Of a DNA stretch of 64,000 nt, positions 1 through 64,000 are shown piece by piece (the first letter of the stretch is position 1; every line of letters begins with the position of its first letter). The translations under genes and the position numbers were made by a program. The stretch comes from Saccharothrix ecbatanensis (GTDB lineage Bacteria; Actinomycetota; Actinomycetes; Mycobacteriales; Pseudonocardiaceae): assembly GCF_014205015.1 (NCBI RefSeq), contig NZ_JACHMO010000001.1, positions 2,914,001-2,978,000 of the forward strand. The letters run 5' to 3'. A model generated the notes under the pieces. It did no database searches and was not told where the DNA came from. It was given only the letters and a program-made list of their open reading frames with translations.

Positions 1-63
1 CATCAGGCCGGACATGGCTTGCATGACGTCCCGGCGCGAGGTCGTGCCGGTTTCGGTGGACAT
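1..63 (-). CDS. MFS multidrug transporter, N-terminal fragment (cut by window edge)
   Basis: Only the first 21 codons are present, starting at ATG 61-63 and running off the left edge. The visible residues, a polar leader with RRDV then MQAMSGLM, resemble the start of DHA2-family (EmrB/QacA-type, 14-helix) proton-driven drug exporters, where such a leader precedes the first membrane helix. A GGGGGAT ribosome-binding sequence sits just upstream. The gene starts 12 bp after the stop of a TetR-family regulator on the same strand, the usual layout of an efflux pump and its repressor. The family call rests on few residues and on context, so it is tentative. Confidence 0.5.
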   Translation of the reverse strand, partial: MSTETGTTSRRDVMQAMSGLM

Positions 64-75
64 CGGATCCCCCAG

Positions 76-684
76 TTAGTCGCGGTGTGGTTCGGCGAGC
101 CCGTGAGCGAGCATGTCGACGGCTTCGGCGAGCAGGACGTGCAGCGGCGTGGCGGTGCCGGCCCAGCGGGCGACAGCCACCCGGAACGCCGCGCCCGCCG
201 CAGCGCCGAGCAGCAGCGGGTAGGTGTCGTCGGCGGGCAGCCCGACCCGTTCGGCGATTCCCGCGACCAGCTCGCGCTCGACCACTTCGCCGCCGGAGAA
301 CACCTTCGCCAGCAGCACTGGGTGCTGCTGCACCACACGCATCCGCTGCAACCAGAGGTCGCGGTCGTCCGCCAGTTCCGCGGCGACTTCCGCCAACAAC
401 GCCTCACGCACAGCCGCCGCGGCGGACAACTCCGCCGGTGCGGCGAGCACGTGGGCACGCATGCGAGGCCCCGCGTCCGGGTCGGGCCCGAGAACAGCGT
501 CTTCCTTGCACGCGAAGTAGTTGAAGAACGTCCGAGTCGAAACCCCCGCCGCAGCGCTGATGTCCTCGACGGTCACCTGATCGAGACCATGCTCGGCGAC
601 CAAACGCACCGCGGCGTGCCCCAAAGCCGTCCGCGTCTGCCGCTTCTTGCGGCCACGAAGCCCCTCGGCCGCCGGCGTGCTCAC
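76..684 (-). CDS. TetR-family transcriptional regulator
   Basis: A 202-residue TetR-type repressor. The N-terminal helix-turn-helix is clear: GLRGRKKRQTR leads into TVEDISAAAGVSTRTFFNYF, the recognition-helix signature of the family. The C-terminal ligand domain is variable, as usual. I chose GTG 682-684 as start. A longer reading from TTG 720 would run through a strong palindrome (707-736) that is more likely the operator. No ribosome-binding site precedes GTG 684, so translation may be leaderless. It probably represses itself and the efflux gene 12 bp downstream; that role is inferred from layout. Confidence 0.85.
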   Translation of the reverse strand: MSTPAAEGLRGRKKRQTRTALGHAAVRLVAEHGLDQVTVEDISAAAGVSTRTFFNYFACKEDAVLGPDPDAGPRMRAHVLAAPAELSAAAAVREALLAEVAAELADDRDLWLQRMRVVQQHPVLLAKVFSGGEVVERELVAGIAERVGLPADDTYPLLLGAAAGAAFRVAVARWAGTATPLHVLLAEAVDMLAHGLAEPHRD

Positions 685-706
685 CCGATCAGCGTAAGGA
701 GAAACC

Positions 707-736
707 TGCACGTACTGCAACTTTGCAGACCGTGCA
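707..736. promoter_or_regulatory. Palindromic operator upstream of the TetR gene
   Basis: A 30-bp dyad: TGCACG (707-712) pairs with CGTGCA (731-736), and the core CTGCAACTTTGCAG (715-728) is a 6-2-6 inverted repeat. It lies just upstream of the chosen TetR start, as expected for an autoregulatory TetR operator. Confidence 0.6.
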
Positions 737-753
737 ACCTTGTGATCCCTCTC

Positions 754-1548
754 TCAGCTGTCGTGCCTGGTAGGCGCATCAGCGGCGACAAGAACGGCAA
801 CGGTCCCCGGGTAGTCACCGTCCGACGCACGACTGTTCCGCTCACCCCACAGCGCACAGTCGAGCGGCGTGGGCCCGTCCTCGTCGAACGCCTTATCCGC
901 AAGATCAGCACCACGCTCCACCAACAGCCGGACCACCTCGACCCGACCGTTCATCGCAGCCTGGTCCAACGGCGTGAAGTTGCTCCACCCCCGAGTGTCG
1001 ACATCCATCCCCGCGTCGAGCAGAGCGGCCACCACATCAGCCCGATCCAAAGCGGCGAACTGCCCCAGGATCCACCCGTAGTCGTCACCGCCAGGCGTGC
1101 CGAGGACCGGCGCGACAGCACGGGGCAGCGACACGGACTCACCACGCGCCACCGCCAACACCGCCTGATCCACAGCGTCCAACTCGGCTTCGGCACCATG
1201 CGACCGCAACAACGAATACGCGTCCAAGTGCCCACACCGAGCCGCCAACGCCAACGGACGCCGGCCGACGTCCCACCGCCCCCACGGCAGGTTCACGTCA
1301 GCACCAGCGGCGATCAACAGCCGCAGAACCTCGACGCTCCGACCCCGCCCGATCGCATGGTGCAGGCAGAACTCGGCGTTGACATCGACACCCCGGTCGA
1401 GGAACCACCGCAGCCCGACCACGTCCTCGCAGTCCAGCTTGTGGTTGACCATACGTTCGAAGCCCGGCCGGTACAGATCGTCCAGCAGCGTGGTGTCCGA
1501 CTGCTCGCAGGCGTGGTAGAAGGCGTCTTCGTCCGAAATCGGAGGCAC
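754..1548 (-). CDS. Ankyrin-repeat protein
   Basis: A 264-residue cytoplasmic protein with ankyrin-type helix-loop-helix repeats. Recognisable units include LRWFLDRGVDVN (about residues 45-57), VEVLRLLIAAGADVN (about 72-87), RPLALAARCGHLDAYSLLRSHGA and DQAAMNGRVEVVRLLVERGADL (about 195-215). No catalytic or membrane segment is visible, so a protein-binding role is the only safe inference. It starts at GTG 1546-1548 and is flanked by unrelated genes. Confidence 0.8.
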   Translation of the reverse strand: MPPISDEDAFYHACEQSDTTLLDDLYRPGFERMVNHKLDCEDVVGLRWFLDRGVDVNAEFCLHHAIGRGRSVEVLRLLIAAGADVNLPWGRWDVGRRPLALAARCGHLDAYSLLRSHGAEAELDAVDQAVLAVARGESVSLPRAVAPVLGTPGGDDYGWILGQFAALDRADVVAALLDAGMDVDTRGWSNFTPLDQAAMNGRVEVVRLLVERGADLADKAFDEDGPTPLDCALWGERNSRASDGDYPGTVAVLVAADAPTRHDS

Positions 1549-1655
1549 ACCGAGGACACTACGTCACCCCGACGCGTGACCGTCTACTTCGAACAGTCCC
1601 AGCGCGCCGGCCGCTAAGGTGCCCGGAAGGCAAGATCGACCCTTGAGGGAGAACG

Positions 1656-1943
1656 ATGCTCCGCAGCACTCGCCTCTTCGGCCCGAAGCGCCGCGTCACC
1701 TTCTCGCTACCGCTCGACCACCCGCGCGGCCCGGTGAGCGTCGTCGGCACGTTCAACAGCTGGACCCCCGGCGTGCACGAGCTGGTACCCCGCCGCGACG
1801 GCACCCGCACCGTCACCGTGATCCTCCCCCCAGGCACGCACCGCTTCCGCTACCTGGGCGCCGGCGGCCACTGGTTCGACGACACCGACGTCCCCCACGT
1901 CGACCACGAAGGCTGCGTGATCACGATCGGAACCGACTCATAA
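1656..1943 (+). CDS. Single-domain CBM48 (isoamylase N-terminal-like) protein
   Basis: A 95-residue protein that is almost entirely one glycogen-binding/early-set domain. The pattern VTFSLPLDHPRGPVSVVGTF, then NSWTPGVHEL, then TVILPPGTHRFRYLG matches the CBM48 fold of branching enzymes and AMPK beta subunits. Such stand-alone domains are common in actinobacteria and probably bind glycogen or maltodextrin, but no partner enzyme is adjacent. A GAGGGAGAACG ribosome-binding site supports ATG 1656. Confidence 0.8.
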   Translation: MLRSTRLFGPKRRVTFSLPLDHPRGPVSVVGTFNSWTPGVHELVPRRDGTRTVTVILPPGTHRFRYLGAGGHWFDDTDVPHVDHEGCVITIGTDS

Positions 1944-2021
1944 CCACGATTGACACCGATCGTCCACAGAGGACGCCCTGGACGCAGCCGCCGCACAACG
2001 GACCCGCAACCGACGCGCCGA

Positions 2022-2155
2022 GGCCCGATTTGACATGGGTTCGGGTGCCATAGGCTGGTCGAAGCCGGGCAGGCTTGGCGGGCGCTTTATCCGCCAGGCC
2101 TGCCCGGCTTTGGCCTGTCTGGGGTGCCCGTAAGGGTCCCATGTCAAATCGGGCC
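2022..2155. repeat. 134-bp nested palindromic intergenic element
   Basis: Outer arms GGCCCGATTTGACATGGG (2022-2039) and its exact reverse complement (2138-2155) enclose a second dyad, GCCGGGCAGGCTTGGCGG (2064-2081) against 2091-2108 (one mismatch), with a 9-base loop. It fills most of the gap before the pip gene. The structure is MITE- or REP-like, but no other copy is in this window and no transposase is present. It may instead be a transcribed hairpin. Confidence 0.7.
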
Positions 2156-2173
2156 GGCCCATGCCGACGTATA

Positions 2174-2193
2174 AGTGCTAATGTAACAGCACT
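2174..2193. promoter_or_regulatory. Inverted repeat upstream of pip
   Basis: AGTGCT (2174-2179) and AGCACT (2188-2193) form an inverted repeat with an 8-bp spacer in an AT-rich patch 36 bp before the pip start. It resembles a repressor site, but no matching regulator is adjacent. Confidence 0.35.
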
Positions 2194-2228
2194 GTCATAC
2201 TTCCCACATACGTCCCGCAGGAGGCACC

Positions 2229-3152
2229 GTGCTGTACCCGGAGATCGAGCCCTACGACCACGGGATGCTCGACGTCGGCGACGGCCATCACGTGTACTGG
2301 GAGGTGTGCGGCAACCCGGACGGCAAGCCCGCCGTGGTCCTGCACGGCGGGCCGGGCTCCGGCTGCTCCCCCCACGCCCGCCGCTACTTCGACCCCGCCG
2401 CCTACCGCGTCGTGCTGTTCGACCAGCGGGGCTGCGGCCGGAGCACACCGCACGCCGGTGAGCCGGTGGTCGACCTGTCCACCAACACCACCGACCACCT
2501 GATCGGCGACATGGAACGGCTGCGCGAACTCCTGGGCATCGACCGCTGGCTGGTATTCGCCGGGTCGTGGGGTTCGGTGCTCGGCCTCGTGTACGCGGAA
2601 CGCTTCCCGCACCGCGTGTCGGAAATGGTCCACGCGAGCGTGGCGACCGGCCGACGGTCGGAGACCGACCTGTTGACCACCGGCCTGGCGCCGATGTTCC
2701 CGGAAGCACACGCCCGGTTCCGCGAGTTGGCGCCGACAGGCGATCCCGCGGCGGGGTACCTCGAACTGCTCCTCTCCCCCGACCCGGTCGTGCACTACCG
2801 GGCGGCCAGGCAGTGGTGCGCGTGGGAGGACGCGTTGCAGCCGTTGACGACCGCAGGAGCGTGGTTCGACCCCCCGAAGCACGGATTGGCCTTCGCACGG
2901 CTTGTCACGCACTACTGGGCACACGGCTCGTGGCTCCCGGAAGGGATCGTCCTGGAGGAGGCGTGGAAGCTCGCCGGCATCCCCGGCGTAATCGTTCAAG
3001 GACAGCTCGACCTGGGCAATCTGATCGGCACCCCGTTCGACCTCGCGCACGCGTGGCCGGACGCCGAGCTGATCCTCCTCACCCAGACCGCCCACGGCGG
3101 GAGTGACGCGATGACCGAAGCGAGGGTCGCCGCTACCGACAAATTCCGGTAA
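2229..3152 (+). CDS. pip: Proline iminopeptidase-like alpha/beta hydrolase
   Basis: A 307-residue cytosolic serine peptidase of the S33 family, which removes N-terminal proline from peptides. Diagnostic features are the oxyanion-hole motif HGGPGSG (about 39-45), FDQRGCGRS (about 64-72), the nucleophile elbow AGSWGS (about 110-115) and a C-terminal HGG containing the catalytic His. Length matches the family. The start is GTG 2229 behind the strong ribosome-binding site GCAGGAGGCACC. It is monocistronic, following an AT-rich promoter patch with an inverted repeat. Confidence 0.9.
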   Translation: MLYPEIEPYDHGMLDVGDGHHVYWEVCGNPDGKPAVVLHGGPGSGCSPHARRYFDPAAYRVVLFDQRGCGRSTPHAGEPVVDLSTNTTDHLIGDMERLRELLGIDRWLVFAGSWGSVLGLVYAERFPHRVSEMVHASVATGRRSETDLLTTGLAPMFPEAHARFRELAPTGDPAAGYLELLLSPDPVVHYRAARQWCAWEDALQPLTTAGAWFDPPKHGLAFARLVTHYWAHGSWLPEGIVLEEAWKLAGIPGVIVQGQLDLGNLIGTPFDLAHAWPDAELILLTQTAHGGSDAMTEARVAATDKFR

Positions 3153-3252
3153 CACCCCGAAACTCGGTGCGATGCTGTGATTGCGGCTCTGTCGGCTGAA
3201 GGCGGCTCAGTCGGCTGTGACCACAGCGAGGTACACGCACGGGGGGTGCCGG

Positions 3253-4056
3253 ATGCCAGACAGGTTCACCGAGAGCGCGCGCCAGGTCTCCGTGCTGGCC
3301 CTCCAAGAGGCTCGGAGGCTCAACCACACCGCCATCGGCACCGAACACCTCCTCCTCGGCCTGATCGGGGAAGGCGGCGCGGCGGCATCGGTCCTGACGT
3401 CCTTCGGCATGTCACTGCCCAACTGCCGGGCACACGTCCAGAAGATCAACGGCCGGGGGACCCTCCCCGTGCCCGGCCACCTGCCGTTCACCCCCGGCGC
3501 GAAGCGGGCACTGGCCTACGCGGTGCGGGAATCCCTCACCCTGCACCACCTGCACGTCGACACCGGCCACCTGCTGCTCGGCGTGCTCGCCGAATCCGAC
3601 GGAGTCGCGCTCGACGTGCTGGCCGCCTCCGGCGTGTTCCCCACCGACCTACGAGACCGCGCGTTCGCCGCGCTGGCCGGGATCGAACTGCCACCCGGGC
3701 AACGACAAGCCCGCCTGTTCCTCAGCTACCGACGCCCGCAAGACCTCCACCTCGCGGGACGCATCGCGGACCGGCTGGACGACATCGGCCGATCGGTCGT
3801 CCGTGACGTGGCCGAGTGCGACGTGCTGCTGGCCGTGGTCAGCCCGGACTGGACGCCGACCGACCTGATGCGCGCCGAGGTGGAGCGCGCGGCCGAACGA
3901 GCGGTGCCGGTGATCCCGGTGCTGGTCGACGGGGCCGAACTGCCCCTCGACCAGCTACCGGGACCCGATCACGTCACCGTCCGCCACGAGACGTTCCGCG
4001 CGGACGTGGGCCGGTTGGCCGACGTGGTCCGCTACGCCCAGCCGGGCATCGGGTAG
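3253..4056 (+). CDS. Clp-N repeat protein with C-terminal TIR-like domain
   Basis: A 267-residue protein with two Clp N-terminal repeats (about 1-75 and 80-150), each carrying the EHLLLGL / GHLLLGVL helix signature used by ClpC to bind adaptors or substrates. From about residue 155 a TIR-like segment begins with RLFLSYRR and continues to CDVLLAVVSPDW. The stretch between them is far shorter than in ordinary TIR domains, so the region that usually carries the catalytic glutamate seems to be missing. No AAA+ ATPase domain is present. The start is ATG 3253 after GGGGGGTGCC. Its 3' end overlaps glyA on the other strand by 25 bp. Role unknown; possibly an adaptor or signalling protein. Confidence 0.75.
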   Translation: MPDRFTESARQVSVLALQEARRLNHTAIGTEHLLLGLIGEGGAAASVLTSFGMSLPNCRAHVQKINGRGTLPVPGHLPFTPGAKRALAYAVRESLTLHHLHVDTGHLLLGVLAESDGVALDVLAASGVFPTDLRDRAFAALAGIELPPGQRQARLFLSYRRPQDLHLAGRIADRLDDIGRSVVRDVAECDVLLAVVSPDWTPTDLMRAEVERAAERAVPVIPVLVDGAELPLDQLPGPDHVTVRHETFRADVGRLADVVRYAQPGIG

Positions 4057-5288
4057 CCGGCCATCAGGTCGGCCACCTCGGCCGCGATCCGGTCCAACGC
4101 CTGCGCATCGTCCGCTGCCACGACCGCCCGCTCGATCCACTCCGCGATCTGCGGCATGTGGTCCGTCGTCAGGCCACGCGTGGTGATCGCGGCCGTGCCG
4201 AGTCGCACCCCCGACGGGTCGAACGGCTTGCGCGGATCGAACGGAACGGTGTTGTAGTTCGCCTCGATCCCCGCCCGGTCCAACGCCTTCGCCGCGGGCT
4301 TCCCGCCAATGCCCTTCGCGGTCACATCAACCAGGATCAGGTGGTTGTCGGTGCCCCCGGAGACCAGGTCGAAGCCCCGGTCCAACAGCGCGGCGGCCAA
4401 CGCCCGAGCGTTCTGCACGACCGCGTGCGCGTAGAGGCCGAAGGACGGCTCCAACGCCTCCCCCAGCGCGACCGCGATAGCCGCAGTCGTGTGGTTGTGC
4501 GGGCCACCTTGCAGACCGGGGAACACCGCCTTGTCGATGGCCTTCGAATGCGCGGCGTCGGTGAGGATCATCGCGCCACGCGGCCCGCGCAACGTCTTGT
4601 GCGTGGTAGTGGTGATCACCTGGGCGTGCCCGACCGGCGACGGGTGCGCGCCGCCCGCGATGAGCCCGGCGATGTGCGCGATGTCGGCGGCGAGCACCGC
4701 GCCCACCTCGTTCGCGATCTCGGCGAACGCGGGGAAGTCGATGGTCCGCGGAATGGCCGTGCCACCGCAGAAGATGACCTTCGGGCGTTCGGCGCGGGCC
4801 AGGTCCCGAACCTGGTCGAGGTCGACGACCCCGGTTTCCTTGCGCACGCCGTACTGCACGCTGCGGAACCACTTGCCGGTGGCCGAGACGCCCCAGCCGT
4901 GGGTCAGGTGGCCGCCGGCGGGCAGGGCCATGCCCATGACCGTGTCACCGGGGTTCAGGAACGCCATGTACACGGCCAGGTTCGCCGGGGAGCCGGAGTA
5001 CGGCTGGACGTTGGCGTGGTCGGCGCCGAACAGGGCCTTGGCCCGCCCGATCGCCAACTCCTCCACCGGGTCGACCACCTGCTGGCCTTCGTAGTACCGA
5101 CGGCCCGCGTACCCCTCGGAGTACTTGTTGGTCAGCACCGAGCCGGTCGCTTCCAGCACGGCGGTCGAGACGTAGTTCTCCGAGGCGATCAGCCGGACCT
5201 TCTCGAACTGGCGGCGGGCCTCGGCCTGGACCAGGCGGGCGACCTCGGGGTCCGCGCCGGTCAACGACGGGATGGCGGGTTCGTGCAC
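4032..5288 (-). CDS. glyA: Serine hydroxymethyltransferase
   Basis: A 418-residue PLP enzyme that interconverts serine and glycine with tetrahydrofolate and feeds one-carbon metabolism. The family blocks are present in order: RLIASENYVS, NKYSEGYAGRRYYEG, VQPYSGSPANLAVY, ADIAHIAGLI, and the PLP-lysine motif TTTTHKTLRGPRG. I placed the start at GTG 5286-5288 because GGAGGTC lies at the right distance upstream; a GTG four codons earlier has no such site. No folate or glycine riboswitch is recognisable upstream. Confidence 0.95.
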   Translation of the reverse strand: MHEPAIPSLTGADPEVARLVQAEARRQFEKVRLIASENYVSTAVLEATGSVLTNKYSEGYAGRRYYEGQQVVDPVEELAIGRAKALFGADHANVQPYSGSPANLAVYMAFLNPGDTVMGMALPAGGHLTHGWGVSATGKWFRSVQYGVRKETGVVDLDQVRDLARAERPKVIFCGGTAIPRTIDFPAFAEIANEVGAVLAADIAHIAGLIAGGAHPSPVGHAQVITTTTHKTLRGPRGAMILTDAAHSKAIDKAVFPGLQGGPHNHTTAAIAVALGEALEPSFGLYAHAVVQNARALAAALLDRGFDLVSGGTDNHLILVDVTAKGIGGKPAAKALDRAGIEANYNTVPFDPRKPFDPSGVRLGTAAITTRGLTTDHMPQIAEWIERAVVAADDAQALDRIAAEVADLMAGYPMPGWA

Positions 5289-5444
5289 GACGACCTCCAC
5301 GCGCGCGGGGGCGCTGCCGTAGCACCCAGGCGCGCGGTGCGATCCGGCTCAACGCTCCCCGGTGGTCTGTCCCACCCTCCGCACGCCAGTCGCGAACGTC
5401 CGAATCCTACGCCCGCCTGCTCCACCGCACCACGGAGTTGCGAG

Positions 5445-5570
5445 CTGCCACACAACCCCTGCCACACAGCCCCTGCCGCACGACACCCACAGCACATCAC
5501 CCGCTGCCCGACACCCACAGCACAACACCCGCCGCACAAACATCTGCCGCACAACACCCCACGAGGCATT
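5445..5570 (+). repeat. C/A-rich degenerate tandem array in the glyA-5716 intergenic region
   Basis: The 427-bp gap 5289-5715 holds no convincing gene. Its middle contains about eight degenerate copies of a 14-15 nt unit such as CCCTGCCACACAGC, CCCACAGCACAACA and CCGCCGCACAAACA. The plus strand is rich in C and A and poor in G, so its transcript would be nearly unstructured, like a Rho-loading (rut) site. The rest of the gap holds a short palindrome cluster (5635-5667) and the ribosome-binding site for the next gene. Confidence 0.55.
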
Positions 5571-5634
5571 CGCCCCTGCCAGGTTTGGGCGAAATGGACC
5601 ATTGCCGCGACGAACGGCCGGCCCAATACTCGGG

Positions 5635-5667
5635 GTTGGAAACACACGGAGTTGGAAACCTTCCAAC
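5635..5667. promoter_or_regulatory. Repeated operator-like palindrome
   Basis: GTTGGAAAC occurs at 5635-5643 and again at 5651-5659, where it forms the perfect dyad GTTGGAAACCTTCCAAC (5651-5667). The half-sites are 16 bp apart and about 50 bp before the next start codon, suggesting a regulator site. Confidence 0.45.
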
Positions 5668-5715
5668 AGGCCCTGTGCCACGTCAGCACTTCCCCCTGCC
5701 CCCGAAAGGACTGAC

Positions 5716-6576
5716 GTGCTCGATCGGCGAACGTTCGTGCTGGGTGCCGCCGCTTCCGCGGCCGTCGCCAGCGCATTACCGGCCCACGCGGCTGCCTCGG
5801 CACCCGCGCCGGGCGCTACACCGGACAAAACCACACCCGACAAGACCGCTGGAGTCTTCGCCGCAGCCGGCGGCACTCCCCTACTCCTGACCCAACGCGA
5901 CAACCAGTGGGTGCTCGTCGACGAGGGCGGTTCGGTGCGCATCACCACCGGCCTCACCGGCGCCGACCTGGTGGACGTCACCAGCGACGGAACCACGTTC
6001 ACCACCGTCGGCGCGGTGAGCGGCGACCCCATCGCCACCATCTGGGAGTCCACGGACGGCATCGCGTGGACCGAGGTTCGCCGCCTGCACGGCGTTCGCT
6101 CGGAGTTCACCGCCGTCGGCGGCGGCCTGGCACTTGGCTCGGTCGTGAAGCACGAGCGCGCTTCGGTGGTCCGTATCGCCGCACGCCGCACCGCGAACGG
6201 CTGGAACACCGTGCGGATGCGCGGACTGGAGTGGACGGACGGCCTGTCCGCCACCGCTGTCGCCGCGACCGCCGACGGCTGGATCGTCGCGGCCGTCGAC
6301 ATCTCCGGCACCGTCCTCCACACGTCGCGCGACGGCGTCAACTGGACCGCCCGTCCCCGTCTGGACGGTGTCGCGGTGCGCGGGCTGACCGCGGTGGACG
6401 GCCGCGTGCACTGGGTCGGCAACGAGATGGTCGACGCCACCCCGCTCACCGGCGTCCTGGACGCCGACACGACCCGACCGGACGTGCCGGCGGACGCGAA
6501 GGCGCTGGGTGTCGCGGGCACCCGGTCCGGCTGGCTCACCGGCGGCCGACTGATCACCGTGGAGGCGACCCGATGA
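5716..6576 (+). CDS. Tat-exported beta-propeller-like protein
   Basis: A 286-residue exported protein of unknown function. The N-terminus, RRTFVLG followed by an Ala-rich hydrophobic stretch and PAHAAA, is a twin-arginine signal peptide, so the protein is folded before export. The rest has repeated short beta units (IWESTDGIAWTEV, LHTSRDGVNWTARP) like the blades of sialidase/BNR-type propellers. The start is GTG 5716 with GAAAGGA upstream. Its TGA overlaps the ATG of the next gene (ATGA), so the two are translationally coupled. Confidence 0.75.
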   Translation: MLDRRTFVLGAAASAAVASALPAHAAASAPAPGATPDKTTPDKTAGVFAAAGGTPLLLTQRDNQWVLVDEGGSVRITTGLTGADLVDVTSDGTTFTTVGAVSGDPIATIWESTDGIAWTEVRRLHGVRSEFTAVGGGLALGSVVKHERASVVRIAARRTANGWNTVRMRGLEWTDGLSATAVAATADGWIVAAVDISGTVLHTSRDGVNWTARPRLDGVAVRGLTAVDGRVHWVGNEMVDATPLTGVLDADTTRPDVPADAKALGVAGTRSGWLTGGRLITVEATR

Positions 6577-7232
6577 TCACGTTCAGCCGGATCGACGGCA
6601 CCCCCGTCTACTACTGGCGGTCCAGCCGCGGCAACACGACCCTGCGCAACTGGCAGGCGACCCAGGCCTTCTACGACTCCCTGGTGCTGTGGATCCGGGA
6701 CCTGCGGTCGTTGTCGTCGGCCTACGGCAGCATCACCTACCTGGTGTCGGCCGGGTTCTACGTGAACAAGCCCGGCCAGCACGGCGCGGGCACCGCGATG
6801 GACCTGGACTACGTCCGGTGGAGCGGCGGGCAGGTCTCGTCACCGCTCGACCAGCACCACGCGTCCGGCACCCTCGCCACCCGGCGTCGGTACCTGGCGG
6901 TGGACGCGGCGTGTCGGCGGCGCTTCCGGTACGTGCTGGACGGTTGGTACAACTCCGCCCACGCCGACCACATCCACTCCGACTTCGGCGGCCTGCCGGT
7001 CCGCTGCGTGACGAGTTCGGACAGCGACACGAAGTTCGTGCAGTCGCTGTGCAACAACTTCATGAGTTCGGGGCTGGTGGTGGACGGCATCTGGGGTCCG
7101 AGGACCCAGAGCGCGTTCAACACCGCCAAGTCGCGGCTCGGCGTCACAGGCGACCCGCACACCAGCAGCGCGGCGTGGCAGACGTTCCTGTCCGCCGCGG
7201 CGCGCCGGGGATTCGCCAACCAGGCGTTCTAA
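6573..7232 (+). CDS. Extensin-like/M15-type peptidase with C-terminal peptidoglycan-binding-like domain
   Basis: A 219-residue protein. The N-terminal half shows the zinc-site pattern of the extensin-like/D,D-carboxypeptidase (M15-related) fold: HGAGTAMDLD (about 68-77) and HADHIHSDFGG (about 129-139). The C-terminal half (about 150-219) has VVDGIWGPRTQSAF, the signature of a type-1 peptidoglycan-binding domain. A cell-wall substrate is therefore likely. It has no signal peptide of its own, although its target should be outside the membrane. It is coupled by ATGA overlap to the Tat-exported protein upstream, so co-export is possible but unproven. Confidence 0.75.
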   Translation: MITFSRIDGTPVYYWRSSRGNTTLRNWQATQAFYDSLVLWIRDLRSLSSAYGSITYLVSAGFYVNKPGQHGAGTAMDLDYVRWSGGQVSSPLDQHHASGTLATRRRYLAVDAACRRRFRYVLDGWYNSAHADHIHSDFGGLPVRCVTSSDSDTKFVQSLCNNFMSSGLVVDGIWGPRTQSAFNTAKSRLGVTGDPHTSSAAWQTFLSAAARRGFANQAF

Positions 7233-7255
7233 ACGCTAACGAACTAAACGCTGAC

Positions 7256-7285
7256 GGGCCCGTGAGTCAACCGACTCACGGGCCC
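7256..7285. terminator. Bidirectional terminator between convergent genes
   Basis: A perfect 13-bp stem, GGGCCCGTGAGTC (7256-7268) with GACTCACGGGCCC (7273-7285) and an AACC loop, lies between the convergent peptidase and MFS genes. There is no U tract, as is common in actinobacteria. Confidence 0.8.
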
Positions 7286-7306
7286 GCCTCGTCACCAACC
7301 CGCTCC

Positions 7307-8731
7307 TCACCCACCAACCCGCTGTTGAGCACCAACCCGGTTCTTGCCCACCAACCCGGTAGCCACGATCAGCAACCCCACAGCCGTCGCGATCACCGGC
7401 ACCACCAGCGCCCGGTGGAACCCCTCCAGCAACCCGGCCTCCCCCACGCTCAGCGAAGCGGCCATGCCCAGGCCGAGCGCGCCGCCGAACTGGAACGACG
7501 TGTTCCAGATGCCACCGGCCAGCCCTTGCTCCTCATCCGCGACGCCCTCCACCGCGACGATCGTCAACGTGCCGTAGACCAGCGTGAACGCCACCCCGAG
7601 CAGCACCATGGTCGGGAACATCGCGGTCCAGTAGTCGGCGTCGGCGGGGATGCCGAGGAACAACGCGTAGGCGACGAGCGCGACCGCGAAGCCGGCGACC
7701 AGGACCTTGGGGTTGCCGAACCGGTCGACCAGCCTCGGCGTCAGGGTCGGCGCGAGCACCGAGTCGATGGCGATCACCAGCAGGGCCAGGCCGGTCTGCA
7801 ACGCGGTCCAGCCGCGCAGGTCCTGGAGGTACAGCACGGTGATGAACTGGAAGCCGACGAACGATCCGGCGAACAGGATCGTGGCCAGGTTCGCCCGCAC
7901 CAGGTTCACGCTGCGGAAGATGCCCAGCCGCATCAGCGGCGCACTGGACCTCCGTTCCGCGATCACGAACGCCACCAGCAGGGCGACGCTGATCGCCGCC
8001 GTCAGCACCGTCTCGCTGGGCGGGACCTCCGGGGCGACCACCACCGTGTAGACCACGCCGACCGCGCCGAGCGTCATCGTGATCGCGCCGAAGACGTCGT
8101 AGCCCTGGCCGGTCCGGGGCGGCGCGTCGTCGTGCGCGATCAGCCTGACCGCCAGGACCAGGATCACCGCGGCGAGGATGACCGGGACGAAGAACACCCA
8201 GCGCCAGCCGAGCGCGGTCAGCAGGCCGCCGACGACGAGGCCGAGCGAGAAGCCACCCGCCGCCGTGCCCGCGTACCAGAGCAGGGCACGGTTGCGCAGT
8301 GGTCCTTCGGGGAAGCTCGTGGTGATCAGGGACAGCCCGGCGGGCGTCATGAACGCGGCGGCCAGGCCGGTCATCGCCCGTGCGGTGATCAGCATCCAGC
8401 CGTCGGTGGCCAGGCCGCCCAGCCCGGAGAACACGACGAACACGGTCAGCCAGAGGACGAACATCCGGCGTCGGCCGAGCAGGTCGGCTGCGCGACCGCC
8501 CAGCAGCATGAAGCCGCCGTAGGCGAGCACGTAGGCGCTCACGACCCACTGGAGTTCGCCGGGGGCCATGCCGAGGTCCCCCCTGATCGCGGGGAGGGCG
8601 ACACCCAGCATCGAGACGTCGACGCCTTCGAGGAAGATCGAGCCGCACAGAACGAACAGCAGTGCGCGGGCGCGCGGGGTCATGCGGGTCAGGCCGCCGT
8701 CTACCGGTGGGCTCTGCGATGTCGTGTGCAC
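7307..8731 (-). CDS. MFS transporter, DHA2-like drug exporter
   Basis: A 474-residue integral membrane protein with about 14 predicted helices. The DHA2-family landmarks are EGVDVSMLGVALPAIRGDLG in helix 1, LLGGRAADLLGRRRMF in the loop after helix 2 (motif A), and a central helix pair absent from 12-helix pumps. It probably exports drugs or metabolites by proton antiport. The start is GTG 8729-8731, directly behind AAGGAGTGAA; a longer reading would cross a promoter palindrome. It stands alone, ending against a bidirectional terminator. Confidence 0.88.
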   Translation of the reverse strand: MHTTSQSPPVDGGLTRMTPRARALLFVLCGSIFLEGVDVSMLGVALPAIRGDLGMAPGELQWVVSAYVLAYGGFMLLGGRAADLLGRRRMFVLWLTVFVVFSGLGGLATDGWMLITARAMTGLAAAFMTPAGLSLITTSFPEGPLRNRALLWYAGTAAGGFSLGLVVGGLLTALGWRWVFFVPVILAAVILVLAVRLIAHDDAPPRTGQGYDVFGAITMTLGAVGVVYTVVVAPEVPPSETVLTAAISVALLVAFVIAERRSSAPLMRLGIFRSVNLVRANLATILFAGSFVGFQFITVLYLQDLRGWTALQTGLALLVIAIDSVLAPTLTPRLVDRFGNPKVLVAGFAVALVAYALFLGIPADADYWTAMFPTMVLLGVAFTLVYGTLTIVAVEGVADEEQGLAGGIWNTSFQFGGALGLGMAASLSVGEAGLLEGFHRALVVPVIATAVGLLIVATGLVGKNRVGAQQRVGG

Positions 8732-8755
8732 TTCACTCCTTGGTCCGCCGCTTGC

Positions 8756-8767
8756 ATGCACATGCAT
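8756..8767. promoter_or_regulatory. Short palindrome upstream of the MFS gene
   Basis: ATGCACATGCAT is a 5-2-5 inverted repeat 25 bp upstream of the MFS start, within TTGCATGCACATGCATCA. It may be an operator; no adjacent regulator is seen. Confidence 0.35.
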
Positions 8768-8821
8768 CATCTGCCATGCGCGACGGGCGCGGAAGAAGGC
8801 ACTTTGAAGTCACCTCTCCGG

Positions 8822-9322
8822 CTATCTGGGCCCCAGGCCGGTCTTCCCGTCCAGCAACTCACGCACCGCGTCGAGGTGACCGGCATGGCGTGCGGTCTCC
8901 TCGATCATGTGCAGGACGATCCGACGTAAATCGGTGGTCTCCTCACCCAGCCAGCCCGGATGACGCCCCACCGGGGCTGTCGACAGCGGCAGGGAGGCGA
9001 GCGCGGCGTCCGACCGCTCGCACTGCTCCCGGTAGAACGCGAACACCTCGGACGGCGATCTCGGCGTGGTGAACGGCGCGGGGTCGGCCCACGGCAACGG
9101 GTCGGCGTGCCCGGTGAGGATTTCCTGGAACCAGTGCCGCTCGGCGTAGCCCAGGTGTTCGACCATGGCCAGCGGTGTCCACCCCGAGGGCAGGACCGGG
9201 GTCGTCAACGCCACGTCGTCGAGGCCTTCGAGGATCGCCAGCACCGCACCGCGCTGCGCGTCCAGGAACATCGCCAACGCGCTCTTCTCCTCGTCCACCG
9301 TGGCCCCCGTCGTCCCGATCAT
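8822..9322 (-). CDS. DinB/DUF664-family protein
   Basis: A 166-residue four-helix-bundle protein of the DinB/YfiT-like group, typical of mycothiol-using actinobacteria. The metal-ligand histidines expected for the family appear at VEHLGYAERHWF (about 52-63) and RIVLHMIEETARHAGHLD (about 134-151). Members are metal-dependent thiol transferases or stress proteins of mostly unknown substrate. The start ATG 9320-9322 gives the normal family length; a longer frame upstream has no family similarity. Confidence 0.85.
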   Translation of the reverse strand: MIGTTGATVDEEKSALAMFLDAQRGAVLAILEGLDDVALTTPVLPSGWTPLAMVEHLGYAERHWFQEILTGHADPLPWADPAPFTTPRSPSEVFAFYREQCERSDAALASLPLSTAPVGRHPGWLGEETTDLRRIVLHMIEETARHAGHLDAVRELLDGKTGLGPR

Positions 9323-9375
9323 GCAGTCGCCGGAAGCTAACAGGCCCCACCGACAATTCCGGTCAACCAGACAGG

Positions 9376-10368
9376 TCAACCAGACACCCGGGGCGGCATC
9401 ACGACGTCCTCGGGGTTCTTGTCCGGCCGCAGCCCGCGCCACGACGAGTGCCGCAGCCGGCCGTCCGTCGTCCACGCCCGGTACTCGACCTCGCCGACCA
9501 GGTCGGGGTCCACCCAGTGGGCGCGGCGGGCCTGGTCGAGGGGCACCGGGCCGGCGAACGGCGACGTGGTCCGGGCCAAAGGCAGCAGCCGTCCCTGGAG
9601 GTCGACCAGCGCCGCGTGGGTGAAGCCGGTGCCGACCTTGCCCACGTACCGGAGACCGTCGTCGGTCGGCACGCCGAGCAGCAGTGACCCGATCGTGCCC
9701 GCGCGGCGACCGTCACCGGGCCGCCAGCCGCCGATCAGCACCTCCTGCGTGCGCACCAACGGCACCTTCACCCACGCCGTCGAGCGACGTCCGGGCTCGT
9801 ACCGGGAGGAGACCCGTTTGGCGACCACGCCTTCGAGCCCGTAGTCCTCGGCCACCGCCAACACGTCCCGACCGTCCACGTCGGTGAACGACGGCGGCAC
9901 GCGCACCTCGGCCCGGCCGCCCAGCCCGAGCGTCGCCAGCTCGTCCCGGCGGGTCGTGTACGGCTCGCCGAGCAGCGACCGTCCGTCCAGGTGCAGGAGG
10001 TCGAACACGTAGTACACGAGGGGCACGCGGGCCATCAGGTCGTCACCGGGTCGGGCGACGTGCATGCGGGACTGCAACCGGCCGAAATCCGGCTGCTTCT
10101 GTGCGCCGAGAGCGACGATCTCGCCGTCCAGGACGGCTTCCCGTTCACCCAGAAGTGCGGACAGCGCCCGGACCTCCGGGTAGGTCGCGGACACCTCCAG
10201 GTCGTTGCGGGTCATCGCCCGCACCCGCCCGCCACGCACGTAGGTGACCGCTCGGACACCGTCCCACTTGAACTCGAACGCCCACCCCGTGCCCGCCGGC
10301 AGGACGCCCGACGAGGCCAGCATGGGACGGATCAGCTCGGGGAACGCGGTCTCGGCGCGCAACGGCAT
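9376..10368 (-). CDS. ATP-dependent DNA ligase (LigC/LigD-ligase-like)
   Basis: A 330-residue ligase that seals nicks using ATP. The nucleotidyltransferase motifs are in order: motif I EFKWDGVR with the adenylated lysine (about 33-40), motif III YYVFDLLHLDG, motif IV EGVVAKR, motif V AWVKV. An OB-fold follows, ending in PDKNPEDV. It has only the ligase part, without the polymerase or nuclease domains of LigD, so it resembles stand-alone LigC used in end joining or repair. No Ku gene is nearby. ATG 10366-10368 follows AAGGGACGG. Confidence 0.9.
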   Translation of the reverse strand: MPLRAETAFPELIRPMLASSGVLPAGTGWAFEFKWDGVRAVTYVRGGRVRAMTRNDLEVSATYPEVRALSALLGEREAVLDGEIVALGAQKQPDFGRLQSRMHVARPGDDLMARVPLVYYVFDLLHLDGRSLLGEPYTTRRDELATLGLGGRAEVRVPPSFTDVDGRDVLAVAEDYGLEGVVAKRVSSRYEPGRRSTAWVKVPLVRTQEVLIGGWRPGDGRRAGTIGSLLLGVPTDDGLRYVGKVGTGFTHAALVDLQGRLLPLARTTSPFAGPVPLDQARRAHWVDPDLVGEVEYRAWTTDGRLRHSSWRGLRPDKNPEDVVMPPRVSG

Positions 10369-10473
10369 ACGACCGTCCCTTGTAGACGGACATTGCGCCA
10401 AGTGTCACCCCGGCGGCCCGGCGCCGCACGTCGGACTTACGCGCCGGCCGCGTTCCGAGTGTTGAATTCGGGG

Positions 10474-10533
10474 GTCCTGAACGTAGGACACGGTGGTCCT
10501 GAACGTAGGACTCGCGCGTTCTGAACGTAGGAC
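10474..10533. repeat. Three 22-bp repeats, each carrying a 16-bp palindrome
   Basis: GTCCTGAACGTAGGAC occurs at 10474-10489 and 10496-10511, and a one-base variant (GTTCT at its left end) at 10518-10533. The period is exactly 22 bp. Each unit is an inverted repeat GTCCT/AGGAC around GAACGT. A decayed fourth unit, CGCACGTCGGACTTACGC, lies at about 10426-10443. The array abuts the stop codon (10534-10536) of the ArsR-ArsN gene and could form a multi-hairpin 3' end or bind a protein. Confidence 0.75.
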
Positions 10534-11367
10534 TCACGGGGATTTGCGGCGTTCGAGCATGACGGTGTCGCGCCACACGCCGTGGTGCTGGGCGATGCGT
10601 TCGCGGACGCCCACGGTGCGGAAGCCGGCCGAGTGGTGCAGGGCGATGCTGGCCCGGTTCTCCGGGAAGATGCCGGTCTGGAGGGTCCACAGGCCACCCT
10701 CGTCGGCTGCGGTGACCTGCCTGTGCAGCAACGCCTTGCCCACCCCGCGACCGCGGAAGCCCTCACCCACGTACACCGAGTTCTCGGCCACGCCGGAGTA
10801 GCACTCGCGGGTCGACACGGGGGCTAGTGCGGCCCATCCGGCCACCTCGCCGTCGATGACCGCCACCCAGCGGTGGTCCGGCAGCCACTTGGATTCGAGG
10901 ACGCGTCGACTGGGGGTCTCGGTCTCGAAGGTGGCGTTGCCGGTGGCGATGCCCTCACCGTAGACGCGGCGGACGTCGGCCCAGTCGTCCTCCGCCAAGG
11001 CGCGGACGGTCACGTCGGACGGCAGGTCCACCGGGCAGCACGGCCGGGTGACGATCGTCCCCATCACGGCGTCCGCCGCGTGCGGCAGGCCGGTGCAGCA
11101 CGCCGCGTTGACCGACACGAGGGTCGCGGTGCCCTCCTTGCGCAGCCGGACGAAGCCCACGTCGGCGAGTTTCCGCAGGTGGTGCGAGCAAGTGGACTGA
11201 CTCACGCCGACCGCCTCGGTGAGCGCGCCGACCGTAATCTCGCCAGGGTGGATGGCGACGGTGTGCAGCAGCCGCACCCTGGTCGGGTCGGCCAGGCACG
11301 CGAACCACTCGGCGTACGTGGTGGCGTCCTCCGGAGCGAGGCCCGGGGTGGGCAGCAGCGTCGTCAT
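10534..11367 (-). CDS. ArsR-type metalloregulator fused to an ArsN/PAT-like N-acetyltransferase
   Basis: A 277-residue two-domain protein. Residues about 15-95 are an ArsR/SmtB winged helix (FACLADPTRVRLLHTV, then VSQSTCSHHLRKL). Cysteine pairs C90-C91 and C110-C111, plus C60, could form an As(III)-binding site. Residues about 118-277 are a GNAT domain of the phosphinothricin/arsinothricin acetyltransferase group, with NSVYVGEGFRGRGVGKALL for acetyl-CoA and GIFPENRASIALHHSAGF. The protein probably senses arsenic and represses the divergent flavoprotein gene, while the GNAT half acetylates an organoarsenical or related amino compound. The substrate is inferred. Confidence 0.88.
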   Translation of the reverse strand: MTTLLPTPGLAPEDATTYAEWFACLADPTRVRLLHTVAIHPGEITVGALTEAVGVSQSTCSHHLRKLADVGFVRLRKEGTATLVSVNAACCTGLPHAADAVMGTIVTRPCCPVDLPSDVTVRALAEDDWADVRRVYGEGIATGNATFETETPSRRVLESKWLPDHRWVAVIDGEVAGWAALAPVSTRECYSGVAENSVYVGEGFRGRGVGKALLHRQVTAADEGGLWTLQTGIFPENRASIALHHSAGFRTVGVRERIAQHHGVWRDTVMLERRKSP

Positions 11368-11378
11368 GACCCCAGACT

Positions 11379-11452
11379 ATCGACAAACACCGATGGTTGC
11401 ATCTATCTACGTTCCTCGATACATTCTCCTCGTTCGATCGATGAACGCCGAT
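11379..11452. promoter_or_regulatory. Two ArsR-type operators in the divergent promoter
   Basis: The same inverted repeat, ATCG-N8-CGAT, occurs twice between the divergent ArsR-ArsN and flavoprotein genes: at 11379-11394 and 11437-11452. One site lies next to each start codon, so a single ArsR could control both directions. Confidence 0.5.
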
Positions 11453-11466
11453 GAAAGAGGTGTCTG

Positions 11467-12987
11467 GTGGACGAGCTCTCCGTTGTCGTGGTCGGGGCGG
11501 GGCCGGTCGGGTTGGCCGCGGCGGCCCACCTGCTGGAGCGCGGGTTGCGGCCGTTGGTGCTCGAAGCGGGCCCGCAGGCGGGTGCGGCGGTGGCGCAGTG
11601 GCGGCACGTCCGGCTGTTCTCGCAGTGGTCCGAACTGGTCGACCCGGCCGCACGCCGGCTGCTGGAGCCCACCGGGTGGAGCGCGCCCGACCCGGACGGC
11701 TACCCCACCGGCGAGGAGTGGGCGGCGGAGTACCTGGTGCCGTTGGCGCGGGCGCTCGGCGACCACGTCCGGGTGAACTCGCGGGTCGTCGGGGTCACGC
11801 GCCGGGGACGGGACCGGGTCGTGGACGCGGGCCGGGACAGCGAGCCGTTGACGGTGCACGTCGAGGGCGGCGAGCGGATCACCGCCCGCGCGCTGGTCGA
11901 CGCGTCGGGCACGTGGGGTGTGCCGAACCCGCTGGGCGGTGACGGGCTGCCGGCCGCCGGTGAGCCGGAGGCGTCCGACCGGATCGGCTACCGCGTGCCG
12001 GACGTGGTCGGCGAGGAGGCCCGGTACGCGGGCAAGCGGATCGCCGTGGCGGGCAGCGGGCACTCCGCGCTCACCGCCCTGATCGCGCTGGCCGACGTGG
12101 CCGAGCGGCACCCCGACACGAAGATCACGTGGCTGCTGCGCCGCGGCGCGGTCGGCGCCGTGTTCGGTGGCGGCGAGGCGGACCAGCTGCCGGCGCGCGG
12201 CGCGTTGGGGCTCAAGGCGAAGGAAGCGGTGAAGGCCGGGCACGTCGAGGTGGTCACCGGGTTCCGCACGGAGGCGGTCGAGCGTGACGGCGAGCGCCTG
12301 GTGCTGGTGTCGGAGGACGGGCACCGGCTCGACCCGGTGGACGAGGTCGTGGCGCTGACCGGGTTCCGACCGGACCACTCGTGGCAGTCCGAGGTGCGGC
12401 TGGACCTCGACCCGGTGCTCCAGGCGCCCACCAGGCTGGCGCCGCTGGTCGACCCGAACGTGCACTCGTGCGGCACGGTGTACCCGCACGGCGCGAACGA
12501 GCTGCGGCACCCGGAGCCGGGCGTCTACCTGGTGGGCATGAAGAGCTACGGCCGCGCGCCGACGTTCCTCGCGTTGACCGGGTACGAGCAGGTGCGCAGC
12601 GTGGCGGCGGAGATCGCGGGTGACCACGAGTCGGCGGCGAAGGTCGAGCTGAAGCTGCCGGAGACCGGCGTGTGCGGCGGGTCCGGTGTGTTCGACGTGG
12701 CCAAGCCGGAATCTTCGGGCGGCTGCTGCGCCGCGCCGTCCGTGGCGGCAAAGGACGAGCCGGCGGCGGCAGCGAAGGCCGAGCCGGTGCCGGCGGTGAC
12801 GAAGGTCGAGGCGGCGCCAGCGGTGGCGAAGGTGGAGCCGGAGTCGGGCGGCTGTTGCGGCACGCCGTCCGTGGCGAAGGACGAGGCGGCGCCGGCGGTG
12901 GCGAACGTCGAGCCGGAGTCGGGTGGCTGCTGCGGCACGCCGTCGGTGGCGGATCTGACGCTGACCGCGTCGGGTGCGCGAGCCTGA
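11467..12987 (+). CDS. ArsO-like FAD/NAD(P)-dependent oxidoreductase with Cys-pair tail
   Basis: A 506-residue flavoprotein. It has an N-terminal FAD-binding GAGPVGLAAAAHLLERG (about 10-26), a second nucleotide-binding motif AVAGSGHSALTALIAL (about 195-210) and the LTGFRPD segment of flavin monooxygenase-like enzymes. Similar flavoproteins (ArsO) occur in actinobacterial ars operons, but their reaction is not settled. The last ~90 residues are an Ala/Pro/Glu-rich tail holding GGCC three times (SSGGCCAAP, then ESGGCCGTP twice), likely As(III)-binding. GTG 11467 follows GAAAGAGG. Its end overlaps the next gene by 14 bp. Confidence 0.85.
   Translation: MDELSVVVVGAGPVGLAAAAHLLERGLRPLVLEAGPQAGAAVAQWRHVRLFSQWSELVDPAARRLLEPTGWSAPDPDGYPTGEEWAAEYLVPLARALGDHVRVNSRVVGVTRRGRDRVVDAGRDSEPLTVHVEGGERITARALVDASGTWGVPNPLGGDGLPAAGEPEASDRIGYRVPDVVGEEARYAGKRIAVAGSGHSALTALIALADVAERHPDTKITWLLRRGAVGAVFGGGEADQLPARGALGLKAKEAVKAGHVEVVTGFRTEAVERDGERLVLVSEDGHRLDPVDEVVALTGFRPDHSWQSEVRLDLDPVLQAPTRLAPLVDPNVHSCGTVYPHGANELRHPEPGVYLVGMKSYGRAPTFLALTGYEQVRSVAAEIAGDHESAAKVELKLPETGVCGGSGVFDVAKPESSGGCCAAPSVAAKDEPAAAAKAEPVPAVTKVEAAPAVAKVEPESGGCCGTPSVAKDEAAPAVANVEPESGGCCGTPSVADLTLTASGARA
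12813..12957 (+). repeat. 75-bp in-frame tandem duplication coding the Cys-pair tail
   Basis: A 75-bp (25-codon) unit beginning GGCGCC at 12813 recurs at 12888 with few changes. Each copy encodes the VEPESGGCCGTPSVA block, doubling a CC pair in the C-terminal tail of the flavoprotein. A more diverged earlier copy (SSGGCCAAPSVA) precedes them. Confidence 0.75.
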
Positions 12988-14200
12988 GGTGGTGCGGCCC
13001 GGTGTGCTCAAGGGGCACGCCGGGCCGCGCCGTGTCCTGGTCGTCCTCTGCCTGACGCAGATCACCAGCTGGGGCGTGCTGTTCTACGGCTTCCCGGTAC
13101 TCGCTCCCACCATCGCGGCCGACCGGGGGTGGTCCGGCGCGGCGGTTACCGGGGCGTTCTCGGTGGCGCTGCTGGTCAGCGCCGTGGTCGGGGTGCCGGT
13201 CGGCCGACTGCTCGACCGGCACGGCCCCCGCGTGGTGATGACGGTCGGGTCGGTGCTGGCGGTGGCGGCGCTGGGCTTGGTGGCGTCGGCGCGGTCGTTA
13301 CCGTGGTTCTACGCGGGGTGGGTGTTGGTCGGGGTGGCGATGGCCGGGGTGCTGTACCAGCCCGCGTTCGCCGCCCTGACCCGCTGGCACGGCGCGGAAC
13401 GCCGGGTGGCCGCGCTGACCGTGGTGACGTTGGCGGGCGGGCTGGCGAGCACGGTGTTCGCCCCGCTCACCGACGCGTTGGCCGGGCACTTCAGCTGGCG
13501 GGAGACCTACCTGGTGCTCGCCGCGCTGCTGGCCGTGCTCACCATCCCCGCGCACCTGTTCGGCCTGCGGCTGCCGTGGCCCGCCCATCCGGCGGCAACG
13601 GACGGCCGCCGTCCGACCACGATCGCGCGCAGCCGCCCGTTCGTGCTGCTCGTGGTCTCGATGAGCGTCGGCGCGGTGGCCGTGTACGGGATCGTCGTCG
13701 CGCTCGTGCCGCTGTTCGTGGAACGGGGAGTCTCCCCAACCACCGCCGCCTGGGCGCTCGGTCTGAGCGGCGTGGGTCAGGTGCTCGGACGCCTCGGCTA
13801 CGGGCGTCTGGTGGCGAAGTTCGGCGTGAAGGCCCGAACCGCGGGCGTCCTGTCCGCGGCGGCCACCACGACCCTCCTCTTAGGACTGATACCCGGTCCG
13901 GCCGGCGCGCTCGTCGCCGCCGCGGTGCTGGCAGGCGTCGTCCGGGGCATCTTCACGCTCACCCAGGCCACCGCCATCTCCGACCGCTGGGGCACCGCCC
14001 ACTATGGACGACTCAGCGGCCTCCTCCACGCGCCGCTGACCGTCACCGCCGCCGTCGCACCGTGGGCGGCGATCGCACTCGCCGGACCACTGGGCGGCTA
14101 CCCGGCGGTGTTCACCCTGCTGGCGGCGGTGGGACTGGTCGCGGCCGCGATCTCCCTCAAGTCCGTGCCGTCCCGACGGGACACTTACACTGTGGAGTAG
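12974..14200 (+). CDS. MFS transporter in the ars island
   Basis: A 408-residue, roughly 12-helix major-facilitator protein. Visible landmarks are TQITSWGVLFYGFPVLAPTI in helix 1, GRLLDRHGPRVVM (motif A) and a second-half repeat near GRLGYGRLVAKFG. It overlaps the ArsO-like gene by 14 bp and is surely co-transcribed with it. Its place suggests export of an arsenic compound (for example trivalent or organic arsenical, as for ArsK/ArsJ/ArsP-type functions), but the substrate cannot be read from sequence. The exact start (GTG 12974 or a nearby in-frame GTG) is uncertain. Confidence 0.8.
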   Translation: MREPEVVRPGVLKGHAGPRRVLVVLCLTQITSWGVLFYGFPVLAPTIAADRGWSGAAVTGAFSVALLVSAVVGVPVGRLLDRHGPRVVMTVGSVLAVAALGLVASARSLPWFYAGWVLVGVAMAGVLYQPAFAALTRWHGAERRVAALTVVTLAGGLASTVFAPLTDALAGHFSWRETYLVLAALLAVLTIPAHLFGLRLPWPAHPAATDGRRPTTIARSRPFVLLVVSMSVGAVAVYGIVVALVPLFVERGVSPTTAAWALGLSGVGQVLGRLGYGRLVAKFGVKARTAGVLSAAATTTLLLGLIPGPAGALVAAAVLAGVVRGIFTLTQATAISDRWGTAHYGRLSGLLHAPLTVTAAVAPWAAIALAGPLGGYPAVFTLLAAVGLVAAAISLKSVPSRRDTYTVE

Positions 14201-14219
14201 GACGTCTCAGGGGGCTGCG

Positions 14220-14573
14220 GTGGCTGTGGGTAGTGACGAGTTCTTCCGGATGGTGAACGCGCTCGTCGACGTCGAACGCAAGGACAGCGGGGACTACAGC
14301 TCGTACGGCGTGCGGGGAAAGCGGTTCGGCTACTACTGGCCGCGCACGCAGACCGTGGGCCTGAAGCAGACCATCTCCGAACAGCTCGCGCTGGTGGCCG
14401 AGCGGCCGGACGTGTTCGAGGAGCAGTTCACGGCCGGCGGCTTCGGCTGGGTCGTCGTGTGCCTGGAGGGCATCGAGGCCGACGAGCTGTCCGAGTTGGT
14501 CTTCGAGGCGTGGCGGCTGTCCGCGCCCGAGGAGCTGATCGCCGTGGCGCCCGACCCGGCCCGGTCCCGCTGA
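14220..14573 (+). CDS. MmcQ/YjbR-family protein
   Basis: A 117-residue protein of the MmcQ/YjbR (CyaY-like fold) family, recognised by the KRFGYYWPRTQTVGLKQTIS region and the C-terminal ELSELVFEAWRLSAPEEL helix, a typical ending. These are often called DNA-binding, with little direct proof. It starts at GTG 14220 behind AGGGGG, 19 bp after the MFS gene, and may be carried in the ars operon without an arsenic role. Its stop codon lies in a 17-bp tandem repeat. Confidence 0.8.
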   Translation: MAVGSDEFFRMVNALVDVERKDSGDYSSYGVRGKRFGYYWPRTQTVGLKQTISEQLALVAERPDVFEEQFTAGGFGWVVVCLEGIEADELSELVFEAWRLSAPEELIAVAPDPARSR

Positions 14574-14599
14574 CGGTTCAGGCCCGCTGACGGTTCAGG
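14566..14599. repeat. 17-bp perfect tandem duplication at convergent gene ends
   Basis: CCCGCTGACGGTTCAGG is present at 14566-14582 and again immediately at 14583-14599. The first copy contains the TGA stop of the MmcQ gene (14571-14573); the second contains the stop of the convergent arsC gene (14595-14597). Confidence 0.85.
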
Positions 14600-15254
14600 C
14601 GGCCGGCACGTCCAGTTCCGCGAGCAGGGCGCGGACCCGGCGTTCGATCTCGTCGCGCACCGGGCGGACGTCGGCCACGTCCTTGCCCGCCGGGTCGTCC
14701 AACGTCCAGTCCAGGTAGCGCTTGCCCGGGTAGACGGGGCACGCGTCGCCGCAGCCCATCGTGACCACGACGTCGGCGGCGCGGATGATCTCCTCGGTCC
14801 ACGGCTTGGGGAACTCGCCGGTGATGTCGATCCCGCGTTCGGCCATCGCCTCGATCGCGGACGGGTTGATCTCGAAGCCCGGCTCGGAGCCGCCCGACCA
14901 GGCCACGGCCGCGTCCCCGGCCAGGTGCTGGAAGAACCCGAGCGCCATCTGGCTGCGGCCGGCGTTGTGCACGCACAGGAACAGCACGGTCGGCTTGCCG
15001 TCCTGGTGGTGCCCCTCCACCCGTGCCAGGGCGTGCAGGCGCTGACGGGCGAACCGCTCGGCCAGCAGCGGCAGGAAGTTCGGGATGGTGCTGTGCGCCG
15101 CGAACTGGTCATAGCTGGAGTACAGGAACCGCTCGATCGTCTCCGCGCCGAACACCCCGTCGAACGACTCGCGCAACCGGACGGCGGCCGTGCGCAGGGC
15201 GAGTTGCTGGTCGACGCTCAGGTCGTGGCGGCGGTGTTCGCTGGTCCCGGTCAT
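14595..15254 (-). CDS. arsC: Arsenate reductase (LMW phosphatase type) with N-terminal helical domain
   Basis: A 219-residue arsenate reductase. Residues about 12-80 form the three-helix N-terminal extension (LSVDQQLALRTAAVRL to LLAERFARQRL) found on many actinobacterial ArsC. The catalytic P-loop CVHNAGRS places nucleophile C94 and R100, and C168/C172 sit in MGCGDACPVYPGKRYLDW. The reaction is reduction of As(V) to As(III), in these organisms usually via an arseno-mycothiol adduct (Corynebacterium ArsC1/ArsC2 are the studied cases). It is divergent from arsR-arsC across an operator-rich promoter. Confidence 0.93.
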   Translation of the reverse strand: MTGTSEHRRHDLSVDQQLALRTAAVRLRESFDGVFGAETIERFLYSSYDQFAAHSTIPNFLPLLAERFARQRLHALARVEGHHQDGKPTVLFLCVHNAGRSQMALGFFQHLAGDAAVAWSGGSEPGFEINPSAIEAMAERGIDITGEFPKPWTEEIIRAADVVVTMGCGDACPVYPGKRYLDWTLDDPAGKDVADVRPVRDEIERRVRALLAELDVPAA

Positions 15255-15279
15255 CGTTCCAACCCTCCGGCATTCTCAG

Positions 15280-15371
15280 TCAACGTTTATTGAGTCAATA
15301 GTCGTTGAGCATCCCGGTGGGCGTCAACACGTTGACTGGGTGAACCCGCTCAAGCATCATTGACTCAATGA
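15280..15371. promoter_or_regulatory. Three palindromic ArsR operators between arsC and arsR-arsC
   Basis: Site 1 (15280-15308) is a 29-bp dyad with core TATTGAGTCAATA (15288-15300) and outer arms TCAACG/CGTTGA. Site 2 is GTCAACACGTTGAC (15323-15336). Site 3 is TCATTGACTCAATGA (15357-15371), which covers the ATG of arsR-arsC. All share TTGA/TCAA half-sites, as expected for ArsR repressors. Site 3 would block a leaderless start directly. Confidence 0.75.
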
Positions 15372-16057
15372 CTACTGACTGGCCTTCGGACACGGTGGCC
15401 CGTGCACGGGTGCACGCGGCCCTCGGCGAGCCCGCCCGGCTCGCTTTGGTCGAGCTGCTCGTGCTCGGCGACGCCTCACCCGGCGAGGTCGGTCGCGAGC
15501 TCGGCCTGCCCAGCAACCTCCTCGCCCACCACGTCAAGCTGCTCGAACAGGCGGGCGTGGTCGAGCGGTCCCGGTCGGAGGGCGACCACCGGCGCACCTA
15601 CCTGCGGCTGCGCACCTCCGCCCTGGCCGACCTCGTGCCGACGGGGCTGCGCCAAGCGCCCCGGGTCGTGTTCGTGTGCAGCCACAACTCGGCACGCTCG
15701 CAGCTGGCCGCCGCACTCTGGAAGAAGCGCAGCACCGTGCCGACCGCGAGCGCGGGCACCCGACCGGCCGAACGGGTCCACCCGCTGGCCGTCGCCACCG
15801 CCCGCGCCCACGGCCTGTCGCTGACCCGCGCCCGGCCGCACCACCTGGACGACGTGCTCCAACCCGACGACCTGGTCGTCGCGGTGTGCGACAACGCCCA
15901 CGAAGAACTCACCGACCACCACGACCGGCTCCACTGGTCCGTGCCCGACCCGGCCGCCGTCGGCACCGAGGACGCCTTCGCCACCGCCTACCGGGACCTC
16001 GCCGACCGCGTCGAACGCCTCGTGCCCGCCGTCCGCCCCGCCCCCGAGGGATCCTGA
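15368..16057 (+). CDS. ArsR repressor fused to an ArsC-like phosphatase domain
   Basis: A 229-residue fusion. Residues about 10-85 form an ArsR winged helix (ALGEPARLALVELLV, then GLPSNLLAHHVKLLEQAGVV). Residues about 97-225 are an LMW-phosphatase/ArsC domain with the loop CSHNSARS (C104, R110) and VVAVCDNAHEEL. It may both sense arsenic and act on arsenate, or use the ArsC fold only as sensor. ATG 15368 lies inside a palindrome and has no ribosome-binding site, implying a leaderless transcript. It directly precedes the aquaporin gene, with no bases between stop and start. Confidence 0.9.
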   Translation: MTTDWPSDTVARARVHAALGEPARLALVELLVLGDASPGEVGRELGLPSNLLAHHVKLLEQAGVVERSRSEGDHRRTYLRLRTSALADLVPTGLRQAPRVVFVCSHNSARSQLAAALWKKRSTVPTASAGTRPAERVHPLAVATARAHGLSLTRARPHHLDDVLQPDDLVVAVCDNAHEELTDHHDRLHWSVPDPAAVGTEDAFATAYRDLADRVERLVPAVRPAPEGS

Positions 16058-16798
16058 ATGCCCCGCCCGCTCCCCCACCGGCTGGTCGCCGAATACCTCG
16101 GCAGCCTGCTCCTCGCCGCCCTGGTGATCGGCTCCGGCATCGCCGCCCAACGCCTCTCCCCCGGCGACGTCGGCCTGCAACTGCTGGAGAACGCCGCCGC
16201 CACGGCCGTCGGCCTCTTCGCCCTCATCCTGATCTTCGGCCCGGTCAGCGGCGGCCACTTCAACCCCGCCGTGTCCCTCGTGGACGCGATCTTCCGCGGG
16301 CTGGCATGGCGCGACGTCCCCGCCTACGCGCTCGTCCAGGTGCTCGGCTGCGTCACCGGCGCGGTCCTGGCCAACACCATGTTCGAAGCGGCCCCGATCA
16401 GCATCAGCACCACCGAACGGGCCACGGCCGCGCACGGGCTGTCCGAGGTCGTGGCCACAGTCGGCCTGCTGCTGGTCATCTTCTCGCTCGTCAGGTCCGG
16501 CCGGGCCGCCCTCGCGCCCGCCGCCGTCGGCGCCTACATCGGCGCCGCGTACTTCTTCACCAGCTCCACCAGCTTCGCGAACCCGGCCATCACCGTCGGC
16601 CGTGCGTTCAGCGACACGTTCGCAGGCATCGCCCCGAGCTCCGTGCCCGCCTACGTGCTGGCCCAACTCGTCGGCGTGGCGGTGGCCGTGCCGCTGCTGC
16701 GCCTGCTCTACCCCACCCAGACCACCCCGGCTCCGACCGCCCCGGTCCCGTCCACCACCGACAGCACCGCACCCGTCACCGAAGGGCAAGTCCGTTGA
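16058..16798 (+). CDS. Aquaporin/glycerol-facilitator-type channel (AqpS-like)
   Basis: A 246-residue six-helix channel of the MIP family. Both half-helix motifs are present: FNPAVS (about 68-73) and ANPAIT (about 174-179). In ars operons such channels (AqpS in Sinorhizobium) let As(III), made by ArsC, leave the cell down its gradient. No ArsB or Acr3 pump is seen in this window, which makes this a sensible exit route. The gene begins directly after the arsR-arsC stop, and its own TGA overlaps the TTG start of the next arsC. Confidence 0.9.
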   Translation: MPRPLPHRLVAEYLGSLLLAALVIGSGIAAQRLSPGDVGLQLLENAAATAVGLFALILIFGPVSGGHFNPAVSLVDAIFRGLAWRDVPAYALVQVLGCVTGAVLANTMFEAAPISISTTERATAAHGLSEVVATVGLLLVIFSLVRSGRAALAPAAVGAYIGAAYFFTSSTSFANPAITVGRAFSDTFAGIAPSSVPAYVLAQLVGVAVAVPLLRLLYPTQTTPAPTAPVPSTTDSTAPVTEGQVR

Positions 16799-17205
16799 CC
16801 AGCAAGCCCGAAGTCCTGTTCGTCTGCGTGCACAACGCCGGCCGCTCCCAGATGGCCGCCGCGCTGCTCCAGCACTACGCCCTCGGCCGCGTCACGGTCC
16901 GCTCGGCCGGCTCCGCGCCCGCCGACAAGGTCAACCCGGCCGCCGCCGAGGCGTTGGCCGAGCTGGGCCTCGACATCACCGCCGAGGTGCCGTCCAAGCT
17001 CACCACCGAGGACGTCGAAGCCTCCGACGTGGTCATCACCATGGGCTGCGGCGACACCTGCCCCGTCTTCCCCGGCAAGCGTTACCTCGACTGGGAGCTC
17101 GAAGACCCGGCCGGCCAGGGCGTGGACGCCGTCCGCCCCATCCGCGACGACATCGACCGCCGCGTCCGCAACCTGCTCGCAGAACTCCTCGACGCGCCCG
17201 CGTAG
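16795..17205 (+). CDS. arsC: Arsenate reductase (LMW phosphatase type)
   Basis: A 136-residue single-domain ArsC with P-loop CVHNAGRS (C11, R17) and the MGCGDTCPVFPGKRYLDWEL block. It is close to the C-terminal domain of the arsC at 14595 but lacks the helical extension, so the island carries two kinds. The start is TTG 16795, overlapping the aquaporin stop by 4 bp, with GAAGGG upstream. It is the last gene of the arsRC-aqp-arsC operon. Confidence 0.93.
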   Translation: MTSKPEVLFVCVHNAGRSQMAAALLQHYALGRVTVRSAGSAPADKVNPAAAEALAELGLDITAEVPSKLTTEDVEASDVVITMGCGDTCPVFPGKRYLDWELEDPAGQGVDAVRPIRDDIDRRVRNLLAELLDAPA

Positions 17206-17279
17206 TCTCGGTGCCCCCGCGAGTCGGACCGTTCGATTCTGGGTAATCCCCACAGCGGACCGACAGCGGAGGTAACCCG

Positions 17280-17996
17280 ATGAGCGCGCGTTTCCAGGAA
17301 CTCGACTGGCGGCGGACGCCCCTGGGCGAACTCGTGCTCCGCCGCCGGTGGGACCCGATGTTCGACCGCGAGGTCCACGAGATCAAGCTCAACGACGAGT
17401 TCCTGATGTCGAGCCTGTTCACCGTGTCCGAAGTGGAAATGGCGCACCTCGCGCTGGCGGGTCTGCCCGCGCCGTTGGACGTCGTCGTGGGCGGGCTCGG
17501 CCTCGGGTACACCGCGCGGACGGTGCTGGAGAACCCGAACGTGCGGTCGATGCTCGTGGTCGACGCGCTCGGCGAGGTCATCGAGTGGCACCGCCAGGGA
17601 CTGCTGCCCGGCGGCGCGGAGTTGGCCGCCGACCCGCGCTGCCGGCTCGTCCACGGCGATTTCTTCGCCCTCGCGCGCTCCGGCCAGGGGCTCGACCCGG
17701 AAGCACCCGGCCGGCGTTTCCACGCGATCATCGTGGACATCGACCACTCGCCGCGCCACCTGCTGCACCCGGACAACGCCGACTTCTACCAGCCGGAAGG
17801 CCTCGGCCGACTGGCCGACAGCCTGCACCCCGGCGGTGTGTTCGCCCTGTGGTCCAACGAGCCGCCGGACGACGAGTACACCGCGGCGCTGACCGACCGG
17901 TTCGAGCACGTCAGCGCCGAGATCGTCCGGTTCCCCAACCCGCTGCAACAACGCGAGGCGACCAGCACGGTCTACGTGGCCAAGACCTCCGGCTGA
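17280..17996 (+). CDS. Spermidine-synthase-like (PABS-fold) protein
   Basis: A 238-residue Rossmann-fold protein of the polyamine-synthase-like group. It shows an N-terminal WRRTPLGELVLRRR hairpin, the nucleotide-binding VVVGGLGLGYTART (about 68-81), VVDALGEVIEW and HAIIVDIDHSPRHLL (about 149-163). True spermidine synthases carry an acidic gatekeeper set around DGxxxxxxD/DxxD; here the usual residues are altered, so a different small-molecule transferase is possible. GGAGGTAACCCG precedes ATG 17280. Confidence 0.7.
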   Translation: MSARFQELDWRRTPLGELVLRRRWDPMFDREVHEIKLNDEFLMSSLFTVSEVEMAHLALAGLPAPLDVVVGGLGLGYTARTVLENPNVRSMLVVDALGEVIEWHRQGLLPGGAELAADPRCRLVHGDFFALARSGQGLDPEAPGRRFHAIIVDIDHSPRHLLHPDNADFYQPEGLGRLADSLHPGGVFALWSNEPPDDEYTAALTDRFEHVSAEIVRFPNPLQQREATSTVYVAKTSG

Positions 17997-18088
17997 CCGG
18001 TTGCTACGGGTGCGCGAACCCGAACCGCCTCCACGGTCGCGCCACCGGCAGTAAAGTCGGTTCGGAGATCACTTCTTCGGAGGGTGTA

Positions 18089-18235
18089 ATGAAGCGCAAC
18101 ATCACCTGTCCCTGTGGAGAGCCCATCACGGGGCAGGACGAGGACGAACTCGTGGCCAAGACCCAGCAGCACCTCAAGGAGAACCACCCGGGGCACGACT
18201 ACTCCCGGGACGAGATCCTCTTCATGGCTTACTGA
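18089..18235 (+). CDS. Small zinc-ribbon-like protein (DUF1059-like)
   Basis: A 48-residue protein with a CPCG motif near the N-terminus and HLKENHPGHDY later, giving a plausible CxC...H...H metal site. It ends in the stereotyped DEILFMAY. The size and pattern recall DUF1059-type small actinobacterial proteins, though the match is by eye. CGGAGGGTGTA is a good ribosome-binding site for ATG 18089. Function unknown. Confidence 0.7.
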   Translation: MKRNITCPCGEPITGQDEDELVAKTQQHLKENHPGHDYSRDEILFMAY

Positions 18236-18268
18236 GCCGACCCGACAGACGTCCGGCGCGGTCGCGGT

Positions 18269-19936
18269 CTACTTCTTCGGCGTGACGGCGACGGTGAACT
18301 CCACCGTGACCGGCGTGGCCGAGCCGGCCGTGACCGTGCCGCTGATCGCGCCGCCGACCGCTTTCGGTCCGGCGAGCAGCCGGAAGACGAACGTCACCGA
18401 GCCACCCGCGGCCAACTCGTGACCGGCCGCGCACGTCACCGTGCCCTGACCCGCCGGGCACCCGATGTTCTGCCGCGCCGCGCCGTCGAACCCCACCAAC
18501 GCCCGGCCTCGCACGTTGTTGCCCGGGCCGACCACTCGAATGCCGTCGGGTAGCGACAGCACCAGCGTCGGCGACGCCACCGGCGTCCGGCCGGTGTTGC
18601 GGATGGTGACGGGCACGTCCACGGGCGGCCCACCGGTGTTCATGGTGAAGCCATGCGGCACGACCGGCACCAACGGCTCCGCCACGGGCTCGACGGTGGT
18701 GGTCGGCGCCGCGGCAGTGGACTCCGCGGGCGGCACCGGTTCCGCTGGACCGTTGGCCGGTTCCCCCGTGGTCAACGGAGTCGCGCCGGACAGCTCGGTG
18801 GGCACGGACGACGGCTCCGAGGTGGCCGCGAACGTCGGCGAGTCGGACGACCGCGAGTCGACGCTCACCGTGGGCGGCAGGGCTTCCGGCATCGGGACGA
18901 CGGCCTGGCGCTCGCTGTTCAGACCCCACACGACGGCTACCACCACCGCGGTGGTCGACGCGGCGACGCCGAGCCAGGGCCCGACCGAGTGAGCCGCCGC
19001 ACCCGCACCCGCCGCCGTGCCCGCCTTGGCAGCGCCCGCCGACGCGGCCAGGTAGCCGGTGACACCGGTGCCCAGCACCAGCGGCGCGATCACCGCGCGC
19101 AGCGTGCCGTTGACGTCGGCGAGTTCGGCGGCGAGGGCACGGCAGTCCACGCACTCGTCCAGGTGCGCCTCGACCTGCGCCGCTTCACGCCGGTTGAGGC
19201 CGCCGCGGGTCCACGCGCCGAGCTTCGCCACGGTGGCACGGCAGCGGTTCGCCTGGTTGCGCGCCAGATGCGCCTGGAGGTAGGCGGTCTTGAGGCCTTC
19301 ACGGGCCCGGTAGGCCAACGCGGAGGCGCCGTTCGCGGTCAGCCCGAGCAGCGGCGCCAGCTCGGAGGCGGTCTGGCCCTCGATCTCCGTCTGCCACAAC
19401 ACGGTCTGCCAGCGCTCGGGCAGGCTCGCGAACGCCATGGTGGCCAGCGACCGCTCCAACGTCTCCACCGCCGGGTCGCGGAAGGGCACCGTGGTGACCT
19501 TCTCCACGCCCGAGACCGCCTCGACGTCGTCCACCAGCCTGAGCCGCTTGTCCCGCCGCGTCCGGTCGTACGCGCTGTGCCGCACCGCCGTCAGCAGGTA
19601 GGCGCGGAACGCCGAGTCCGGCCCGAGACCCGCCCGCAGCACGTCGAGCACCTTGGCGAACGCGTCCGAGACCAGGTCGTCGGCTTCCGCGTTCGACCGG
19701 GACAGGTGCCGGGCCAGGTTTCGGGCGGCCGTGACGTGACGCTCGTAGAGCAGCCCGTACGCCTGGATCTCCCCGCCGCGCACGGCTTCGATCAGCTCCG
19801 GGTCGGACGGTGGCCGGGACTGCTGCGGCACCTCCCCGCTCTCCCCGTGCAGGGCGTGGTCGAGGTCGTCGCGCAGGACCGCCAAGTCGGCGGTCTCCCA
19901 CCGGTCCAGGGCGTGCTCGTCGGGATGCCCGATCAA
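18269..19936 (-). CDS. ECF sigma factor fused to zinc-finger, membrane and extracytoplasmic domains
   Basis: A 555-residue fusion. Sigma region 2 lies at about 60-115 (YERHVTAARNLARHLSRS, then EADDLVSDAFAKV) and region 4 at about 170-225 (LPERWQTVLW, then ASELAPLLGLTANGASALAY). A zinc-finger anti-sigma motif HLDECVDC follows at about 262-269. A membrane helix (GVAASTTAVVVAVVWGL) comes at about 320-340, then a Ser/Thr/Pro-rich linker and a C-terminal beta-sandwich (DVPVTIRNTGRTPVASPTL). Sigma and its likely inhibitor are one chain anchored in the membrane. The start is TTG 19934-19936 behind AAGGAGACG. Confidence 0.85.
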   Translation of the reverse strand: MIGHPDEHALDRWETADLAVLRDDLDHALHGESGEVPQQSRPPSDPELIEAVRGGEIQAYGLLYERHVTAARNLARHLSRSNAEADDLVSDAFAKVLDVLRAGLGPDSAFRAYLLTAVRHSAYDRTRRDKRLRLVDDVEAVSGVEKVTTVPFRDPAVETLERSLATMAFASLPERWQTVLWQTEIEGQTASELAPLLGLTANGASALAYRAREGLKTAYLQAHLARNQANRCRATVAKLGAWTRGGLNRREAAQVEAHLDECVDCRALAAELADVNGTLRAVIAPLVLGTGVTGYLAASAGAAKAGTAAGAGAAAHSVGPWLGVAASTTAVVVAVVWGLNSERQAVVPMPEALPPTVSVDSRSSDSPTFAATSEPSSVPTELSGATPLTTGEPANGPAEPVPPAESTAAAPTTTVEPVAEPLVPVVPHGFTMNTGGPPVDVPVTIRNTGRTPVASPTLVLSLPDGIRVVGPGNNVRGRALVGFDGAARQNIGCPAGQGTVTCAAGHELAAGGSVTFVFRLLAGPKAVGGAISGTVTAGSATPVTVEFTVAVTPKK

Positions 19937-19966
19937 CCGGACGTCTCCTTCCCGGCACGGTTTGTA

Positions 19967-19979
19967 TGCACGGAGTGCA
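19967..19979. promoter_or_regulatory. Palindrome upstream of the sigma-factor gene
   Basis: TGCACGGAGTGCA is a 5-3-5 inverted repeat about 30 bp before the TTG start of the fused sigma factor. The 217-bp gap (19937-20153) shows no gene and no other clear structure. Confidence 0.35.
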
Positions 19980-20153
19980 ATATGGACCTTATCGAAGGAC
20001 CAGCGGCAAGTTTCATCGAGATACCCTCTGCCGGACCAGCCTTTCCACCCGACCGATGCAACGCGAGCATGATCGGCACGAGAGCGCGTGTCCGTACACG
20101 GCGGACCGCGCGCACCGCCCAGGGCCTGAGGGACGTCACGCAGGGGCTATCCG

Positions 20154-21311
20154 TCAGCGGTCCAGGGCCTGGGTGATGTCGTCCCAGATGTCGTCCGCGT
20201 CTTCGATGCCCACGGACAGCCGGATCGTCCCGCCGCTGATGCCGTTGGCGTTCAGCTGCTCCTCGGTGAGCTGGCGGTGCGAGGTGCTGGCCGGGTGCAG
20301 CACCAACGTCTCGGTGCCGCCCAACGACGGCGCCAGGCGGACCAGGCCGAGGCCGGTGACGAACCGCCGGCCCGCGTCCGCGTCCGCCAGGTCGAACGAG
20401 AAGGTGCTGCCGTAGCCGTCGATGAACCGGGACGCGACGGCGTGGCTGGGGTGGGTGTCGAGGCCGGGCCAGTGCACCTCCCCCACCGCCGGGTGTTCCG
20501 CCAGCCGTCGGGCCAGAATCCCGGCGTTGCGCTCGTGCTTCCGGACGCGCAGCGCCAGGGTGTTCATGCCGCGGATGGTGAGCCAGGCGGCGAACGGGTC
20601 CGGCGTGACGCCCAGCTCGATGGAGTGGTGCCAGGTCGCGCGGTGACGGTCGGCGTCGGCGAAGACCGCCACGCCGCCCGTCACGTCGCTGTGGCCGCCG
20701 AGGTACTTGGTGGTCGAGTGGACGACGACGTCCGCGCCGTGCTCGATCGGGCGGCACAGCAGCGGTGAGGCGAACGTGTTGTCCACGACCACGAGCACGT
20801 CGTCACCCGGGACGGCGGCGAGCGCGGGCAGGTCGCTGACGTGGCCCGTGGGGTTGGCGATCGTCTCCAGGTAGAGGACCTTGGTCTCGGGGCGCAGCGC
20901 GGCGCGGACCTCCTCCGGGTCGTGGCCGCCGACGTAGGTCACGGCGATGCCCCAGCGTTCCTCCAGGTCGTGCAGGAGGGCGAGGGTGCCGCCGTAGAGC
21001 GCGTGCTGGGCGATCATGTGGTCACCGGTCTTGAGGTTCCCGAGCAGCACGGCGTTGATCGCGCCCATCCCCGAGGCGGTGGCGAGAGCCGCCGCACCGC
21101 CTTCGAGGGCCGCGACGGCGTTCTCCAGCGCCCGAACCGTGGGGTTGCCGAGCCGGCTGTACACGAACGCGCCGTCCGGCCGCGTCATGCCGTCGGCGAA
21201 GGCATCCAGGTCGTCGAACGAGAAGCCGGAGGTCTGGTACAGCGGCACGGACAGGGGCCTGCTGGTCAGGGTGGGTACTTCGGTGTGCACAACGCGGGTG
21301 TCGGGCTTCAT
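20154..21311 (-). CDS. Cys/Met metabolism PLP enzyme (cystathionine gamma-synthase/lyase family)
   Basis: A 385-residue trans-sulfuration enzyme. The family blocks are YSRLGNPTVRALENAVAALE (about 51-70), ASGMGAINAVL, YLETIANPTG, VVDNTFASPLL and the PLP-lysine segment HSTTKYLGGHSD (about 195-206). Whether it acts as cystathionine synthase, lyase or methionine gamma-lyase cannot be settled by eye. It is divergent from a MocR regulator across 61 bp, which suggests PLP- or amino-acid-linked control. Confidence 0.9.
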   Translation of the reverse strand: MKPDTRVVHTEVPTLTSRPLSVPLYQTSGFSFDDLDAFADGMTRPDGAFVYSRLGNPTVRALENAVAALEGGAAALATASGMGAINAVLLGNLKTGDHMIAQHALYGGTLALLHDLEERWGIAVTYVGGHDPEEVRAALRPETKVLYLETIANPTGHVSDLPALAAVPGDDVLVVVDNTFASPLLCRPIEHGADVVVHSTTKYLGGHSDVTGGVAVFADADRHRATWHHSIELGVTPDPFAAWLTIRGMNTLALRVRKHERNAGILARRLAEHPAVGEVHWPGLDTHPSHAVASRFIDGYGSTFSFDLADADAGRRFVTGLGLVRLAPSLGGTETLVLHPASTSHRQLTEEQLNANGISGGTIRLSVGIEDADDIWDDITQALDR

Positions 21312-21350
21312 GACACGAGCTTGCCGCGCGGAAGTGGTCTGGGAGTAGAT

Positions 21351-21386
21351 CCAATTCGGTTAGATTGGTCCGATGGTGAAACCAAT
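21351..21386. promoter_or_regulatory. Repeated ATTGG/CCAAT sites in the divergent promoter
   Basis: CCAAT (21351-21355), ATTGG (21364-21368) and ACCAAT (21381-21386) form two overlapping inverted repeats around the MocR start codon (21373). MocR regulators typically bind such paired half-sites to control themselves and a divergent target. Confidence 0.4.
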
Positions 21387-22776
21387 CGCCGTGGACGACC
21401 TCGCGGGACGGCTCGGGCGCTGGTCGGCGGGCCGGGGCTCGCTGTACCTGCTGCTCGCCGCACGCCTGCGCGAGTTGATCGACGAAGGGCTGCTGCCCTC
21501 GGGCACGTTGTTGCCGCCGGACCGGTCGCTGGCCTCGGGGCTCGCGGTCGGGCGGACGACCGTGATCGCCGCGTACGACCTGCTCCGGCAGGAGGGGCGG
21601 CTGACCCGGCGGCGCGGAAGCGGGACGTGGGTGTCACCGGGTGGCCGTGCGGCGGCCGCCCGTGAAGAGACGGCGAACCCGATGTTCGTGAACCTCCTGG
21701 AGCCACCCGACGGTGTGCTCCAGTTCGCGTGCGCCGGGCCGTTGTCGCCGCCCGCCGGTCTGGTCGGGGCGCATCGGCGGGCGGTGGACCGGCTCGGTGC
21801 CGTGGACCTGGGTTATCACCCGTCCGGGCACCCGGCGCTGCGTGCCGCGCTCGCCGCCAGGTACCGCGATCTCGGCGTGCCGACGACGGCGGACCAGATC
21901 CTGGTGACCACCGGGGCGCAGCAGGCGTTGGCGCTGCTGACCCGCGCGTTGGTGCGGCCGGGTGACGAGGTGCTGGTGGAGGCGCCGACGTACCCCGGTG
22001 CGCTGGACCTGTTCCGGGAGGCCGGGGCGGTGGTCCGGGCGGACGACGACCTCGCGGGCGCGTTGGGTCGGGGCAAACCGGTGTTGGTGTACGCGATGCC
22101 CGCGTTCCGCAACCCCAGCGGCACGTCGTGGAGCCCGTTGGAACGGCGGCGGCTGATCCGGGTGGCGGGCGACGTGCCGGTGATCTTCGACGAGGTGTTG
22201 GCCGAGTTGGACCTGACCGGCGCGCCGGTGCGACCGCCCGACGCGGAGGCCGTCACCGTGGGGTCGTTGAGCAAGGTGGTGTGGGGCGGGCTGCGGGTCG
22301 GCTGGGTGCGGGCCGACGCGTCGCTCGTCGCCCGGCTGGCGCGGTTCAAGGCGGTGCAGGACCTGGGCAGCGCGGTGCTGGACCAGCTGGCGGCGGTGGA
22401 GTTGTTGGCGGACTTCGACGCGGTGCGGTCGGCGCGCGTGACGGCGCTGCGGCGGCAGCACGACCACCTGTGCGGACTGCTTCGGGAAGAGCTGCCGGAG
22501 TGGGAGTTCACGCCCGCGCTGGGTGGCCAGACGCTGTGGGTCCGGCTGCCCGGCGTGAACGCCGCGTCCTACGCCCAGGTGGCGTTGCGGCACGGGGTGG
22601 CCGTGCTGCCCGGTGGTTCGCTCGACCCGACCGGTGGCAGCGGCGACCGGCTCCGGCTGCCGTTCACCGCGGAACCCGAGGTGATCAGCACCGCCGTTGT
22701 CGCGCTGGCCGCCGCGTGGCGCGCGTTCGCGGCCGACCCGATCCGCCCGCCGCTCGTGGCCTCGATGTCCGTCTGA
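21373..22776 (+). CDS. MocR-type regulator (GntR HTH plus aminotransferase-like domain)
   Basis: A 467-residue PLP-dependent-style regulator. Residues about 20-95 are a GntR winged helix (LYLLLAARLRELIDEGLLPS, then LAVGRTTVIAAYDLL). From about 115 a fold-type-I aminotransferase domain follows, with YHPSGHPALRAALAAR, VTTGAQQALALL, PAFRNPSGTSWS and the PLP-lysine region VGSLSKVVWGGLRVGW (about 297-312). It likely controls the divergent trans-sulfuration gene in response to PLP or an amino-acid adduct. No ribosome-binding site precedes ATG 21373. Confidence 0.92.
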   Translation: MVKPIAVDDLAGRLGRWSAGRGSLYLLLAARLRELIDEGLLPSGTLLPPDRSLASGLAVGRTTVIAAYDLLRQEGRLTRRRGSGTWVSPGGRAAAAREETANPMFVNLLEPPDGVLQFACAGPLSPPAGLVGAHRRAVDRLGAVDLGYHPSGHPALRAALAARYRDLGVPTTADQILVTTGAQQALALLTRALVRPGDEVLVEAPTYPGALDLFREAGAVVRADDDLAGALGRGKPVLVYAMPAFRNPSGTSWSPLERRRLIRVAGDVPVIFDEVLAELDLTGAPVRPPDAEAVTVGSLSKVVWGGLRVGWVRADASLVARLARFKAVQDLGSAVLDQLAAVELLADFDAVRSARVTALRRQHDHLCGLLREELPEWEFTPALGGQTLWVRLPGVNAASYAQVALRHGVAVLPGGSLDPTGGSGDRLRLPFTAEPEVISTAVVALAAAWRAFAADPIRPPLVASMSV

Positions 22777-22820
22777 CCAGCGGTGGGGTGAGCTGGTGTG
22801 GAGTGAGCTGCCTCACGGCC

Positions 22821-22847
22821 TGTCACAGCCTCCGGTGCCGCGGTGTC
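22821..22847 (+). promoter_or_regulatory. ECF41-type promoter
   Basis: TGTCACA (22821-22827), a 16-bp spacer, then TGTC (22844-22847) closely match the target consensus of ECF41 (SigJ-like) sigma factors, TGTCACA-N16-CGTC. It lies 36 bp before a flavoprotein gene, and oxidoreductases are typical ECF41 targets. Confidence 0.55.
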
Positions 22848-22882
22848 TTGTGCTCGAACCGCTGGAACACAGAGGAGAAACC

Positions 22883-24100
22883 ATGGCTGTGAACACCGAT
22901 GTGGTCGTGATCGGCGGCGGGTACGCCGGGGTCATGGCGGCCAATCGCCTGCGGCAGCGCGACGACGTGACCGTGACCCTGATCAACCCGCGGCCGACGT
23001 TCGTCGACCGGGTCCGCCTGCACCAACTGGTCGGCAGCACGCACGACGCGGTGGTCGACTACAAGGACGTGCTGGCCGAGGGCGTCCGGCTGGTGGTCGA
23101 CAGCGTGACCCGGATCGGCGCGGCCGAGCGCGGTGTGACGTTGGCGTCCGGCGGCACGGTCGGCTACGACTACCTGATCTACGCGGTGGGCAGTGGCAGC
23201 GCCGACCCGACCGTGCCCGGCGCGGCCGAGTTCGCCTACCCGATCGCCACCCTGGAGGACGTGCGGCGGCTGCTGCCGGTTCTCGACGCCGCGTCCGCCA
23301 CGGCCCCGGTGACGGTGGTCGGAGCCGGCCCGACCGGCATCGAGACCGCCACCGAGCTGGCGGAGGCCGGCCGCGCGGTGACCCTGGTGTGCGGCGGCGT
23401 GCTCGGCCCGTACCTGCACGCCCGGGGCCGGCGCTCGGTCGCCAAGCAGATGGCCAGGCTCGGCGTGACGGTGCTCGACGGCCCCGGCTCGAAGGTGACG
23501 GCCGTGACGCGTGACGCCGTGCGGCTCGCCGACGGCCGCGAGCTGCCGAGCGGGGTGACGATCTGGACCGCGGGCTTCGGCGTGCCCGACCTGGCCAGGC
23601 GCAGTGGGCTGAGCACCGACGCCCTGGGTCGTCTGCGCACGGACGAGACGTTGACCAGCATGGACGACGTGCGGATCGTCGCGGCCGGTGACTCGGCGGC
23701 GCCGTCGGACCTGCCGCTGCGGATGAGCTGCCAGGCCGCGATTCCGCTGGGCGCGCGGGCCGCCGACACGGTGCTGAGCCGGATCGACGGTGAGGAACCC
23801 TCGACGCTCAACCACGTGTTCGCGGGTCAGTGCATCAGCTTGGGGCGCAGCGCCGGCATCTTCCAGTTCGCCCACCGCTACGACGTCGCGGTGGGGTTCC
23901 ACATCGGCGGTGGCCTCGGCGCGAAGGTGAAGGAGATCGTGTGCAAGGGGATCGTCGGGCACCTGGCCGGTGAGGCGGGCAAGCCCGGCTCGTACCGCCT
24001 GCACCGCGTCTCAGGCGGCCGTAAGCGCCAGGAGCTGCTCGCGGCCCGGAACAGCGGAACGCCGACCGCCGACCAGAAGGATCCCGCTCAGAAGGTGTAG
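22883..24100 (+). CDS. NDH-2-like FAD/NAD(P)H oxidoreductase
   Basis: A 405-residue two-dinucleotide-domain flavoprotein. FAD binding is shown by VVVIGGGYAGVMAANRL (about 7-23), NAD(P) binding by VTVVGAGPTGIETATELAEAGR (about 145-166, GxGxxG), and the second FAD motif by VRIVAAGDSAA (about 262-272). Size and layout match type-II NADH dehydrogenases and related actinobacterial oxidoreductases that are controlled by ECF41 sigma factors. AGAGGAGAAACC precedes ATG 22883. Its 3' end overlaps the convergent nuclease-like gene by 13 bp. Confidence 0.88.
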   Translation: MAVNTDVVVIGGGYAGVMAANRLRQRDDVTVTLINPRPTFVDRVRLHQLVGSTHDAVVDYKDVLAEGVRLVVDSVTRIGAAERGVTLASGGTVGYDYLIYAVGSGSADPTVPGAAEFAYPIATLEDVRRLLPVLDAASATAPVTVVGAGPTGIETATELAEAGRAVTLVCGGVLGPYLHARGRRSVAKQMARLGVTVLDGPGSKVTAVTRDAVRLADGRELPSGVTIWTAGFGVPDLARRSGLSTDALGRLRTDETLTSMDDVRIVAAGDSAAPSDLPLRMSCQAAIPLGARAADTVLSRIDGEEPSTLNHVFAGQCISLGRSAGIFQFAHRYDVAVGFHIGGGLGAKVKEIVCKGIVGHLAGEAGKPGSYRLHRVSGGRKRQELLAARNSGTPTADQKDPAQKV

Positions 24101-24882
24101 TTCACGACGAACGCCGGGTGGTCGGTGCGGTACATGGCGTACTCCTGGGTCGACACGAAGGTCAGGGTGCGGGCGATGACGTGCTGCACGTCGCCGTCGC
24201 CCTTGCGGAACCAGCCCGACGGGACGCAGTTCTGGGCGTTCGTGGCCGAACCCGGGTTGTACTTCAGGTTCAGGTCGCCCACCACCACGTGCCTCGTCGT
24301 CGAGGAGCCGGTGGGGTCGTGGGCCAGGACCGTCGCGGGCACCAACTCGCGGCACTGCGCCAGCGCCGTCGTGCCGGTCGTGCTGAGGTGCGTGGTGCAG
24401 GCGGTGAAACCACGCACGGCGCTGAGCGCGCAGGCCCAGGCGCGGATCTCGTTGCCGCCGTCCTGGGCCGCGTAGGTGCCCTGACCACCCGACCTGATGC
24501 CCTCCTTGACGATGATCCCGCTGCCGTAGGCGCCACGGCCGGCCGTGCACTGGAGGTTCGAGTTCGTGGACCTGTTCTGCACGAACGCGTACCGGTACGC
24601 GGCGGTCGCGCCCACGGCGGCGGTCAGGCGGGACATGTCGGACAGGCACACCTCGTTCACCGACACCACGTCCGGCAGCCGGCGCTGGATCATCACGACG
24701 GCTTCGTCCACCGCGCGCCCGCCCTGGTAGCAGCCGGCCACGCCGCTGTTGCACAGGTTCAACTGGAGCACCTTGAACGCGGTGGCGGCGGCGGCCGGGA
24801 CCGACAGCAGACCACTCAGCAGGAACACGACCATGAGGGAACCGGCGATCCTGCGCGTGAGGCCCATGCGGACCATGCTCAC
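24088..24882 (-). CDS. Secreted endonuclease/exonuclease/phosphatase-family protein
   Basis: A 264-residue exported protein. An N-terminal signal peptide (RRIAGSLMVVFLLSGLLSVP, then AAAATA) precedes an EEP fold with VLQLNLCNSG (about 38-47, first metal Asn), VVSVNEVC (about 71-78, catalytic Glu), VVVGDLNLKYN (about 198-208, Asp-x-Asn) and TDHPAFVV near the end (catalytic Asp-His). The fold cuts phosphodiesters, so DNase or sphingomyelinase-like activity is possible. Several Cys suggest disulfides. The exact start (GTG 24882 or an ATG within six codons) is uncertain. Confidence 0.85.
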   Translation of the reverse strand: MSMVRMGLTRRIAGSLMVVFLLSGLLSVPAAAATAFKVLQLNLCNSGVAGCYQGGRAVDEAVVMIQRRLPDVVSVNEVCLSDMSRLTAAVGATAAYRYAFVQNRSTNSNLQCTAGRGAYGSGIIVKEGIRSGGQGTYAAQDGGNEIRAWACALSAVRGFTACTTHLSTTGTTALAQCRELVPATVLAHDPTGSSTTRHVVVGDLNLKYNPGSATNAQNCVPSGWFRKGDGDVQHVIARTLTFVSTQEYAMYRTDHPAFVVNYTF

Positions 24883-24952
24883 ATCCGGCCGCGCACCCGC
24901 CGTACCGCCAAGCGGACCCCTGCCGCGCCGGCACTTCGGGACACCGGACCGC

Positions 24953-25771
24953 TCACTTGTTTTGCATGCCGCCGTGGAGGTGCCCGACCTGGATGGTCAT
25001 CCCGCTGTGGCTGCCACCGCTCACGACGTTGGAGGTGACGGTGCCGGCGGGCGTGGGCGGCGTCTCCTGCACGGCCTTCGCCGCGTCGAGGTCCTCCTGG
25101 TACTCGGCGACGCCGTGGGACAGCAGGTCGCCGCTGGGCTTCGGCACGTACAGGTACACCGTGCCGCTGTACTCCTTGATCTGCACGAACCGCGGCACCA
25201 CGCGGGACGCGGACAGCGACGCGAAGCCGGCGGCGAGCACGTCGTCGAACACCCGCTGGGACAGCACCACCGAGAGGAACGTCTGGTCCGGGTCCGACCG
25301 GGTGAGCACGTCCCGGACGGGCTGCGAGTCGAGCAGTCGATGGGTCGTGATCACCGCGCTGCCGACCACCGCCGCGGATCCACCGGGAGGGGCCTCGCGG
25401 ACCGGTCCCACGTTCAGGCTGGCCCGCATCCGCAGGCGCAAGGCCCGGTCACGTGCGCGCAGCCGGGCGTCCCGCTCGGCCAGCTCGTCCTGGAGCGCGT
25501 CGAAGAACCCGCTGACCACGGCGGGCAGGTGACGGGTGTCGAATCCGATACCGACACCGTCCCCGGTGTTGTGCGGGAACAACGCCTCCCGCCACACGTG
25601 ACCGAGCCCGGCGCGTTCGAAGGCGCGGGCGAGGACGTCGGACACGATCTCCACGAGATGAGCCTGACCAGGGTCCGAGTTGGAGCCGAACTCCTTGGTG
25701 TCGACCACCAGCACGGCTCGGTACGGCGGAAGTTCGACCGGGTTGCCGACTTCGACACCGTGATCTGGCAT
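24953..25771 (-). CDS. Nucleotidyl-cyclase-like protein with C-terminal amyloid-signalling-like motif
   Basis: A 272-residue soluble protein. Residues about 18-185 resemble a class-III cyclase-type fold: AVLVVDTKEFG (metal Asp), HNTGDGVGIGFD (GDG hairpin, about 66-77) and LRMRASLNVGPV. The last ~25 residues, SNVVSGGSHSGMTIQVGHLH, fit the Asn-xx-SGG-x-hydrophobic-Gln-x-Gly pattern of bacterial RHIM/PP-like amyloid signalling motifs, which link NLR-type receptors to effectors. No receptor with a matching motif is adjacent. GAGGAGGAACGAC precedes ATG 25771. Conflict-system roles are inference. Confidence 0.7.
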   Translation of the reverse strand: MPDHGVEVGNPVELPPYRAVLVVDTKEFGSNSDPGQAHLVEIVSDVLARAFERAGLGHVWREALFPHNTGDGVGIGFDTRHLPAVVSGFFDALQDELAERDARLRARDRALRLRMRASLNVGPVREAPPGGSAAVVGSAVITTHRLLDSQPVRDVLTRSDPDQTFLSVVLSQRVFDDVLAAGFASLSASRVVPRFVQIKEYSGTVYLYVPKPSGDLLSHGVAEYQEDLDAAKAVQETPPTPAGTVTSNVVSGGSHSGMTIQVGHLHGGMQNK

Positions 25772-25792
25772 GTCGTTCCTCCTCGGAACACT

Positions 25793-25804
25793 TCACGAAC
25801 GTGA
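25793..25804. promoter_or_regulatory. Palindrome in the divergent cyclase-like/kinase promoter
   Basis: TCACGAACGTGA is a 5-2-5 inverted repeat in the 60-bp gap between the cyclase-like gene and the histidine kinase. It may be an operator for either gene. Confidence 0.35.
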
Positions 25805-25831
25805 CCCGGCTAGTTATCCCACAATGCGAGC

Positions 25832-27019
25832 GTGGAAGCAGCGAAGACACGGCCCGGCGGGCGTCCGAGGAAGCGCGGAACCCCCAGGTTGACCATGGTG
25901 TTGGGGGTCCAGCACAGTGGTGGCGTGCAGTGGGCGTTGAGCGTTCTGACCGTGATCGCGTACGCGACGCTGCCGCTTGGCTCGGCGAGCTACGAGCAGG
26001 AACTCGTGCCGACGCTGCTGGTCGGGCTGGTGTACGCGCTGATCGCGATCTTCGGCTTCCAGTGGGTCCAGCGGCGCGGCCGGGCGTTCGCCGTGGCGTA
26101 CGCGTGCGTCCAGGTGCCGCTGGGCTTCCTGCTGTTCTCGCTGTCGGGGGCGGCGGTCGGCGCCGTGCTGCTGCTCGTCGTCCTGGTGTCGCAGAGCGTG
26201 TTGCTGCTGCCGACGCCGGGCGCGGCCGTAGTCGCCGCCGTCATCCCGCTGATCCACGTGAACATGGACTGGCCCGACGGGCTGCGGGAAGGGCTCAACA
26301 CCCTGGCCGTCACCACGTTCACGCTGGTCGTGACGTTGCTGCTAGTGCGTGAGCAGCGTGCCAGGGCGGAGCTGGCGGCGGCCAACGAGCAGCTGCGCGG
26401 GTACGCGGCCCAGGCCGAACAGTTGGCGACCACGCAGGAGCGCAACCGGCTCGCCCGGGACATCCACGACGGGTTGGGCCACCACCTGACCGTCGTGCAG
26501 ATGCTGCTCCAAGCCGCGCGTGCGGTGATCGGCACCGCCGACCCGGACCGGCTCGACTCGATGCTGGCCAAGGCTCAGGACCAGTCGAAACAGGCGCTGG
26601 CGGAGGTCCGCCGCTCGGTCGCCGCGCTGCGCGAACCCCGATCGGAGCCGCTGGTGGACGCGTTGCGGGCGTTGGCGGGCGAGGCGGTCGTGCCGACCGA
26701 GGTGGAGGTCCACGGCGCGGCCCGCGCGATCCGGGCCGAAGTCGAGGAATCGCTGTTCCGGGCTGCCCAGGAGGGGTTGACCAACGTGCGGAAGCACGCG
26801 GGCGCTTCGACAGCGACCGTCGTGCTGGACTTCGACCGCGACGACGTGGTCCGACTGGAGGTCCGTGACGACGGCTGCGGGCTGCGTGAGGACGTGCCGC
26901 CGGACGCCGGGTACGGCCTGATCGGGCTTCGGGAACGGGTGGCGAACCTGGGCGGGCAGGTGGCCGTCGACTCCGCCGCCGGGCGCGGTCTGACGCTGAC
27001 GGTCGAGGTGCCGGCATGA
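25832..27019 (+). CDS. NarL-type sensor histidine kinase
   Basis: A 395-residue membrane kinase. About five hydrophobic helices (residues 30-160) are followed by a coiled coil and the HisKA_3 box RNRLARDIHDGLGHHLTVVQ with the phospho-accepting His. A short HATPase domain has NVRKHAGAST and DDGCGLRE and ends with a GRGLTLTVEVP tail. No extracytoplasmic sensor domain is visible, so sensing is likely within or near the membrane. Its TGA overlaps the response-regulator ATG (ATGA), giving a clear two-component pair. The start (GTG 25832 or ATG 25893) is uncertain. Confidence 0.93.
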   Translation: MEAAKTRPGGRPRKRGTPRLTMVLGVQHSGGVQWALSVLTVIAYATLPLGSASYEQELVPTLLVGLVYALIAIFGFQWVQRRGRAFAVAYACVQVPLGFLLFSLSGAAVGAVLLLVVLVSQSVLLLPTPGAAVVAAVIPLIHVNMDWPDGLREGLNTLAVTTFTLVVTLLLVREQRARAELAAANEQLRGYAAQAEQLATTQERNRLARDIHDGLGHHLTVVQMLLQAARAVIGTADPDRLDSMLAKAQDQSKQALAEVRRSVAALREPRSEPLVDALRALAGEAVVPTEVEVHGAARAIRAEVEESLFRAAQEGLTNVRKHAGASTATVVLDFDRDDVVRLEVRDDGCGLREDVPPDAGYGLIGLRERVANLGGQVAVDSAAGRGLTLTVEVPA

Positions 27020-27681
27020 GCGCGTCGGAGTCCGCCGTGCGGGTGCTGATCGTGGACGACCAGGCGTTGTTCCGGGAGGCGTTGGCGACGTTGCTGGAGG
27101 TGCAGCCGGAGATCGAGGTGGTCGGCGAGGCCGGCAACGGCGAGGAGGCCGTGCGGCGGTGCGCCGAGTTGCGTCCCGACGTGGTGCTGATGGACCTGCG
27201 CATGCCGGTGCTGGACGGCATCGCGGCGACCGACCGGCTGCGGGTGGAGCAGCCGGGGGTTCGGGTGCTGGCGCTGACCACGTTCGACGACGACGCGGAC
27301 GTGTTCGCGGCGCTGCGGGCGGGCGCGGTCGGGTACCTGCTCAAGGACGTGTCGTCGGCCCGGCTGGTGGAGGCGCTGGTGGCCGCACGGCGCGGGGAGT
27401 CAGTGCTCCAGCCGTCGGTCGCGGCCAAGCTCGTGGCCAGGGTCGCCCGACTGCCGCAGGAGGACGTTCCGGTGCGGCAACCGATGGCCGTGCCGCTGTC
27501 GGAACGTGAACTCGACGTGGTCCGGCTGCTCGCCGAGGGGCGCAGCAACCGCGAGATCGCGGGCAGCCTGTTCCTGGCCGAGGGCACCGTGAAGAACCTC
27601 GTCACCAGCGTGTTGTCCAAGCTCCAGGTGCGTGACCGCACGCAGGCGGCGTTGCGGGCACGGGAACTCGGCCTGTGCTGA
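27016..27681 (+). CDS. NarL/LuxR-type response regulator
   Basis: A 221-residue DNA-binding regulator. The receiver domain (about 9-125) has the acidic pair VDDQALFRE, the phospho-Asp in DVVLMDLRMPVLDG, and the conserved Lys in YLLKDVSS. The C-terminal LuxR helix-turn-helix is SERELDVVRLLAEGRSNREI, then GTVKNLVTSVLSKL. It overlaps the kinase gene by 4 bp. The inverted repeat at 27688-27710, just before the next operon, is a candidate binding site. Confidence 0.95.
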   Translation: MSASESAVRVLIVDDQALFREALATLLEVQPEIEVVGEAGNGEEAVRRCAELRPDVVLMDLRMPVLDGIAATDRLRVEQPGVRVLALTTFDDDADVFAALRAGAVGYLLKDVSSARLVEALVAARRGESVLQPSVAAKLVARVARLPQEDVPVRQPMAVPLSERELDVVRLLAEGRSNREIAGSLFLAEGTVKNLVTSVLSKLQVRDRTQAALRARELGLC

Positions 27682-27687
27682 CCGCCG

Positions 27688-27710
27688 GGGTCATGCCGCG
27701 CACATGACCC
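27688..27710. promoter_or_regulatory. Inverted repeat between the two-component genes and the membrane/DJ-1 operon
   Basis: GGGTCATG (27688-27695) and CATGACCC (27703-27710) form a perfect 8-bp dyad with a 7-bp spacer, followed by another CATGACC at 27715-27721. It could be a response-regulator site for the downstream operon or a weak terminator of the regulator gene. Confidence 0.45.
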
Positions 27711-27795
27711 GACTCATGACCTTCGGCACCTGACCTGGCGTCGCTGACGGCCGACGATCTCCGTAGCACTGAAAGCCCGCTACGGAGGAGGCGTC

Positions 27796-28218
27796 ATGAA
27801 TCCCGAACAGACGATAACCACAACCCGTCGGACCGAGCCCGAGCCGAAGACGCGCGCAGTGTGGCGGTTCACCCGGCACTTCCTGGAGATGGTCGTCGCC
27901 ATGGTGGCCGGGATGGTCGTCCTGGAGCCGGTCTGGTCGTTCGTGTGGCCCGGTTTGGCGGAGGTCGTGACGGCGCACGTGCTGGTGATGGCCACGAACA
28001 TGTCGCTGGGCATGGCTTTGTGGATGCGGATCCGCCGCCACGGCTGGGCCGGCATCGCCGAGATGTCCGCCGCGATGTACGTGCCTTTCCTGGTGCTGCT
28101 GCCGTTCCACTGGGCCGGACCGCTGTCCGGGATGGCGCTGATGACCGCCGGCCACGTGCTGATGGTCCCCGCCATGCTGGTCGCGATGCTGCGCCGTCGG
28201 CACGAATACGGGTGCTGA
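27796..28218 (+). CDS. Met-rich four-helix membrane protein of unknown function
   Basis: A 140-residue integral membrane protein with a polar N-terminal tail and about four hydrophobic helices. The helices are unusually rich in Met and carry His and Glu: HFLEMVVAMVAGMVVLEPVW, HVLVMATNMSLGMALWM, EMSAAMYVPF, GMALMTAGHVLMVPAMLVAM. That pattern could bind a soft metal, but this is speculation. I do not recognise a characterised family. CGGAGGAGGCGTC precedes ATG 27796, and the next gene starts 3 bp after the stop, so the two form an operon. Confidence 0.7.
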   Translation: MNPEQTITTTRRTEPEPKTRAVWRFTRHFLEMVVAMVAGMVVLEPVWSFVWPGLAEVVTAHVLVMATNMSLGMALWMRIRRHGWAGIAEMSAAMYVPFLVLLPFHWAGPLSGMALMTAGHVLMVPAMLVAMLRRRHEYGC

Positions 28219-28221
28219 GCG

Positions 28222-29580
28222 ATGCGAACCGTTCTCCGGATTACCGGCACCGCACTGGTGTTCCTGCTCGCCGCCCTGGCGCTCCCCACCGCTCTCGGCA
28301 CGCCGACCGCCTTGGGTGCGTTCGACGACCTGTACGCGCCGCGAACCGACAGTGCGTCACCGCCTTCGTCGCCGGTGGCGCACGACCCCGCCAAGCCGAC
28401 GGCCGTGGTCGTGGTGGGCGACCATGGCGCTGTCGTCTCGGACACCCTTGCTCCCTACGAAATCCTGGCCACGACGGGCGCGTTCAACGTCTACACGGTC
28501 GCGCCCACCGGTCACCCGGTTCCGCTCACCGGCGGGCTGGACCTGGTGCCGGACCTGAGCTTCACGGAACTCGACGGCCTGCTCGGCACTTCGCCCGACG
28601 TGGTCGTGGTGCCCGCCCTGCCGGACGTCGGTGAGAGCACGTCGAAGCCGGTCATGGACTGGCTCGCCCGGCAGGCCGCCGGCGGATCGCTGGTGTTGGG
28701 CATCTGCAACGGATCACGGGTGCTCGCGGCGGCCGGGGTGCTCGACGGACGTCCGGCCACCTCGCACTGGCTCCGCATCGACGCCGCCGAAGACCTCTAC
28801 CCGGCCGTCGACTGGGTCCGGGGCACGCGGTACGTGGACGACGGCGATGTCATCACCACGGCGGGCATCCTGTCGGGCATCGACGGCACGCTGCACGTGG
28901 TCGAACGGCTCGTCGGGCCGGAGGCGGCGGCACGGGCGGCGGACGTGGTCGGCTGGCGTCACTTCCGGCCCGGCACTCCGGCTCCGATGGCGCAGGCGCA
29001 AGTCGAACCGGCCGACGCCGTGGTCGCGTTCAACACCGCTTTCCGGTGGGACCGGTCCACTGCCGGCGTGCTGCTCACCGACGGGGTCGGGGAGATCGAG
29101 CTTGCTTCGGTGTACGACACGTACGGGCAGTCGTTGGCCGTACGGACGGTGGCCGTCAGCCTCGACGCCGCGCCGGTCCGGTCCCGACATGGGCTGACGT
29201 TCATGCCTCGGGCAGCGCCGACGGGCGATCTCGACCGGCTGGTGGTGCCGGGCGCGTCGGCCTCGGACCGTCGTGCGGCGGACCGGTACGCCGAACTCGC
29301 GCCGGTCTACCTCCACGGCGAGCCCGGTTTCCCGTTCGACGGCGTGCTGCGCGACCTCGCGCACACCACGGACGTGGCCACGGCGGTGTGGACGGCGAAG
29401 GTGTTGGAGTACCCGATCGACCACCTCGCGCTCACCGGCTCGGCTTGGCCGTGGACCCTCACCCTCCGACCGTTCTCGCTCGCCGCGCTGGGTGTGTTGG
29501 CGGCGCTTGGTCTCATGCGCGCGGTCCACGGCGGACGGACGGGCCACCTTCTTTCGCCGCCCCACCCTCACGTAGCGTGA
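28222..29580 (+). CDS. Membrane-anchored tandem DJ-1/PfpI (GATase1-like) protein
   Basis: A 452-residue protein with an N-terminal signal/anchor helix, two DJ-1/PfpI-type domains and a C-terminal membrane helix (FSLAALGVLAALGLMRAV). Domain 1 (about 55-250) has AVVVVGDHGAVVSDTLAPYE and the nucleophile elbow LGICNGSRVLAAAGVLDG with Cys. Domain 2 (about 265-400) resembles VLLTDGVGEIELASVYDTY but lacks an equivalent Cys, so it looks inactive. GlxA/AraC-like regulators share this fold, but no HTH is present. It follows the Met-rich membrane gene by 3 bp. Confidence 0.8.
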   Translation: MRTVLRITGTALVFLLAALALPTALGTPTALGAFDDLYAPRTDSASPPSSPVAHDPAKPTAVVVVGDHGAVVSDTLAPYEILATTGAFNVYTVAPTGHPVPLTGGLDLVPDLSFTELDGLLGTSPDVVVVPALPDVGESTSKPVMDWLARQAAGGSLVLGICNGSRVLAAAGVLDGRPATSHWLRIDAAEDLYPAVDWVRGTRYVDDGDVITTAGILSGIDGTLHVVERLVGPEAAARAADVVGWRHFRPGTPAPMAQAQVEPADAVVAFNTAFRWDRSTAGVLLTDGVGEIELASVYDTYGQSLAVRTVAVSLDAAPVRSRHGLTFMPRAAPTGDLDRLVVPGASASDRRAADRYAELAPVYLHGEPGFPFDGVLRDLAHTTDVATAVWTAKVLEYPIDHLALTGSAWPWTLTLRPFSLAALGVLAALGLMRAVHGGRTGHLLSPPHPHVA

Positions 29581-29584
29581 GGGT

Positions 29585-31267
29585 GTGACCATGGCTCGAA
29601 CCTCCGCCCCTCCGCCGCCCCTCGCCCCCGACGCGCTGCGCGTCACCGCCCTGGGAGGGCTCGGTGAAATCGGCCGCAACATGACCGTGTTCGAGCACGA
29701 CGGCAAACTGCTGATCGTGGACTGCGGGGTGTTGTTCCCCGAAGAACACCAGCCCGGCGTCGACGTCATCCTCCCCGACTGGACCAGCCTCCGGAACCGC
29801 CTCGCCGACATCGTCGCCGTCGTGTTGACCCACGGCCACGAAGACCACATCGGCGGCGTCCCCTACCTGCTCCGCGAACGCCCCGACATCCCCATCATCG
29901 GCTCCCGCCTCACGTTGAGCCTGCTCCGCGCGAAGCTGGTCGAGCACCGCATCGTCCCCGTCACCGTCGAGGTCGCCGAAGGCCAGGAACTCACCCGCGG
30001 GCCGTTCGACCTGGAATTCCTCGCCGTCAACCACTCCATCCCGGATGGTCTGGCGATCGCCATCCGCACCGCCGCCGGCCTCGTCCTGCACACCGGCGAC
30101 TTCAAAATGGACCAATTCCCCCTCGACGGCCGCATCACCGACCTGCGCGGCTTCGCCCGCCTCGGCGAAGAAGGCGTCGACCTGTTCCTCGTCGACTCCA
30201 CCAACGCCGACGTCCCCGGCTTCACCACCGCCGAACGCGACCTCGCCCCCGCCATCGACGAAGTGTTCCGCACCACCCCCCGCCGCGTCGTCGTGTCCAG
30301 CTTCGCAAGCCACGTCCACCGCATCCAACAGGTCCTCGACGCCGCCCACACCCACGGCCGCAAAGTCGCCTTCGTCGGCCGCTCCATGGTCCGCAACATG
30401 GCCGTCGCCACCGAACTCGGCTACCTCAAAGTCCCGCCGGGGCTCGTCGTGGACATCAAACGCATGGACCGCATGCCCCCCAACCAGGTCACCCTCGTCT
30501 GCACCGGATCCCAGGGCGAACCGATGGCGGCACTGTCCCGGATGGCCAGCGGCGACCACTCCATCCAGGTCGAGGAAGGCGACACCGTGCTCCTCGCCAG
30601 CTCGCTGATCCCCGGCAACGAGAACGCCATCTACCGCGTCATCAACGGCCTCACCGACCTCGGCGCCAAAGTCGTCCACAAGGGCAACGCCAAGGTCCAC
30701 GTCTCCGGACACGCCAGCGCCGGCGAACTCGTCTACTGCTACAACATCGTCCAACCCGCCAACGTGCTACCCGTCCACGGCGAAGCCCGACACCTGCGCG
30801 CCAACGCCGAACTCGCCGTCCGCACCGGCGTCGACCGGGCCCGCGTCCCCATCGCCGCCAACGGCGACGTCATCGACCTCCAGGACGGACGCGTCACCGT
30901 CACCGGACGCGTCGAAGTCCACAACATCTACGTCGACGGACAAACCGTCGGCGGCGTCACCGAAGCCTCCCTCGCCCAACGCCGCACCCTCGGCGAAGAA
31001 GGCGTCATCACCATCGTCGCCCTCATCGACACCGACACCGGCCACCTCGCCGAACCACCCGACTACATCGCCCACGGCTTCGAACACGACGGCGGCACCT
31101 TCACACCCGCCACCACCGCCATCGAACGATCCCTCGCCGGCGCAGCCGAACGCGGCGTCAAGAACATCGAAGAACTCGAACGACTCATCGGACGCGAAGT
31201 CCAGATGTGGGCCCAACGCACCTACCGCCGCCGCCCCGTCGTCATCCCCGTCGTCGTCGAGGCGTGA
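29585..31267 (+). CDS. rnj: Ribonuclease J
   Basis: A 560-residue beta-lactamase-fold RNase with 5'-exonuclease and endonuclease activity in mRNA decay and rRNA maturation. The zinc motif THGHEDHIGG (about 81-90), HTGDFKMDQ, the beta-CASP segment SFASHVHRIQQVLDAA and VHVSGHASAGEL are all present, with the C-terminal dimerisation domain ending in RRRPVVIPVV. Glu is mostly GAA and Pro mostly CCC in this gene, a bias less marked in its neighbours. GTG 29585 or ATG 29591 could start it; GTGAGGGT lies upstream. Confidence 0.95.
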   Translation: MTMARTSAPPPPLAPDALRVTALGGLGEIGRNMTVFEHDGKLLIVDCGVLFPEEHQPGVDVILPDWTSLRNRLADIVAVVLTHGHEDHIGGVPYLLRERPDIPIIGSRLTLSLLRAKLVEHRIVPVTVEVAEGQELTRGPFDLEFLAVNHSIPDGLAIAIRTAAGLVLHTGDFKMDQFPLDGRITDLRGFARLGEEGVDLFLVDSTNADVPGFTTAERDLAPAIDEVFRTTPRRVVVSSFASHVHRIQQVLDAAHTHGRKVAFVGRSMVRNMAVATELGYLKVPPGLVVDIKRMDRMPPNQVTLVCTGSQGEPMAALSRMASGDHSIQVEEGDTVLLASSLIPGNENAIYRVINGLTDLGAKVVHKGNAKVHVSGHASAGELVYCYNIVQPANVLPVHGEARHLRANAELAVRTGVDRARVPIAANGDVIDLQDGRVTVTGRVEVHNIYVDGQTVGGVTEASLAQRRTLGEEGVITIVALIDTDTGHLAEPPDYIAHGFEHDGGTFTPATTAIERSLAGAAERGVKNIEELERLIGREVQMWAQRTYRRRPVVIPVVVEA

Positions 31268-31301
31268 TTCCGGTGGTGCCGAACCGGGTAACCGCCACCC
31301 C

Positions 31302-32942
31302 ATGGTGGAACGCTGGTACCGCAACGGGCTGATCTACTCGCTGGACGTGTGTCTGTTCCAGGATTCCAACGGTGACGGCACCGGTGACATCCCTGGCCTG
31401 GTCAGCAGACTGGACTACCTGTCCCGGCTCGGCGTGACCGCGATCTGGGTCAGCCCGTTCCACCCCTCGCCACGCCGTGATGGCGGCTACGACATCACCG
31501 ACTACTACGGCGTGGACCAGCGTCTGGGCAGCCTGGGCGATTTCGCGGAACTGCTCGCCGAGGCCGACGAACGCGGGCTGCGGGTGGTGATCGACCTGGT
31601 GTTCAACCACACCAGCGATCAGCACCCGTGGTTCAGATCCGCCCGCGCCGACCCCGATTCGCCCTACCGGGACTGGTACGTCTGGTCCACCGACGAACCC
31701 GCCGACCGCTGGGGCGGCCCGGTGTTCCCCGGTGCGGAGAAGGGCATCTGGACCTGGGACGAGCAGGCCGAAGCCTGGTACCGGCACCGGTTCTACCGCT
31801 TCCAACCCGATCTGAACACCGATCATCCCGCCGTGCGCGCCGAACTGCACAAGATCATGGCGTTCTGGCTGCGGTTGGGGGTCGCCGGTTTCCGGATCGA
31901 CGCCGCGCCCATGCTGATCGAGTCGCGCTCTCGGCGACGGCGTGACTACGCACTGCTGCACGACATCAGGGAAACCGTGTCGTGGCAACGGCAGGACGCC
32001 GTGCTGCTGGCCGAGGCGAACGTCGACCGGGACGAGTTGATCGAGTACTTCGGCGCGGCCGACGGTCGGGCGAGCCGCGCCATGATGGTGTTCGCGTTCC
32101 GGCTCAACCAGTCCATGATGCTGGCGCTGGCCCGCCAGGACGCCCGTCCGATCGCCACCGCTCTGGCCGACCTGCCGGATCTGCCGGGCCACGGGCAGTG
32201 GGCGACGTTCCTGCGCAACCACGACGAGGTCGACCTCAGCGGCCTTGCCGACGACGAGCGCCGGGACGTTTTCGCCGCTTTCGGGCCGGAGCCGGAGATG
32301 CAGGCGTACGGGCGCGGGATACGTCGTCGCCTGGCGTGCATGCTCGGCGGCGACCGGCGTCGGCTGGAACTGGCCTACAGCCTGCAACTGAGCATGCCCG
32401 GCACGCCGGTGATCCGGTACGGCGACGAGATCGGCATGGGGGAAGACCTGTCGCTGCGTGAACGTGAGGCGATCCGCACGCCGATGCAGTGGACCGACAC
32501 GGCGAACGCGGGCTTCTCCCGTGCCGCGTCGGAACAGCTGATCGCGCCCGTGATCAGCGACGGTCCGAGCGGGCACAAGCACGTCAACGTGCTCAGCCAG
32601 CGGCGTGACCCGAACAGCCTGCTGACGTGGTTCGAGCGGATGCTGCACACCCGGAGGGAGTGCGAGGAGATCGGTGTGGGCGAGCACAAGGTGATCGACA
32701 CCGGTGTGCCGCACGTCCTGGTCCACACCGCGCACGGCCCGCACGGCGCGATCCTGTTCGCGCACAACCTCTCACCCGACCCGTGCAACGTCAGCATCCC
32801 GCCCCTGCCCGGCGAACGGCACCGGCCGCTGACCCTCGCGTCCGACATGGGCTACGACGACGATGACGTGGACCTCCTGTCACTCGACCTCACCGGCTAC
32901 GGCTACCGCTGGCTGCGGCTCAACCACACGCCGTGGGACTAG
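31302..32942 (+). CDS. GH13 alpha-glucosyltransferase/amylase, trehalose-synthase-like
   Basis: A 546-residue GH13 enzyme. Conserved regions in order are VIDLVFNHTSDQHPWF, GFRIDAAP (nucleophile Asp, about 190-197), LLAEANV (acid/base Glu, about 228-234) and FLRNHDEVD (transition-state Asp, about 305-313). The N-terminal WYRNGLIYSLDVCLFQDSNG, followed by GDGTGDIPGL, resembles TreS, which isomerises maltose and trehalose, but TreS-like proteins of other specificity exist. No maltokinase or GlgE is adjacent. Its last 4 bp overlap the convergent monooxygenase gene. Confidence 0.88.
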   Translation: MVERWYRNGLIYSLDVCLFQDSNGDGTGDIPGLVSRLDYLSRLGVTAIWVSPFHPSPRRDGGYDITDYYGVDQRLGSLGDFAELLAEADERGLRVVIDLVFNHTSDQHPWFRSARADPDSPYRDWYVWSTDEPADRWGGPVFPGAEKGIWTWDEQAEAWYRHRFYRFQPDLNTDHPAVRAELHKIMAFWLRLGVAGFRIDAAPMLIESRSRRRRDYALLHDIRETVSWQRQDAVLLAEANVDRDELIEYFGAADGRASRAMMVFAFRLNQSMMLALARQDARPIATALADLPDLPGHGQWATFLRNHDEVDLSGLADDERRDVFAAFGPEPEMQAYGRGIRRRLACMLGGDRRRLELAYSLQLSMPGTPVIRYGDEIGMGEDLSLREREAIRTPMQWTDTANAGFSRAASEQLIAPVISDGPSGHKHVNVLSQRRDPNSLLTWFERMLHTRRECEEIGVGEHKVIDTGVPHVLVHTAHGPHGAILFAHNLSPDPCNVSIPPLPGERHRPLTLASDMGYDDDDVDLLSLDLTGYGYRWLRLNHTPWD

Positions 32943-34393
32943 CGCCCTTTCGCCAGACCTCGGTAACGGTGTGCGACTCCGCCGGGGAGCAGGTACTCGG
33001 CCAACACGTTGCCAGTGCGGTGCGAAGGGAACCCCATGTCGTGCATGAGTTCGTCCGCGCAGTGGATGTCGTAGGGCCCGAAGTCGTAGCCGCCGGAGCC
33101 TGGAAGCACCTGCTCCTGCCAGTCCAGCCTCGCGTCGACGGCCCGCTCCATCTGCTGCTCGTCCGGGGTGCTGCGCAGTGCCGCCCTGAAGTGACGTGCC
33201 AGCCAGTGCGCGGTGAGTTCCACGCCCATGATGTTGTTGAAGACCTGCCGGAATCCGACGAAACCCAGCCGGTCGACGCCGGGCGGCACGATGCCCCGGT
33301 AGAGGCGCAGCCGTCCGGTGGAATCGTGCACCCGCACGCCGGGGTCCAGGAACGGGAAGTCCTTGTGGTGGCCGGTGGCGAACACGATGACGTCCGCCGC
33401 GACTTCCTCGCCGGTCGCCAGTCGCAGCCCTTCGTCCGTGTACGCCTCGACCGCGCTGACCTTGGCGTCGATCAGGCCGCGGCGGACGGCACGCACATAG
33501 CCGCGGGGCATGACCCCGGCGTGGGCGAGGTGGAAGGGCAGGGCGTGCGCGGGCCGCAGGTGCTTCGGCAGCCGGTACCAGCCCGAGGAGATCAGCATGT
33601 CGCGGGTTATGGCCGACCAGAGCGCGCGCTTGACCCGGTCGTTGAGGCGGTCGACCGGGCGGACGCAGGCCGGGTCGTGGTATCGGGGCAGGAGCGACTC
33701 GCCGAGCCGGGTCATCAGGATCCACTTGTAGCCGACCAGGCCGAGCAGGAGGCGTTCGGGGATCACCCAGTTCACCTTGCGCTGCACGAGCGTCGCCGAG
33801 GCCGCCTCTCGCGCGGCACGGGTGACCAGGTCCAACGCCGACTTGCCGCCGCCCACGACGACCACACGCCGGCCGGTGAACGTCCCGGCCCGCACGTCAT
33901 TGGAGTGCAGGACGGTCCCGGGGAACGACTCACGCCCCGGCAGGTCGGGCAGCCGGACGTAGTGGTGGGCGCCGCTGGCGACGGCCACGTAGTCGAACGT
34001 TTCGCTTCGCACCTCTGCGGCCTCGTCCCCGGTGGGCCGGGAGTCGACCGTCCAGCCGGAGGCGCCCACCCGTCCGGGTCCGTCCACCGGTCGGATGGAG
34101 ATCACCTCGGTGCCCGGCCGGAGGCGTTCCAGCACACCGAAGGTCCCGGCGTAGTCCTCCAGGTACCGCCGGCTGTCCACGGCACTGGCGAACCGCAGGC
34201 GGTTGGGCAGGTCGGCGAACTCGAAGAGGCGGAGCGCGGACTGGTTGGCCAGGCCGTCGTAGCAGCCGCCGGGTGACCAGATGCCGCCGACCTCGTCGTA
34301 CTTGTCGAAGACCGTGACGTCGAAACCGTTCTCCAGCAGCACTTTGGCGGTGACGATCCCTCCGGGACCCGCACCGACGACGCACGCTCTCAT
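32939..34393 (-). CDS. Flavin-containing monooxygenase-like protein
   Basis: A 484-residue FAD/NADPH enzyme of the FMO/Baeyer-Villiger group. FAD binding is shown by CVVGAGPGGIVTAKVLLENG (about 4-23), then EVGGIWSPGG. NADPH binding is shown by VVVVGGGKSALDLVTRA (about 166-182). ATGHHKDFPFLDPGV supplies the conserved ATG motif. It probably oxygenates a heteroatom or ketone; substrate unknown. ATG 34393 follows GGGGGAGTGG. It is monocistronic and upstream of the pectate lyase terminator. Confidence 0.88.
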   Translation of the reverse strand: MRACVVGAGPGGIVTAKVLLENGFDVTVFDKYDEVGGIWSPGGCYDGLANQSALRLFEFADLPNRLRFASAVDSRRYLEDYAGTFGVLERLRPGTEVISIRPVDGPGRVGASGWTVDSRPTGDEAAEVRSETFDYVAVASGAHHYVRLPDLPGRESFPGTVLHSNDVRAGTFTGRRVVVVGGGKSALDLVTRAAREAASATLVQRKVNWVIPERLLLGLVGYKWILMTRLGESLLPRYHDPACVRPVDRLNDRVKRALWSAITRDMLISSGWYRLPKHLRPAHALPFHLAHAGVMPRGYVRAVRRGLIDAKVSAVEAYTDEGLRLATGEEVAADVIVFATGHHKDFPFLDPGVRVHDSTGRLRLYRGIVPPGVDRLGFVGFRQVFNNIMGVELTAHWLARHFRAALRSTPDEQQMERAVDARLDWQEQVLPGSGGYDFGPYDIHCADELMHDMGFPSHRTGNVLAEYLLPGGVAHRYRGLAKGR

Positions 34394-34466
34394 AGGCTGC
34401 CACTCCCCCGGTGATCGGCATGTCCGGCAGACCCATCATCCCGGTCGAGGGCGCCTCGTGGGGTTG

Positions 34467-34497
34467 GCGGCGTGGCCGACTTGGCCGGCCACGCCGC
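34467..34497 (-). terminator. Terminator of the pectate lyase gene
   Basis: GCGGCGTGGCC (34467-34477) and GGCCACGCCGC (34487-34497) form a perfect 11-bp stem with a 9-base loop, just beyond the pectate lyase stop codon. Confidence 0.65.
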
Positions 34498-34507
34498 GCA
34501 GTGGTCG

Positions 34508-36106
34508 TCAGCCGCCGATCTTGCCCACGCCGGCTCCCGCCGTCACCACGGACTTGACGGTGTTCGGGTCGGTCAGCGTGTAGGCGTAGTAGTCCCGCGG
34601 CTCCTGCACCGAGCCGCTGCAATCCGGCTGGCCGGACTCGCCGACCAGCACGTTGTTCCGGGCGACGCAACGTCCGCCCGGACCGGCGTAGTTGTTGCTC
34701 ACCGGCTCCTCGACGTTCTCGAAGTAGTTGCCCTCCACCAGGCAGCCCGCGTCCGCCTGGCACGCCACGCCGACGTCGGTGTTGTAGAAGTAGTAGTTGT
34801 TGTACACGTGCACCGGCTCGCCGTACCGGACCCGCGGGTTGCGCTGCGGGGTCGCGTCGAACCAGTTGTGGTGGTAGGTCACCTTCAGCCGTCCGACGTC
34901 CTGCGCGCCGTTGCTGTCGTCATGGCCCAGCAGCATGTTCTTGCTGTGGTGGTGGGCGTGGTTCCAGGACACCGTGACGTAGCTGGACCCGCGCTTGATG
35001 TCGATCAAGCCGTCGTACCCGTTGGACAGGTCGTTGTGGTCGATCCAGACGTGGTGGGAGAACATCTGCACGTTGATCGCGTCGTCCGCCCAGTTGCGGA
35101 ACACCAGGTTGCGGATGATGACGTTGTGCACCGCGTCAGCCGGCGGCGACGTCACGTTGGACGGCGGCAGGCCGATGTTCAGCCCGCCACCGGTGAAGCC
35201 CGAGGTGGAGCCGATGCCGACGATCGTCTTGTCCGACGTGACGTTGTGCATCGGGCCGGGCAGCGCGATCATGCCGCGCACGCAGATGTTCAGCGGCCCG
35301 ATCTGGGCGATGGCGGACAGGAACTCCGCCGCCGTGTCGACCTCGATCGTGGGCCCTCCCGCGCCGCCGGTGGTGCCGTTCTGGCCCCACGCGTTGACGG
35401 AGGCGAATCCCTGGGGACTGCCGGAGGTGGTGCAGGACCCGGGCGGCAGGGTGGTCGTCGTAGTGCTCGTCGTGCTGGTCGGACCGCCGGTGCCGGGCAC
35501 GTCGGTCACCACCACGTCGTCGAACGCCGCGGCGGCGTAGTAGGTCGCCAGGCCGATCTTCCCGCTGCCGAACGTGGCGTCGGTCGCCGTCACCACTTCG
35601 GCGCCGTCGACGAAACCGCGCAGCGTGCTGCCGAACACCTCAAGCCGCAACGTGTACCAGGTGCCGACCGAGACTGTGGCCGGCGCGGACGCCAGGGTGG
35701 TGTGCCCACCGCTGACCCGTTTGCCGAGCACCACCGAGCCCGAGTTCGACAGGCCCAGGTAGTAGTAGTTGCTCGTGTTCTGCACGCGGGCGGTCACCGC
35801 GACGTGCCTGCCGGACCCGTTGAACGCGGCCGGCTTGACCCGGACCTGCGCCGTCTGGCCGGTCCAGACGGCGCCCGCCAACGCCTTCGCGTCGGTGCTG
35901 GTGCCGGACTGGCGCCAGGCCCGCGTGCCGTCCGCGACCACGGACCAGCTGCCGCCGCTGGAGCTCCAGCCGGTCGAGTTGCCGTCCTCGAAATCGTCGC
36001 CGAACAGGGTCGCGGCGGACGCCGTCGGCACCACCAGAAGAGCCACCGCGAAGATGAATCCACTCGCCGCCGCGACGAGCGACGCTAATCTTCCGTGCTT
36101 GCTCAA
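34508..36106 (-). CDS. Secreted pectate lyase (PL1) with N-terminal concanavalin-like domain
   Basis: A 532-residue exported enzyme that cleaves polygalacturonate by beta-elimination. The order is signal peptide (about 1-32, ending PTASAAT), a lectin-like/LamG-type domain (about 35-205), a Thr-rich linker (STTSTTTTTLPPG) and a PL1 beta-helix. The beta-helix has VWIDHNDLSNGYDGLIDI, SWNHAHHHSK and the catalytic-Arg region ATPQRNPRVRYG. The start is TTG 36104-36106 behind AGGAGG; longer readings would cross nested promoter palindromes. Plant-cell-wall use is implied. Confidence 0.92.
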   Translation of the reverse strand: MSKHGRLASLVAAASGFIFAVALLVVPTASAATLFGDDFEDGNSTGWSSSGGSWSVVADGTRAWRQSGTSTDAKALAGAVWTGQTAQVRVKPAAFNGSGRHVAVTARVQNTSNYYYLGLSNSGSVVLGKRVSGGHTTLASAPATVSVGTWYTLRLEVFGSTLRGFVDGAEVVTATDATFGSGKIGLATYYAAAAFDDVVVTDVPGTGGPTSTTSTTTTTLPPGSCTTSGSPQGFASVNAWGQNGTTGGAGGPTIEVDTAAEFLSAIAQIGPLNICVRGMIALPGPMHNVTSDKTIVGIGSTSGFTGGGLNIGLPPSNVTSPPADAVHNVIIRNLVFRNWADDAINVQMFSHHVWIDHNDLSNGYDGLIDIKRGSSYVTVSWNHAHHHSKNMLLGHDDSNGAQDVGRLKVTYHHNWFDATPQRNPRVRYGEPVHVYNNYYFYNTDVGVACQADAGCLVEGNYFENVEEPVSNNYAGPGGRCVARNNVLVGESGQPDCSGSVQEPRDYYAYTLTDPNTVKSVVTAGAGVGKIGG

Positions 36107-36121
36107 GCCAAGCCTCCTATT

Positions 36122-36187
36122 GCGAATCGGGCGTCGGTGGCCGATTCGCGTGTTCACGGTCGTGAATACGTTCACGCAGGTGAACAC
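36122..36187. promoter_or_regulatory. Nested palindromes in the pectate lyase promoter
   Basis: Three dyads are packed in 66 bp: GCGAATCGG/CCGATTCGC (36122-36130 and 36141-36149), GTGTTCAC/GTGAACAC (36150-36157 and 36180-36187), and inside the latter CGTGAATACGTTCACG (36161-36176). The repeated TTCACG half-sites suggest cooperative binding by a repressor or activator. The remaining gap to 36351 shows no gene. Confidence 0.55.
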
Positions 36188-36351
36188 GACTACTGCGGCT
36201 GCCGACAATCGGAGGCGGCGGTTGGCGGCACGCTGACTGAAACGGACGATGACCTTATCCTGAAAGGTAATGGCTCGTTTCCGGCACGTCAACGTCAGGT
36301 CACTCCGACGCGTCGACGCCGTTTGGCACGAAATGTCGCCGAAAAGGCCGA

Positions 36352-37815
36352 CTAACGGAGCAACGCCCGCTTGTCGGGCTTACCGCCGGGACCGACCGGG
36401 ACGGCGTCGATGAACCGGATCTCGGCTGGGGTGGCGCCCGTGCCGAGTTCGTCCGCGACCGCCGTCCGCAGCCGGTCCGGGTCCGGGGTGCGGCCAGCGA
36501 CCGCGACGACGAACGCGTGCACGGCTTCACCGGTCCGCTCGTCCGGCACGGCCAGCACGTACGCCTGGTCGACGTCGGGGTCGGCGGCGAGCACGCGTTC
36601 GATCGGACCGGCGTGGTGCAGGATCGCGTTGACGATCACCACGTCCCGGGCCCGCCCGGTCAGGTACAGGTAGCCGTGCTCGTCGAAGTGGCCGATGTCG
36701 CGGCTGCGCACCCACCCGTCCTGCCGGACGTCGGCGGACTCCTCCGGGTCGTCGCGGTAGCCGACGAACGTCATGCTGGTCCGCGACCAGATCTCCCCCG
36801 ACTCACCGGCCGGCAGCGCCCGTCCCGCCTCGTCGCGGACCTCCAGCTCGACACCGCTCCACACCTTGCCGACCGAGGCGAGCGCTTCCGGCCGGTCGCG
36901 GACGTCTTGGGCGGTCAGCAGGGTGAGCATGCCCGTTTCGGTCTGCCCGTAGCCCGAGTGCGCGACGTCGCCAAGTACGTCGACCGCTTCTGCCATGCGG
37001 TGCGGCGCGAGCGCGGAACCGGCCACCAGCACCGCCTTCAGCGCGCTCAGGTCGACTTGCCGTTCCTTCAGCACGTCGAGCACGTGGTGCAGGCGCGGGA
37101 CGGTGAGCAGCGTGGCCGTGATCCGTAAGTCCGCCAGGACGTCGGGGAACTGGGGCGTCCCTTCGGGGATCACGGCCGTGCCGCCGGACGCGAGGCAGTA
37201 CCCGAGGTGTTCCTGGACGACCAGGCTTGCCAGCGTGCCGAAGATGACGAGCCGGCCGTAGCGCGTGGCGAGCGCGCGCGCCCGGTCGTCCCAGCCGGCC
37301 GGGTGCCAGGACCACCACCGCGCCAAACCGGCGTACGAGTGCTGGACCCCCTTCGGTGTCCCGGTGCTGCCGCTGGTGTGCACGACCCAGGCGATGTCGT
37401 CCGGCCGTGCCCGCACGACAAGATCGGCCTTGCCGCCGACGAAGTCCTTCACGTGCAGCACGCGCGGCACGAGGGACAGCAGGGCGGCCGGCGCGGTGTC
37501 GTCGACCACCAGCACGTCAACGCCGCTCGCCACGTGCGTCACCTGCTTGGCGCTCTGCTGCGGCGCGATCCCGACGACACGGCAGCCCAGCGACCACCCC
37601 GCGACGTACCCGGCGAACGCTTCCGGCGTGACCCCCGTGGCCAGCGCGAGGCCGTCACCCGGCCCGAGTCCGGCGGACCTCATCCGGTCGACCGCGGCGG
37701 CGATCATCTCCAGCAGCTCACCGCGGCTGACCACGCGCGTGCCGTGCTCGAACGCCGGGGTGTCCGGCGCGGACGCCAGCAGGTCGAAAATCGCGTGCGG
37801 GAACAGTTCCGCCAT
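36352..37815 (-). CDS. AMP-forming acyl-CoA synthetase/ligase-like enzyme
   Basis: A 487-residue ANL-superfamily adenylating enzyme. The core motif is VHTSGSTGTPKGV (about 143-155); A5-like GYGQTETGML and A7-like YLYLTGRARDVVI follow, and the C-terminal catalytic lysine lies in GPGGKPDKRALL. The A8 segment reads IVNAILHHAGPIE instead of the common GGENVxPxEVE, so the hinge is unusual. It activates some carboxylate with ATP; substrate unknown. No carrier protein or CoA-specific partner is adjacent. Confidence 0.85.
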   Translation of the reverse strand: MAELFPHAIFDLLASAPDTPAFEHGTRVVSRGELLEMIAAAVDRMRSAGLGPGDGLALATGVTPEAFAGYVAGWSLGCRVVGIAPQQSAKQVTHVASGVDVLVVDDTAPAALLSLVPRVLHVKDFVGGKADLVVRARPDDIAWVVHTSGSTGTPKGVQHSYAGLARWWSWHPAGWDDRARALATRYGRLVIFGTLASLVVQEHLGYCLASGGTAVIPEGTPQFPDVLADLRITATLLTVPRLHHVLDVLKERQVDLSALKAVLVAGSALAPHRMAEAVDVLGDVAHSGYGQTETGMLTLLTAQDVRDRPEALASVGKVWSGVELEVRDEAGRALPAGESGEIWSRTSMTFVGYRDDPEESADVRQDGWVRSRDIGHFDEHGYLYLTGRARDVVIVNAILHHAGPIERVLAADPDVDQAYVLAVPDERTGEAVHAFVVAVAGRTPDPDRLRTAVADELGTGATPAEIRFIDAVPVGPGGKPDKRALLR

Positions 37816-37906
37816 GTCGTGTCCGTTCGTCGGGCCGCCACGTCTCCGGTGCTTTACGCCGACAACGGTCGGATCGTTCGAAATTCCACCCGACCCGGAA
37901 ACACGG

Positions 37907-38641
37907 TCACCGCGCGACCGGCGGCCCGTCGACCGGAACCACCGCGCCGCGGACCTCCGACAGCAACGCGCGCATGGCGTGCTCGGCCGCCTCGGGACGG
38001 CGGGACGCGACCGCCCTGGCGACCTCCTCGTGCAAGTCCAGCGCGGTGGGCACGGGCTTCTCCGGCATCAGCCCGAGGGACGTCCGCCCGCGCAGGACCA
38101 CGGCCACCACGTCCTTGAGGGCGGCGAACATCTCGTTCCCGCCCGATTCCAGGAGCAGCGTGTGGAACTCGATGTCGAGTTCGAGGAACGACTCCAGCCG
38201 GCCCGCCTCACCCTCGCGGCGCATCCGGGCGGCGAGGTCGAGCAGGCGGTCGCGTTCCTTCGCCGACGCGTTCCACGCCGCCCGCGCCGCCGCCACCGGT
38301 TCGACCGCGATCCGCAGCTCGGTGAGCGAGCGCAGCTGGGTGTCGCGGTTCGGGCCGGCCAGCTGCCACCAGATGAGCCGCGGGTCGTAGACCTGCCACG
38401 CCGACCTCGGCCGCACGGTGATGCCGACCCTGCGCCGGGACGTCACCAGGCCCATCGACTCCAGCACCCGCATCGTCTCGCGGGCCACCGTTCGCGAGAC
38501 CCCGAACTGCTCCTGGATGCCGTCCAGGGTCAGGACCTGGCCTTCTTCGAGGTCCCCACTGGTGATCCGCGACCCGATGGTGTCGAGCACGGAGGCGTGC
38601 AGGGCATCGCCCGGCCCGCCTGCTTGACGTTGTACCGGCAC
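37907..38641 (-). CDS. GntR/FadR-family regulator of the gluconate genes
   Basis: A 244-residue repressor. Residues about 12-75 form a GntR winged helix (GQVLTLDGIQEQFGVSRTVA, then RETMRVLESMGLV), and about 95-240 an FCD all-helical ligand domain with HTLLLESGGNEMFAAL. It is divergent from gntK-gntP and two matching palindromes lie between, so it almost certainly represses gluconate use and is released by gluconate or 6-phosphogluconate. I chose GTG 38639-38641 because longer readings cover the operator. No ribosome-binding site is seen, so the start is uncertain. Confidence 0.88.
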   Translation of the reverse strand: MPVQRQAGGPGDALHASVLDTIGSRITSGDLEEGQVLTLDGIQEQFGVSRTVARETMRVLESMGLVTSRRRVGITVRPRSAWQVYDPRLIWWQLAGPNRDTQLRSLTELRIAVEPVAAARAAWNASAKERDRLLDLAARMRREGEAGRLESFLELDIEFHTLLLESGGNEMFAALKDVVAVVLRGRTSLGLMPEKPVPTALDLHEEVARAVASRRPEAAEHAMRALLSEVRGAVVPVDGPPVAR

Positions 38642-38680
38642 CGCCGAAGCGTAGCCCGCGCGGCCTTCCTCAGCCCGTTG

Positions 38681-38718
38681 AAAGGTGATACCTTTCGCCG
38701 CCAAAGGTACTACTTTTG
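38681..38718. promoter_or_regulatory. Twin GntR operators
   Basis: AAAGGTGATACCTTT (38681-38695) is a 6-3-6 inverted repeat. CAAAGGTACTACTTTTG (38702-38718) is a similar dyad with one mismatch. Their centres are 22 bp apart, two helical turns, between gntR and gntK. Confidence 0.75.
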
Positions 38719-38751
38719 CCGATCTTCGTCGCCGGAGCCGAGGGGTAACCC

Positions 38752-39300
38752 ATGACCACGAGCGCCAAACCCCCCGTGCCGACCTCCGTGGTCGTGATGG
38801 GGGTGTCCGGGTCGGGCAAGAGCACGGTGGCCCGGCTGTTGGCGGACCGGCTCGGCTGGCCGATGGCCGAGGCAGACGAGTTCCACCCCGCCGCGAACAT
38901 CGCCAAGATGTCCGCCGGCACCCCGCTCACCGACGACGACCGCGCGCCCTGGTTGGCCGCGATCCGCGACTGGATCACCGGACGGGCGGCGGCGGGCGAC
39001 AGCACGGTCGTGACGTGCTCGGCGTTGAAGCGGTCGTACCGGGACGTGCTCCGCGAAGCCGACGCGCGGGTCCGCTTCCTCTTCCTGGACGGCGGGGGCG
39101 ACGTGATCGGCGGGCGGATGGCGCTGCGGTCCGGCCACTTCATGCCGCCGTCGCTGCTCCAGTCCCAGTTCGACGTCCTCCAGCCGCTCCAGTCCGATGA
39201 GGACGGCGCGACCGTGGACGTGCACGAGACCCCGGAACTGATCGTCGAGGACGCCGTCACCCGGCTCGACCTCGTGGCCGCGACCCCGGCCGACCACTGA
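38752..39300 (+). CDS. gntK: Gluconokinase
   Basis: A 182-residue P-loop kinase that phosphorylates gluconate to 6-phosphogluconate for the pentose phosphate route. Walker A is MGVSGSGKST (about 18-27). The gluconate-binding EADEFHPAANIAKMSAGTPL (about 43-62) and CSALKRSYRDVLR are typical of GntK/IdnK. AGGGGTAACCC precedes ATG 38752. It is followed by gntP after 36 bp. Confidence 0.95.
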   Translation: MTTSAKPPVPTSVVVMGVSGSGKSTVARLLADRLGWPMAEADEFHPAANIAKMSAGTPLTDDDRAPWLAAIRDWITGRAAAGDSTVVTCSALKRSYRDVLREADARVRFLFLDGGGDVIGGRMALRSGHFMPPSLLQSQFDVLQPLQSDEDGATVDVHETPELIVEDAVTRLDLVAATPADH

Positions 39301-39336
39301 CCCCACAAGGGAAATCCCGGAGCAACGGAGCTGCCG

Positions 39337-40725
39337 ATGAACACCATTGAAAACTGGGTCCCGACACTCGGCGCGGGCGCGCTGCTGGGCATCGCGGCGG
39401 GCGCGATCGCCCTCCTGCTGGTCCTGATCATGTACCTGCGGGTGCACGCGTTCCTGGCGCTGGTCGTGGTCAGCCTGCTCACCGCGTTCGCCGCGGGCAT
39501 CCCGGCGGCCGCGGTGATCCCCACCCTGACCGGCGGGTTCGGCACCACGCTCGGCGGTGTCGCGCTGCTGGTCGGTCTCGGCGCGATCCTCGGCCGACTG
39601 GTCGAGGTGACGGGTGGCGCCCAGTCGCTGACCGACGCGTTGATCTCCCGGTTCGGCGAGCACCGGGCGCCGCTGGCGCTCGGCGTCAGCTCGCTGGTCT
39701 TCGGCTTCCCCATCTTCTTCGACGCGGGCCTCGTGGTGATGCTGCCGATCGTGTTCGCGGTGGCGCGACGACTCGGCGGCGGCGTGCTGCGCTACGGCCT
39801 GCCCGCTGCGGGCGCGTTCTCCGTGATGCACGTGTTCGTCCCGCCGCACCCCGGCCCGGTCGCCGCGACCGAACTGCTGGGCGCCGACGTCGGCCTGGTC
39901 ATCGCGTTCGGCCTGCTGCTGGCGATCCCCACCTGGTACGTGACCAGCTACCTGTACGGGCTGTGGGTGGGCGAGCGGCTGGTGCTGCCGGTGCCGACCA
40001 TCCTCAGTGGCGGCCCGCAGGCCGAGCACGACGAGAACCCGCCGCGTCCGGCGACCGTCGTCGCGCTCCTGCTGCTCCCGCTTGTCATGATCTTCACGAA
40101 CACCGGTCTGGACGCCGCACGCGCCGCGGGCCTGGTCGACGGTGACGCCTCCTGGTACGCGGTGGCGCGTGCGCTCGGTTCGACGCCGGTCGCCCTGCTG
40201 GTGACCGTGCTCGTGGCCTCGTTCGTCCTCGGCATCCGACGCGGCAAGGGCAAGGACACCGTCGAGAAGCTGGTCGACTCGGCGCTCGGTCCGGTGTGCG
40301 CGGTCATCCTCATCACCGGCGCGGGCGGCATGTTCGGCGCCGTGCTCCGGGCCGGCGGTATCGGTGACGCCCTGTCCGACGGGTTGAGCGACCTCGGTAT
40401 GCCCGTGTTCGTGGCCGGCTTCGTGATCGCCGCCGCGTTGCGCGTCGCCCAAGGCTCGGCCACGGTCGCGCTCACGACGGCGGCGGGCCTGGTGCAGCCG
40501 GTCGTGCTGGCCGGTGGGTTCAGCGCGCTCGAACTGGTCGCGATCGTGCTCGCACTGGCGGCCGGTTCGGTGATCGCCAGCCACGTCAACGACTCCGGCT
40601 TCTGGCTGGTCGGCCGACTGATGGGGATGGACGTCCGAACGACGCTGAAGACGTGGACCGTCATGGAGACCACGATCAGCCTGGTCGGCTTCGGGCTCGC
40701 CGGGATCCTGTTCCTGGCCGGCTGA
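39337..40725 (+). CDS. gntP: Gluconate:proton symporter, GntP family
   Basis: A 462-residue membrane permease with about 12-14 helices. Family hallmarks are GFGTTLGGVALLVGLGAILG (about 60-80), FGFPIFFDAGLVVMLPI and PPHPGPVAATELLGAD. It imports gluconate for the adjacent kinase. Its location 36 bp after gntK and behind the twin GntR sites makes a complete regulator-kinase-permease gluconate module. Confidence 0.95.
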   Translation: MNTIENWVPTLGAGALLGIAAGAIALLLVLIMYLRVHAFLALVVVSLLTAFAAGIPAAAVIPTLTGGFGTTLGGVALLVGLGAILGRLVEVTGGAQSLTDALISRFGEHRAPLALGVSSLVFGFPIFFDAGLVVMLPIVFAVARRLGGGVLRYGLPAAGAFSVMHVFVPPHPGPVAATELLGADVGLVIAFGLLLAIPTWYVTSYLYGLWVGERLVLPVPTILSGGPQAEHDENPPRPATVVALLLLPLVMIFTNTGLDAARAAGLVDGDASWYAVARALGSTPVALLVTVLVASFVLGIRRGKGKDTVEKLVDSALGPVCAVILITGAGGMFGAVLRAGGIGDALSDGLSDLGMPVFVAGFVIAAALRVAQGSATVALTTAAGLVQPVVLAGGFSALELVAIVLALAAGSVIASHVNDSGFWLVGRLMGMDVRTTLKTWTVMETTISLVGFGLAGILFLAG

Positions 40726-40748
40726 CCCGCTTTCGCGCCCGACGTCCG

Positions 40749-41207
40749 TCAGGCGACGGGCGTCGGGACGCGATCCTTTCGGCGCGCCCGCACGTAATGC
40801 GCGACGACCGCGAGCGTGGCGGCCAGGAACACGATCTGGAGCAGGGTGCGCGGCAGGAGCTGGTCGTCCAGCGACGGTGAGATTCCCTGCTGTGCCGCGT
40901 AGACGTTGGCCGGGAACATGCCGACGAGCATCGCGCTCAGTCCCGCCGCAGCCCACGGCGCGGTCCGCCACCACAGCAGGCCCACCACACCCGCGAACTC
41001 CAGCACGCCGGTCACGGTGACGAGCAGCCCCGGCTCCGGCAGCACGGGCGGGACCATCGCGATCAACTCCTCCCGCATGCCGATGAAGTGCGCGCCGGCG
41101 GTGAGGGTGAACATCGCGGCCAGGCCGCCCCGCAGGGCGATCACCCAGTGCCTGCGGAACAGCAGCAGAGCCGCTGAAACGACGATCAGAACGACGAACG
41201 GAGCCAT
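40749..41207 (-). CDS. DoxX-like four-helix membrane protein
   Basis: A 152-residue membrane protein of the DoxX/DUF4260-like group with about four hydrophobic helices. ALRGGLAAMFTLTAGAHFIG (about 25-44) and VLEFAGVVGLLWW (about 68-80) are the recognisable parts. Function is generally unknown; some relatives act with thiol or redox partners. GGGGAGGCTCCCG precedes ATG 41207. It is divergent from a TetR regulator across 85 bp with two operator-like sites. Confidence 0.8.
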   Translation of the reverse strand: MAPFVVLIVVSAALLLFRRHWVIALRGGLAAMFTLTAGAHFIGMREELIAMVPPVLPEPGLLVTVTGVLEFAGVVGLLWWRTAPWAAAGLSAMLVGMFPANVYAAQQGISPSLDDQLLPRTLLQIVFLAATLAVVAHYVRARRKDRVPTPVA

Positions 41208-41230
41208 CGGGAGCCTCCCCAGGAACGAAA

Positions 41231-41279
41231 CTTGTCACCGACAAGATGCACCTGCGACCCCCATCTTGTCAACGACTAG
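41231..41279. promoter_or_regulatory. Two TetR-type operators
   Basis: CTTGTCACCGACAAG (41231-41245) is a perfect 6-3-6 inverted repeat. CTTGTCAACGACTAG (41265-41279) is a second copy with one mismatch. Both lie between the divergent DoxX-like and TetR genes. Confidence 0.65.
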
Positions 41280-41292
41280 ATAGGCTGACCCC

Positions 41293-41844
41293 ATGAGCCC
41301 CTACCACCACGGCGACCTCCGACGGGCCGTGCTGGCCGCCGCCGTCACCGCGATCACCGAGAACGGACCCGCCGCGATCAGCCTGCGCGACCTGGCCCGC
41401 CGGGTCGGTGTCTCGCACGCCGGTCCGGTGCACCACTTCAAGGACAAGGCCGGCCTGCTCACCGCCGTGGCCGCCGAGGGTTTCGAACTGCTCGCCGACG
41501 CGCTCGTCGAGACCCGCGACAACGGCGGTGACTTCGTCGAGATCGGCGTCTCGTACGTGCGCTTCGCCATCGAGCACCGGGCGCACTTCGAGGTGATGTT
41601 CCGCCCGGACCTCTACCACGAGGACGACGAGTCGGTGGCAACCGCGCAGGAGCGTGCGCGGGCCGTGCTGGTAAGCGGGGCAGGCGAGGTGCCCGGTGAC
41701 CGCGACCCCGAGATCGCGAAGCTGGCCGCGTGGTCCCTGGTGCACGGCTTCGCCACGCTGTGGATCACCGGCGCGCTCTCCGATCCCGGCGACGACCCGG
41801 AAAGCACCGCGCGGGCCGTCGCCGGAATGCTCTTCGCGAAGTAG
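41293..41844 (+). CDS. TetR-family regulator with WHG-type C-terminal domain
   Basis: A 183-residue repressor. The helix-turn-helix is ISLRDLARRVGVSHAGPVHH, then FKDKAGLL (about 31-58). The C-terminal AWSLVHGFATLWITGAL fits the WHG family of TetR ligand domains. Together with the twin CTTGTC sites upstream, it likely represses itself and the DoxX-like gene. The stop codon is one base from the convergent propeller gene. Confidence 0.9.
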   Translation: MSPYHHGDLRRAVLAAAVTAITENGPAAISLRDLARRVGVSHAGPVHHFKDKAGLLTAVAAEGFELLADALVETRDNGGDFVEIGVSYVRFAIEHRAHFEVMFRPDLYHEDDESVATAQERARAVLVSGAGEVPGDRDPEIAKLAAWSLVHGFATLWITGALSDPGDDPESTARAVAGMLFAK

Positions 41845-41845
41845 G

Positions 41846-43189
41846 TCAGCCGGTCGCGGGGCCGGTCCAGCCGGTGGGGACGTGGCCGACGCGCACCCGC
41901 TGCGGGTGGTCGCCGACCGGCACCGAGACGATCTTGCGACCGGTGGCGAAGTCGATCGCGGTGACCTGGTCCGCGCCGCTCTCCGAGATCACGCAACTGC
42001 GCCCGTCACCGCTGACCGTCGCCCAGTAGGGCTTGGCGGCGGGCACGAGCGGGCCTTCACGCAAGGTCGCCCGGTCCACGACCACGGCGTAGTCGTCCAT
42101 CGTCCCGGCGACGCACAGCTTGTCGCCGGCCGGGCTCATCGCCATGCCGTGGTGGCGAGAGTCGTTGACCCAGGTGGTGCGGTCCTCGCTGGTGGCCGGG
42201 TTCTTCGGCAGTTCCTTGTGGCGGGTGATGCGGTCGGCGGCCACGTCGTACTCCAGGAAGCCGTGGTGGAACGACACCTGGAAGTACAGCTTGGACTCGT
42301 CGGGGGTGAACGCCACCGGCCGCAGGGCGTCGGACAGGTCGGGCCGGCCGAACGCGTCCAGGCGCTGCCTCATGTCGATCACCTTCAGCTGCCGGAACGT
42401 GCCGGCGTCGACGACGGTGATGCGGCGGTCGCCCTTGGTGAAGTCGAACACCGGGTCATCCAGCGCGGTGTTCACCTCGCCGATGGACATGTTCCACAGG
42501 TGCCGGCCGCCGTCGGTGAACACGTTCTCGTGCGGCTTGTCACCGGTGGCGAACGAGCCGAGTTGGCGGCCGGTCGCGATGTCGAGCACATGCACCGTGT
42601 TGGACGTCGAGGCGGACACCGCGATCCGGCGGCCGTCCGGTGAGACGGCCATGTGGTCGGAGCGGAAGCCGGAGACCGGGAACCGCCACCTGATGCGGCC
42701 GGTGGCCAGGTCGATCGAGACCACGTCGGCGAAGCTGGGGCGGGACGCGACGACGGCGGTGCCGTCCGGCGTGGTGAACATGTCGTCCACGAACTGGTCG
42801 TGGCCCTCGCCGGGACCGGACCGGATGCCGAGGAAGTAGGCCAGTTTGACCGGGTTGAGGTAGATCTCCCACAGCCGCTCCTCCCGGTCCGGGATGACGT
42901 TCACCCGGCCGATGCGGGCGAAGTCGCCGCTGGCGGCGATCACGTCGGCGGTGCCGTCCCAGTTGTTGCCGACGAACATGACCTGGCGGAGGGCGGCGTT
43001 TGAGGGCTGGGCGACGGCAGGTGCGGCGGTTGCGTGTGCGGCGGTTGCCGGTTCGGCGATGGCAGGCGCGGCTGTTGCCTGTGCGGCGGTTGCCTGTGCG
43101 GCGATGGCGGGTGTGGTGGCGGCCAGGGCGGCGGCTGCGATCACGCCGAGCAGACGTGTGCGGCCACCGTGCTTCCGCCCTTTCGACAT
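41846..43189 (-). CDS. Secreted YncE-like beta-propeller protein
   Basis: A 447-residue exported protein. An N-terminal signal (RTRLLGVIAAAALAATTPAI) runs into a low-complexity Ala/Thr/Pro stretch (about 30-65), then a seven-bladed YVTN/YncE-type propeller with repeated units such as DVVSIDLATGRIRWRFPVSG, MAVSPDGRRIAVSAS and NTVHVLDIATGRQLGSF. Such proteins often bind ligands or other proteins outside the cell; no catalytic site is evident. ATG 43187-43189 follows AAGGAATCC, preferred over a GTG five codons earlier. Confidence 0.82.
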   Translation of the reverse strand: MSKGRKHGGRTRLLGVIAAAALAATTPAIAAQATAAQATAAPAIAEPATAAHATAAPAVAQPSNAALRQVMFVGNNWDGTADVIAASGDFARIGRVNVIPDREERLWEIYLNPVKLAYFLGIRSGPGEGHDQFVDDMFTTPDGTAVVASRPSFADVVSIDLATGRIRWRFPVSGFRSDHMAVSPDGRRIAVSASTSNTVHVLDIATGRQLGSFATGDKPHENVFTDGGRHLWNMSIGEVNTALDDPVFDFTKGDRRITVVDAGTFRQLKVIDMRQRLDAFGRPDLSDALRPVAFTPDESKLYFQVSFHHGFLEYDVAADRITRHKELPKNPATSEDRTTWVNDSRHHGMAMSPAGDKLCVAGTMDDYAVVVDRATLREGPLVPAAKPYWATVSGDGRSCVISESGADQVTAIDFATGRKIVSVPVGDHPQRVRVGHVPTGWTGPATG

Positions 43190-43446
43190 GGATTCCTTGC
43201 TCACGAGAACTCCCCACGCCGGAGTTACCAGTCAGTAGCCAGGCATACCAGTCGTCGCACGTCTGCGGTAGGGCCGCTCTGCGGGTCAGCGGTGTCCGGT
43301 TGAGATCACCATCACTGGACTGGGCGAATTCTTGTCGACGGGTAATGCCGGTGCCATGCTCCAGCCATGAGACTCGGGGGCGGTTTCGCGGTCGACCATG
43401 GGCCGGCCGGATCGACAGGACTGCCGTTCACCGAGGCGGCCGGCGC

Positions 43447-44154
43447 GTGAACCCGCTGCTGATGCCGATCGTCGCCGCCCAGGGGATCTGGGCCCGGAAG
43501 TCGATCAAGATCCTGCCGCCGGCCGCCGGTCCGACCACGGGGTCGGCGGGTGACACCGCCGGAGGTACGGCCGTGCGCCTGGCGGTCCTGGGTGAGTCGA
43601 CGGCGGCGGGCTGCGGGGTCGACGCGCACGACGACGGGTTCCCCGGCAGCCTGGCCCGCACGATCGCGGAACGCACCGATCGGCCCGTCACGTGGGAAGC
43701 GATCGGTCAAGACGGCGCGACGGCACGGCGGATCCGCTACAAGCTCCTCCCCCGGCTCGGCGAAGACCTCACCGTCGCGGTGCTCCTCGCGGGCGTGAAC
43801 GACGTGCTCGGCCGACGCAGCCCGGCGCAGTGGACGGAAGACCTCGGCGCGGTCGTGGACGAGCTCGGCAAGCGGGCCGAACACGTTGTGGTGGCGGGGA
43901 TTCCGCCGTTCATGGCGTTCCCGTCACTGCCGGGCACGCTGCGCCGCTACCTCTCCCAACGCGCGGAAGCCCTCGACGCGGCGTCCCGGCGGGTGTGCGC
44001 GGAGCGGCCGGGCGCGTTGTGGATCGGTTCGGCCGACATCATGCCGGTCGGCCCGGACTTCTTCTCCGAGGACCGCTTCCACCCGTCGGCGTACGGCTAC
44101 CTCCGCTGGGCACAGGGCATCGCCGACCACCTCCCGCTCACCGCCGCTGCCTGA
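43447..44154 (+). CDS. SGNH/GDSL-family hydrolase
   Basis: A 235-residue esterase-like protein of the SGNH fold. Block I is LAVLGESTAAGCGVD with the nucleophile Ser (about 46-60), block III is LLAGVNDVLG with the oxyanion Asn (about 112-121), and block V is DRFHPSAYGYLRWA with the catalytic Asp-His (about 208-221). There is a hydrophobic N-terminus but no clear cleavable signal. Start GTG 43447 has only a weak ribosome-binding site. The 257-bp gap before it (43190-43446) shows no gene. The next gene starts 1 bp after the stop. Confidence 0.85.
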   Translation: MNPLLMPIVAAQGIWARKSIKILPPAAGPTTGSAGDTAGGTAVRLAVLGESTAAGCGVDAHDDGFPGSLARTIAERTDRPVTWEAIGQDGATARRIRYKLLPRLGEDLTVAVLLAGVNDVLGRRSPAQWTEDLGAVVDELGKRAEHVVVAGIPPFMAFPSLPGTLRRYLSQRAEALDAASRRVCAERPGALWIGSADIMPVGPDFFSEDRFHPSAYGYLRWAQGIADHLPLTAAA

Positions 44155-44155
44155 C

Positions 44156-44611
44156 GTGGACACCGACCTCCCGTACGTGGACGAGCACAGCGTGCTCGTC
44201 CCGGCCCCGCCGATGGCCGTGTGGCACAGCCTCGCCTCCGTGATGACGCGCTCTCGGGCCGACGGCAACGAGGCACTGGGACTGCTGCTGGCCACGGAAC
44301 CGCGCCGGGCCACCGGGACGCCGTTCGAGGTGGGCTCGACCATCGCCGGGTTCGCGGTGACGGCGGCCGTGCCCGGACAGCTCCTGGAACTCAGCGGACG
44401 GCACCGGTTCTCGCGGTACCGGCTGGTGATGACCCTGGCGGAGCAGGCGGGCGGAACGCTGCTCAGCGCACGCACCTACGCGCTGTTCCCCGGACCGCAC
44501 GGTTTCCTGTACCGGCAGCTGGTCATCCGGACCGGCGGGCACCGCCTCGTCATGGCGGGCCTGCTCCGCTCGGTGCGCCACCACGCCGCGAAGAACCGCT
44601 CTGTGGCTTGA
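44156..44611 (+). CDS. SRPBCC-family protein
   Basis: A 151-residue protein of the START/Bet v1-like (SRPBCC) superfamily. Typical features are VDEHSVLVPAPPMAVWHSLA at the N-terminus, the beta-strand SGRHRFSRYRLVMTLAEQAGG and a long C-terminal helix (HRLVMAGLLRSVRHHAAK). It likely binds a hydrophobic ligand. It begins at GTG 44156, one base after the SGNH hydrolase stop, so the two are co-transcribed. Its stop codon lies in the first unit of a 20-bp tandem repeat. Confidence 0.75.
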   Translation: MDTDLPYVDEHSVLVPAPPMAVWHSLASVMTRSRADGNEALGLLLATEPRRATGTPFEVGSTIAGFAVTAAVPGQLLELSGRHRFSRYRLVMTLAEQAGGTLLSARTYALFPGPHGFLYRQLVIRTGGHRLVMAGLLRSVRHHAAKNRSVA

Positions 44612-44660
44612 CCTGGAGCGTCGTGGCTTGACCTGGAGCGTCGTGGCTTGACCTGGAGCG
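44603..44660 (+). repeat. Three 20-bp tandem repeats feeding into a promoter
   Basis: GTGGCTTGACCTGGAGCGTC occurs at 44603-44622 and 44623-44642, and its first 18 bases recur at 44643-44660. Each unit contains TTGACC and half of the palindrome used by the promoter at 44648-44678. The first unit includes the stop codon of the SRPBCC gene. Confidence 0.9.
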
Positions 44661-44678
44661 CGCTCCAGGATCTAGCGT
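44648..44678 (+). promoter_or_regulatory. MerR-type promoter with 19-bp spacer
   Basis: TTGACC (44648-44653) and TAGCGT (44673-44678) are separated by 19 bp, the overlong spacing used by MerR-family activators. The spacer is centred on CCTGGAGCGCGCTCCAGG (44652-44669), a perfect 18-bp palindrome. No MerR gene is in this window. The downstream gene is an LLM-class oxidoreductase. Confidence 0.75.
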
Positions 44679-44720
44679 CCCGGCCGTAGGTCACGGGGCA
44701 GTTGGAGAACGGAGCACGGC

Positions 44721-45596
44721 GTGCGTCTTGGTGTGCACATCAGCAGGTTCAACCAGGGTGCGGCCCGACTCGGTCCCGATCTGGCCGCCGCCTGCGTCGC
44801 AGCCGAGGCGGCCGGGGTTTCGTGGCTGTCGGCCATGGACCACTACTTCCAGATGGAGGGCAACGGCAGCCCCGATGACGCGATGCCGGAGTGCTACACG
44901 ACCCTCGGCTTCCTCGCCGCGCACACCTCCACGATCCAGTTGGGCGCGCTCGTCACCGGTGTCACCTACCGCCACCCCGGGCTGCTGGCGAAGATCGTGA
45001 CCACGCTCGACGTGCTGTCCGGTGGCCGGGCGACCCTCGGCATCGGGGCCGCCTGGTACGAGCGTGAGCACCGTGGCCTGGGCGTGCCGTTCCCGCCGTT
45101 GGCCGAGCGCTTCGAACGCCTGGAGGAGACGCTCCGGATCTGCCATCAGATGTGGGACGCGGACGACAACGGGCCGTTCGACGGCAAGCACTACCGCCTG
45201 GCCGAGACGCTGTGCTCACCCGCGCCGCTGAGCACGCCGCACCCGGAGATCATGATCGGCGGCAACGGCGAGCTGAAGACGCTCCGGCTGGCCGCCCGCT
45301 ACGCCGACGCCTGCAACTTCCTCGTGCCGAGCCCCGCGGAGGTCGCGCACAAGCTCGACGTGCTGCGCCGCCACTGCGACGACGTCGGCCGCGACTACGC
45401 GGACATCCGCAAGACCACGGTGTACCTCGGGAGCACACCGAAGGACGGCGATGTCGACGCGTTCGCCAAGGAACTGGCCGACTACTCGGGGCTGGGCCTC
45501 GACACCGTCGTCGTGATGGCGCCGGACGGCGACCTGGCCGAGTGGATCGAACGCGTCGTCGCCCCGACCACCGAACGGGTGGCGGAGGTCGACTGA
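44721..45596 (+). CDS. LLM-class (F420-dependent-type) oxidoreductase
   Basis: A 291-residue TIM-barrel flavin/F420 enzyme of the luciferase-like family. Landmarks are GVHISRFNQG at strand 1, YTTLGFLAAHTSTIQLGALV, GVTYRHPGLLAKIVTTLDVL, then SGGRATLGIGAAWYEREHRG (about 92-120) and PEIMIGGNGELKTLRLAARY. The GIGAAWYExEH block is typical of F420-using actinobacterial members. It probably reduces or oxidises a hydrophobic or xenobiotic substrate. Start GTG 44721; the MerR-type promoter suggests induction by a small molecule. Confidence 0.9.
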   Translation: MRLGVHISRFNQGAARLGPDLAAACVAAEAAGVSWLSAMDHYFQMEGNGSPDDAMPECYTTLGFLAAHTSTIQLGALVTGVTYRHPGLLAKIVTTLDVLSGGRATLGIGAAWYEREHRGLGVPFPPLAERFERLEETLRICHQMWDADDNGPFDGKHYRLAETLCSPAPLSTPHPEIMIGGNGELKTLRLAARYADACNFLVPSPAEVAHKLDVLRRHCDDVGRDYADIRKTTVYLGSTPKDGDVDAFAKELADYSGLGLDTVVVMAPDGDLAEWIERVVAPTTERVAEVD

Positions 45597-45677
45597 AGGA
45601 CTACTTGGAGATGCGCTCCGACGTGCCGACCGGTGGACTGGTCCGACTTCCGGTGACCACGACGAGGAGGGACCGCG

Positions 45678-46292
45678 GTGGACGAGCGCATTCGCGCCAA
45701 GTGGGACGAGTTCGCGCCGACGTACGACCGGTCCATCGGCGTGTTCGAACGGCTCCAGTTCGGCGGCGGGCGGGAGTGGGTCTGTTCACGGGCCGAGGGC
45801 GACGTGCTGGAGGTAGCCATCGGGACCGGCCTCAACCTGCGGCACTACCCGCCCGGCGTCCGGCTGACCGGCCTGGACTTCAGCCCCGCCATGCTCGACC
45901 GGGCCCGCGCCCGTGCCGCCGAACTCGGCTTGGACGTCACGTTGAGGGAGGGTGACGCCCAAGCCCTCCCGTTCGCCGACGCGTCGTTCGACACGGTCGT
46001 CTGCACGCTCGGGCTGTGCGGTGTCCCCGACGAACGCGGCGCGCTGGCCGAGATGCACCGGGTGCTGCGCCCGGGAGGAACGCTGCTCCTCCTGGACCAC
46101 ATCGGCAGCCACCACGGCGTGATCAACTTCGGCCAGCGCCTGCTGGACCGGATCACCGTGCCGATGATCGGCGACCACCAGACCCGCCGCCCCCTGCCGC
46201 TGGTAGTGGAAGCGGGTTTCACGGTCGTGCGCAGCGAACGGCTCAAGCTCGGCACGGTAGAACGCGTCGCCGCCGTCAAACCGTCCGTGTGA
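45678..46292 (+). CDS. Class I SAM-dependent methyltransferase
   Basis: A 204-residue methyltransferase. SAM binding is shown by VLEVAIGTGLNLRHYP (about 43-58), LTGLDFSPAMLDRAR and GDAQALPFADASFDTVVCTL (about 93-112), with the typical HRVLRPGGTLLLLDH strand. The pattern is close to UbiE/MenG-type and phosphatidylethanolamine-methyltransferase-like enzymes. Substrate unknown. GAGGAGGGACC precedes GTG 45678, 81 bp after the LLM gene, so co-transcription is possible. Confidence 0.9.
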   Translation: MDERIRAKWDEFAPTYDRSIGVFERLQFGGGREWVCSRAEGDVLEVAIGTGLNLRHYPPGVRLTGLDFSPAMLDRARARAAELGLDVTLREGDAQALPFADASFDTVVCTLGLCGVPDERGALAEMHRVLRPGGTLLLLDHIGSHHGVINFGQRLLDRITVPMIGDHQTRRPLPLVVEAGFTVVRSERLKLGTVERVAAVKPSV

Positions 46293-46305
46293 GACGGGGG
46301 CTGCC

Positions 46306-47853
46306 TCAGATGTCGCGGAACGTGGTGATCTCCGCGCCGAGCTGGTTGAGCCGGTCGGCGAGCTGTTCGTAGCCGCGGTTGATGACGTAGACGTTGCGCA
46401 GCACCGAGGTCCCCTTCGCGGCGAGCATCGCGAGCAGCACCACCACCGCCGGCCGCAGCGCGGGCGGACAGATGACCTCCGCGCCAGACCAGTGGGTCGG
46501 ACCCTCGACGTAGACGCGGTGCGGGTCGAGCAGGGTGACCTTGCCGCCCAGCTTGGTGAGCTCGGTCAGGTACAGCGCGCGGTTCTCGTACACCCAGTCG
46601 TGGATCAGGGTCGAACCGTGCGCCGTCGCGGCGATGAGGGCGAAGAACGGCAGGTTGTCGATGTTCAGGCCGGGGAACGGCATCGGGTGGATCTTGTCGA
46701 TGGGCGCGCGCAGCGTCGACGGCCGCACGACGACGTCCACGAGCCTGGTCCGGCCGTTGGCCGCCGGGTACTCGGCGGACCGGTCGTAGTCCAGGCCCAT
46801 CTCCTCCAGCAGGGCCAGCTCGATCTCCATGAACTCGATCGGCACCCGCCGGACGGTGATCTCCGAGGACGTCACGATCGCGGCCGCGATCAGGCTCATG
46901 GCCTCGATCGGGTCCTCGGACGGCGCGTAGTCGAGGTCGCGGTCGAGCCGCTCGACACCGTGCACGGTGAGCGTGGTGGTGCCGATGCCGTCGATGCGCA
47001 CACCGAGGTCCGTGAGGAAGAAGCACAGGTCCTGCACCATGTAGTTCGGGCTGGCGTTGCGGATCACGGTGACGCCGTCGTGGCGGGCGGCGGCCATCAG
47101 CGCGTTCTCGGTCACCGTGTCGCCGCGTTCGGTCAGCACGATGGGACGTCGCGGCCCGGCCTCGCGGTCCACCACGACCTGGTAGCGACCGGCCGCGGCT
47201 TTGACCACCAGGCCGAACGGCCGCAGAGCCACCATGTGCGGCTCCACCGTGCGCGTGCCGAGAGCGCAGCCGCCCGCGTAGGGCAGCTCGAAGGTGTCCT
47301 GGTGGTGCAGGAGCGGTCCCAGCATCATGATGATGCTGCGCGTGCGCCGGGCCGCCTCGACGTCGATTCCGTCCAGGTTCAGCTTCTTCGGCGGCACGAC
47401 CTCCAGGTCGTTGTCGTCGTTGAGCCACCGGGTCCGCACCCCGATGCTGTTCAGCACTTCCAGGATGCGGTTGACCTCCTCGATGCGGGCGACCTTGCGC
47501 AGCGTCGTCCGGCCCGAGTTGAGCAGCGCGGCGCACAGCAGCGCCACCCCGGCGTTCTTGCTGGTCTTGACGCTGATGGAGCCGGACAACGTGCGGCCGC
47601 CGGTGACGCGCAGGTGCAGCGGCGCCGCCTGGCCGAGCGTCACGATGCCGGAGTCGAGCGCCTCGCTGATCCGCGAGAGCATCTCCATGCTCAGGTTCTG
47701 GTTGCCGCGTTCGATCCGGTTGATCGCGCTCTGACTGGTCGACACGGCGGCCGCCAGCTGCGCCTGCGTCCAACCCCGGTGCCGCCGCGAGTCGCGGATG
47801 AGGTTGCCGATCTGGGTCAGGTACGGCTTGGCGCTGTCGAGATCACTAGTCAC
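46306..47853 (-). CDS. MurA-like UDP-GlcNAc enolpyruvyl transferase with N-terminal Xre HTH
   Basis: A 515-residue fusion. Residues about 12-70 form an Xre/Cro helix-turn-helix (IGNLIRDSRRHRGWTQAQLA, then STSQSAINRIERG). Residues about 82-515 are an EPSP-synthase-fold MurA domain with KTSKNAGVALL (the Lys-Asn pair), YAGGCALGTRTVEPHM carrying the fosfomycin-target Cys, and the C-terminal EDPIEAMSLIAAAIV. The transferase would make the first committed peptidoglycan precursor, while the HTH suggests control by DNA binding. GTG 47853 has no ribosome-binding site; a perfect palindrome lies 11 bp upstream. Confidence 0.93.
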   Translation of the reverse strand: MTSDLDSAKPYLTQIGNLIRDSRRHRGWTQAQLAAAVSTSQSAINRIERGNQNLSMEMLSRISEALDSGIVTLGQAAPLHLRVTGGRTLSGSISVKTSKNAGVALLCAALLNSGRTTLRKVARIEEVNRILEVLNSIGVRTRWLNDDNDLEVVPPKKLNLDGIDVEAARRTRSIIMMLGPLLHHQDTFELPYAGGCALGTRTVEPHMVALRPFGLVVKAAAGRYQVVVDREAGPRRPIVLTERGDTVTENALMAAARHDGVTVIRNASPNYMVQDLCFFLTDLGVRIDGIGTTTLTVHGVERLDRDLDYAPSEDPIEAMSLIAAAIVTSSEITVRRVPIEFMEIELALLEEMGLDYDRSAEYPAANGRTRLVDVVVRPSTLRAPIDKIHPMPFPGLNIDNLPFFALIAATAHGSTLIHDWVYENRALYLTELTKLGGKVTLLDPHRVYVEGPTHWSGAEVICPPALRPAVVVLLAMLAAKGTSVLRNVYVINRGYEQLADRLNQLGAEITTFRDI

Positions 47854-47863
47854 CTGGCGAACG

Positions 47864-47883
47864 TTATCTCATATCTGAGATAA
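47864..47883. promoter_or_regulatory. Perfect palindrome upstream of the HTH-MurA gene
   Basis: TTATCTCATATCTGAGATAA has 8-bp perfect arms and a 4-bp centre. It overlaps the last codons and stop of the upstream hydrolase gene and lies 11 bp before the HTH-MurA start. It is a strong candidate target for that protein's own Xre domain. Confidence 0.7.
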
Positions 47884-48685
47884 CCGAGTCGGCGAGGTGG
47901 CGGCGGAACCACGTGACCAGGCCGGCGTCCACCTCGCGGGCCAGTGGCAGCTGTGGCGCGGGCTCGATGCCGGGTTCGTCGGCGAGCGGGTGCGCCAGGC
48001 CGGGGATGGACAGCAGTTCGGAGCGCTCACCCAGGGCGTCGGCAAGGCTGAGCGCGTCGGCACGCAGCCCCGGGTGATCGAGTTCGCCGCTGACGACCAG
48101 CAGCGGCGCGCGGCCGGCGATGGCGTCCGCCTTGGCCAGGAAGTCCAAGCTGTCGACGGCTTTCTCCGACTCGGCGTCATACGGGTAGTCGCCGGGGAAC
48201 AGGTCCACTACGGACCGCATCCGGATCGCGGCGTTGACGACAGCACCGGCGAAGACCGGAACGTCGCTCTCGGCGAGAACGCGCAGCGCGACGGCCCCGC
48301 CCAGCGATCCGCCGAGCACGCCGATCGGGCCGTCGTCGACCGGCAGTTGCGCACGGATCGACTCCAGCGCGGCCGGGAACTCCTCGAAAGCCTGTCGGAC
48401 GAATGGGTACAGATAGGACATCAGCGGGTCCTTGCGCATCAACTCCACGACGGCGTCCGTGCTGCCGTCGACCATGCGCGCCCCGCACATCGGCATCCCC
48501 AGGTGCACCCGCCACGCGGGCAGGTCGTTCATCGGCAACGCGGCGGCGAACGCGGCGTCCGACCTCGGCGCGTCGAGCATGTGCCAGGTGACGATGAGCG
48601 GCGCGGGGACGTTGTCTGTAGAGGGAACGGGCGGCAGTGCGGTGAACGGCACGCCGGCGGCGGTGCCCGTGATCGGTGACTCCAT
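47864..48685 (-). CDS. Alpha/beta hydrolase
   Basis: A 273-residue serine hydrolase of the dienelactone-hydrolase/prolyl-oligopeptidase-like type. The nucleophile elbow is GVLGGSLGGAVAL (about 121-133), the acid region is PLLVVSGELDHPGL (about 194-207) and the catalytic His lies in IPGLAHPLADEPG (about 227-239). Substrate unknown. The gene ends within the palindrome upstream of HTH-MurA, only 10 bp before that gene's start, so the two may be co-transcribed. Confidence 0.88.
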   Translation of the reverse strand: MESPITGTAAGVPFTALPPVPSTDNVPAPLIVTWHMLDAPRSDAAFAAALPMNDLPAWRVHLGMPMCGARMVDGSTDAVVELMRKDPLMSYLYPFVRQAFEEFPAALESIRAQLPVDDGPIGVLGGSLGGAVALRVLAESDVPVFAGAVVNAAIRMRSVVDLFPGDYPYDAESEKAVDSLDFLAKADAIAGRAPLLVVSGELDHPGLRADALSLADALGERSELLSIPGLAHPLADEPGIEPAPQLPLAREVDAGLVTWFRRHLADSVISDMR

Positions 48686-48795
48686 GCGGCCACGGTAGGA
48701 CGACGGCCGCGTGCGCGGAATCGGTTACGCCACCGGCGGAATCGACGCGGCGAGCCAACAGCGGGGGCGGACGGGTGCTGCCCTCACGAGGGTCC

Positions 48796-49542
48796 TCAGG
48801 CCTCTTTAAAACGCACGTAGTACCCCCTGTGCGTGAACATCGCGGCGAACTGCGGGTTGTCGGAATAGCCGCTGCTGCAACACGCGTAGTGGACCTGCGT
48901 GTGCCCGTCGGCCGCCGCCCGTTCCACAAGCACGCGCAGCGGCGTCGGTGCGTCGACCGTGATCGGTGAACCCTGGATCGACAGGCCGTCCGGCGGCCGG
49001 ACCGTGTAGTCGACCACTTCCTGCCCGGCGGTGAAGGTCCACGGGTACCCGGCGGGCATGGGTTCGACCTTGGCCGAGTCCGTCTGCTTCAACTCCAACT
49101 CGTCCGCGCGCGGTACCTGCCCGGTTTCGATCCGGTTCGCCACGGCGTTGTCCAGGTAAGCGCCGTTGGGCGCGTACATCCTCACCGTCATGTTCTGCGG
49201 CACCGTGAACGTCCCGCGCTTCGTGCGCCGCTCGGTGGCCAGGTGACCTTCACTGAACCTGCCGTGCCCGCTGACCACCGCGCCGTACTCGTCCTGCTGT
49301 TGCGCGGGCATGTCGAGGTCCATCCCCTCGGGAGCCTCCATGGAGGACAAAGAGGACAACGACGACATCGAGCTTTGCCTGCTCGCGCGCTGCACGGGCG
49401 TGAACATCTCCGCTACCGCCCGGTTGCCGATCTGCCGTTGCAGGTCGAGCACTTCCTGGTGTGGATGCCGGTGCGGTGCGGGGGCGTCCTGCCTGGCGGC
49501 TTCGTCCTCCGCCTTGTTCCGGTGGCGTCCGGACTTGTGCAC
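48796..49542 (-). CDS. Protein with eCIS-cargo-like leader motif and Stv-like (putative adhesin) domain
   Basis: A 248-residue protein. Residues about 29-55 contain VLDLQRQIGNRAVAEMF, then VQRA, the leader motif seen in DUF4157 and other proteins linked to extracellular contractile injection systems. A Ser-rich linker (SSMSSLSSLSSM) follows. From about residue 85, GAVVSGHGRFSEG, FTVPQNMTVRMYAPNGAYLD and a C-terminal HYACCSSGYSDN resemble the putative adhesin/toxin-associated Stv domain. No eCIS structural genes are in this window. GTG 49540-49542 follows AGGAGGAAGG. Confidence 0.65.
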   Translation of the reverse strand: MHKSGRHRNKAEDEAARQDAPAPHRHPHQEVLDLQRQIGNRAVAEMFTPVQRASRQSSMSSLSSLSSMEAPEGMDLDMPAQQQDEYGAVVSGHGRFSEGHLATERRTKRGTFTVPQNMTVRMYAPNGAYLDNAVANRIETGQVPRADELELKQTDSAKVEPMPAGYPWTFTAGQEVVDYTVRPPDGLSIQGSPITVDAPTPLRVLVERAAADGHTQVHYACCSSGYSDNPQFAAMFTHRGYYVRFKEA

Positions 49543-49648
49543 GACCGTTCCCCTTCCTCCTGGCGACACCGTCCATCGTGGTCGGTGCGCCAGGGCTTGG
49601 GAGGGGCCGTGAGGGCAACACAGCGGCAGGGCTATTGCCTGAACGGGA

Positions 49649-50650
49649 TCAGAGGCGGTCGAGGGGGATGCGCGCTCGTGCGTCGGGCAGCCCGGCGAGC
49701 GGCCACGTGACGAGCAGGTCCAGCACGTCGTCCGCGGGCCGTTCGATGATGAAGTCCTGGGTTGCGGAGACCGTTCCTTCGCCGCCCGAGAACGAGCCGG
49801 ACTGCGCTCGGAGCCAGTGCGCCCGGCCGTCCCGGATCACCGCGATGGAGCCGCCCGGACCGTCCGTGCGGATTCGGGCCGCTTCACCGAGCGCCCGCGA
49901 CGAACGTCGGGACGGTCCGAAAGCGCTGCCCGCGATCGTCCGCGCCACATCACCCTCGGCGATGCTCGACAGGCCCGCGGAGAGCAGGTCCGGGCCGACG
50001 GCGACCAGGCGCGTGAGCACGACGGCCGCGCGACCGCCCCGGTGCAGGACGCGCGGGAGTGCGGCGGTGGTACCGGCCTCGATGGCCGCACCGCGCGGCC
50101 AGGAGGCCACCTGGTGCTCGAACGGCTCGGCGGTCGGCACGGCGGCGACCGGGGCGTCCCAGATCGACGTCGTCGCCCGCTCGACGGCGGCACGGTCGGG
50201 CAGCGGCACGGTGACCACCGACTCGGGGAAGCCGATCTCGGGCCAGGCGAGCACCAACGTGACCTCGTCGAACGCCGGCGGCAGCCGGAAGACCGAACGG
50301 TGGGTCGGCCCCGACTCGCCCCCGGCGTGGTCACCGCTGTTGGTCGCCAGGGAATCCGGGTAGCGCCAGTGCGCCAGGCCCGACTCGTCCAGCAGGCCGA
50401 GGCGCAGGTCGATGCCCTCGTCGACGGCCGGCAACAGCGTGCGAGGCGCGATCGCACCGGCCTTACGGGTGTCCCGCCGCCGTTCGTTGGCGTTGCGCCG
50501 GTCCAGCGGCCGTCGGGCCAGCAACTCGATCTCCAGCCCGGACACCCTGGACACCGCCCTGACCACGCCGACCGACAACTCCGGTCGGCGCACCAGGAAC
50601 CCACCAGGATGCGCCACGGCACCCAGAACCTGCTCGCTGTCCCCCGCCAT
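49649..50650 (-). CDS. Hypothetical protein with an internally repeated beta-rich module
   Basis: A 333-residue soluble protein I do not recognise. Two halves share a pattern: LVLAWPEIGFPESVVTVPL (about 145-163) and LLVTWPLAGLPDARARIPL (about 313-331), each preceded by a segment holding an Arg/Trp-rich strand (HWRYPDS and HWLRAQS). This suggests a duplicated beta-sandwich domain. It starts at ATG 50648-50650, 41 bp after the ebo-like operon on the same strand, so it may be the operon's last gene. No signal peptide or active site is evident. Confidence 0.6.
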   Translation of the reverse strand: MAGDSEQVLGAVAHPGGFLVRRPELSVGVVRAVSRVSGLEIELLARRPLDRRNANERRRDTRKAGAIAPRTLLPAVDEGIDLRLGLLDESGLAHWRYPDSLATNSGDHAGGESGPTHRSVFRLPPAFDEVTLVLAWPEIGFPESVVTVPLPDRAAVERATTSIWDAPVAAVPTAEPFEHQVASWPRGAAIEAGTTAALPRVLHRGGRAAVVLTRLVAVGPDLLSAGLSSIAEGDVARTIAGSAFGPSRRSSRALGEAARIRTDGPGGSIAVIRDGRAHWLRAQSGSFSGGEGTVSATQDFIIERPADDVLDLLVTWPLAGLPDARARIPLDRL

Positions 50651-50691
50651 CGAACCAGCATGCTCCCCGACTCCACCGCCGGGCAAACGGG

Positions 50692-52086
50692 TCAGCCCCT
50701 GTCAGCGAGCCCTTGCAGGTCGAGCAGGAGGTCACGGACGTCGGTGGCGGCGATCCGGCCGGTGCGTTCGACCGCGTCCGGCACTTGAGGGCTGGAGCAC
50801 AGCAGGACCGGGCCGTCTTCGGCGCGGTCGGGCAGCCTGCCGTGCGTGCCTCGTACGCAGGTCGGGTCGAGTGGCACGACGTTCATCGCGTAGCGGAGGC
50901 CGAGCTTCTTGCGGGCCAGGTTGAGGCCGGCTTTGGCCTTGGCGAGCGGGTCGTCCGGGTTGAAGAACAGCTCGGCCGGGTCGTAGCCGGGTTTGCGGTG
51001 GATCTCCACGCCGCGGGCGAAGTCGGGGGCACGGTCGTCGTCGGTCCAGTAGTAGTAGGTGAACCACGCGTCCGGCTCGGCCACCGCGATCAGCTCTCCG
51101 GACCGCTCGTGGTCGAGCCCGACGCCTGCCTGCTCCGAACGGCCCAGCACGACGTCCACGCCTGGCAGTTCGGCGAGGACGGCCCTGGTGCGGGGCACGT
51201 CGGCGGGGTCGGTGACGTAGACGTGGGCGATCTGGTGGTCGGCGACCGCGAACGCGCGGGAGGTCCACGGGTCCAGCAGCTCCATCCCGGCCTGTGTGTA
51301 GACCTCCAGCAGCCCGGCCCGGCGCAGCGCCCGGTTGATGTCCACCGGCCTGCGGGCGTCTGTGATGCCGTACTCCGACAGCGCCACGACGGTCGCGCCG
51401 GCCGCCTGCGCGTCGGCCAGCAGCGGGGCCAGGGCGGCGTCCACCTCGGTCGCCGCCTTGACCGCCTCCGGTGCGGACGGGCCGAAGCGCTGGAGGTCGT
51501 AGTCGAGGTGTGGGACGTAGACCAGCAGCAGGTCAGGGCGGTGCGACGCGAGAACGCGGCGGGCCGCGGCGACGATCCACTCGCTCGACTTCAGCGCCGC
51601 CGTCGGCCCCCAGTACTGGAACAGCGGGAACGCGCCCAGCTCGGCCACCAGCTCGTCGTGCAGCCCGGGTGGCCGGACATAGGCGTCGGGCGACTTGCGG
51701 CCGTCCGCGTGGTAGATCGGGCGCGGGGTCACGGTGACGTCGGTCGACGCGCCCATCGCGTACCACCAACAGACGTTCGCGGCGGTGTAGCCAGGGTGAG
51801 CGCGGCGCGCCGTCTCCCACACCTTCTCCCCCGTCACCAGCCGGTTGTGCTGGCGCCACAGGAACACCTCGCCCAGCTCACGGAAGTACCAGCCGTTGCC
51901 GACGATGCCGTGCTCGGCCGGGGTGAGGCCGGTGAGCAGTGTGGACTGCACGCTGCACGTCACGGCGGGCAGCACCGTGCCCAACTCGGCCTGCCAACCC
52001 CGTTCGCCCAAGGCGCGCAGGTTGGGCATGTGCGGCAGTAGCGCCGGCGTCATGCCGACGACGTCGATGACCACGAGCGGTTTCAC
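50692..52086 (-). CDS. Alkaline-phosphatase-superfamily phosphodiesterase (EboF-like)
   Basis: A 464-residue protein of the nucleotide pyrophosphatase/phosphodiesterase branch of the alkaline phosphatase superfamily. It shows the metal Asp at VVIDVVGMTP (about 4-13), the nucleophile Thr/Ser region LPAVTCSVQSTLLTGLTPAE (about 38-57), HGIVGNGW, and later VYVPHLDYDLQRFG (metal Asp/His) and the ADHQIAHVYV strand. A phosphorylated metabolite is the likely substrate. In ebo clusters a protein of this class is the terminal component. GTGA overlap (52083-52086) couples it to EboE. Confidence 0.85.
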   Translation of the reverse strand: MKPLVVIDVVGMTPALLPHMPNLRALGERGWQAELGTVLPAVTCSVQSTLLTGLTPAEHGIVGNGWYFRELGEVFLWRQHNRLVTGEKVWETARRAHPGYTAANVCWWYAMGASTDVTVTPRPIYHADGRKSPDAYVRPPGLHDELVAELGAFPLFQYWGPTAALKSSEWIVAAARRVLASHRPDLLLVYVPHLDYDLQRFGPSAPEAVKAATEVDAALAPLLADAQAAGATVVALSEYGITDARRPVDINRALRRAGLLEVYTQAGMELLDPWTSRAFAVADHQIAHVYVTDPADVPRTRAVLAELPGVDVVLGRSEQAGVGLDHERSGELIAVAEPDAWFTYYYWTDDDRAPDFARGVEIHRKPGYDPAELFFNPDDPLAKAKAGLNLARKKLGLRYAMNVVPLDPTCVRGTHGRLPDRAEDGPVLLCSSPQVPDAVERTGRIAATDVRDLLLDLQGLADRG

Positions 52087-53189
52087 GGTGCGCCTCCGAT
52101 GTGGTCGATGGCCCAGCGCAGCTCGGCGGCGATACCGGCCGCCAGATCCGTGCTCAGGCCGGGCAGGACGGTCCACGTGTAGGTCTCGACCTCGACGTGC
52201 GGCATGACGTCCGAGGCAGCCCGGACCGCTTCGGCCGCCGCGAGCAGCACGTCGGTCGTGGAGGTGAGCGGGGCGGCGGGCTCGGCGTGCAGCGGCACGT
52301 GGAAGTGCACCCGCCACGGATGCGACGCGGGCAGGTCGGTCAGCGCTTCGGGCAGGTCGTCGGCCGCGAGCACCCCGGTCGGCGTGTTCTCCCGGACCTG
52401 GTGCAGGTAACGCGGCTCGACGAACGCAGCGATGGCCCGCTTGCCCTCGTCCGTTCCCGGTTCGGCGACCTCCAGGGCCGCTGACGCCTGCACCTTGACC
52501 ACCGACAGCCCGGTCCGGTGGATCTCCTTGACCGCCTCGACCGGGTCGGCGAAGGACACGGCCAGGTGGCACGTGTCCAGGCAGATCCCGATGTGGTCGT
52601 GGTCCACCCGGCCGGCCAGCCAGCCCACCGCGTCGGCGACCGTGTCGAGCACGCACCCCGGCTCCGGTTCGACGGCCAGCTTGATCGGCCTGCCGTTGCG
52701 ATCGGCCTCGGCCCGCAGGTAACGCGCCAGCACGTCGAACGCGGCCTGGGCGCGCACGTCGTCGGTCTTGGTCCACGGCTCGCGCCAGGCCAGCGGCAAC
52801 GTCGAGATGCTGCCGTAGGACGCGGAGTCGGGCAGCAGGTCGGCCAGCACGGTCGCGCACGCCATCGTGTACGACAGGCGGCGTGGATCGGTCCACCTCG
52901 GCAGGTAGACCGAGTGCTTCACGACGTCCTGGTGGAACCCGCCGTACGGGAACGCGTTCAGCGTGCTCACCGTGAGCCCTCTGGCCCGCAGTTCCGCCGC
53001 CAGCCCGCGCCGGGCCGTAACGTCCTCGGCGAGGCCGCGCGCGACCGGTTCGGCCAGCCAGAGCCCGAGGGCGAGCGTGTCGACGCCCAGCTCCTCCCGC
53101 ACCGGGACGGCGTAGCGGTCGAGCTGGGCGATGATGCCGGGGAGGTCCTCGGCCGGGTGGACGTTCGTGCAGTAGGCGATGGACGTCAC
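52083..53189 (-). CDS. EboE-like TIM-barrel protein (metabolite traffic protein family)
   Basis: A 368-residue xylose-isomerase-like TIM barrel of the EboE type. Characteristic segments are IAYCTNVHPAEDLPGIIAQL (about 4-23), STLNAFPYGGFHQDVVKHSV, LAVEPEPGCVLDTV (catalytic-region Glu, about 172-185), ICLDTCHLAVSF and HFHVPLHAEP. It is annotated in the family as metabolite traffic protein; the reaction is not known. It starts at GTG 53189 inside the stop of the TatD-like gene and ends inside the start of the EboF-like gene. Confidence 0.85.
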   Translation of the reverse strand: MTSIAYCTNVHPAEDLPGIIAQLDRYAVPVREELGVDTLALGLWLAEPVARGLAEDVTARRGLAAELRARGLTVSTLNAFPYGGFHQDVVKHSVYLPRWTDPRRLSYTMACATVLADLLPDSASYGSISTLPLAWREPWTKTDDVRAQAAFDVLARYLRAEADRNGRPIKLAVEPEPGCVLDTVADAVGWLAGRVDHDHIGICLDTCHLAVSFADPVEAVKEIHRTGLSVVKVQASAALEVAEPGTDEGKRAIAAFVEPRYLHQVRENTPTGVLAADDLPEALTDLPASHPWRVHFHVPLHAEPAAPLTSTTDVLLAAAEAVRAASDVMPHVEVETYTWTVLPGLSTDLAAGIAAELRWAIDHIGGAP

Positions 53190-54037
53190 GGGCGTTCACC
53201 CCGCAGCACGGAGTTCCCGGCGAACGTGTCCCCCGCCGGGGTGTCGTCCAGCATCAGCCGCCCGCTCTGGCCGTAGAACTCCACCGGGTTGTCCCACAAC
53301 ACCTTGTCCACATCGGACTCGGCGAATCCGGCGGCGAGCATGGCCAGGCCGGTCTTGTGGGTCTTGAGCGGGTCGGACCGGCCCCAGTCGGCGGCGGAGT
53401 TCACCAGGACTCGTTCGGTGCCGTACTCGCGCAGGATCGCCACCATGCGGTCCTCGTCCATCTTGGTGTCGGGGTAGATGGAGAAGCCCATCCAGCAGCC
53501 GGAATCGGCGACGGCACGCACGGTCGTCTCGTTCAGGTGATCCACGGCCACCCGTTCAGGTGCCAGGCCGGATTCGCGGACGAGGTCGAGCGTGCGCGCG
53601 GTGCCGGCGGCCTTGTCCCGGTGCGGTGTGTGCACCAACGCGGGCAGACCGTGCCGCACCGCCAGCTCCAACTGCCGGGCGAACGCCTCGTCCTCCTCCG
53701 GGGTCATCGAGTCGTAACCGATCTCGCCGACCGCGACCACGCCGTCCTTGGCCAGGTAGCGCGGCAGCACGTCCAGGACTTCGACGCAGCGCGGGTCGTT
53801 CGCCTCTTTGGGGTTGAGCGCGATCGTGCAGTGGTGCGCGATGCCGAACTGCGCCGCGCGGAACCTCTCCCAGCCGATCAGGGCGTCGAAGTAGTCGGTG
53901 AACGACCCGACGTTCGTGCGCGGCTGCCCCAGCCAGAACGCCGGCTCGACCAACGCCCGCACACCGGCGGCGTACATCGCCTCGTAGTCGTCGGTGGTGC
54001 GGGAGGTCATGTGGATGTGCGGGTCGAAGATGCGCAT
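53186..54037 (-). CDS. TatD-like metal-dependent hydrolase (EboB-like)
   Basis: A 283-residue amidohydrolase-fold enzyme. Metal ligands can be placed at FDPHIHM (HxH, about 4-10), VGEIGYDS (Glu, about 97-104), LVHTPHRDK (His), VDHLNE (His) and NSAADWGRSD (Asp, about 213-222). Such TatD-like proteins occupy the EboB position in ebo clusters. It could hydrolyse an ester, amide or phosphodiester of the pathway product; this is inference. Both ends overlap the neighbouring genes by 4 bp (ATGA, GTGA). Confidence 0.85.
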   Translation of the reverse strand: MRIFDPHIHMTSRTTDDYEAMYAAGVRALVEPAFWLGQPRTNVGSFTDYFDALIGWERFRAAQFGIAHHCTIALNPKEANDPRCVEVLDVLPRYLAKDGVVAVGEIGYDSMTPEEDEAFARQLELAVRHGLPALVHTPHRDKAAGTARTLDLVRESGLAPERVAVDHLNETTVRAVADSGCWMGFSIYPDTKMDEDRMVAILREYGTERVLVNSAADWGRSDPLKTHKTGLAMLAAGFAESDVDKVLWDNPVEFYGQSGRLMLDDTPAGDTFAGNSVLRGERP

Positions 54038-55563
54038 CAGGGTTCGCTCCTCAGCAGGTCGAGCGCGTCATCCGGTACGGCACGGCCGGCGGCACGGCGT
54101 TCGTCGGCGAACGCGGCGACCATGCGCACCAGTTCCTCGTCCACGCGCTGGTCGAGGCCGGCAACGGCGGTCAGCGGAATGCCCAGGAACAGGCACTTCA
54201 GCACGCCGTGCCGCCACGAGTGCAGGTCGAGGTGTTCGGCGGCGAACGGCCCGAGCGCCGCCGCGACGAGCCTGGTGTCGTTGCTGCGCAACGCGTCCTT
54301 GACCAGTTCGACGCCCACTGTCGGCACCCGGTCACCGATAGACGCGAGCGCGCGCAGGACGCCGCGTCGTTCGGCGTCGTCGCCGTGGTGGTAGAGCGAC
54401 GTCAGCTCGGTGGCCAACTCCGCCGGTCCGACCGCCGACGCAAGGGCCACCAGCAGCTTGGTCCGGGCCACGTCGTCCACGGTCCCGTGGACCACGCCGA
54501 GCGGGTCGGACTCGCCTCGGACCGGCGTTCGCCCCACTTCGCGGCCGACGGCGGGAAAGAGCACGCCGATCGACGCGGGATCAGCCAACACCGCGCGCTC
54601 CGCTTCCGCGAGCCACGACTCGGCCGACACCGGCAACACCACACCCAGCTCCGCCGACACCCCACCTGGCTCCGGCAACGCCGCACCCAGCTCGGGCGAC
54701 ACTGCGCCCGACTCGGCCAGCCCCGCACCTGACCCGGGCAAGGCCGCACGCAGCGCACTCATGGCCCGACGTGCCACATCGGGCGCGGCGTGGCTGTGGC
54801 GGGGGAGTTCTACGGCGGCTAGGCCGGTGTAGTCGATCTCGGCCAGTGCGGCGAGCGTGGCCGGTAGGTCCAGATCGCCGTCACCGAACTCCAAATGCTC
54901 GTGCACGCCGGGCAACATGTCGTCCAGTTGCACGTTGAGCAGCAAGTCGCCCGCCCGGCGGATGCAGTCGGCCGCGTCCTCCGGTTCCACCGCCACGCAA
55001 TGCCCCACGTCCAGCGTGATCCCGAGCAGGTCAGGCGACCCGAGCTCCTCCCTCAGCCGAAGCGCCTGGTCCAAGCGTTCCACGAGCATCCCCGGCTCCG
55101 GTTCCAGCGCCAGCGGAACGCCGTGCTGGACCGCACCGTCCAGCGCCGCCGTCACACCAGCCCGCATCCGCTGCCACGCCTCCTCGTCATCCACGCCGGC
55201 GGGCACGATGCCGGACCAGAACGACACGCAGTCGGCGCCGAGGTCGGCCGCGACCCGCAGCGCCCGGATCAGGAAGTCGACCCGGACCTCCTGCGCCTCG
55301 CTGACCAGCGTCGGGTGGTGCTTGCGGCGGGGGTCGAGCAAGTAGCGCGCCCCCGTCTCCACCACGACACCCAGACCGAGGCCGTCGAGCCGGGCGGCGA
55401 CCTGGTCGACCCGCCGCGCGAGGTCAGGGGCGAACGGGTCGAGGTGGAAGTGGTCGAGTGTGAGCGCCACGCCGGTGTAACCGAGGTCGGCGATCATCGC
55501 CAAAGCGTCGTCCAGCCGGTGGTTCGCGAAGCCGTTCGTGCCGTACCCCAGACGGAACGTCAT
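54037..55563 (-). CDS. TIM-barrel sugar-isomerase-like domain fused to EboA
   Basis: A 508-residue fusion. Residues about 1-275 are an xylose-isomerase-like TIM barrel (LGYGTNGFANHRLDDALAMI, LALEPEPGMLVERLDQAL, LLGITLDVGHCVAVEPED). A repetitive Ala/Pro/Gly/Glu linker (ALPEPGG-type, about 275-320) follows. Residues about 320-508 are an EboA domain of helical repeats, ending RHGVLKCLFLGIPLTAVAGL, then DQRVDEELVRMVAAFADER, which is the EboA signature. In cyanobacterial ebo clusters EboA is separate. ATG 55563 overlaps the UbiA stop by 4 bp. Confidence 0.85.
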   Translation of the reverse strand: MTFRLGYGTNGFANHRLDDALAMIADLGYTGVALTLDHFHLDPFAPDLARRVDQVAARLDGLGLGVVVETGARYLLDPRRKHHPTLVSEAQEVRVDFLIRALRVAADLGADCVSFWSGIVPAGVDDEEAWQRMRAGVTAALDGAVQHGVPLALEPEPGMLVERLDQALRLREELGSPDLLGITLDVGHCVAVEPEDAADCIRRAGDLLLNVQLDDMLPGVHEHLEFGDGDLDLPATLAALAEIDYTGLAAVELPRHSHAAPDVARRAMSALRAALPGSGAGLAESGAVSPELGAALPEPGGVSAELGVVLPVSAESWLAEAERAVLADPASIGVLFPAVGREVGRTPVRGESDPLGVVHGTVDDVARTKLLVALASAVGPAELATELTSLYHHGDDAERRGVLRALASIGDRVPTVGVELVKDALRSNDTRLVAAALGPFAAEHLDLHSWRHGVLKCLFLGIPLTAVAGLDQRVDEELVRMVAAFADERRAAGRAVPDDALDLLRSEP

Positions 55564-56414
55564 GTCGGCCCCACCTTCCTGCTCAAAGCACGGGCCAGGG
55601 GCAGCACAAGCGCCAACCCGGCAGCGACGGCCGGTGACCCGCTGCGCGCGACGAGCGCGCTTTGCAGCGGCAGCATGCCGTGGATCCCCGCCTTCGTCGC
55701 CGATCGGACGGTGCCCGCTCCGGGATCGCGCACAGCGGCCAACTGGGCACGGCCGACCGTTGCCGCGTATCCCGCCGCACCCGCCAGCACGCCCAACCGG
55801 TTCCGCCAAGTCCGGACCGGGCGGGCGATCGTGGCCACCGCCGCCACGGCCGTCCCGCCCAGCACCGCCTTCACCGTGTTGGGTGAAGTGCCGTGCACCT
55901 CACCGCGAGACAACACCGTCACCCCGAACGTATGCCCGGCCATGACCACCGCGGCGGGCAGCGCGGTACCCGCCCGTGAACGACCCGCACCCATCAGGAC
56001 GTCCAGCGCACGGCACGCCGCCATGGCGAGAGGCCCGACCTTGGTGTCCTTGAGAACGGTGTCGTAGGACCACACCGCCACGGCGAGCGGCGCGGCGACG
56101 GCCAGCGAGTCACGGCCACCGGCCAACGCGGCCAGCCCGAGCCCGGTCGCACTGAGCGCCACAGCGGTGGCCAGCGCGGCACGAGGGCTGATCCGCCCGG
56201 ACGGGATCGGCCGTTCCGGGCGCTCGACGGCGTCCAGCTCACGGTCCGCCCAGTCGTTGAGCGCCATCCCCGACCAGTACAACGCGACCGACGACAACGG
56301 CAGCAATAAACGCCTACCGCGCAACGATGTGCCCGCCGCAGCAGCCCCGACGAGTGTGTCGCCGAGCACCGTCAACGCGGCCGGTGCCCGGACGAGTTCC
56401 GCGTACGCCTTCAC
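55560..56414 (-). CDS. UbiA-family prenyltransferase (EboC-like)
   Basis: A 284-residue membrane enzyme with about 7-9 helices. The first Asp-rich motif NDWADRELDAVERPERPIPS (about 53-72) binds the prenyl diphosphate through magnesium; the second region YDTVLKDTKVGPLAMAACRA, then LDVLMG (about 117-142) is also present. It would join a prenyl chain to a soluble acceptor, plausibly a cyclitol made by the preceding enzyme. The start is GTG 56414, whose TG lies within the synthase stop (GTGA), behind GGGGGAG. Confidence 0.88.
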   Translation of the reverse strand: MKAYAELVRAPAALTVLGDTLVGAAAAGTSLRGRRLLLPLSSVALYWSGMALNDWADRELDAVERPERPIPSGRISPRAALATAVALSATGLGLAALAGGRDSLAVAAPLAVAVWSYDTVLKDTKVGPLAMAACRALDVLMGAGRSRAGTALPAAVVMAGHTFGVTVLSRGEVHGTSPNTVKAVLGGTAVAAVATIARPVRTWRNRLGVLAGAAGYAATVGRAQLAAVRDPGAGTVRSATKAGIHGMLPLQSALVARSGSPAVAAGLALVLPLARALSRKVGPT

Positions 56415-57568
56415 CCCAACTCCCCCGCCCACCGGTACAGCTCACGAGTCTGCTCCGCGAACCGGTGCTCGTCACTGCCCAACGGGTCCTTGAAGAAGAA
56501 CGCCAACGCCCCCAACGCCCCCACCTCACCGGCCGCGTGCGCCGCGGCGACCAACCGCGCCAGGTCCAACACCAACGGCGCGGCCAACGACGAGTCCAGC
56601 CCGGTCCAGGTGAGCTGCAACGACATCCGCGCACCGAGGAACCCCTCGAACGACACGTGGTCCCACGCCGTCTTCTGCTCACCCAGATCCGGCACGTTGT
56701 CGATGTGCAGCGGCGCGGTGACGTCGTCCCCGAGCAACGCCGCCAGACCACGCGCCTTCGACACGATCTTGCTGTCCGCGTGCGCCGGGTCCTCCAACGT
56801 CGCCCCGTCACCACCACCGAGCAGATTCGTCCCCGCCCACGACCGCACCCGCAACGCCCGCGCGGTGAACATCGGCGCGAGCACCGTCCGCAACAACGTC
56901 TCACCCGTCTTGCCGTCACGCCCCGCGTACGGCAACCGCTCCCGACGGGCCAACTGATCAAGCGCGGCCAACGCGATACCGGTCGACGGCGTGAAGTCCA
57001 CGAACGGACAACCGGCCAGCAGCGCCGCGTACGCCGCCACGGAACTGGGCGGCAACACCGCACGCGCCGGATCGGCCAGCGCCTCCTCCAACAACGCCAG
57101 GTCGTCGTGCTCCGGCGTGGCCGGGACCGGCGGCTCCGTCGAGGACACGTTCACCACCACGACCCGCGCCAACCCGTGCCGCTCCCGGAAGTCCGCGATG
57201 TCCGCACCGAGCCGCCGAGCAGCGTCCGCCTGGCTGCCCCGGTGCGTCACCGGGTGATAGCCCTCCCGGATCTCCTCATCCGCCGCCCGCAACCCCGCCG
57301 CGATAGGCCCGAGCAGCCGGTGCGGCACCACACCGCTGTCGGCCAACTGCTCCGCCCGTTTGACCAACGCCGTGTCGACCACATCGTGCCCGCCGACGAC
57401 CAGGTCATCCCAGCCGGGCAACGGCGCCCCGGCCAGATCCGGTCGTTCGGTCACGCACCCGGTCGGCGGCGCCAAGCCCGCCCGCAACGCCAGCAGCCCG
57501 CTGATCGCCGTCGTCGCGACCGACCCTCGTGCGCCGATCAACCACAGCCCGGTGGGTTCGTCCGCCAT
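56411..57568 (-). CDS. Inositol-3-phosphate synthase-family cyclitol synthase
   Basis: A 385-residue NAD-dependent enzyme of the myo-inositol-1-phosphate synthase family, which converts glucose 6-phosphate to inositol phosphate. It shows LWLIGARGSVATTAISGLLA (NAD loop, about 8-27), VVVNVSSTEPPVP, FVDFTPSTGIA, GDGATLEDPAHADSKIVSKA (about 253-272), HIDNVPDLGEQKTAWDHVSF and FFFKDPLGSDEH. It heads the ebo-like operon, where cyanobacteria instead have EboD, a dehydroquinate-synthase-like cyclase. GGAGGGTGGCCA precedes ATG 57568. Confidence 0.88.
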   Translation of the reverse strand: MADEPTGLWLIGARGSVATTAISGLLALRAGLAPPTGCVTERPDLAGAPLPGWDDLVVGGHDVVDTALVKRAEQLADSGVVPHRLLGPIAAGLRAADEEIREGYHPVTHRGSQADAARRLGADIADFRERHGLARVVVVNVSSTEPPVPATPEHDDLALLEEALADPARAVLPPSSVAAYAALLAGCPFVDFTPSTGIALAALDQLARRERLPYAGRDGKTGETLLRTVLAPMFTARALRVRSWAGTNLLGGGDGATLEDPAHADSKIVSKARGLAALLGDDVTAPLHIDNVPDLGEQKTAWDHVSFEGFLGARMSLQLTWTGLDSSLAAPLVLDLARLVAAAHAAGEVGALGALAFFFKDPLGSDEHRFAEQTRELYRWAGELG

Positions 57569-57648
57569 TGGCCACCCTCCTTCGCCTGCTCCACTCGAAG
57601 TCCGTCCAGGTCACCGGGTTCGGTTCAGATCACCGAGGTCTCGCCGAG

Positions 57649-57682
57649 CCGGCGCCGGGACGCGAAAACGTCCCGGCGCCGG
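57649..57682. terminator. Strong hairpin upstream of the ebo-like operon
   Basis: CCGGCGCCGGGACG (57649-57662) and its exact complement CGTCCCGGCGCCGG (57669-57682) form a 14-bp stem with loop CGAAAA. With the next hairpin it separates the giant secreted-protein gene from the ebo-like operon. Confidence 0.75.
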
Positions 57683-57723
57683 TCGGGTGGGCACGGACCG
57701 GCACCCGCGCCCACGCATGGTGG

Positions 57724-57763
57724 GTGGTGGCCGCCGCGTCCAGCGGACAACGGCGGCCACCAC
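57724..57763 (-). terminator. Terminator of the giant ThuA/sorbosone gene
   Basis: GTGGTGGCCGCCG (57724-57736) pairs perfectly with CGGCGGCCACCAC (57751-57763) across a 14-base loop, 17 bp beyond the stop codon of the upstream gene. Confidence 0.75.
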
Positions 57764-57779
57764 GGTCGATCCGGTCCGA

Positions 57780-60700
57780 TCAGCCCGCCTGCCCGCGCAC
57801 GGCGGCGATCACCACCTCCGCGTCGGCCACGAGCAGGTCACGCACGGGCTTGTCGGTCACCTTGCGGGCGACCGCGTCGCGGAAGCCCTCCAGCTTCTTG
57901 ACCGCCTCGGCCCGCTTGCCCTGGAACAGCAGCCGGCGGGCGTCGTCCAGGTCGCGGTCCAGTCCTCGTGCGACGGAGGACGGGATGCGCCCTTCCGCCG
58001 AGAACCGGTCGACCAGGGCCTGCAAGTCGGGCAGCGAGGTGGTGACGGTGAACGACACCACCAGCTCCCGCTTGTTGCCCGCCTTGTCGGTCGCGGTCAG
58101 CGCCAGGGTGTGCGCGCCGAGCGCGAGCGTGTGCATCGAGAGCGTCGCGCCGGACGTCACCGGCGCCCCGTCGAGCGTGGCGGTGACCGAGCCGACCCCG
58201 GACGCGGCGTCCTCGCCCTGCCAGGAGACCACCTTGTCCTCGGAGTGGCCGTAGCTCACGCCGTCGTACAGCCCGGTGAGCTTCACGGTCGGCGCGGTCG
58301 CGTCGACCTTGACCTGCACCGAACCGGGTTCGGACACGTTGCCCCGAACGTCGGTCGCCCGGTACTCCACCGCGTGGACGCCGTCACCCGACACCGGGAA
58401 CGGTGCGGTGTAAGGCTTCCAGTCGCCGCCGTCGACCCGGTACTCGGTGCTCGCCACGCCGGAACCTGCGTCCACCGCGTTGACCGTCACGGTCGGCGCC
58501 GTGGTCCACCAGCCGTCCGTGCCGGTGGGCTCCGCCGGGTTCACGGTCGCCGTGACCTCCGGCGCGGCGTTGTCCACGGACACCCGGAACCAGTCGAAGT
58601 CGACCGTCACCGGGCCCATGGTCTGCGACGGGCCGATCGCCATCAGGCCGATCTTCGCGTTCGGCACGTCGTTCGTCACCGGCGCGCCCATCGACCTCCA
58701 CGTGGTGCCGCCGTCGCTGATCTCGCCGCTGTAGGTGTTGCCCACCTTCTTCAGCCGGAGGTGCCACCACCCGCTCTCCGGTGTGCCGATGGTGATGCCC
58801 CGGTTGCCTCCGTCGCCGAACGAGCCGTTGTTCTCGGAGACGAGCTCCGCGCCCAACGTCACGGCCTGGCCCGGCGCGTTGCGGGCGACGACGTCGAACT
58901 TCACGTAGTCGTCGTCGTTGGCGTACACCATGAAGCCGGCGAGCTGCCACTGCTCGACCAGCGGCGCGGCCATCCTCGTCTCCACCGCCCAGTCACCCGC
59001 GGGTGCGTTCTGGAGGACGAAGTTGCGCGGGTTGTCGTTGCCGCCGCCGTTGATGTCGCCGGGCAGGGTGTCGATGCTCAGCACACCGTCGCCCATCCGC
59101 ATCGAAGGCAGGTCCGGCCGCACGACGGCGTTCCAGCGGCAGCCGTCGAGCCGGTCACCGTCGAACTCGTCGCTCGGCGCGATGGCCGGGTTCGGGGTGT
59201 CGCAGGTGATGGGCGGCATCGGCGGGTCACGCACGAGCACCGGCGTGGACACCTTCTTGGTCCGCCCGGCCGCGTCGGTGACCGTCACGGACGCGTAGTA
59301 CGTGCCGTCCGCCGCGTAGGTGTGGTCCACCGTGGGGCCGGACGCCGAAGTGCCGTCACCGAGGTCCCACGAGTAGGTGAACGGCGCGTCGTTCTCCGCG
59401 TCGGTCGCCGTCGCCGTGAGCTTGGTGGTGAACGGCGCGGTGCCGGTCGCCGGGTCCGCCGTGACGACGACGTGCGGCGCGGCGTTGACCGACACGCCCT
59501 TGCCGATGAACGTGAACGAGTCGAGCGTGAACTGGTTGGCCGGGCCGAGGAACACCGCGACCAGCTTCATCGTGCCGCCGGGGTTGGTGACCGCCACTTC
59601 GGGCGCGGTCACGTACCGGTCGACGCCGCCGGTCTCGGGCACCTGGATGGTGGCGACCAGGTCACCGGTCGGCGAGCCCTTGCGCAATTCGATCGAGCCG
59701 CCCGCGCTCGCGGACGCCACCCGTGCGGTGACGCGGTCGATCTGGTGCAGGTTCACCGGGTCGAAGGCGATCCAGTCGCCGTCGCCGATGTCCCCGACCC
59801 GCTTGCCCGATTCGGCGGCGGGGTCGTTGCCGACCAGGATGCCCGAGGACTCCTGGTGGAACTCGGCCTGCTTGTGCTTGGGCTGGATCACCGCGAGGTC
59901 GCGGCCGACCAGTGGCGGCAGGTCACCGGCGCCGCCGTCGGTGTAGGACGCGTCCACGGAGTAGAAGATGTCCGCGTCGGCGTGGCCTTCGTCCACCAGC
60001 GTGGCGAACTCGCCCTCGCACGCGTTGATCGGGTCGATCGGGTGCGCGTGCGCCTCGTGACCGAGGGCGGGCTGGACGACCGCCTTGGCGCAGTCCGGTT
60101 GGCCATCCTCCGGATCGGTGATGTCGAGGTCGAACGCGACCTTGTCACCGAAGTCGAAGAACCCGCCGTCGACCGGGGACGTCATGGTCACCGACGGCGC
60201 GGTGTTGCCGACCGTCACCTGGACGTTGGTCACACCGCTCTTGCCCGACGGATCGGTCACGGTGAGCTGCGCGTTGTAGACGCCGTTGGCGTTGTAGGTG
60301 TGGGTGGGCTCGGCCTCGGTGGACGTGCCGCCGTCGCCGAACGTCCACGCGTAGGTCAGCGCGGCGCCTTCGGGATCGTTCGACCCCGTGCCGGAGAACT
60401 TGACCGGCAGCGGCGCCTGACCCGACGACGGGGTGGCCGTCGCCTTCGCGGTCGGCCGCCGGTTGCCCTGCGTGTAGTCGATCCGGTAGATGCCCGAGTC
60501 CGGGTTGTCCCGGCCGTACCCACCGCCCCACTCCACGACGTACATGGCGCCGTCAGGACCGAACTTCATGTCCATCGGGGCCAGCGGCGCGGCGCTCTTG
60601 AACCACTCGTTGATCTTGAGCAGGCCACCCTGGTCGTCCTGCGAGAACGTCCAGAACTTGTTGCGCGTCCAGTCGTAGTAGAACGGCTTCCCGTCGTAGT

Positions 60701-62591
60701 ACTCGGGGAACTTGACGTCCGACACCAGGTTCGGGTCGAACTCGTAGCGCGGCCCGGCCATCGGGGCCTCGCCACCCGTGCCCATCTCGGGGAAGTCGTC
60801 GCCCTCGGCCCCGTTGCCGTACCACACGTCGGCGGCCTTGGCCGGCGGCAGCGTGGTCAGACCGGTGTTGTTCGGCGAGTCGTTCACCGTGTTGCCGCAG
60901 TCGAACTTCGCCTTCGACGTGTTCGTGGCGAAGTCGAAGTCGTTGAACGGGGTGTTGTTGCCCACGCAGTACGGCCAGCCGTAGTTGCCGGGCTCCTTGA
61001 TGACGTTCCACTCGACGATGCCGCCGGGGCCGCGCGACGGGTTGTCCCCGCCCGCGTCCGGGCCGTAGTCGGCCATGTAGACCGTGCCGTCGGAGGCGAC
61101 GTTGAAGCGGAACGGGTTGCGGAAGCCCATGGCGTAGATCTCGGGCCTGGTCTTCTCCGTGCCCGGCGCGAACATGTTGCCCGCCGGGACGGTGTAGGTG
61201 CCGTCCGCCTCCGGGTGCACGCGCAGGATCTTGCCTCGCAGGTCGTTCGTGTTCGCCGACGTCTTCTGCGCGTCGAACAGGTCACGGCCGGGGCGCTCGT
61301 CGATCGGGGCGTACCCGCTGGACTGGAACGGGTTGGTGTCGTCGCCGACGCCGATGTACAGGTTGCCGTTCGGCCCGAACTCCAGGTACCCGCCGGTGTG
61401 GCCGGGCTCCTCGCGGCGTGACGCCGGGATCTCCAGCAGGACCTTCTCGCTGTCCGGCTGGATCACGTTGCCCGTGGCGGTGAACCGCGAGACCCGGTTG
61501 ATCTCGGCCAGGCCGGGCGGCGAGTAGTACACGTACAGGTGGTTGCTGGTGGCGAAATCGGGTGCCAGGGCCAACGACACCAGGCCGTCCTCGCCGCCGC
61601 TGTAGACGGGCAGGGACAACGCGGTGGAGGTGGCGCCGGTGGCCGGGTCGTGCACGCGGATCTCACCGAGCAGCTCGGTGTAGAACACCCGGCCGTCCGG
61701 CGCGATGTCCAGCGTCGTCGGCGCGTGGGTGCCGTCGTCCAGCGCCACCTTCTCGAAGTTGCTGTCGACCGTCGCGCCGCAGTCCGACGACACGACGCCG
61801 GCGGCGGTCCGGATGCCGCCCAGGACGTGCGCGACGAAGTTCGGCTCGGTGTAGTCGGCGACGTTGTGGCCCATGCCGGTCGCCCAGACCCGGCCGCCCT
61901 CGGCGTCACGGCACCACGAGATCGGGTGGTCGTGGCCCATGGCCTCGGAGCCCGGGTCGTAGGTCTTCTCGTCCACCTCGACCAGCGGGTGGACCTTGCC
62001 GCGCATGCTCGGCTTGAAGTTGTACCACTCCTCGACCTTCTGCCAGCGGTCCGGCAGGTGCCTGGTCGACTCGTGCACCTCGTCCACCTGGTACGAGGTG
62101 GCGGTGAGGCCGTTGGCGGAGTGCGCGGTCATGTGCGCGCCGCCGTTGACGAAGTCGTCCCACCACGGGAAGGACGACTCGATGTTCATGTCGGTCGCGT
62201 TGTGGATGGCGACGATGCCGCCGCCGTTGTTGACGTACTTCCGCACGGCGGCGCGCTGGGCGTCGGTGTCCCAGACCATGCCGCCGTTCTGGAGCATGAT
62301 CACGACGTCGAACCCGGCCAGGTTCTCGTCGGTGAACTGGGCGGAGTCGTCGCTGTGCACGACCTCGAAGTGGTTGTCCACGGCGAGCTTCTCGACCATC
62401 GCGATGCCGGCCGGGATCGAGTCGTGCCGGTAGGCGCCGGCGGCGGTCTTGGTGAACAGCAGGGCCCGGAATTCGGCCGGCGCCTCGTGGCCGGGGTGGG
62501 CCGCGGCGGTCGCCGGGGCCAGGCCGACCACGACGAGCAAGGCCAGCACGAGCGTCAGGACAGTGCGCAAGCGGACTACAGGGGTTCTCAC
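57780..62591 (-). CDS. Very large secreted ThuA / sorbosone-dehydrogenase / PKD multidomain protein
   Basis: A 1603-residue exported protein. Rough order: signal peptide (1-32); ThuA domain (about 40-260; LLFTKTAAGAYRHDSIPAGI, MLQNGG, IHNATD); glucose/sorbosone-dehydrogenase propeller (about 275-715; HTGGYLEFGPNGNLYIGVGD, GFRNPFRFN); PKD domain (about 725-800; TFGDGG); ligand-binding region (about 830-1065); second PKD (about 1075-1150); LamG/DUF1349-like domain (about 1165-1360); Ig-like repeats (about 1365-1505); FIMAH-like helical tail. It probably oxidises or cleaves extracellular sugars. GTG 62591 follows GGAGGATC. A sugar epimerase gene lies upstream in the same operon. Confidence 0.85.
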   Translation of the reverse strand: MRTPVVRLRTVLTLVLALLVVVGLAPATAAAHPGHEAPAEFRALLFTKTAAGAYRHDSIPAGIAMVEKLAVDNHFEVVHSDDSAQFTDENLAGFDVVIMLQNGGMVWDTDAQRAAVRKYVNNGGGIVAIHNATDMNIESSFPWWDDFVNGGAHMTAHSANGLTATSYQVDEVHESTRHLPDRWQKVEEWYNFKPSMRGKVHPLVEVDEKTYDPGSEAMGHDHPISWCRDAEGGRVWATGMGHNVADYTEPNFVAHVLGGIRTAAGVVSSDCGATVDSNFEKVALDDGTHAPTTLDIAPDGRVFYTELLGEIRVHDPATGATSTALSLPVYSGGEDGLVSLALAPDFATSNHLYVYYSPPGLAEINRVSRFTATGNVIQPDSEKVLLEIPASRREEPGHTGGYLEFGPNGNLYIGVGDDTNPFQSSGYAPIDERPGRDLFDAQKTSANTNDLRGKILRVHPEADGTYTVPAGNMFAPGTEKTRPEIYAMGFRNPFRFNVASDGTVYMADYGPDAGGDNPSRGPGGIVEWNVIKEPGNYGWPYCVGNNTPFNDFDFATNTSKAKFDCGNTVNDSPNNTGLTTLPPAKAADVWYGNGAEGDDFPEMGTGGEAPMAGPRYEFDPNLVSDVKFPEYYDGKPFYYDWTRNKFWTFSQDDQGGLLKINEWFKSAAPLAPMDMKFGPDGAMYVVEWGGGYGRDNPDSGIYRIDYTQGNRRPTAKATATPSSGQAPLPVKFSGTGSNDPEGAALTYAWTFGDGGTSTEAEPTHTYNANGVYNAQLTVTDPSGKSGVTNVQVTVGNTAPSVTMTSPVDGGFFDFGDKVAFDLDITDPEDGQPDCAKAVVQPALGHEAHAHPIDPINACEGEFATLVDEGHADADIFYSVDASYTDGGAGDLPPLVGRDLAVIQPKHKQAEFHQESSGILVGNDPAAESGKRVGDIGDGDWIAFDPVNLHQIDRVTARVASASAGGSIELRKGSPTGDLVATIQVPETGGVDRYVTAPEVAVTNPGGTMKLVAVFLGPANQFTLDSFTFIGKGVSVNAAPHVVVTADPATGTAPFTTKLTATATDAENDAPFTYSWDLGDGTSASGPTVDHTYAADGTYYASVTVTDAAGRTKKVSTPVLVRDPPMPPITCDTPNPAIAPSDEFDGDRLDGCRWNAVVRPDLPSMRMGDGVLSIDTLPGDINGGGNDNPRNFVLQNAPAGDWAVETRMAAPLVEQWQLAGFMVYANDDDYVKFDVVARNAPGQAVTLGAELVSENNGSFGDGGNRGITIGTPESGWWHLRLKKVGNTYSGEISDGGTTWRSMGAPVTNDVPNAKIGLMAIGPSQTMGPVTVDFDWFRVSVDNAAPEVTATVNPAEPTGTDGWWTTAPTVTVNAVDAGSGVASTEYRVDGGDWKPYTAPFPVSGDGVHAVEYRATDVRGNVSEPGSVQVKVDATAPTVKLTGLYDGVSYGHSEDKVVSWQGEDAASGVGSVTATLDGAPVTSGATLSMHTLALGAHTLALTATDKAGNKRELVVSFTVTTSLPDLQALVDRFSAEGRIPSSVARGLDRDLDDARRLLFQGKRAEAVKKLEGFRDAVARKVTDKPVRDLLVADAEVVIAAVRGQAG

Positions 62592-62655
62592 GATCCTCCA
62601 CACACTTTCGGTTCCGCCCGGCGTGCCGGCGCCGGTGAGTCGGGGGACACGCGGG

Positions 62656-63513
62656 TCAGGCGGTGGCTACCACCTCCCTCAGGAACCGGAGCCCGTCGAC
62701 GGCGAGCGCGTCCTGCGTGGACGCCAGCGGGCGCCAGATGGACGCGGCGGTCGCGATGGTCGCGTTCTCACCGGTGAACGACTCGATGCACAGCGGACCG
62801 GTGTAATCGGCCTCCGCCAGGGCGGCGACGATGTCGGGCCAGTCGAGGGTGTCGTCGCCGGGGGTGCCTCGGTCGTTGGCGCACACCTGGACGTGCGCGA
62901 TCCGGCCCTTGGCCGACCGGATCGCGCCGCCGACGTGCTTCTCCTCGATGTTCTGGTGGTAGACGTCGACCGCGACACCACACCCGTCGGCGGGCAGGCC
63001 GTCCAGTGCCGCGAGGGTCTGCCCGATGGTGTTGAGCAGGCTGGTCTCGTAGCGGTTGAGGGGTTCCACCGCGACCCGCACGCCGGACGCGAGCGCGTAC
63101 TCGACGACGGGCGCGAGGTTGTCACGCAGCTCGGCGTAGGCGTCCGACCGCTCGCGGTCCGACATGCGCCACGTGCGGCCGACCGAGGCGTAGGCGGGGC
63201 CGGCGATGACCGGCGACCCCACCTCCGCCGCGATGTCCACGACCTGCCGCAGGTAGTCCTGGGTGGTGGCGACGGTCGCGGCGTCGGCCGCGACCAGCTC
63301 CCTGCCCGGTGGCATCACCAGGCAGACGGTCGCGGTGAGACCGTGGTCGGCGAGCACCCGTGCCGCCCGTGCGGGATCCCAGTCACCGACCTGCTCCACC
63401 GGGAGTTCGAGCACGTCGAACCCCCAGCCGGCGGTCCGCGTGGCCAACACGGCCAGCGTCTCGTCGCGCAACGGTGACGTCCAGACCCACGTGTTCACAC
63501 CGATGGCGTGCAC
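62656..63513 (-). CDS. Sugar phosphate isomerase/epimerase-family TIM-barrel protein
   Basis: A 285-residue xylose-isomerase-like TIM barrel similar to ketose 3-epimerases and hydroxypyruvate-isomerase-like enzymes. Metal-site segments are VAVEPLNRYE (Glu, about 147-156), GCGVAVDVYHQNIEEK (Asp, about 177-192), HVQVCANDRGTPGDD and LCIESFTGEN (Glu, about 241-250). It likely epimerises or isomerises the sugar handled by the neighbouring transporter and giant secreted protein. GTG 63513 follows GGAACGGAGGCACCC. Confidence 0.88.
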   Translation of the reverse strand: MHAIGVNTWVWTSPLRDETLAVLATRTAGWGFDVLELPVEQVGDWDPARAARVLADHGLTATVCLVMPPGRELVAADAATVATTQDYLRQVVDIAAEVGSPVIAGPAYASVGRTWRMSDRERSDAYAELRDNLAPVVEYALASGVRVAVEPLNRYETSLLNTIGQTLAALDGLPADGCGVAVDVYHQNIEEKHVGGAIRSAKGRIAHVQVCANDRGTPGDDTLDWPDIVAALAEADYTGPLCIESFTGENATIATAASIWRPLASTQDALAVDGLRFLREVVATA

Positions 63514-63550
63514 GGGTGCCTCCGTTCCAGTTCCAGGCGGGTTTTCGAGG

Positions 63551-64000
63551 TCACTTCCAGGGCGCGGGGTAACCCGGCATCCCCTCGCACCCGCACATCG
63601 CGTAGTGCAGCGGGGGCATGTCCTGCTTGAGGAAGCTCTGGAGGTTGTCGCCGGTGACCTTCGGCTGCGGGAGCACCCACTCCTTGGGCACCTGCTGGCC
63701 GTTGAGGACCTTCAGCGCGGCGATGATCGGGGTGCGCCACTGGTACGTCGGGTAGGTCGGCGCGACGGCGGTCATCTTCTCGTCGGCCCACATGCGCAGG
63801 AAGTCCTGCTGGTCCTCGCCGACGAACGCCGGGATCGGCACGCCCGCGTCCTGGAACGCCTCGACCGCGGCGACGGCGGTCGCGCCCGCGTCCATCCACA
63901 CGCCGTCGATCTGGCCTTCACGCTGGATGAAGTCGTTGACGATGCTCTTGGTCTTGGCCGCGTCACCGTCGGTGAACTCGACGCCGACGACCTTCAGGTC
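63551..64000 (-). CDS. ABC transporter sugar-binding protein, C-terminal part (cut by window edge)
   Basis: The last ~149 residues of a substrate-binding protein of the ribose/rhizopine-type (periplasmic-binding-protein 4) fold. IVNDFIQREGQIDGVWMDAG, then ATAVAAVEAFQDAGVPIPAF, is the second-lobe pattern of sugar-binding proteins. It ends in MCGCEGMPGYPAPWK. The start lies beyond the right edge. It precedes the epimerase and giant ThuA/sorbosone genes on the same strand, pointing to a sugar-uptake and catabolism operon. Confidence 0.85.
   Translation of the reverse strand, partial: DLKVVGVEFTDGDAAKTKSIVNDFIQREGQIDGVWMDAGATAVAAVEAFQDAGVPIPAFVGEDQQDFLRMWADEKMTAVAPTYPTYQWRTPIIAALKVLNGQQVPKEWVLPQPKVTGDNLQSFLKQDMPPLHYAMCGCEGMPGYPAPWK

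Follow-up and report, generated by a model that had tools for sequence, protein, structure and literature searches.

A six-gene operon of Saccharothrix ecbatanensis, lying at positions 50692 to 57568 of the 64,000-nucleotide window analysed here, is an actinobacterial form of the ebo cluster, with a cyclase of the MIPS family at its head and a second TIM-barrel enzyme included. Such MIPS-type clusters are carried by many actinobacteria, and comparison of gene content gives good support for a replacement of EboD by MIPS in these bacteria. The cyclase swap suggests a role for the cluster in joining an isoprenoid (lipid) tail to a sugar-like ring. We put the probability at about one half that the MIPS-type cluster makes a membrane-anchored prenylated cyclitol, with MIPS performing the cyclitol-forming step.

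The ebo cluster (eboA-F) is known, according to the available part of the work of Yurchenko et al. (PMC5133447), in Bacteroidetes, Cyanobacteria, Leptospira and eustigmatophyte plastids. A related ebo-type system is the EDB cluster of Pseudomonas fluorescens, and the ebo cluster of Nostoc has been linked to export of a scytonemin precursor (PMC6282210). No product of the ebo cluster was found in the literature.

Organization of the operon

All six genes lie on the minus strand and run from 57568 to 50692, with one further gene upstream on the same strand:

56411..57568, minus strand: MIPS-family cyclase (inositol-3-phosphate synthase, 385 aa; PF07994/PF01658), head gene in EboD's place
55560..56414, minus strand: EboC-like UbiA prenyltransferase (NF045897; profile match and AF2 fold), 284 aa from the second GTG
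54037..55563, minus strand: fusion of a xylose-isomerase-like TIM barrel with an EboA domain, 508 aa (PF01261, NF035938)
53186..54037, minus strand: EboB, TatD/amidohydrolase-like (PF01026)
52083..53189, minus strand: EboE, a TIM barrel (NF035939)
50692..52086, minus strand: EboF-like phosphodiesterase/phosphatase (PF01663)
57780..62603, minus strand: ThuA-GSDH-PKD-CBM6-FIMAH protein, upstream of the operon

The ends and common direction of the six genes, as given in a sequence-only reading of this DNA, agreed with the ORF coordinates, and the six identities were borne out by Pfam and NCBI profile scores. The MIPS protein matched PF07994 (172.4 bits) and PF01658 (103 bits), the UbiA protein PF01040 (69.6 bits), the TIM-EboA protein PF01261 (136.5 bits) and the EboA model NF035938 (158.7 bits, cut-off 50), EboB PF01026 (52.1 bits), EboE NF035939 (422.6 bits, cut-off 250) and the EboF-like protein PF01663 (218.6 bits). 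EboB and the EboF-like protein are 42% and 52% identical to their counterparts in the EboD-type locus L060; EboB has many invariant H/D/E columns, and a signal peptide was not seen by eye at the N-terminus of EboF. The structural model of TIM-EboA had a pTM of 0.57, and the 50 Foldseek rows listed were TIM-barrel sugar epimerases and their kin, with 2-hydroxy-3-keto-glucal hydratase and IolI lower in the list.

Five successive 4-bp overlaps had been proposed, of which four were found: GTGA between MIPS and EboC, provided that the second GTG (56414) of an ORF opening at 56432 is the EboC start, ATGA between EboC and TIM-EboA, and GTGA at both EboB/EboE and EboE/EboF. TIM-EboA and EboB share only 1 bp (TGATG), so that the earlier observation as a whole was partly confirmed. 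With start codons picked by script, the MIPS-EboC junction was overlapping or at most 30 nt wide in 48 of 53 cases among the first 60 actinobacterial loci, as was the EboE-EboF junction in 53 of 58; tight coupling is therefore general and extends beyond the window operon. The fusion of TIM barrel and EboA is not general (a single ORF in 28 of 55 actinobacterial loci). Scanning of the intergenic DNA from MIPS to the GSDH gene upstream revealed no sigma-70 promoter or terminator, which is uninformative in a high-GC actinomycete.

Distribution of MIPS and EboD among ebo clusters

Among 88 actinobacterial loci with EboB, EboE and EboF, MIPS was present in 82, EboD in one and neither in five; MIPS is thus conserved with the other genes of the operon, and the condition that the sequence-only reading had named as refuting it, lack of such conservation, was not borne out. 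The 73 corresponding loci from other phyla contained EboD in 71 cases, MIPS in none and neither in two. The two cyclases never occurred together, neither in these 161 core clusters nor in all 185 loci. Since MIPS was found in 82 of the 88 clusters and never alongside EboD, there is good support for the proposal of the sequence-only reading that EboD is replaced by a cyclase of the MIPS family. The second TIM barrel tracks MIPS (80/82 MIPS loci versus 0/73 non-actinobacterial loci), and a UbiA enzyme was present in 86/88 actinobacterial and 71/73 other core clusters. In a tree of EboB, EboE and EboF, computed with a 'quick' method for 68 of 159 loci, the MIPS and EboD halves were parted by one branch (SH-aLRT 100), and L060, the sole actinobacterial EboD cluster, branched with EboD clusters of Chloroflexota (SH-aLRT 93).

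The five actinobacterial loci with neither cyclase were inspected individually. L080 is cut by a contig end, L057 is one of two copies in its genome, the other of which contains MIPS, and at L074 EboE is found only as two fragments, MIPS being elsewhere in the genome on another contig; in the genome of L223 MIPS lies only on another contig. At L106, MIPS lies about 26 kb off on the same contig and strand. Genes resembling those of sugar ABC transporters were noticed by eye at the head of the L106 operon. A transporter as substitute for MIPS was rejected, as all four genomes of this genus have MIPS outside the operon: three of them on the same contig and strand at a distance of about 26 kb, the fourth on another contig.

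The 100 actinobacterial loci were part of those listed (19 + 41 + 40) and were picked for spread over genera. The 80 loci outside Actinobacteriota were the best 80 of 580, and because the alignment query was headed by an EboD-type EboF this sample favours EboD clusters. In a less biased sample of 201 Chloroflexota-centred genomes, EboE was found in six, all of the EboD type. MIPS-type EboC above the cut-off was found in none of 299 genomes around a Hyphomicrobium (sub-cut-off matches in 3 genomes) and in none of 296 around an Arenibacter (sub-cut-off matches in 26). The loci scanned with the HMMs had also served to build them. Loci in which EboB, EboE or EboF was missing from the stretch were dropped from both counts: twelve actinobacterial ones (L098, L099, L113, L218, L226, L232, L233, L236-L240), with MIPS in three (L098, L099, L239) and EboD in none, and twelve from other phyla (L125, L129, L130, L132, L134, L152, L160, L166, L180, L182, L186, L188), with EboD in five and MIPS in none.

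MIPS family and active site

The window MIPS scored 206 bits with 1u1i, the MIPS of A. fulgidus, 177 with 7nwr, 37 with 6k96 and 27 with 1gr0. Its closest solved relative is hence not 1gr0, the housekeeping actinobacterial Ino1 type. Like the archaeal/Bacteroides-type enzymes (1u1i, 7nwr), it has the two Pfam domains and keeps the catalytic residues; unlike them it sits in an ebo operon, and its activity is predicted. K271, K360 and N248 align with residues mutated in the A. fulgidus chains 3qvw, 3qvx and 3qw2 and were conserved in 55 of 55 aligned sequences, as was K299, with K267 kept in 54. Judged from this alignment, the active site is intact, catalytic Lys and Asn being present. A housekeeping role is unlikely, since the genome has a separate Ino1 gene (L004:1447-2586, 622 bits to 1gr0). 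The genome also carries an orphan ebo-type MIPS (L196), 83% identical and outside any ebo cluster, which adjoins a TIM barrel and an oxidoreductase-like gene.

The EboC-like prenyltransferase

The UbiA protein scored 370.5 bits with NF045897, the 'SCO3242 family prenyltransferase' model (cut-off 260), and 155 bits with the NCBI EboC model NF035940, under its cut-off of 250. The operon had been called ebo-like, and this label is apt because the UbiA protein falls below the EboC cut-off and has its own NCBI family. Profile scores for EboC were 90 bits with DGGGP synthase, 50 with chlorophyll synthase and 34 with the 4-hydroxybenzoate enzyme UbiA. The AF2 model (mean pLDDT 95.7) has the UbiA/DGGGPS fold; ApUbiA was its top structural match by a slim margin, and chlorophyll synthase did not appear in the VIA list for this structure.

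The first Asp-rich motif, NDxxDxxxD, is present. EboC shares its fold with DGGGP synthase (6m31) and has counterparts of N62/D66/D70 and Y125/K130, whereas the D180/D183/D187 motif has no conserved Asp-rich equivalent: in the sequence alignment no column past residue 144 was more than 90% Asp in either type. E178 is the only near-invariant residue where this motif is expected, a placement made from sequence rather than structural alignment. DGGGP synthase O-prenylates a polyol phosphate and offers, from what the available part of PMC9385802 describes, a chemical precedent for EboC.

GSDH proteins beside ebo clusters

GSDH sugar dehydrogenases adjoin both cluster types, in 53/88 actinobacterial and 15/73 other core clusters, against about 1.5 expected per set, where loci are not independent and were counted with a purpose-built HMM and the background with PF07995. 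The background comprised 39 and 30 genomes (224 and 168 matches in ~230 and ~193 Mb), the 39 taking in some GSDH-positive ebo loci. The N-terminus of the window ThuA-GSDH protein (57780..62603) looks secreted. ThuA, GSDH, CBM6 and DUF1080 proteins and extra PF01261 proteins were seen beside many actinobacterial ebo loci; a literature search on 3-keto-glycosides, DUF1080 and ThuA found no paper.

Proposed pathway and alternative explanations

Both MIPS and the EboD-type cyclases first oxidise a sugar phosphate with NAD+ and then carry out ring closure. As two unrelated families with similar ring closure were exchanged, the swap is independent evidence for a cyclitol as the starting ring and supports the cyclitol step; its prenylation, together with the reaction order, the EboC acceptor and the product, is what we infer. 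MIPS would convert glucose 6-phosphate to inositol 3-phosphate, the ring would then be adjusted by the TIM barrel, EboE and EboB, and a phosphate would be removed or hydrolysed by EboF. The membrane enzyme EboC would link the ring to an isoprenoid, probably through an ether bond of the kind that DGGGP synthase forms on a glycerol phosphate. The resulting cyclitol would be anchored in the membrane and act at the cell surface, where the co-encoded secreted sugar dehydrogenase could oxidise it or a partner molecule. A fuller version, combining a single evolutionary switch (MIPS plus TIM barrel versus heptulose-type EboD), an actinobacterial ether-linked prenyl-inositol and extracellular handling of the headgroup by the co-encoded PQQ-type sugar dehydrogenase, is offered tentatively and probably does not hold in all its parts.

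The cyclitol might instead be only a precursor, dehydrated by the TIM barrel with EboE and EboB to a polyhydroxylated aromatic that EboC C-prenylates to a lipoquinol-like molecule. C-prenylation of an aromatic ring is what most UbiA enzymes do, ApUbiA is narrowly the best structural match, the TIM domain resembles epimerases with the hydratase and IolI lower in its list, and PQQ-type GSDH neighbours would suit a redox lipid. Moreover, of 14 aromatic acceptors offered in vitro to relatives of EboC from EboD-type clusters, 6 were farnesylated, quinolines best, with no cyclitol among the acceptors given in the available part of PMC9235831. The EboC profile, however, is nearer DGGGP synthase than 4-hydroxybenzoate UbiA, and no cluster gene is recognisable by family as an aromatising enzyme, which makes this route unlikely. 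That MIPS has a changed substrate and makes EboD's cyclitol or another one, rather than inositol phosphate, appears distinctly unlikely: the remaining enzymes are common to EboD clusters, and a product change does occur within the family, since 6k96 is a five-membered-cyclitol-phosphate synthase, but the mutated A. fulgidus residues are invariant and 1u1i far outscores 6k96.

Little credence is given to a MIPS that merely boosts inositol supply (osmolyte, phosphatidylinositol, mycothiol) beside a UbiA enzyme with an unrelated acceptor; an ebo-type MIPS does exist outside ebo clusters in this genome, but housekeeping Ino1 is a separate gene, and both the position of MIPS and its mutual exclusion with EboD are strict in the samples. 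It is very improbable that the region serves keto-sugar catabolism, with GSDH, ThuA, 3-keto-disaccharide hydrolase and TIM barrels degrading a glycan and the ebo genes yielding no lipid, as the accessory proteins near many actinobacterial loci could be taken to indicate: GSDH is absent from the stretch in 35/88 actinobacterial and 58/73 other core clusters, unlike the nearly constant UbiA membrane enzyme.

Relation to known systems and significance

The canonical ebo cluster likewise unites an EboA domain, EboB, an EboC-like UbiA, EboE and EboF-like genes in one operon; it has EboD, whereas the window cluster has MIPS and an extra TIM barrel, and its EboC differs from the window protein in NCBI family and in type-specific residues. 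By NCBI model name, the window EboC shares its UbiA family with SCO3242 of Streptomyces coelicolor, where the remaining ebo genes presumably flank SCO3242/SCO3243. These two were annotated as 'Putative transferase' and 'Myo-inositol phosphate synthase' and counted in the CDA antibiotic cluster, with no role assigned in the available part of the source (PMC3610822).

The sequence-only reading had supposed an undescribed pathway. An isoprenoid-cyclitol product was already proposed for EboD clusters in 2016, as section 3.7 in the available text of PMC5133447 states, whereas no mention of the MIPS form was found in the open-licence literature; two Saccharomonospora loci are drawn in a figure of PMC9235831, the text of which never says inositol. 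In BE-40644 biosynthesis a UbiA-superfamily enzyme farnesylates a cyclitol-derived ring, but that ring comes from EEVS and the prenyltransferase is described as distinct from EboC (PMC5133447, available part). The earlier interpretation as a whole is thus partly supported.

The ebo cluster spans many phyla, and the MIPS form adds a new version with an inositol-type cyclase. As this type offers cheap, defined substrates (glucose 6-phosphate, inositol 3-phosphate), tests of the EboC acceptor can begin at once, and GSDH beside both cyclase types is a further lead on where the ebo product acts. A prenyl-inositol ether, if it is indeed formed, would represent a new class of cyclitol lipids in bacteria.

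Operon structure and conservation of the MIPS gene

Two features on the minus strand of the window were analyzed, the second of which lies upstream of MIPS and beyond the region covered by the sequence-only reading:

57568 down to 50692, minus strand: operon of six genes encoding MIPS (an inositol-3-phosphate synthase family cyclase), an EboC-like UbiA protein, TIM-EboA, EboB, EboE and EboF
57780-62603, minus strand, as the operon: ThuA-GSDH-PKD-CBM6 protein

All six gene identities proposed from the sequence alone were recovered by family scans. The EboC-like UbiA protein scored 370.5 bits against the NCBI model NF045897 'SCO3242 family prenyltransferase' (cut-off 260) and fell below NCBI's EboC cut-off (155 vs 250 bits). 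Of the five 4-bp overlaps that had been described, four were confirmed and the remaining junction proved to be a 1-bp overlap. The MIPS/EboC overlap measures 4 bp only if EboC starts at the second GTG, which would yield a protein of 284 aa, as long as many close relatives. Directly downstream of the operon a 345-aa ORF (49649-50686, minus strand) was found, which had no Pfam or NCBIfam match.

EboE was detected in 19/396, 103/200 and 98/394 genomes of the phylum, family and class samples, respectively. From EboE-positive genomes, 60 and then 40 more actinobacterial stretches of up to ~19 kb each were taken, and all their open frames were scanned with HMMs built in this analysis. As the sequence-only reading had implied, MIPS is conserved with the cluster: it was present in 82 of the 88 actinobacterial core clusters (stretches with EboB, EboE and EboF), EboD, the sugar-phosphate cyclase at the same place in canonical ebo clusters, in one, and neither in five. 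In tblastn maps, gene order was identical among MIPS-type loci for the genes detected. Where both cyclases were missing, the stretch ended at a contig end (L080), the sole MIPS of the genome was located on another contig (L223), or EboE was split in two pieces and MIPS was found on another contig (L074). L057 is a second ebo copy; its genome carries MIPS in the other one, L059. In L106, MIPS was located ~26 kb off on the same contig and strand; within this genus (L106, L199, L200, L201) it was ~26 kb off in three genomes and on another contig in the fourth. The MIPS-type cluster is real and strictly conserved within the actinobacterial samples.

Sugar ABC transporter-like genes were recognized by eye at the operon head in L106, and FAD-dependent oxidoreductase-like and inositol-monophosphatase-like genes, judged by eye from translations, upstream in L057 (L057:12602-16709). 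EboE-like proteins of L236, L237, L238 and L240 covered profile positions 1-242 only, and the remaining core genes of ebo were absent from these stretches. Full-length EboE (33-38% identity) was the sole ebo match in the stretches of L218, L226, L232 and L233.

Exchange of the cyclase

Outside the actinobacteria, 80 EboF loci from named genomes (the best 80 of 580, obtained with a query alignment headed by EboD-type EboF, a choice that favors EboD clusters) and five Chloroflexota loci yielded 73 core clusters, of which 71 contained EboD, none MIPS and two neither. MIPS and EboD did not occur together in any of the 185 loci scanned. MIPS-type UbiA exceeded the cut-off in 0/299 genomes around a Hyphomicrobium and 0/296 around an Arenibacter, with sub-cut-off matches in 3 and 26 genomes, respectively. 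The sole EboD cluster from the actinobacterial phylum, L060 (L060:6385-12365), belongs to a genome with no MIPS match anywhere. In a tree of EboB, EboE and EboF from 68 loci, one branch parted MIPS from EboD clusters (SH-aLRT 100), and L060 fell among Chloroflexota EboD clusters (SH-aLRT 93); it was probably acquired by horizontal transfer. A single switch, inherited with the whole cluster, would explain the MIPS/EboD split, its direction depending on the root.

Active site and further copies of MIPS

The wild-type and mutant structures of A. fulgidus MIPS were the closest solved relatives of the window MIPS (206 bits), and catalytic positions were read off the alignment with the mutant chains as the residues changed in them. 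The counterparts K271, K360 and N248, and likewise K299, were fixed in 55/55 cluster MIPS, and K267 was found in 54/55. In contrast, the housekeeping actinobacterial Ino1 type (1gr0) was distant (27 bits); a separate Ino1 is encoded near 7.357 Mb of the same genome (622 bits to 1gr0).

Two further MIPS genes of the ebo type are present in this genome. One is an orphan with 83% identity to that of the window; it lies beside a TIM barrel at ~1.887 Mb (L196:4716-10159), where a Gfo/Idh-like oxidoreductase and a sugar-binding lipoprotein-like gene were recognized by eye and no ebo gene besides MIPS was matched. The other, an ORF of 386 aa at ~0.907 Mb (L197:9013-10173), includes a segment with 99% identity to the window MIPS and is preceded by TIM-barrel gene pieces and followed by an EboC remnant, which marks the locus as an incomplete duplication of the operon head.

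TIM barrel, EboC and GSDH

The xylose-isomerase-like TIM barrel was present in 80 of 82 MIPS clusters and in none of the 73 clusters of other phyla. TIM and EboA shared one ORF in 28/55 loci, a fusion noted in 2016 in a section that does not mention MIPS (PMC5133447 section 3.4.4). When 51 and 58 EboC sequences of the two cyclase types were compared, differences near-fixed in one or both types were found at A18 (vs N), D144 (vs N/V/A), H167 (vs Y) and Q257 (vs D/N). Y52 and R141 are common to both types and correspond, by spacing, to Tyr56 and Arg145 discussed for Ubi-297.

Extra PF01261 TIM-barrel proteins were encoded next to the operon in roughly half of the 60 loci taken first (e.g. L077:11489-13360), with tblastn counts of 33 and 35 of 60 for families that cross-match and may overlap in these counts. 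One such protein had a Tat-like N-terminus by eye.

The ThuA-GSDH-PKD-CBM6 protein carries a putative secretion signal, its N-terminus being judged by eye. GSDH was found in 53/88 actinobacterial clusters, 51 of which had it no more than 3 kb from an ebo gene. In other phyla it was found in 15/73 clusters, with a distance of at most 1 kb in 14 of these; in several clusters it was located between ebo genes. From the genome-wide densities (224 matches in ~230 Mb and 168 in ~193 Mb), ~1.5 to 1.6 would be expected per whole set, vs 53 and 15 observed. On this genomic evidence, ebo is tied to a predicted extracellular sugar oxidation across both cyclase types. Besides the window, GSDH (a PQQ-type sugar dehydrogenase, with or without ThuA/PKD/CBM6) was seen at L134, L140, L143, L145, L155, L156, L159, L173, L177, L178, L182, L183 and L187.

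Discussion

MIPS and EboD-type cyclases are unrelated, and both ring-close a sugar phosphate using NAD+. Exchange of the cyclase in an otherwise conserved cluster argues that the substrate of the ebo cluster is a cyclitol. For EboD clusters, an isoprenoid-cyclitol product was already proposed in 2016 (PMC5133447 section 3.7); a lipid-carrier idea followed in 2018 (PMC6282210). In the proposed pathway the cyclitol would be prenylated, the TIM barrel may serve as an adaptor, and the product would act at the cell surface. The MIPS form provides further evidence for the cyclitol idea together with a defined substrate, and the MIPS-type cluster puts the chemistry within easy reach of tests.
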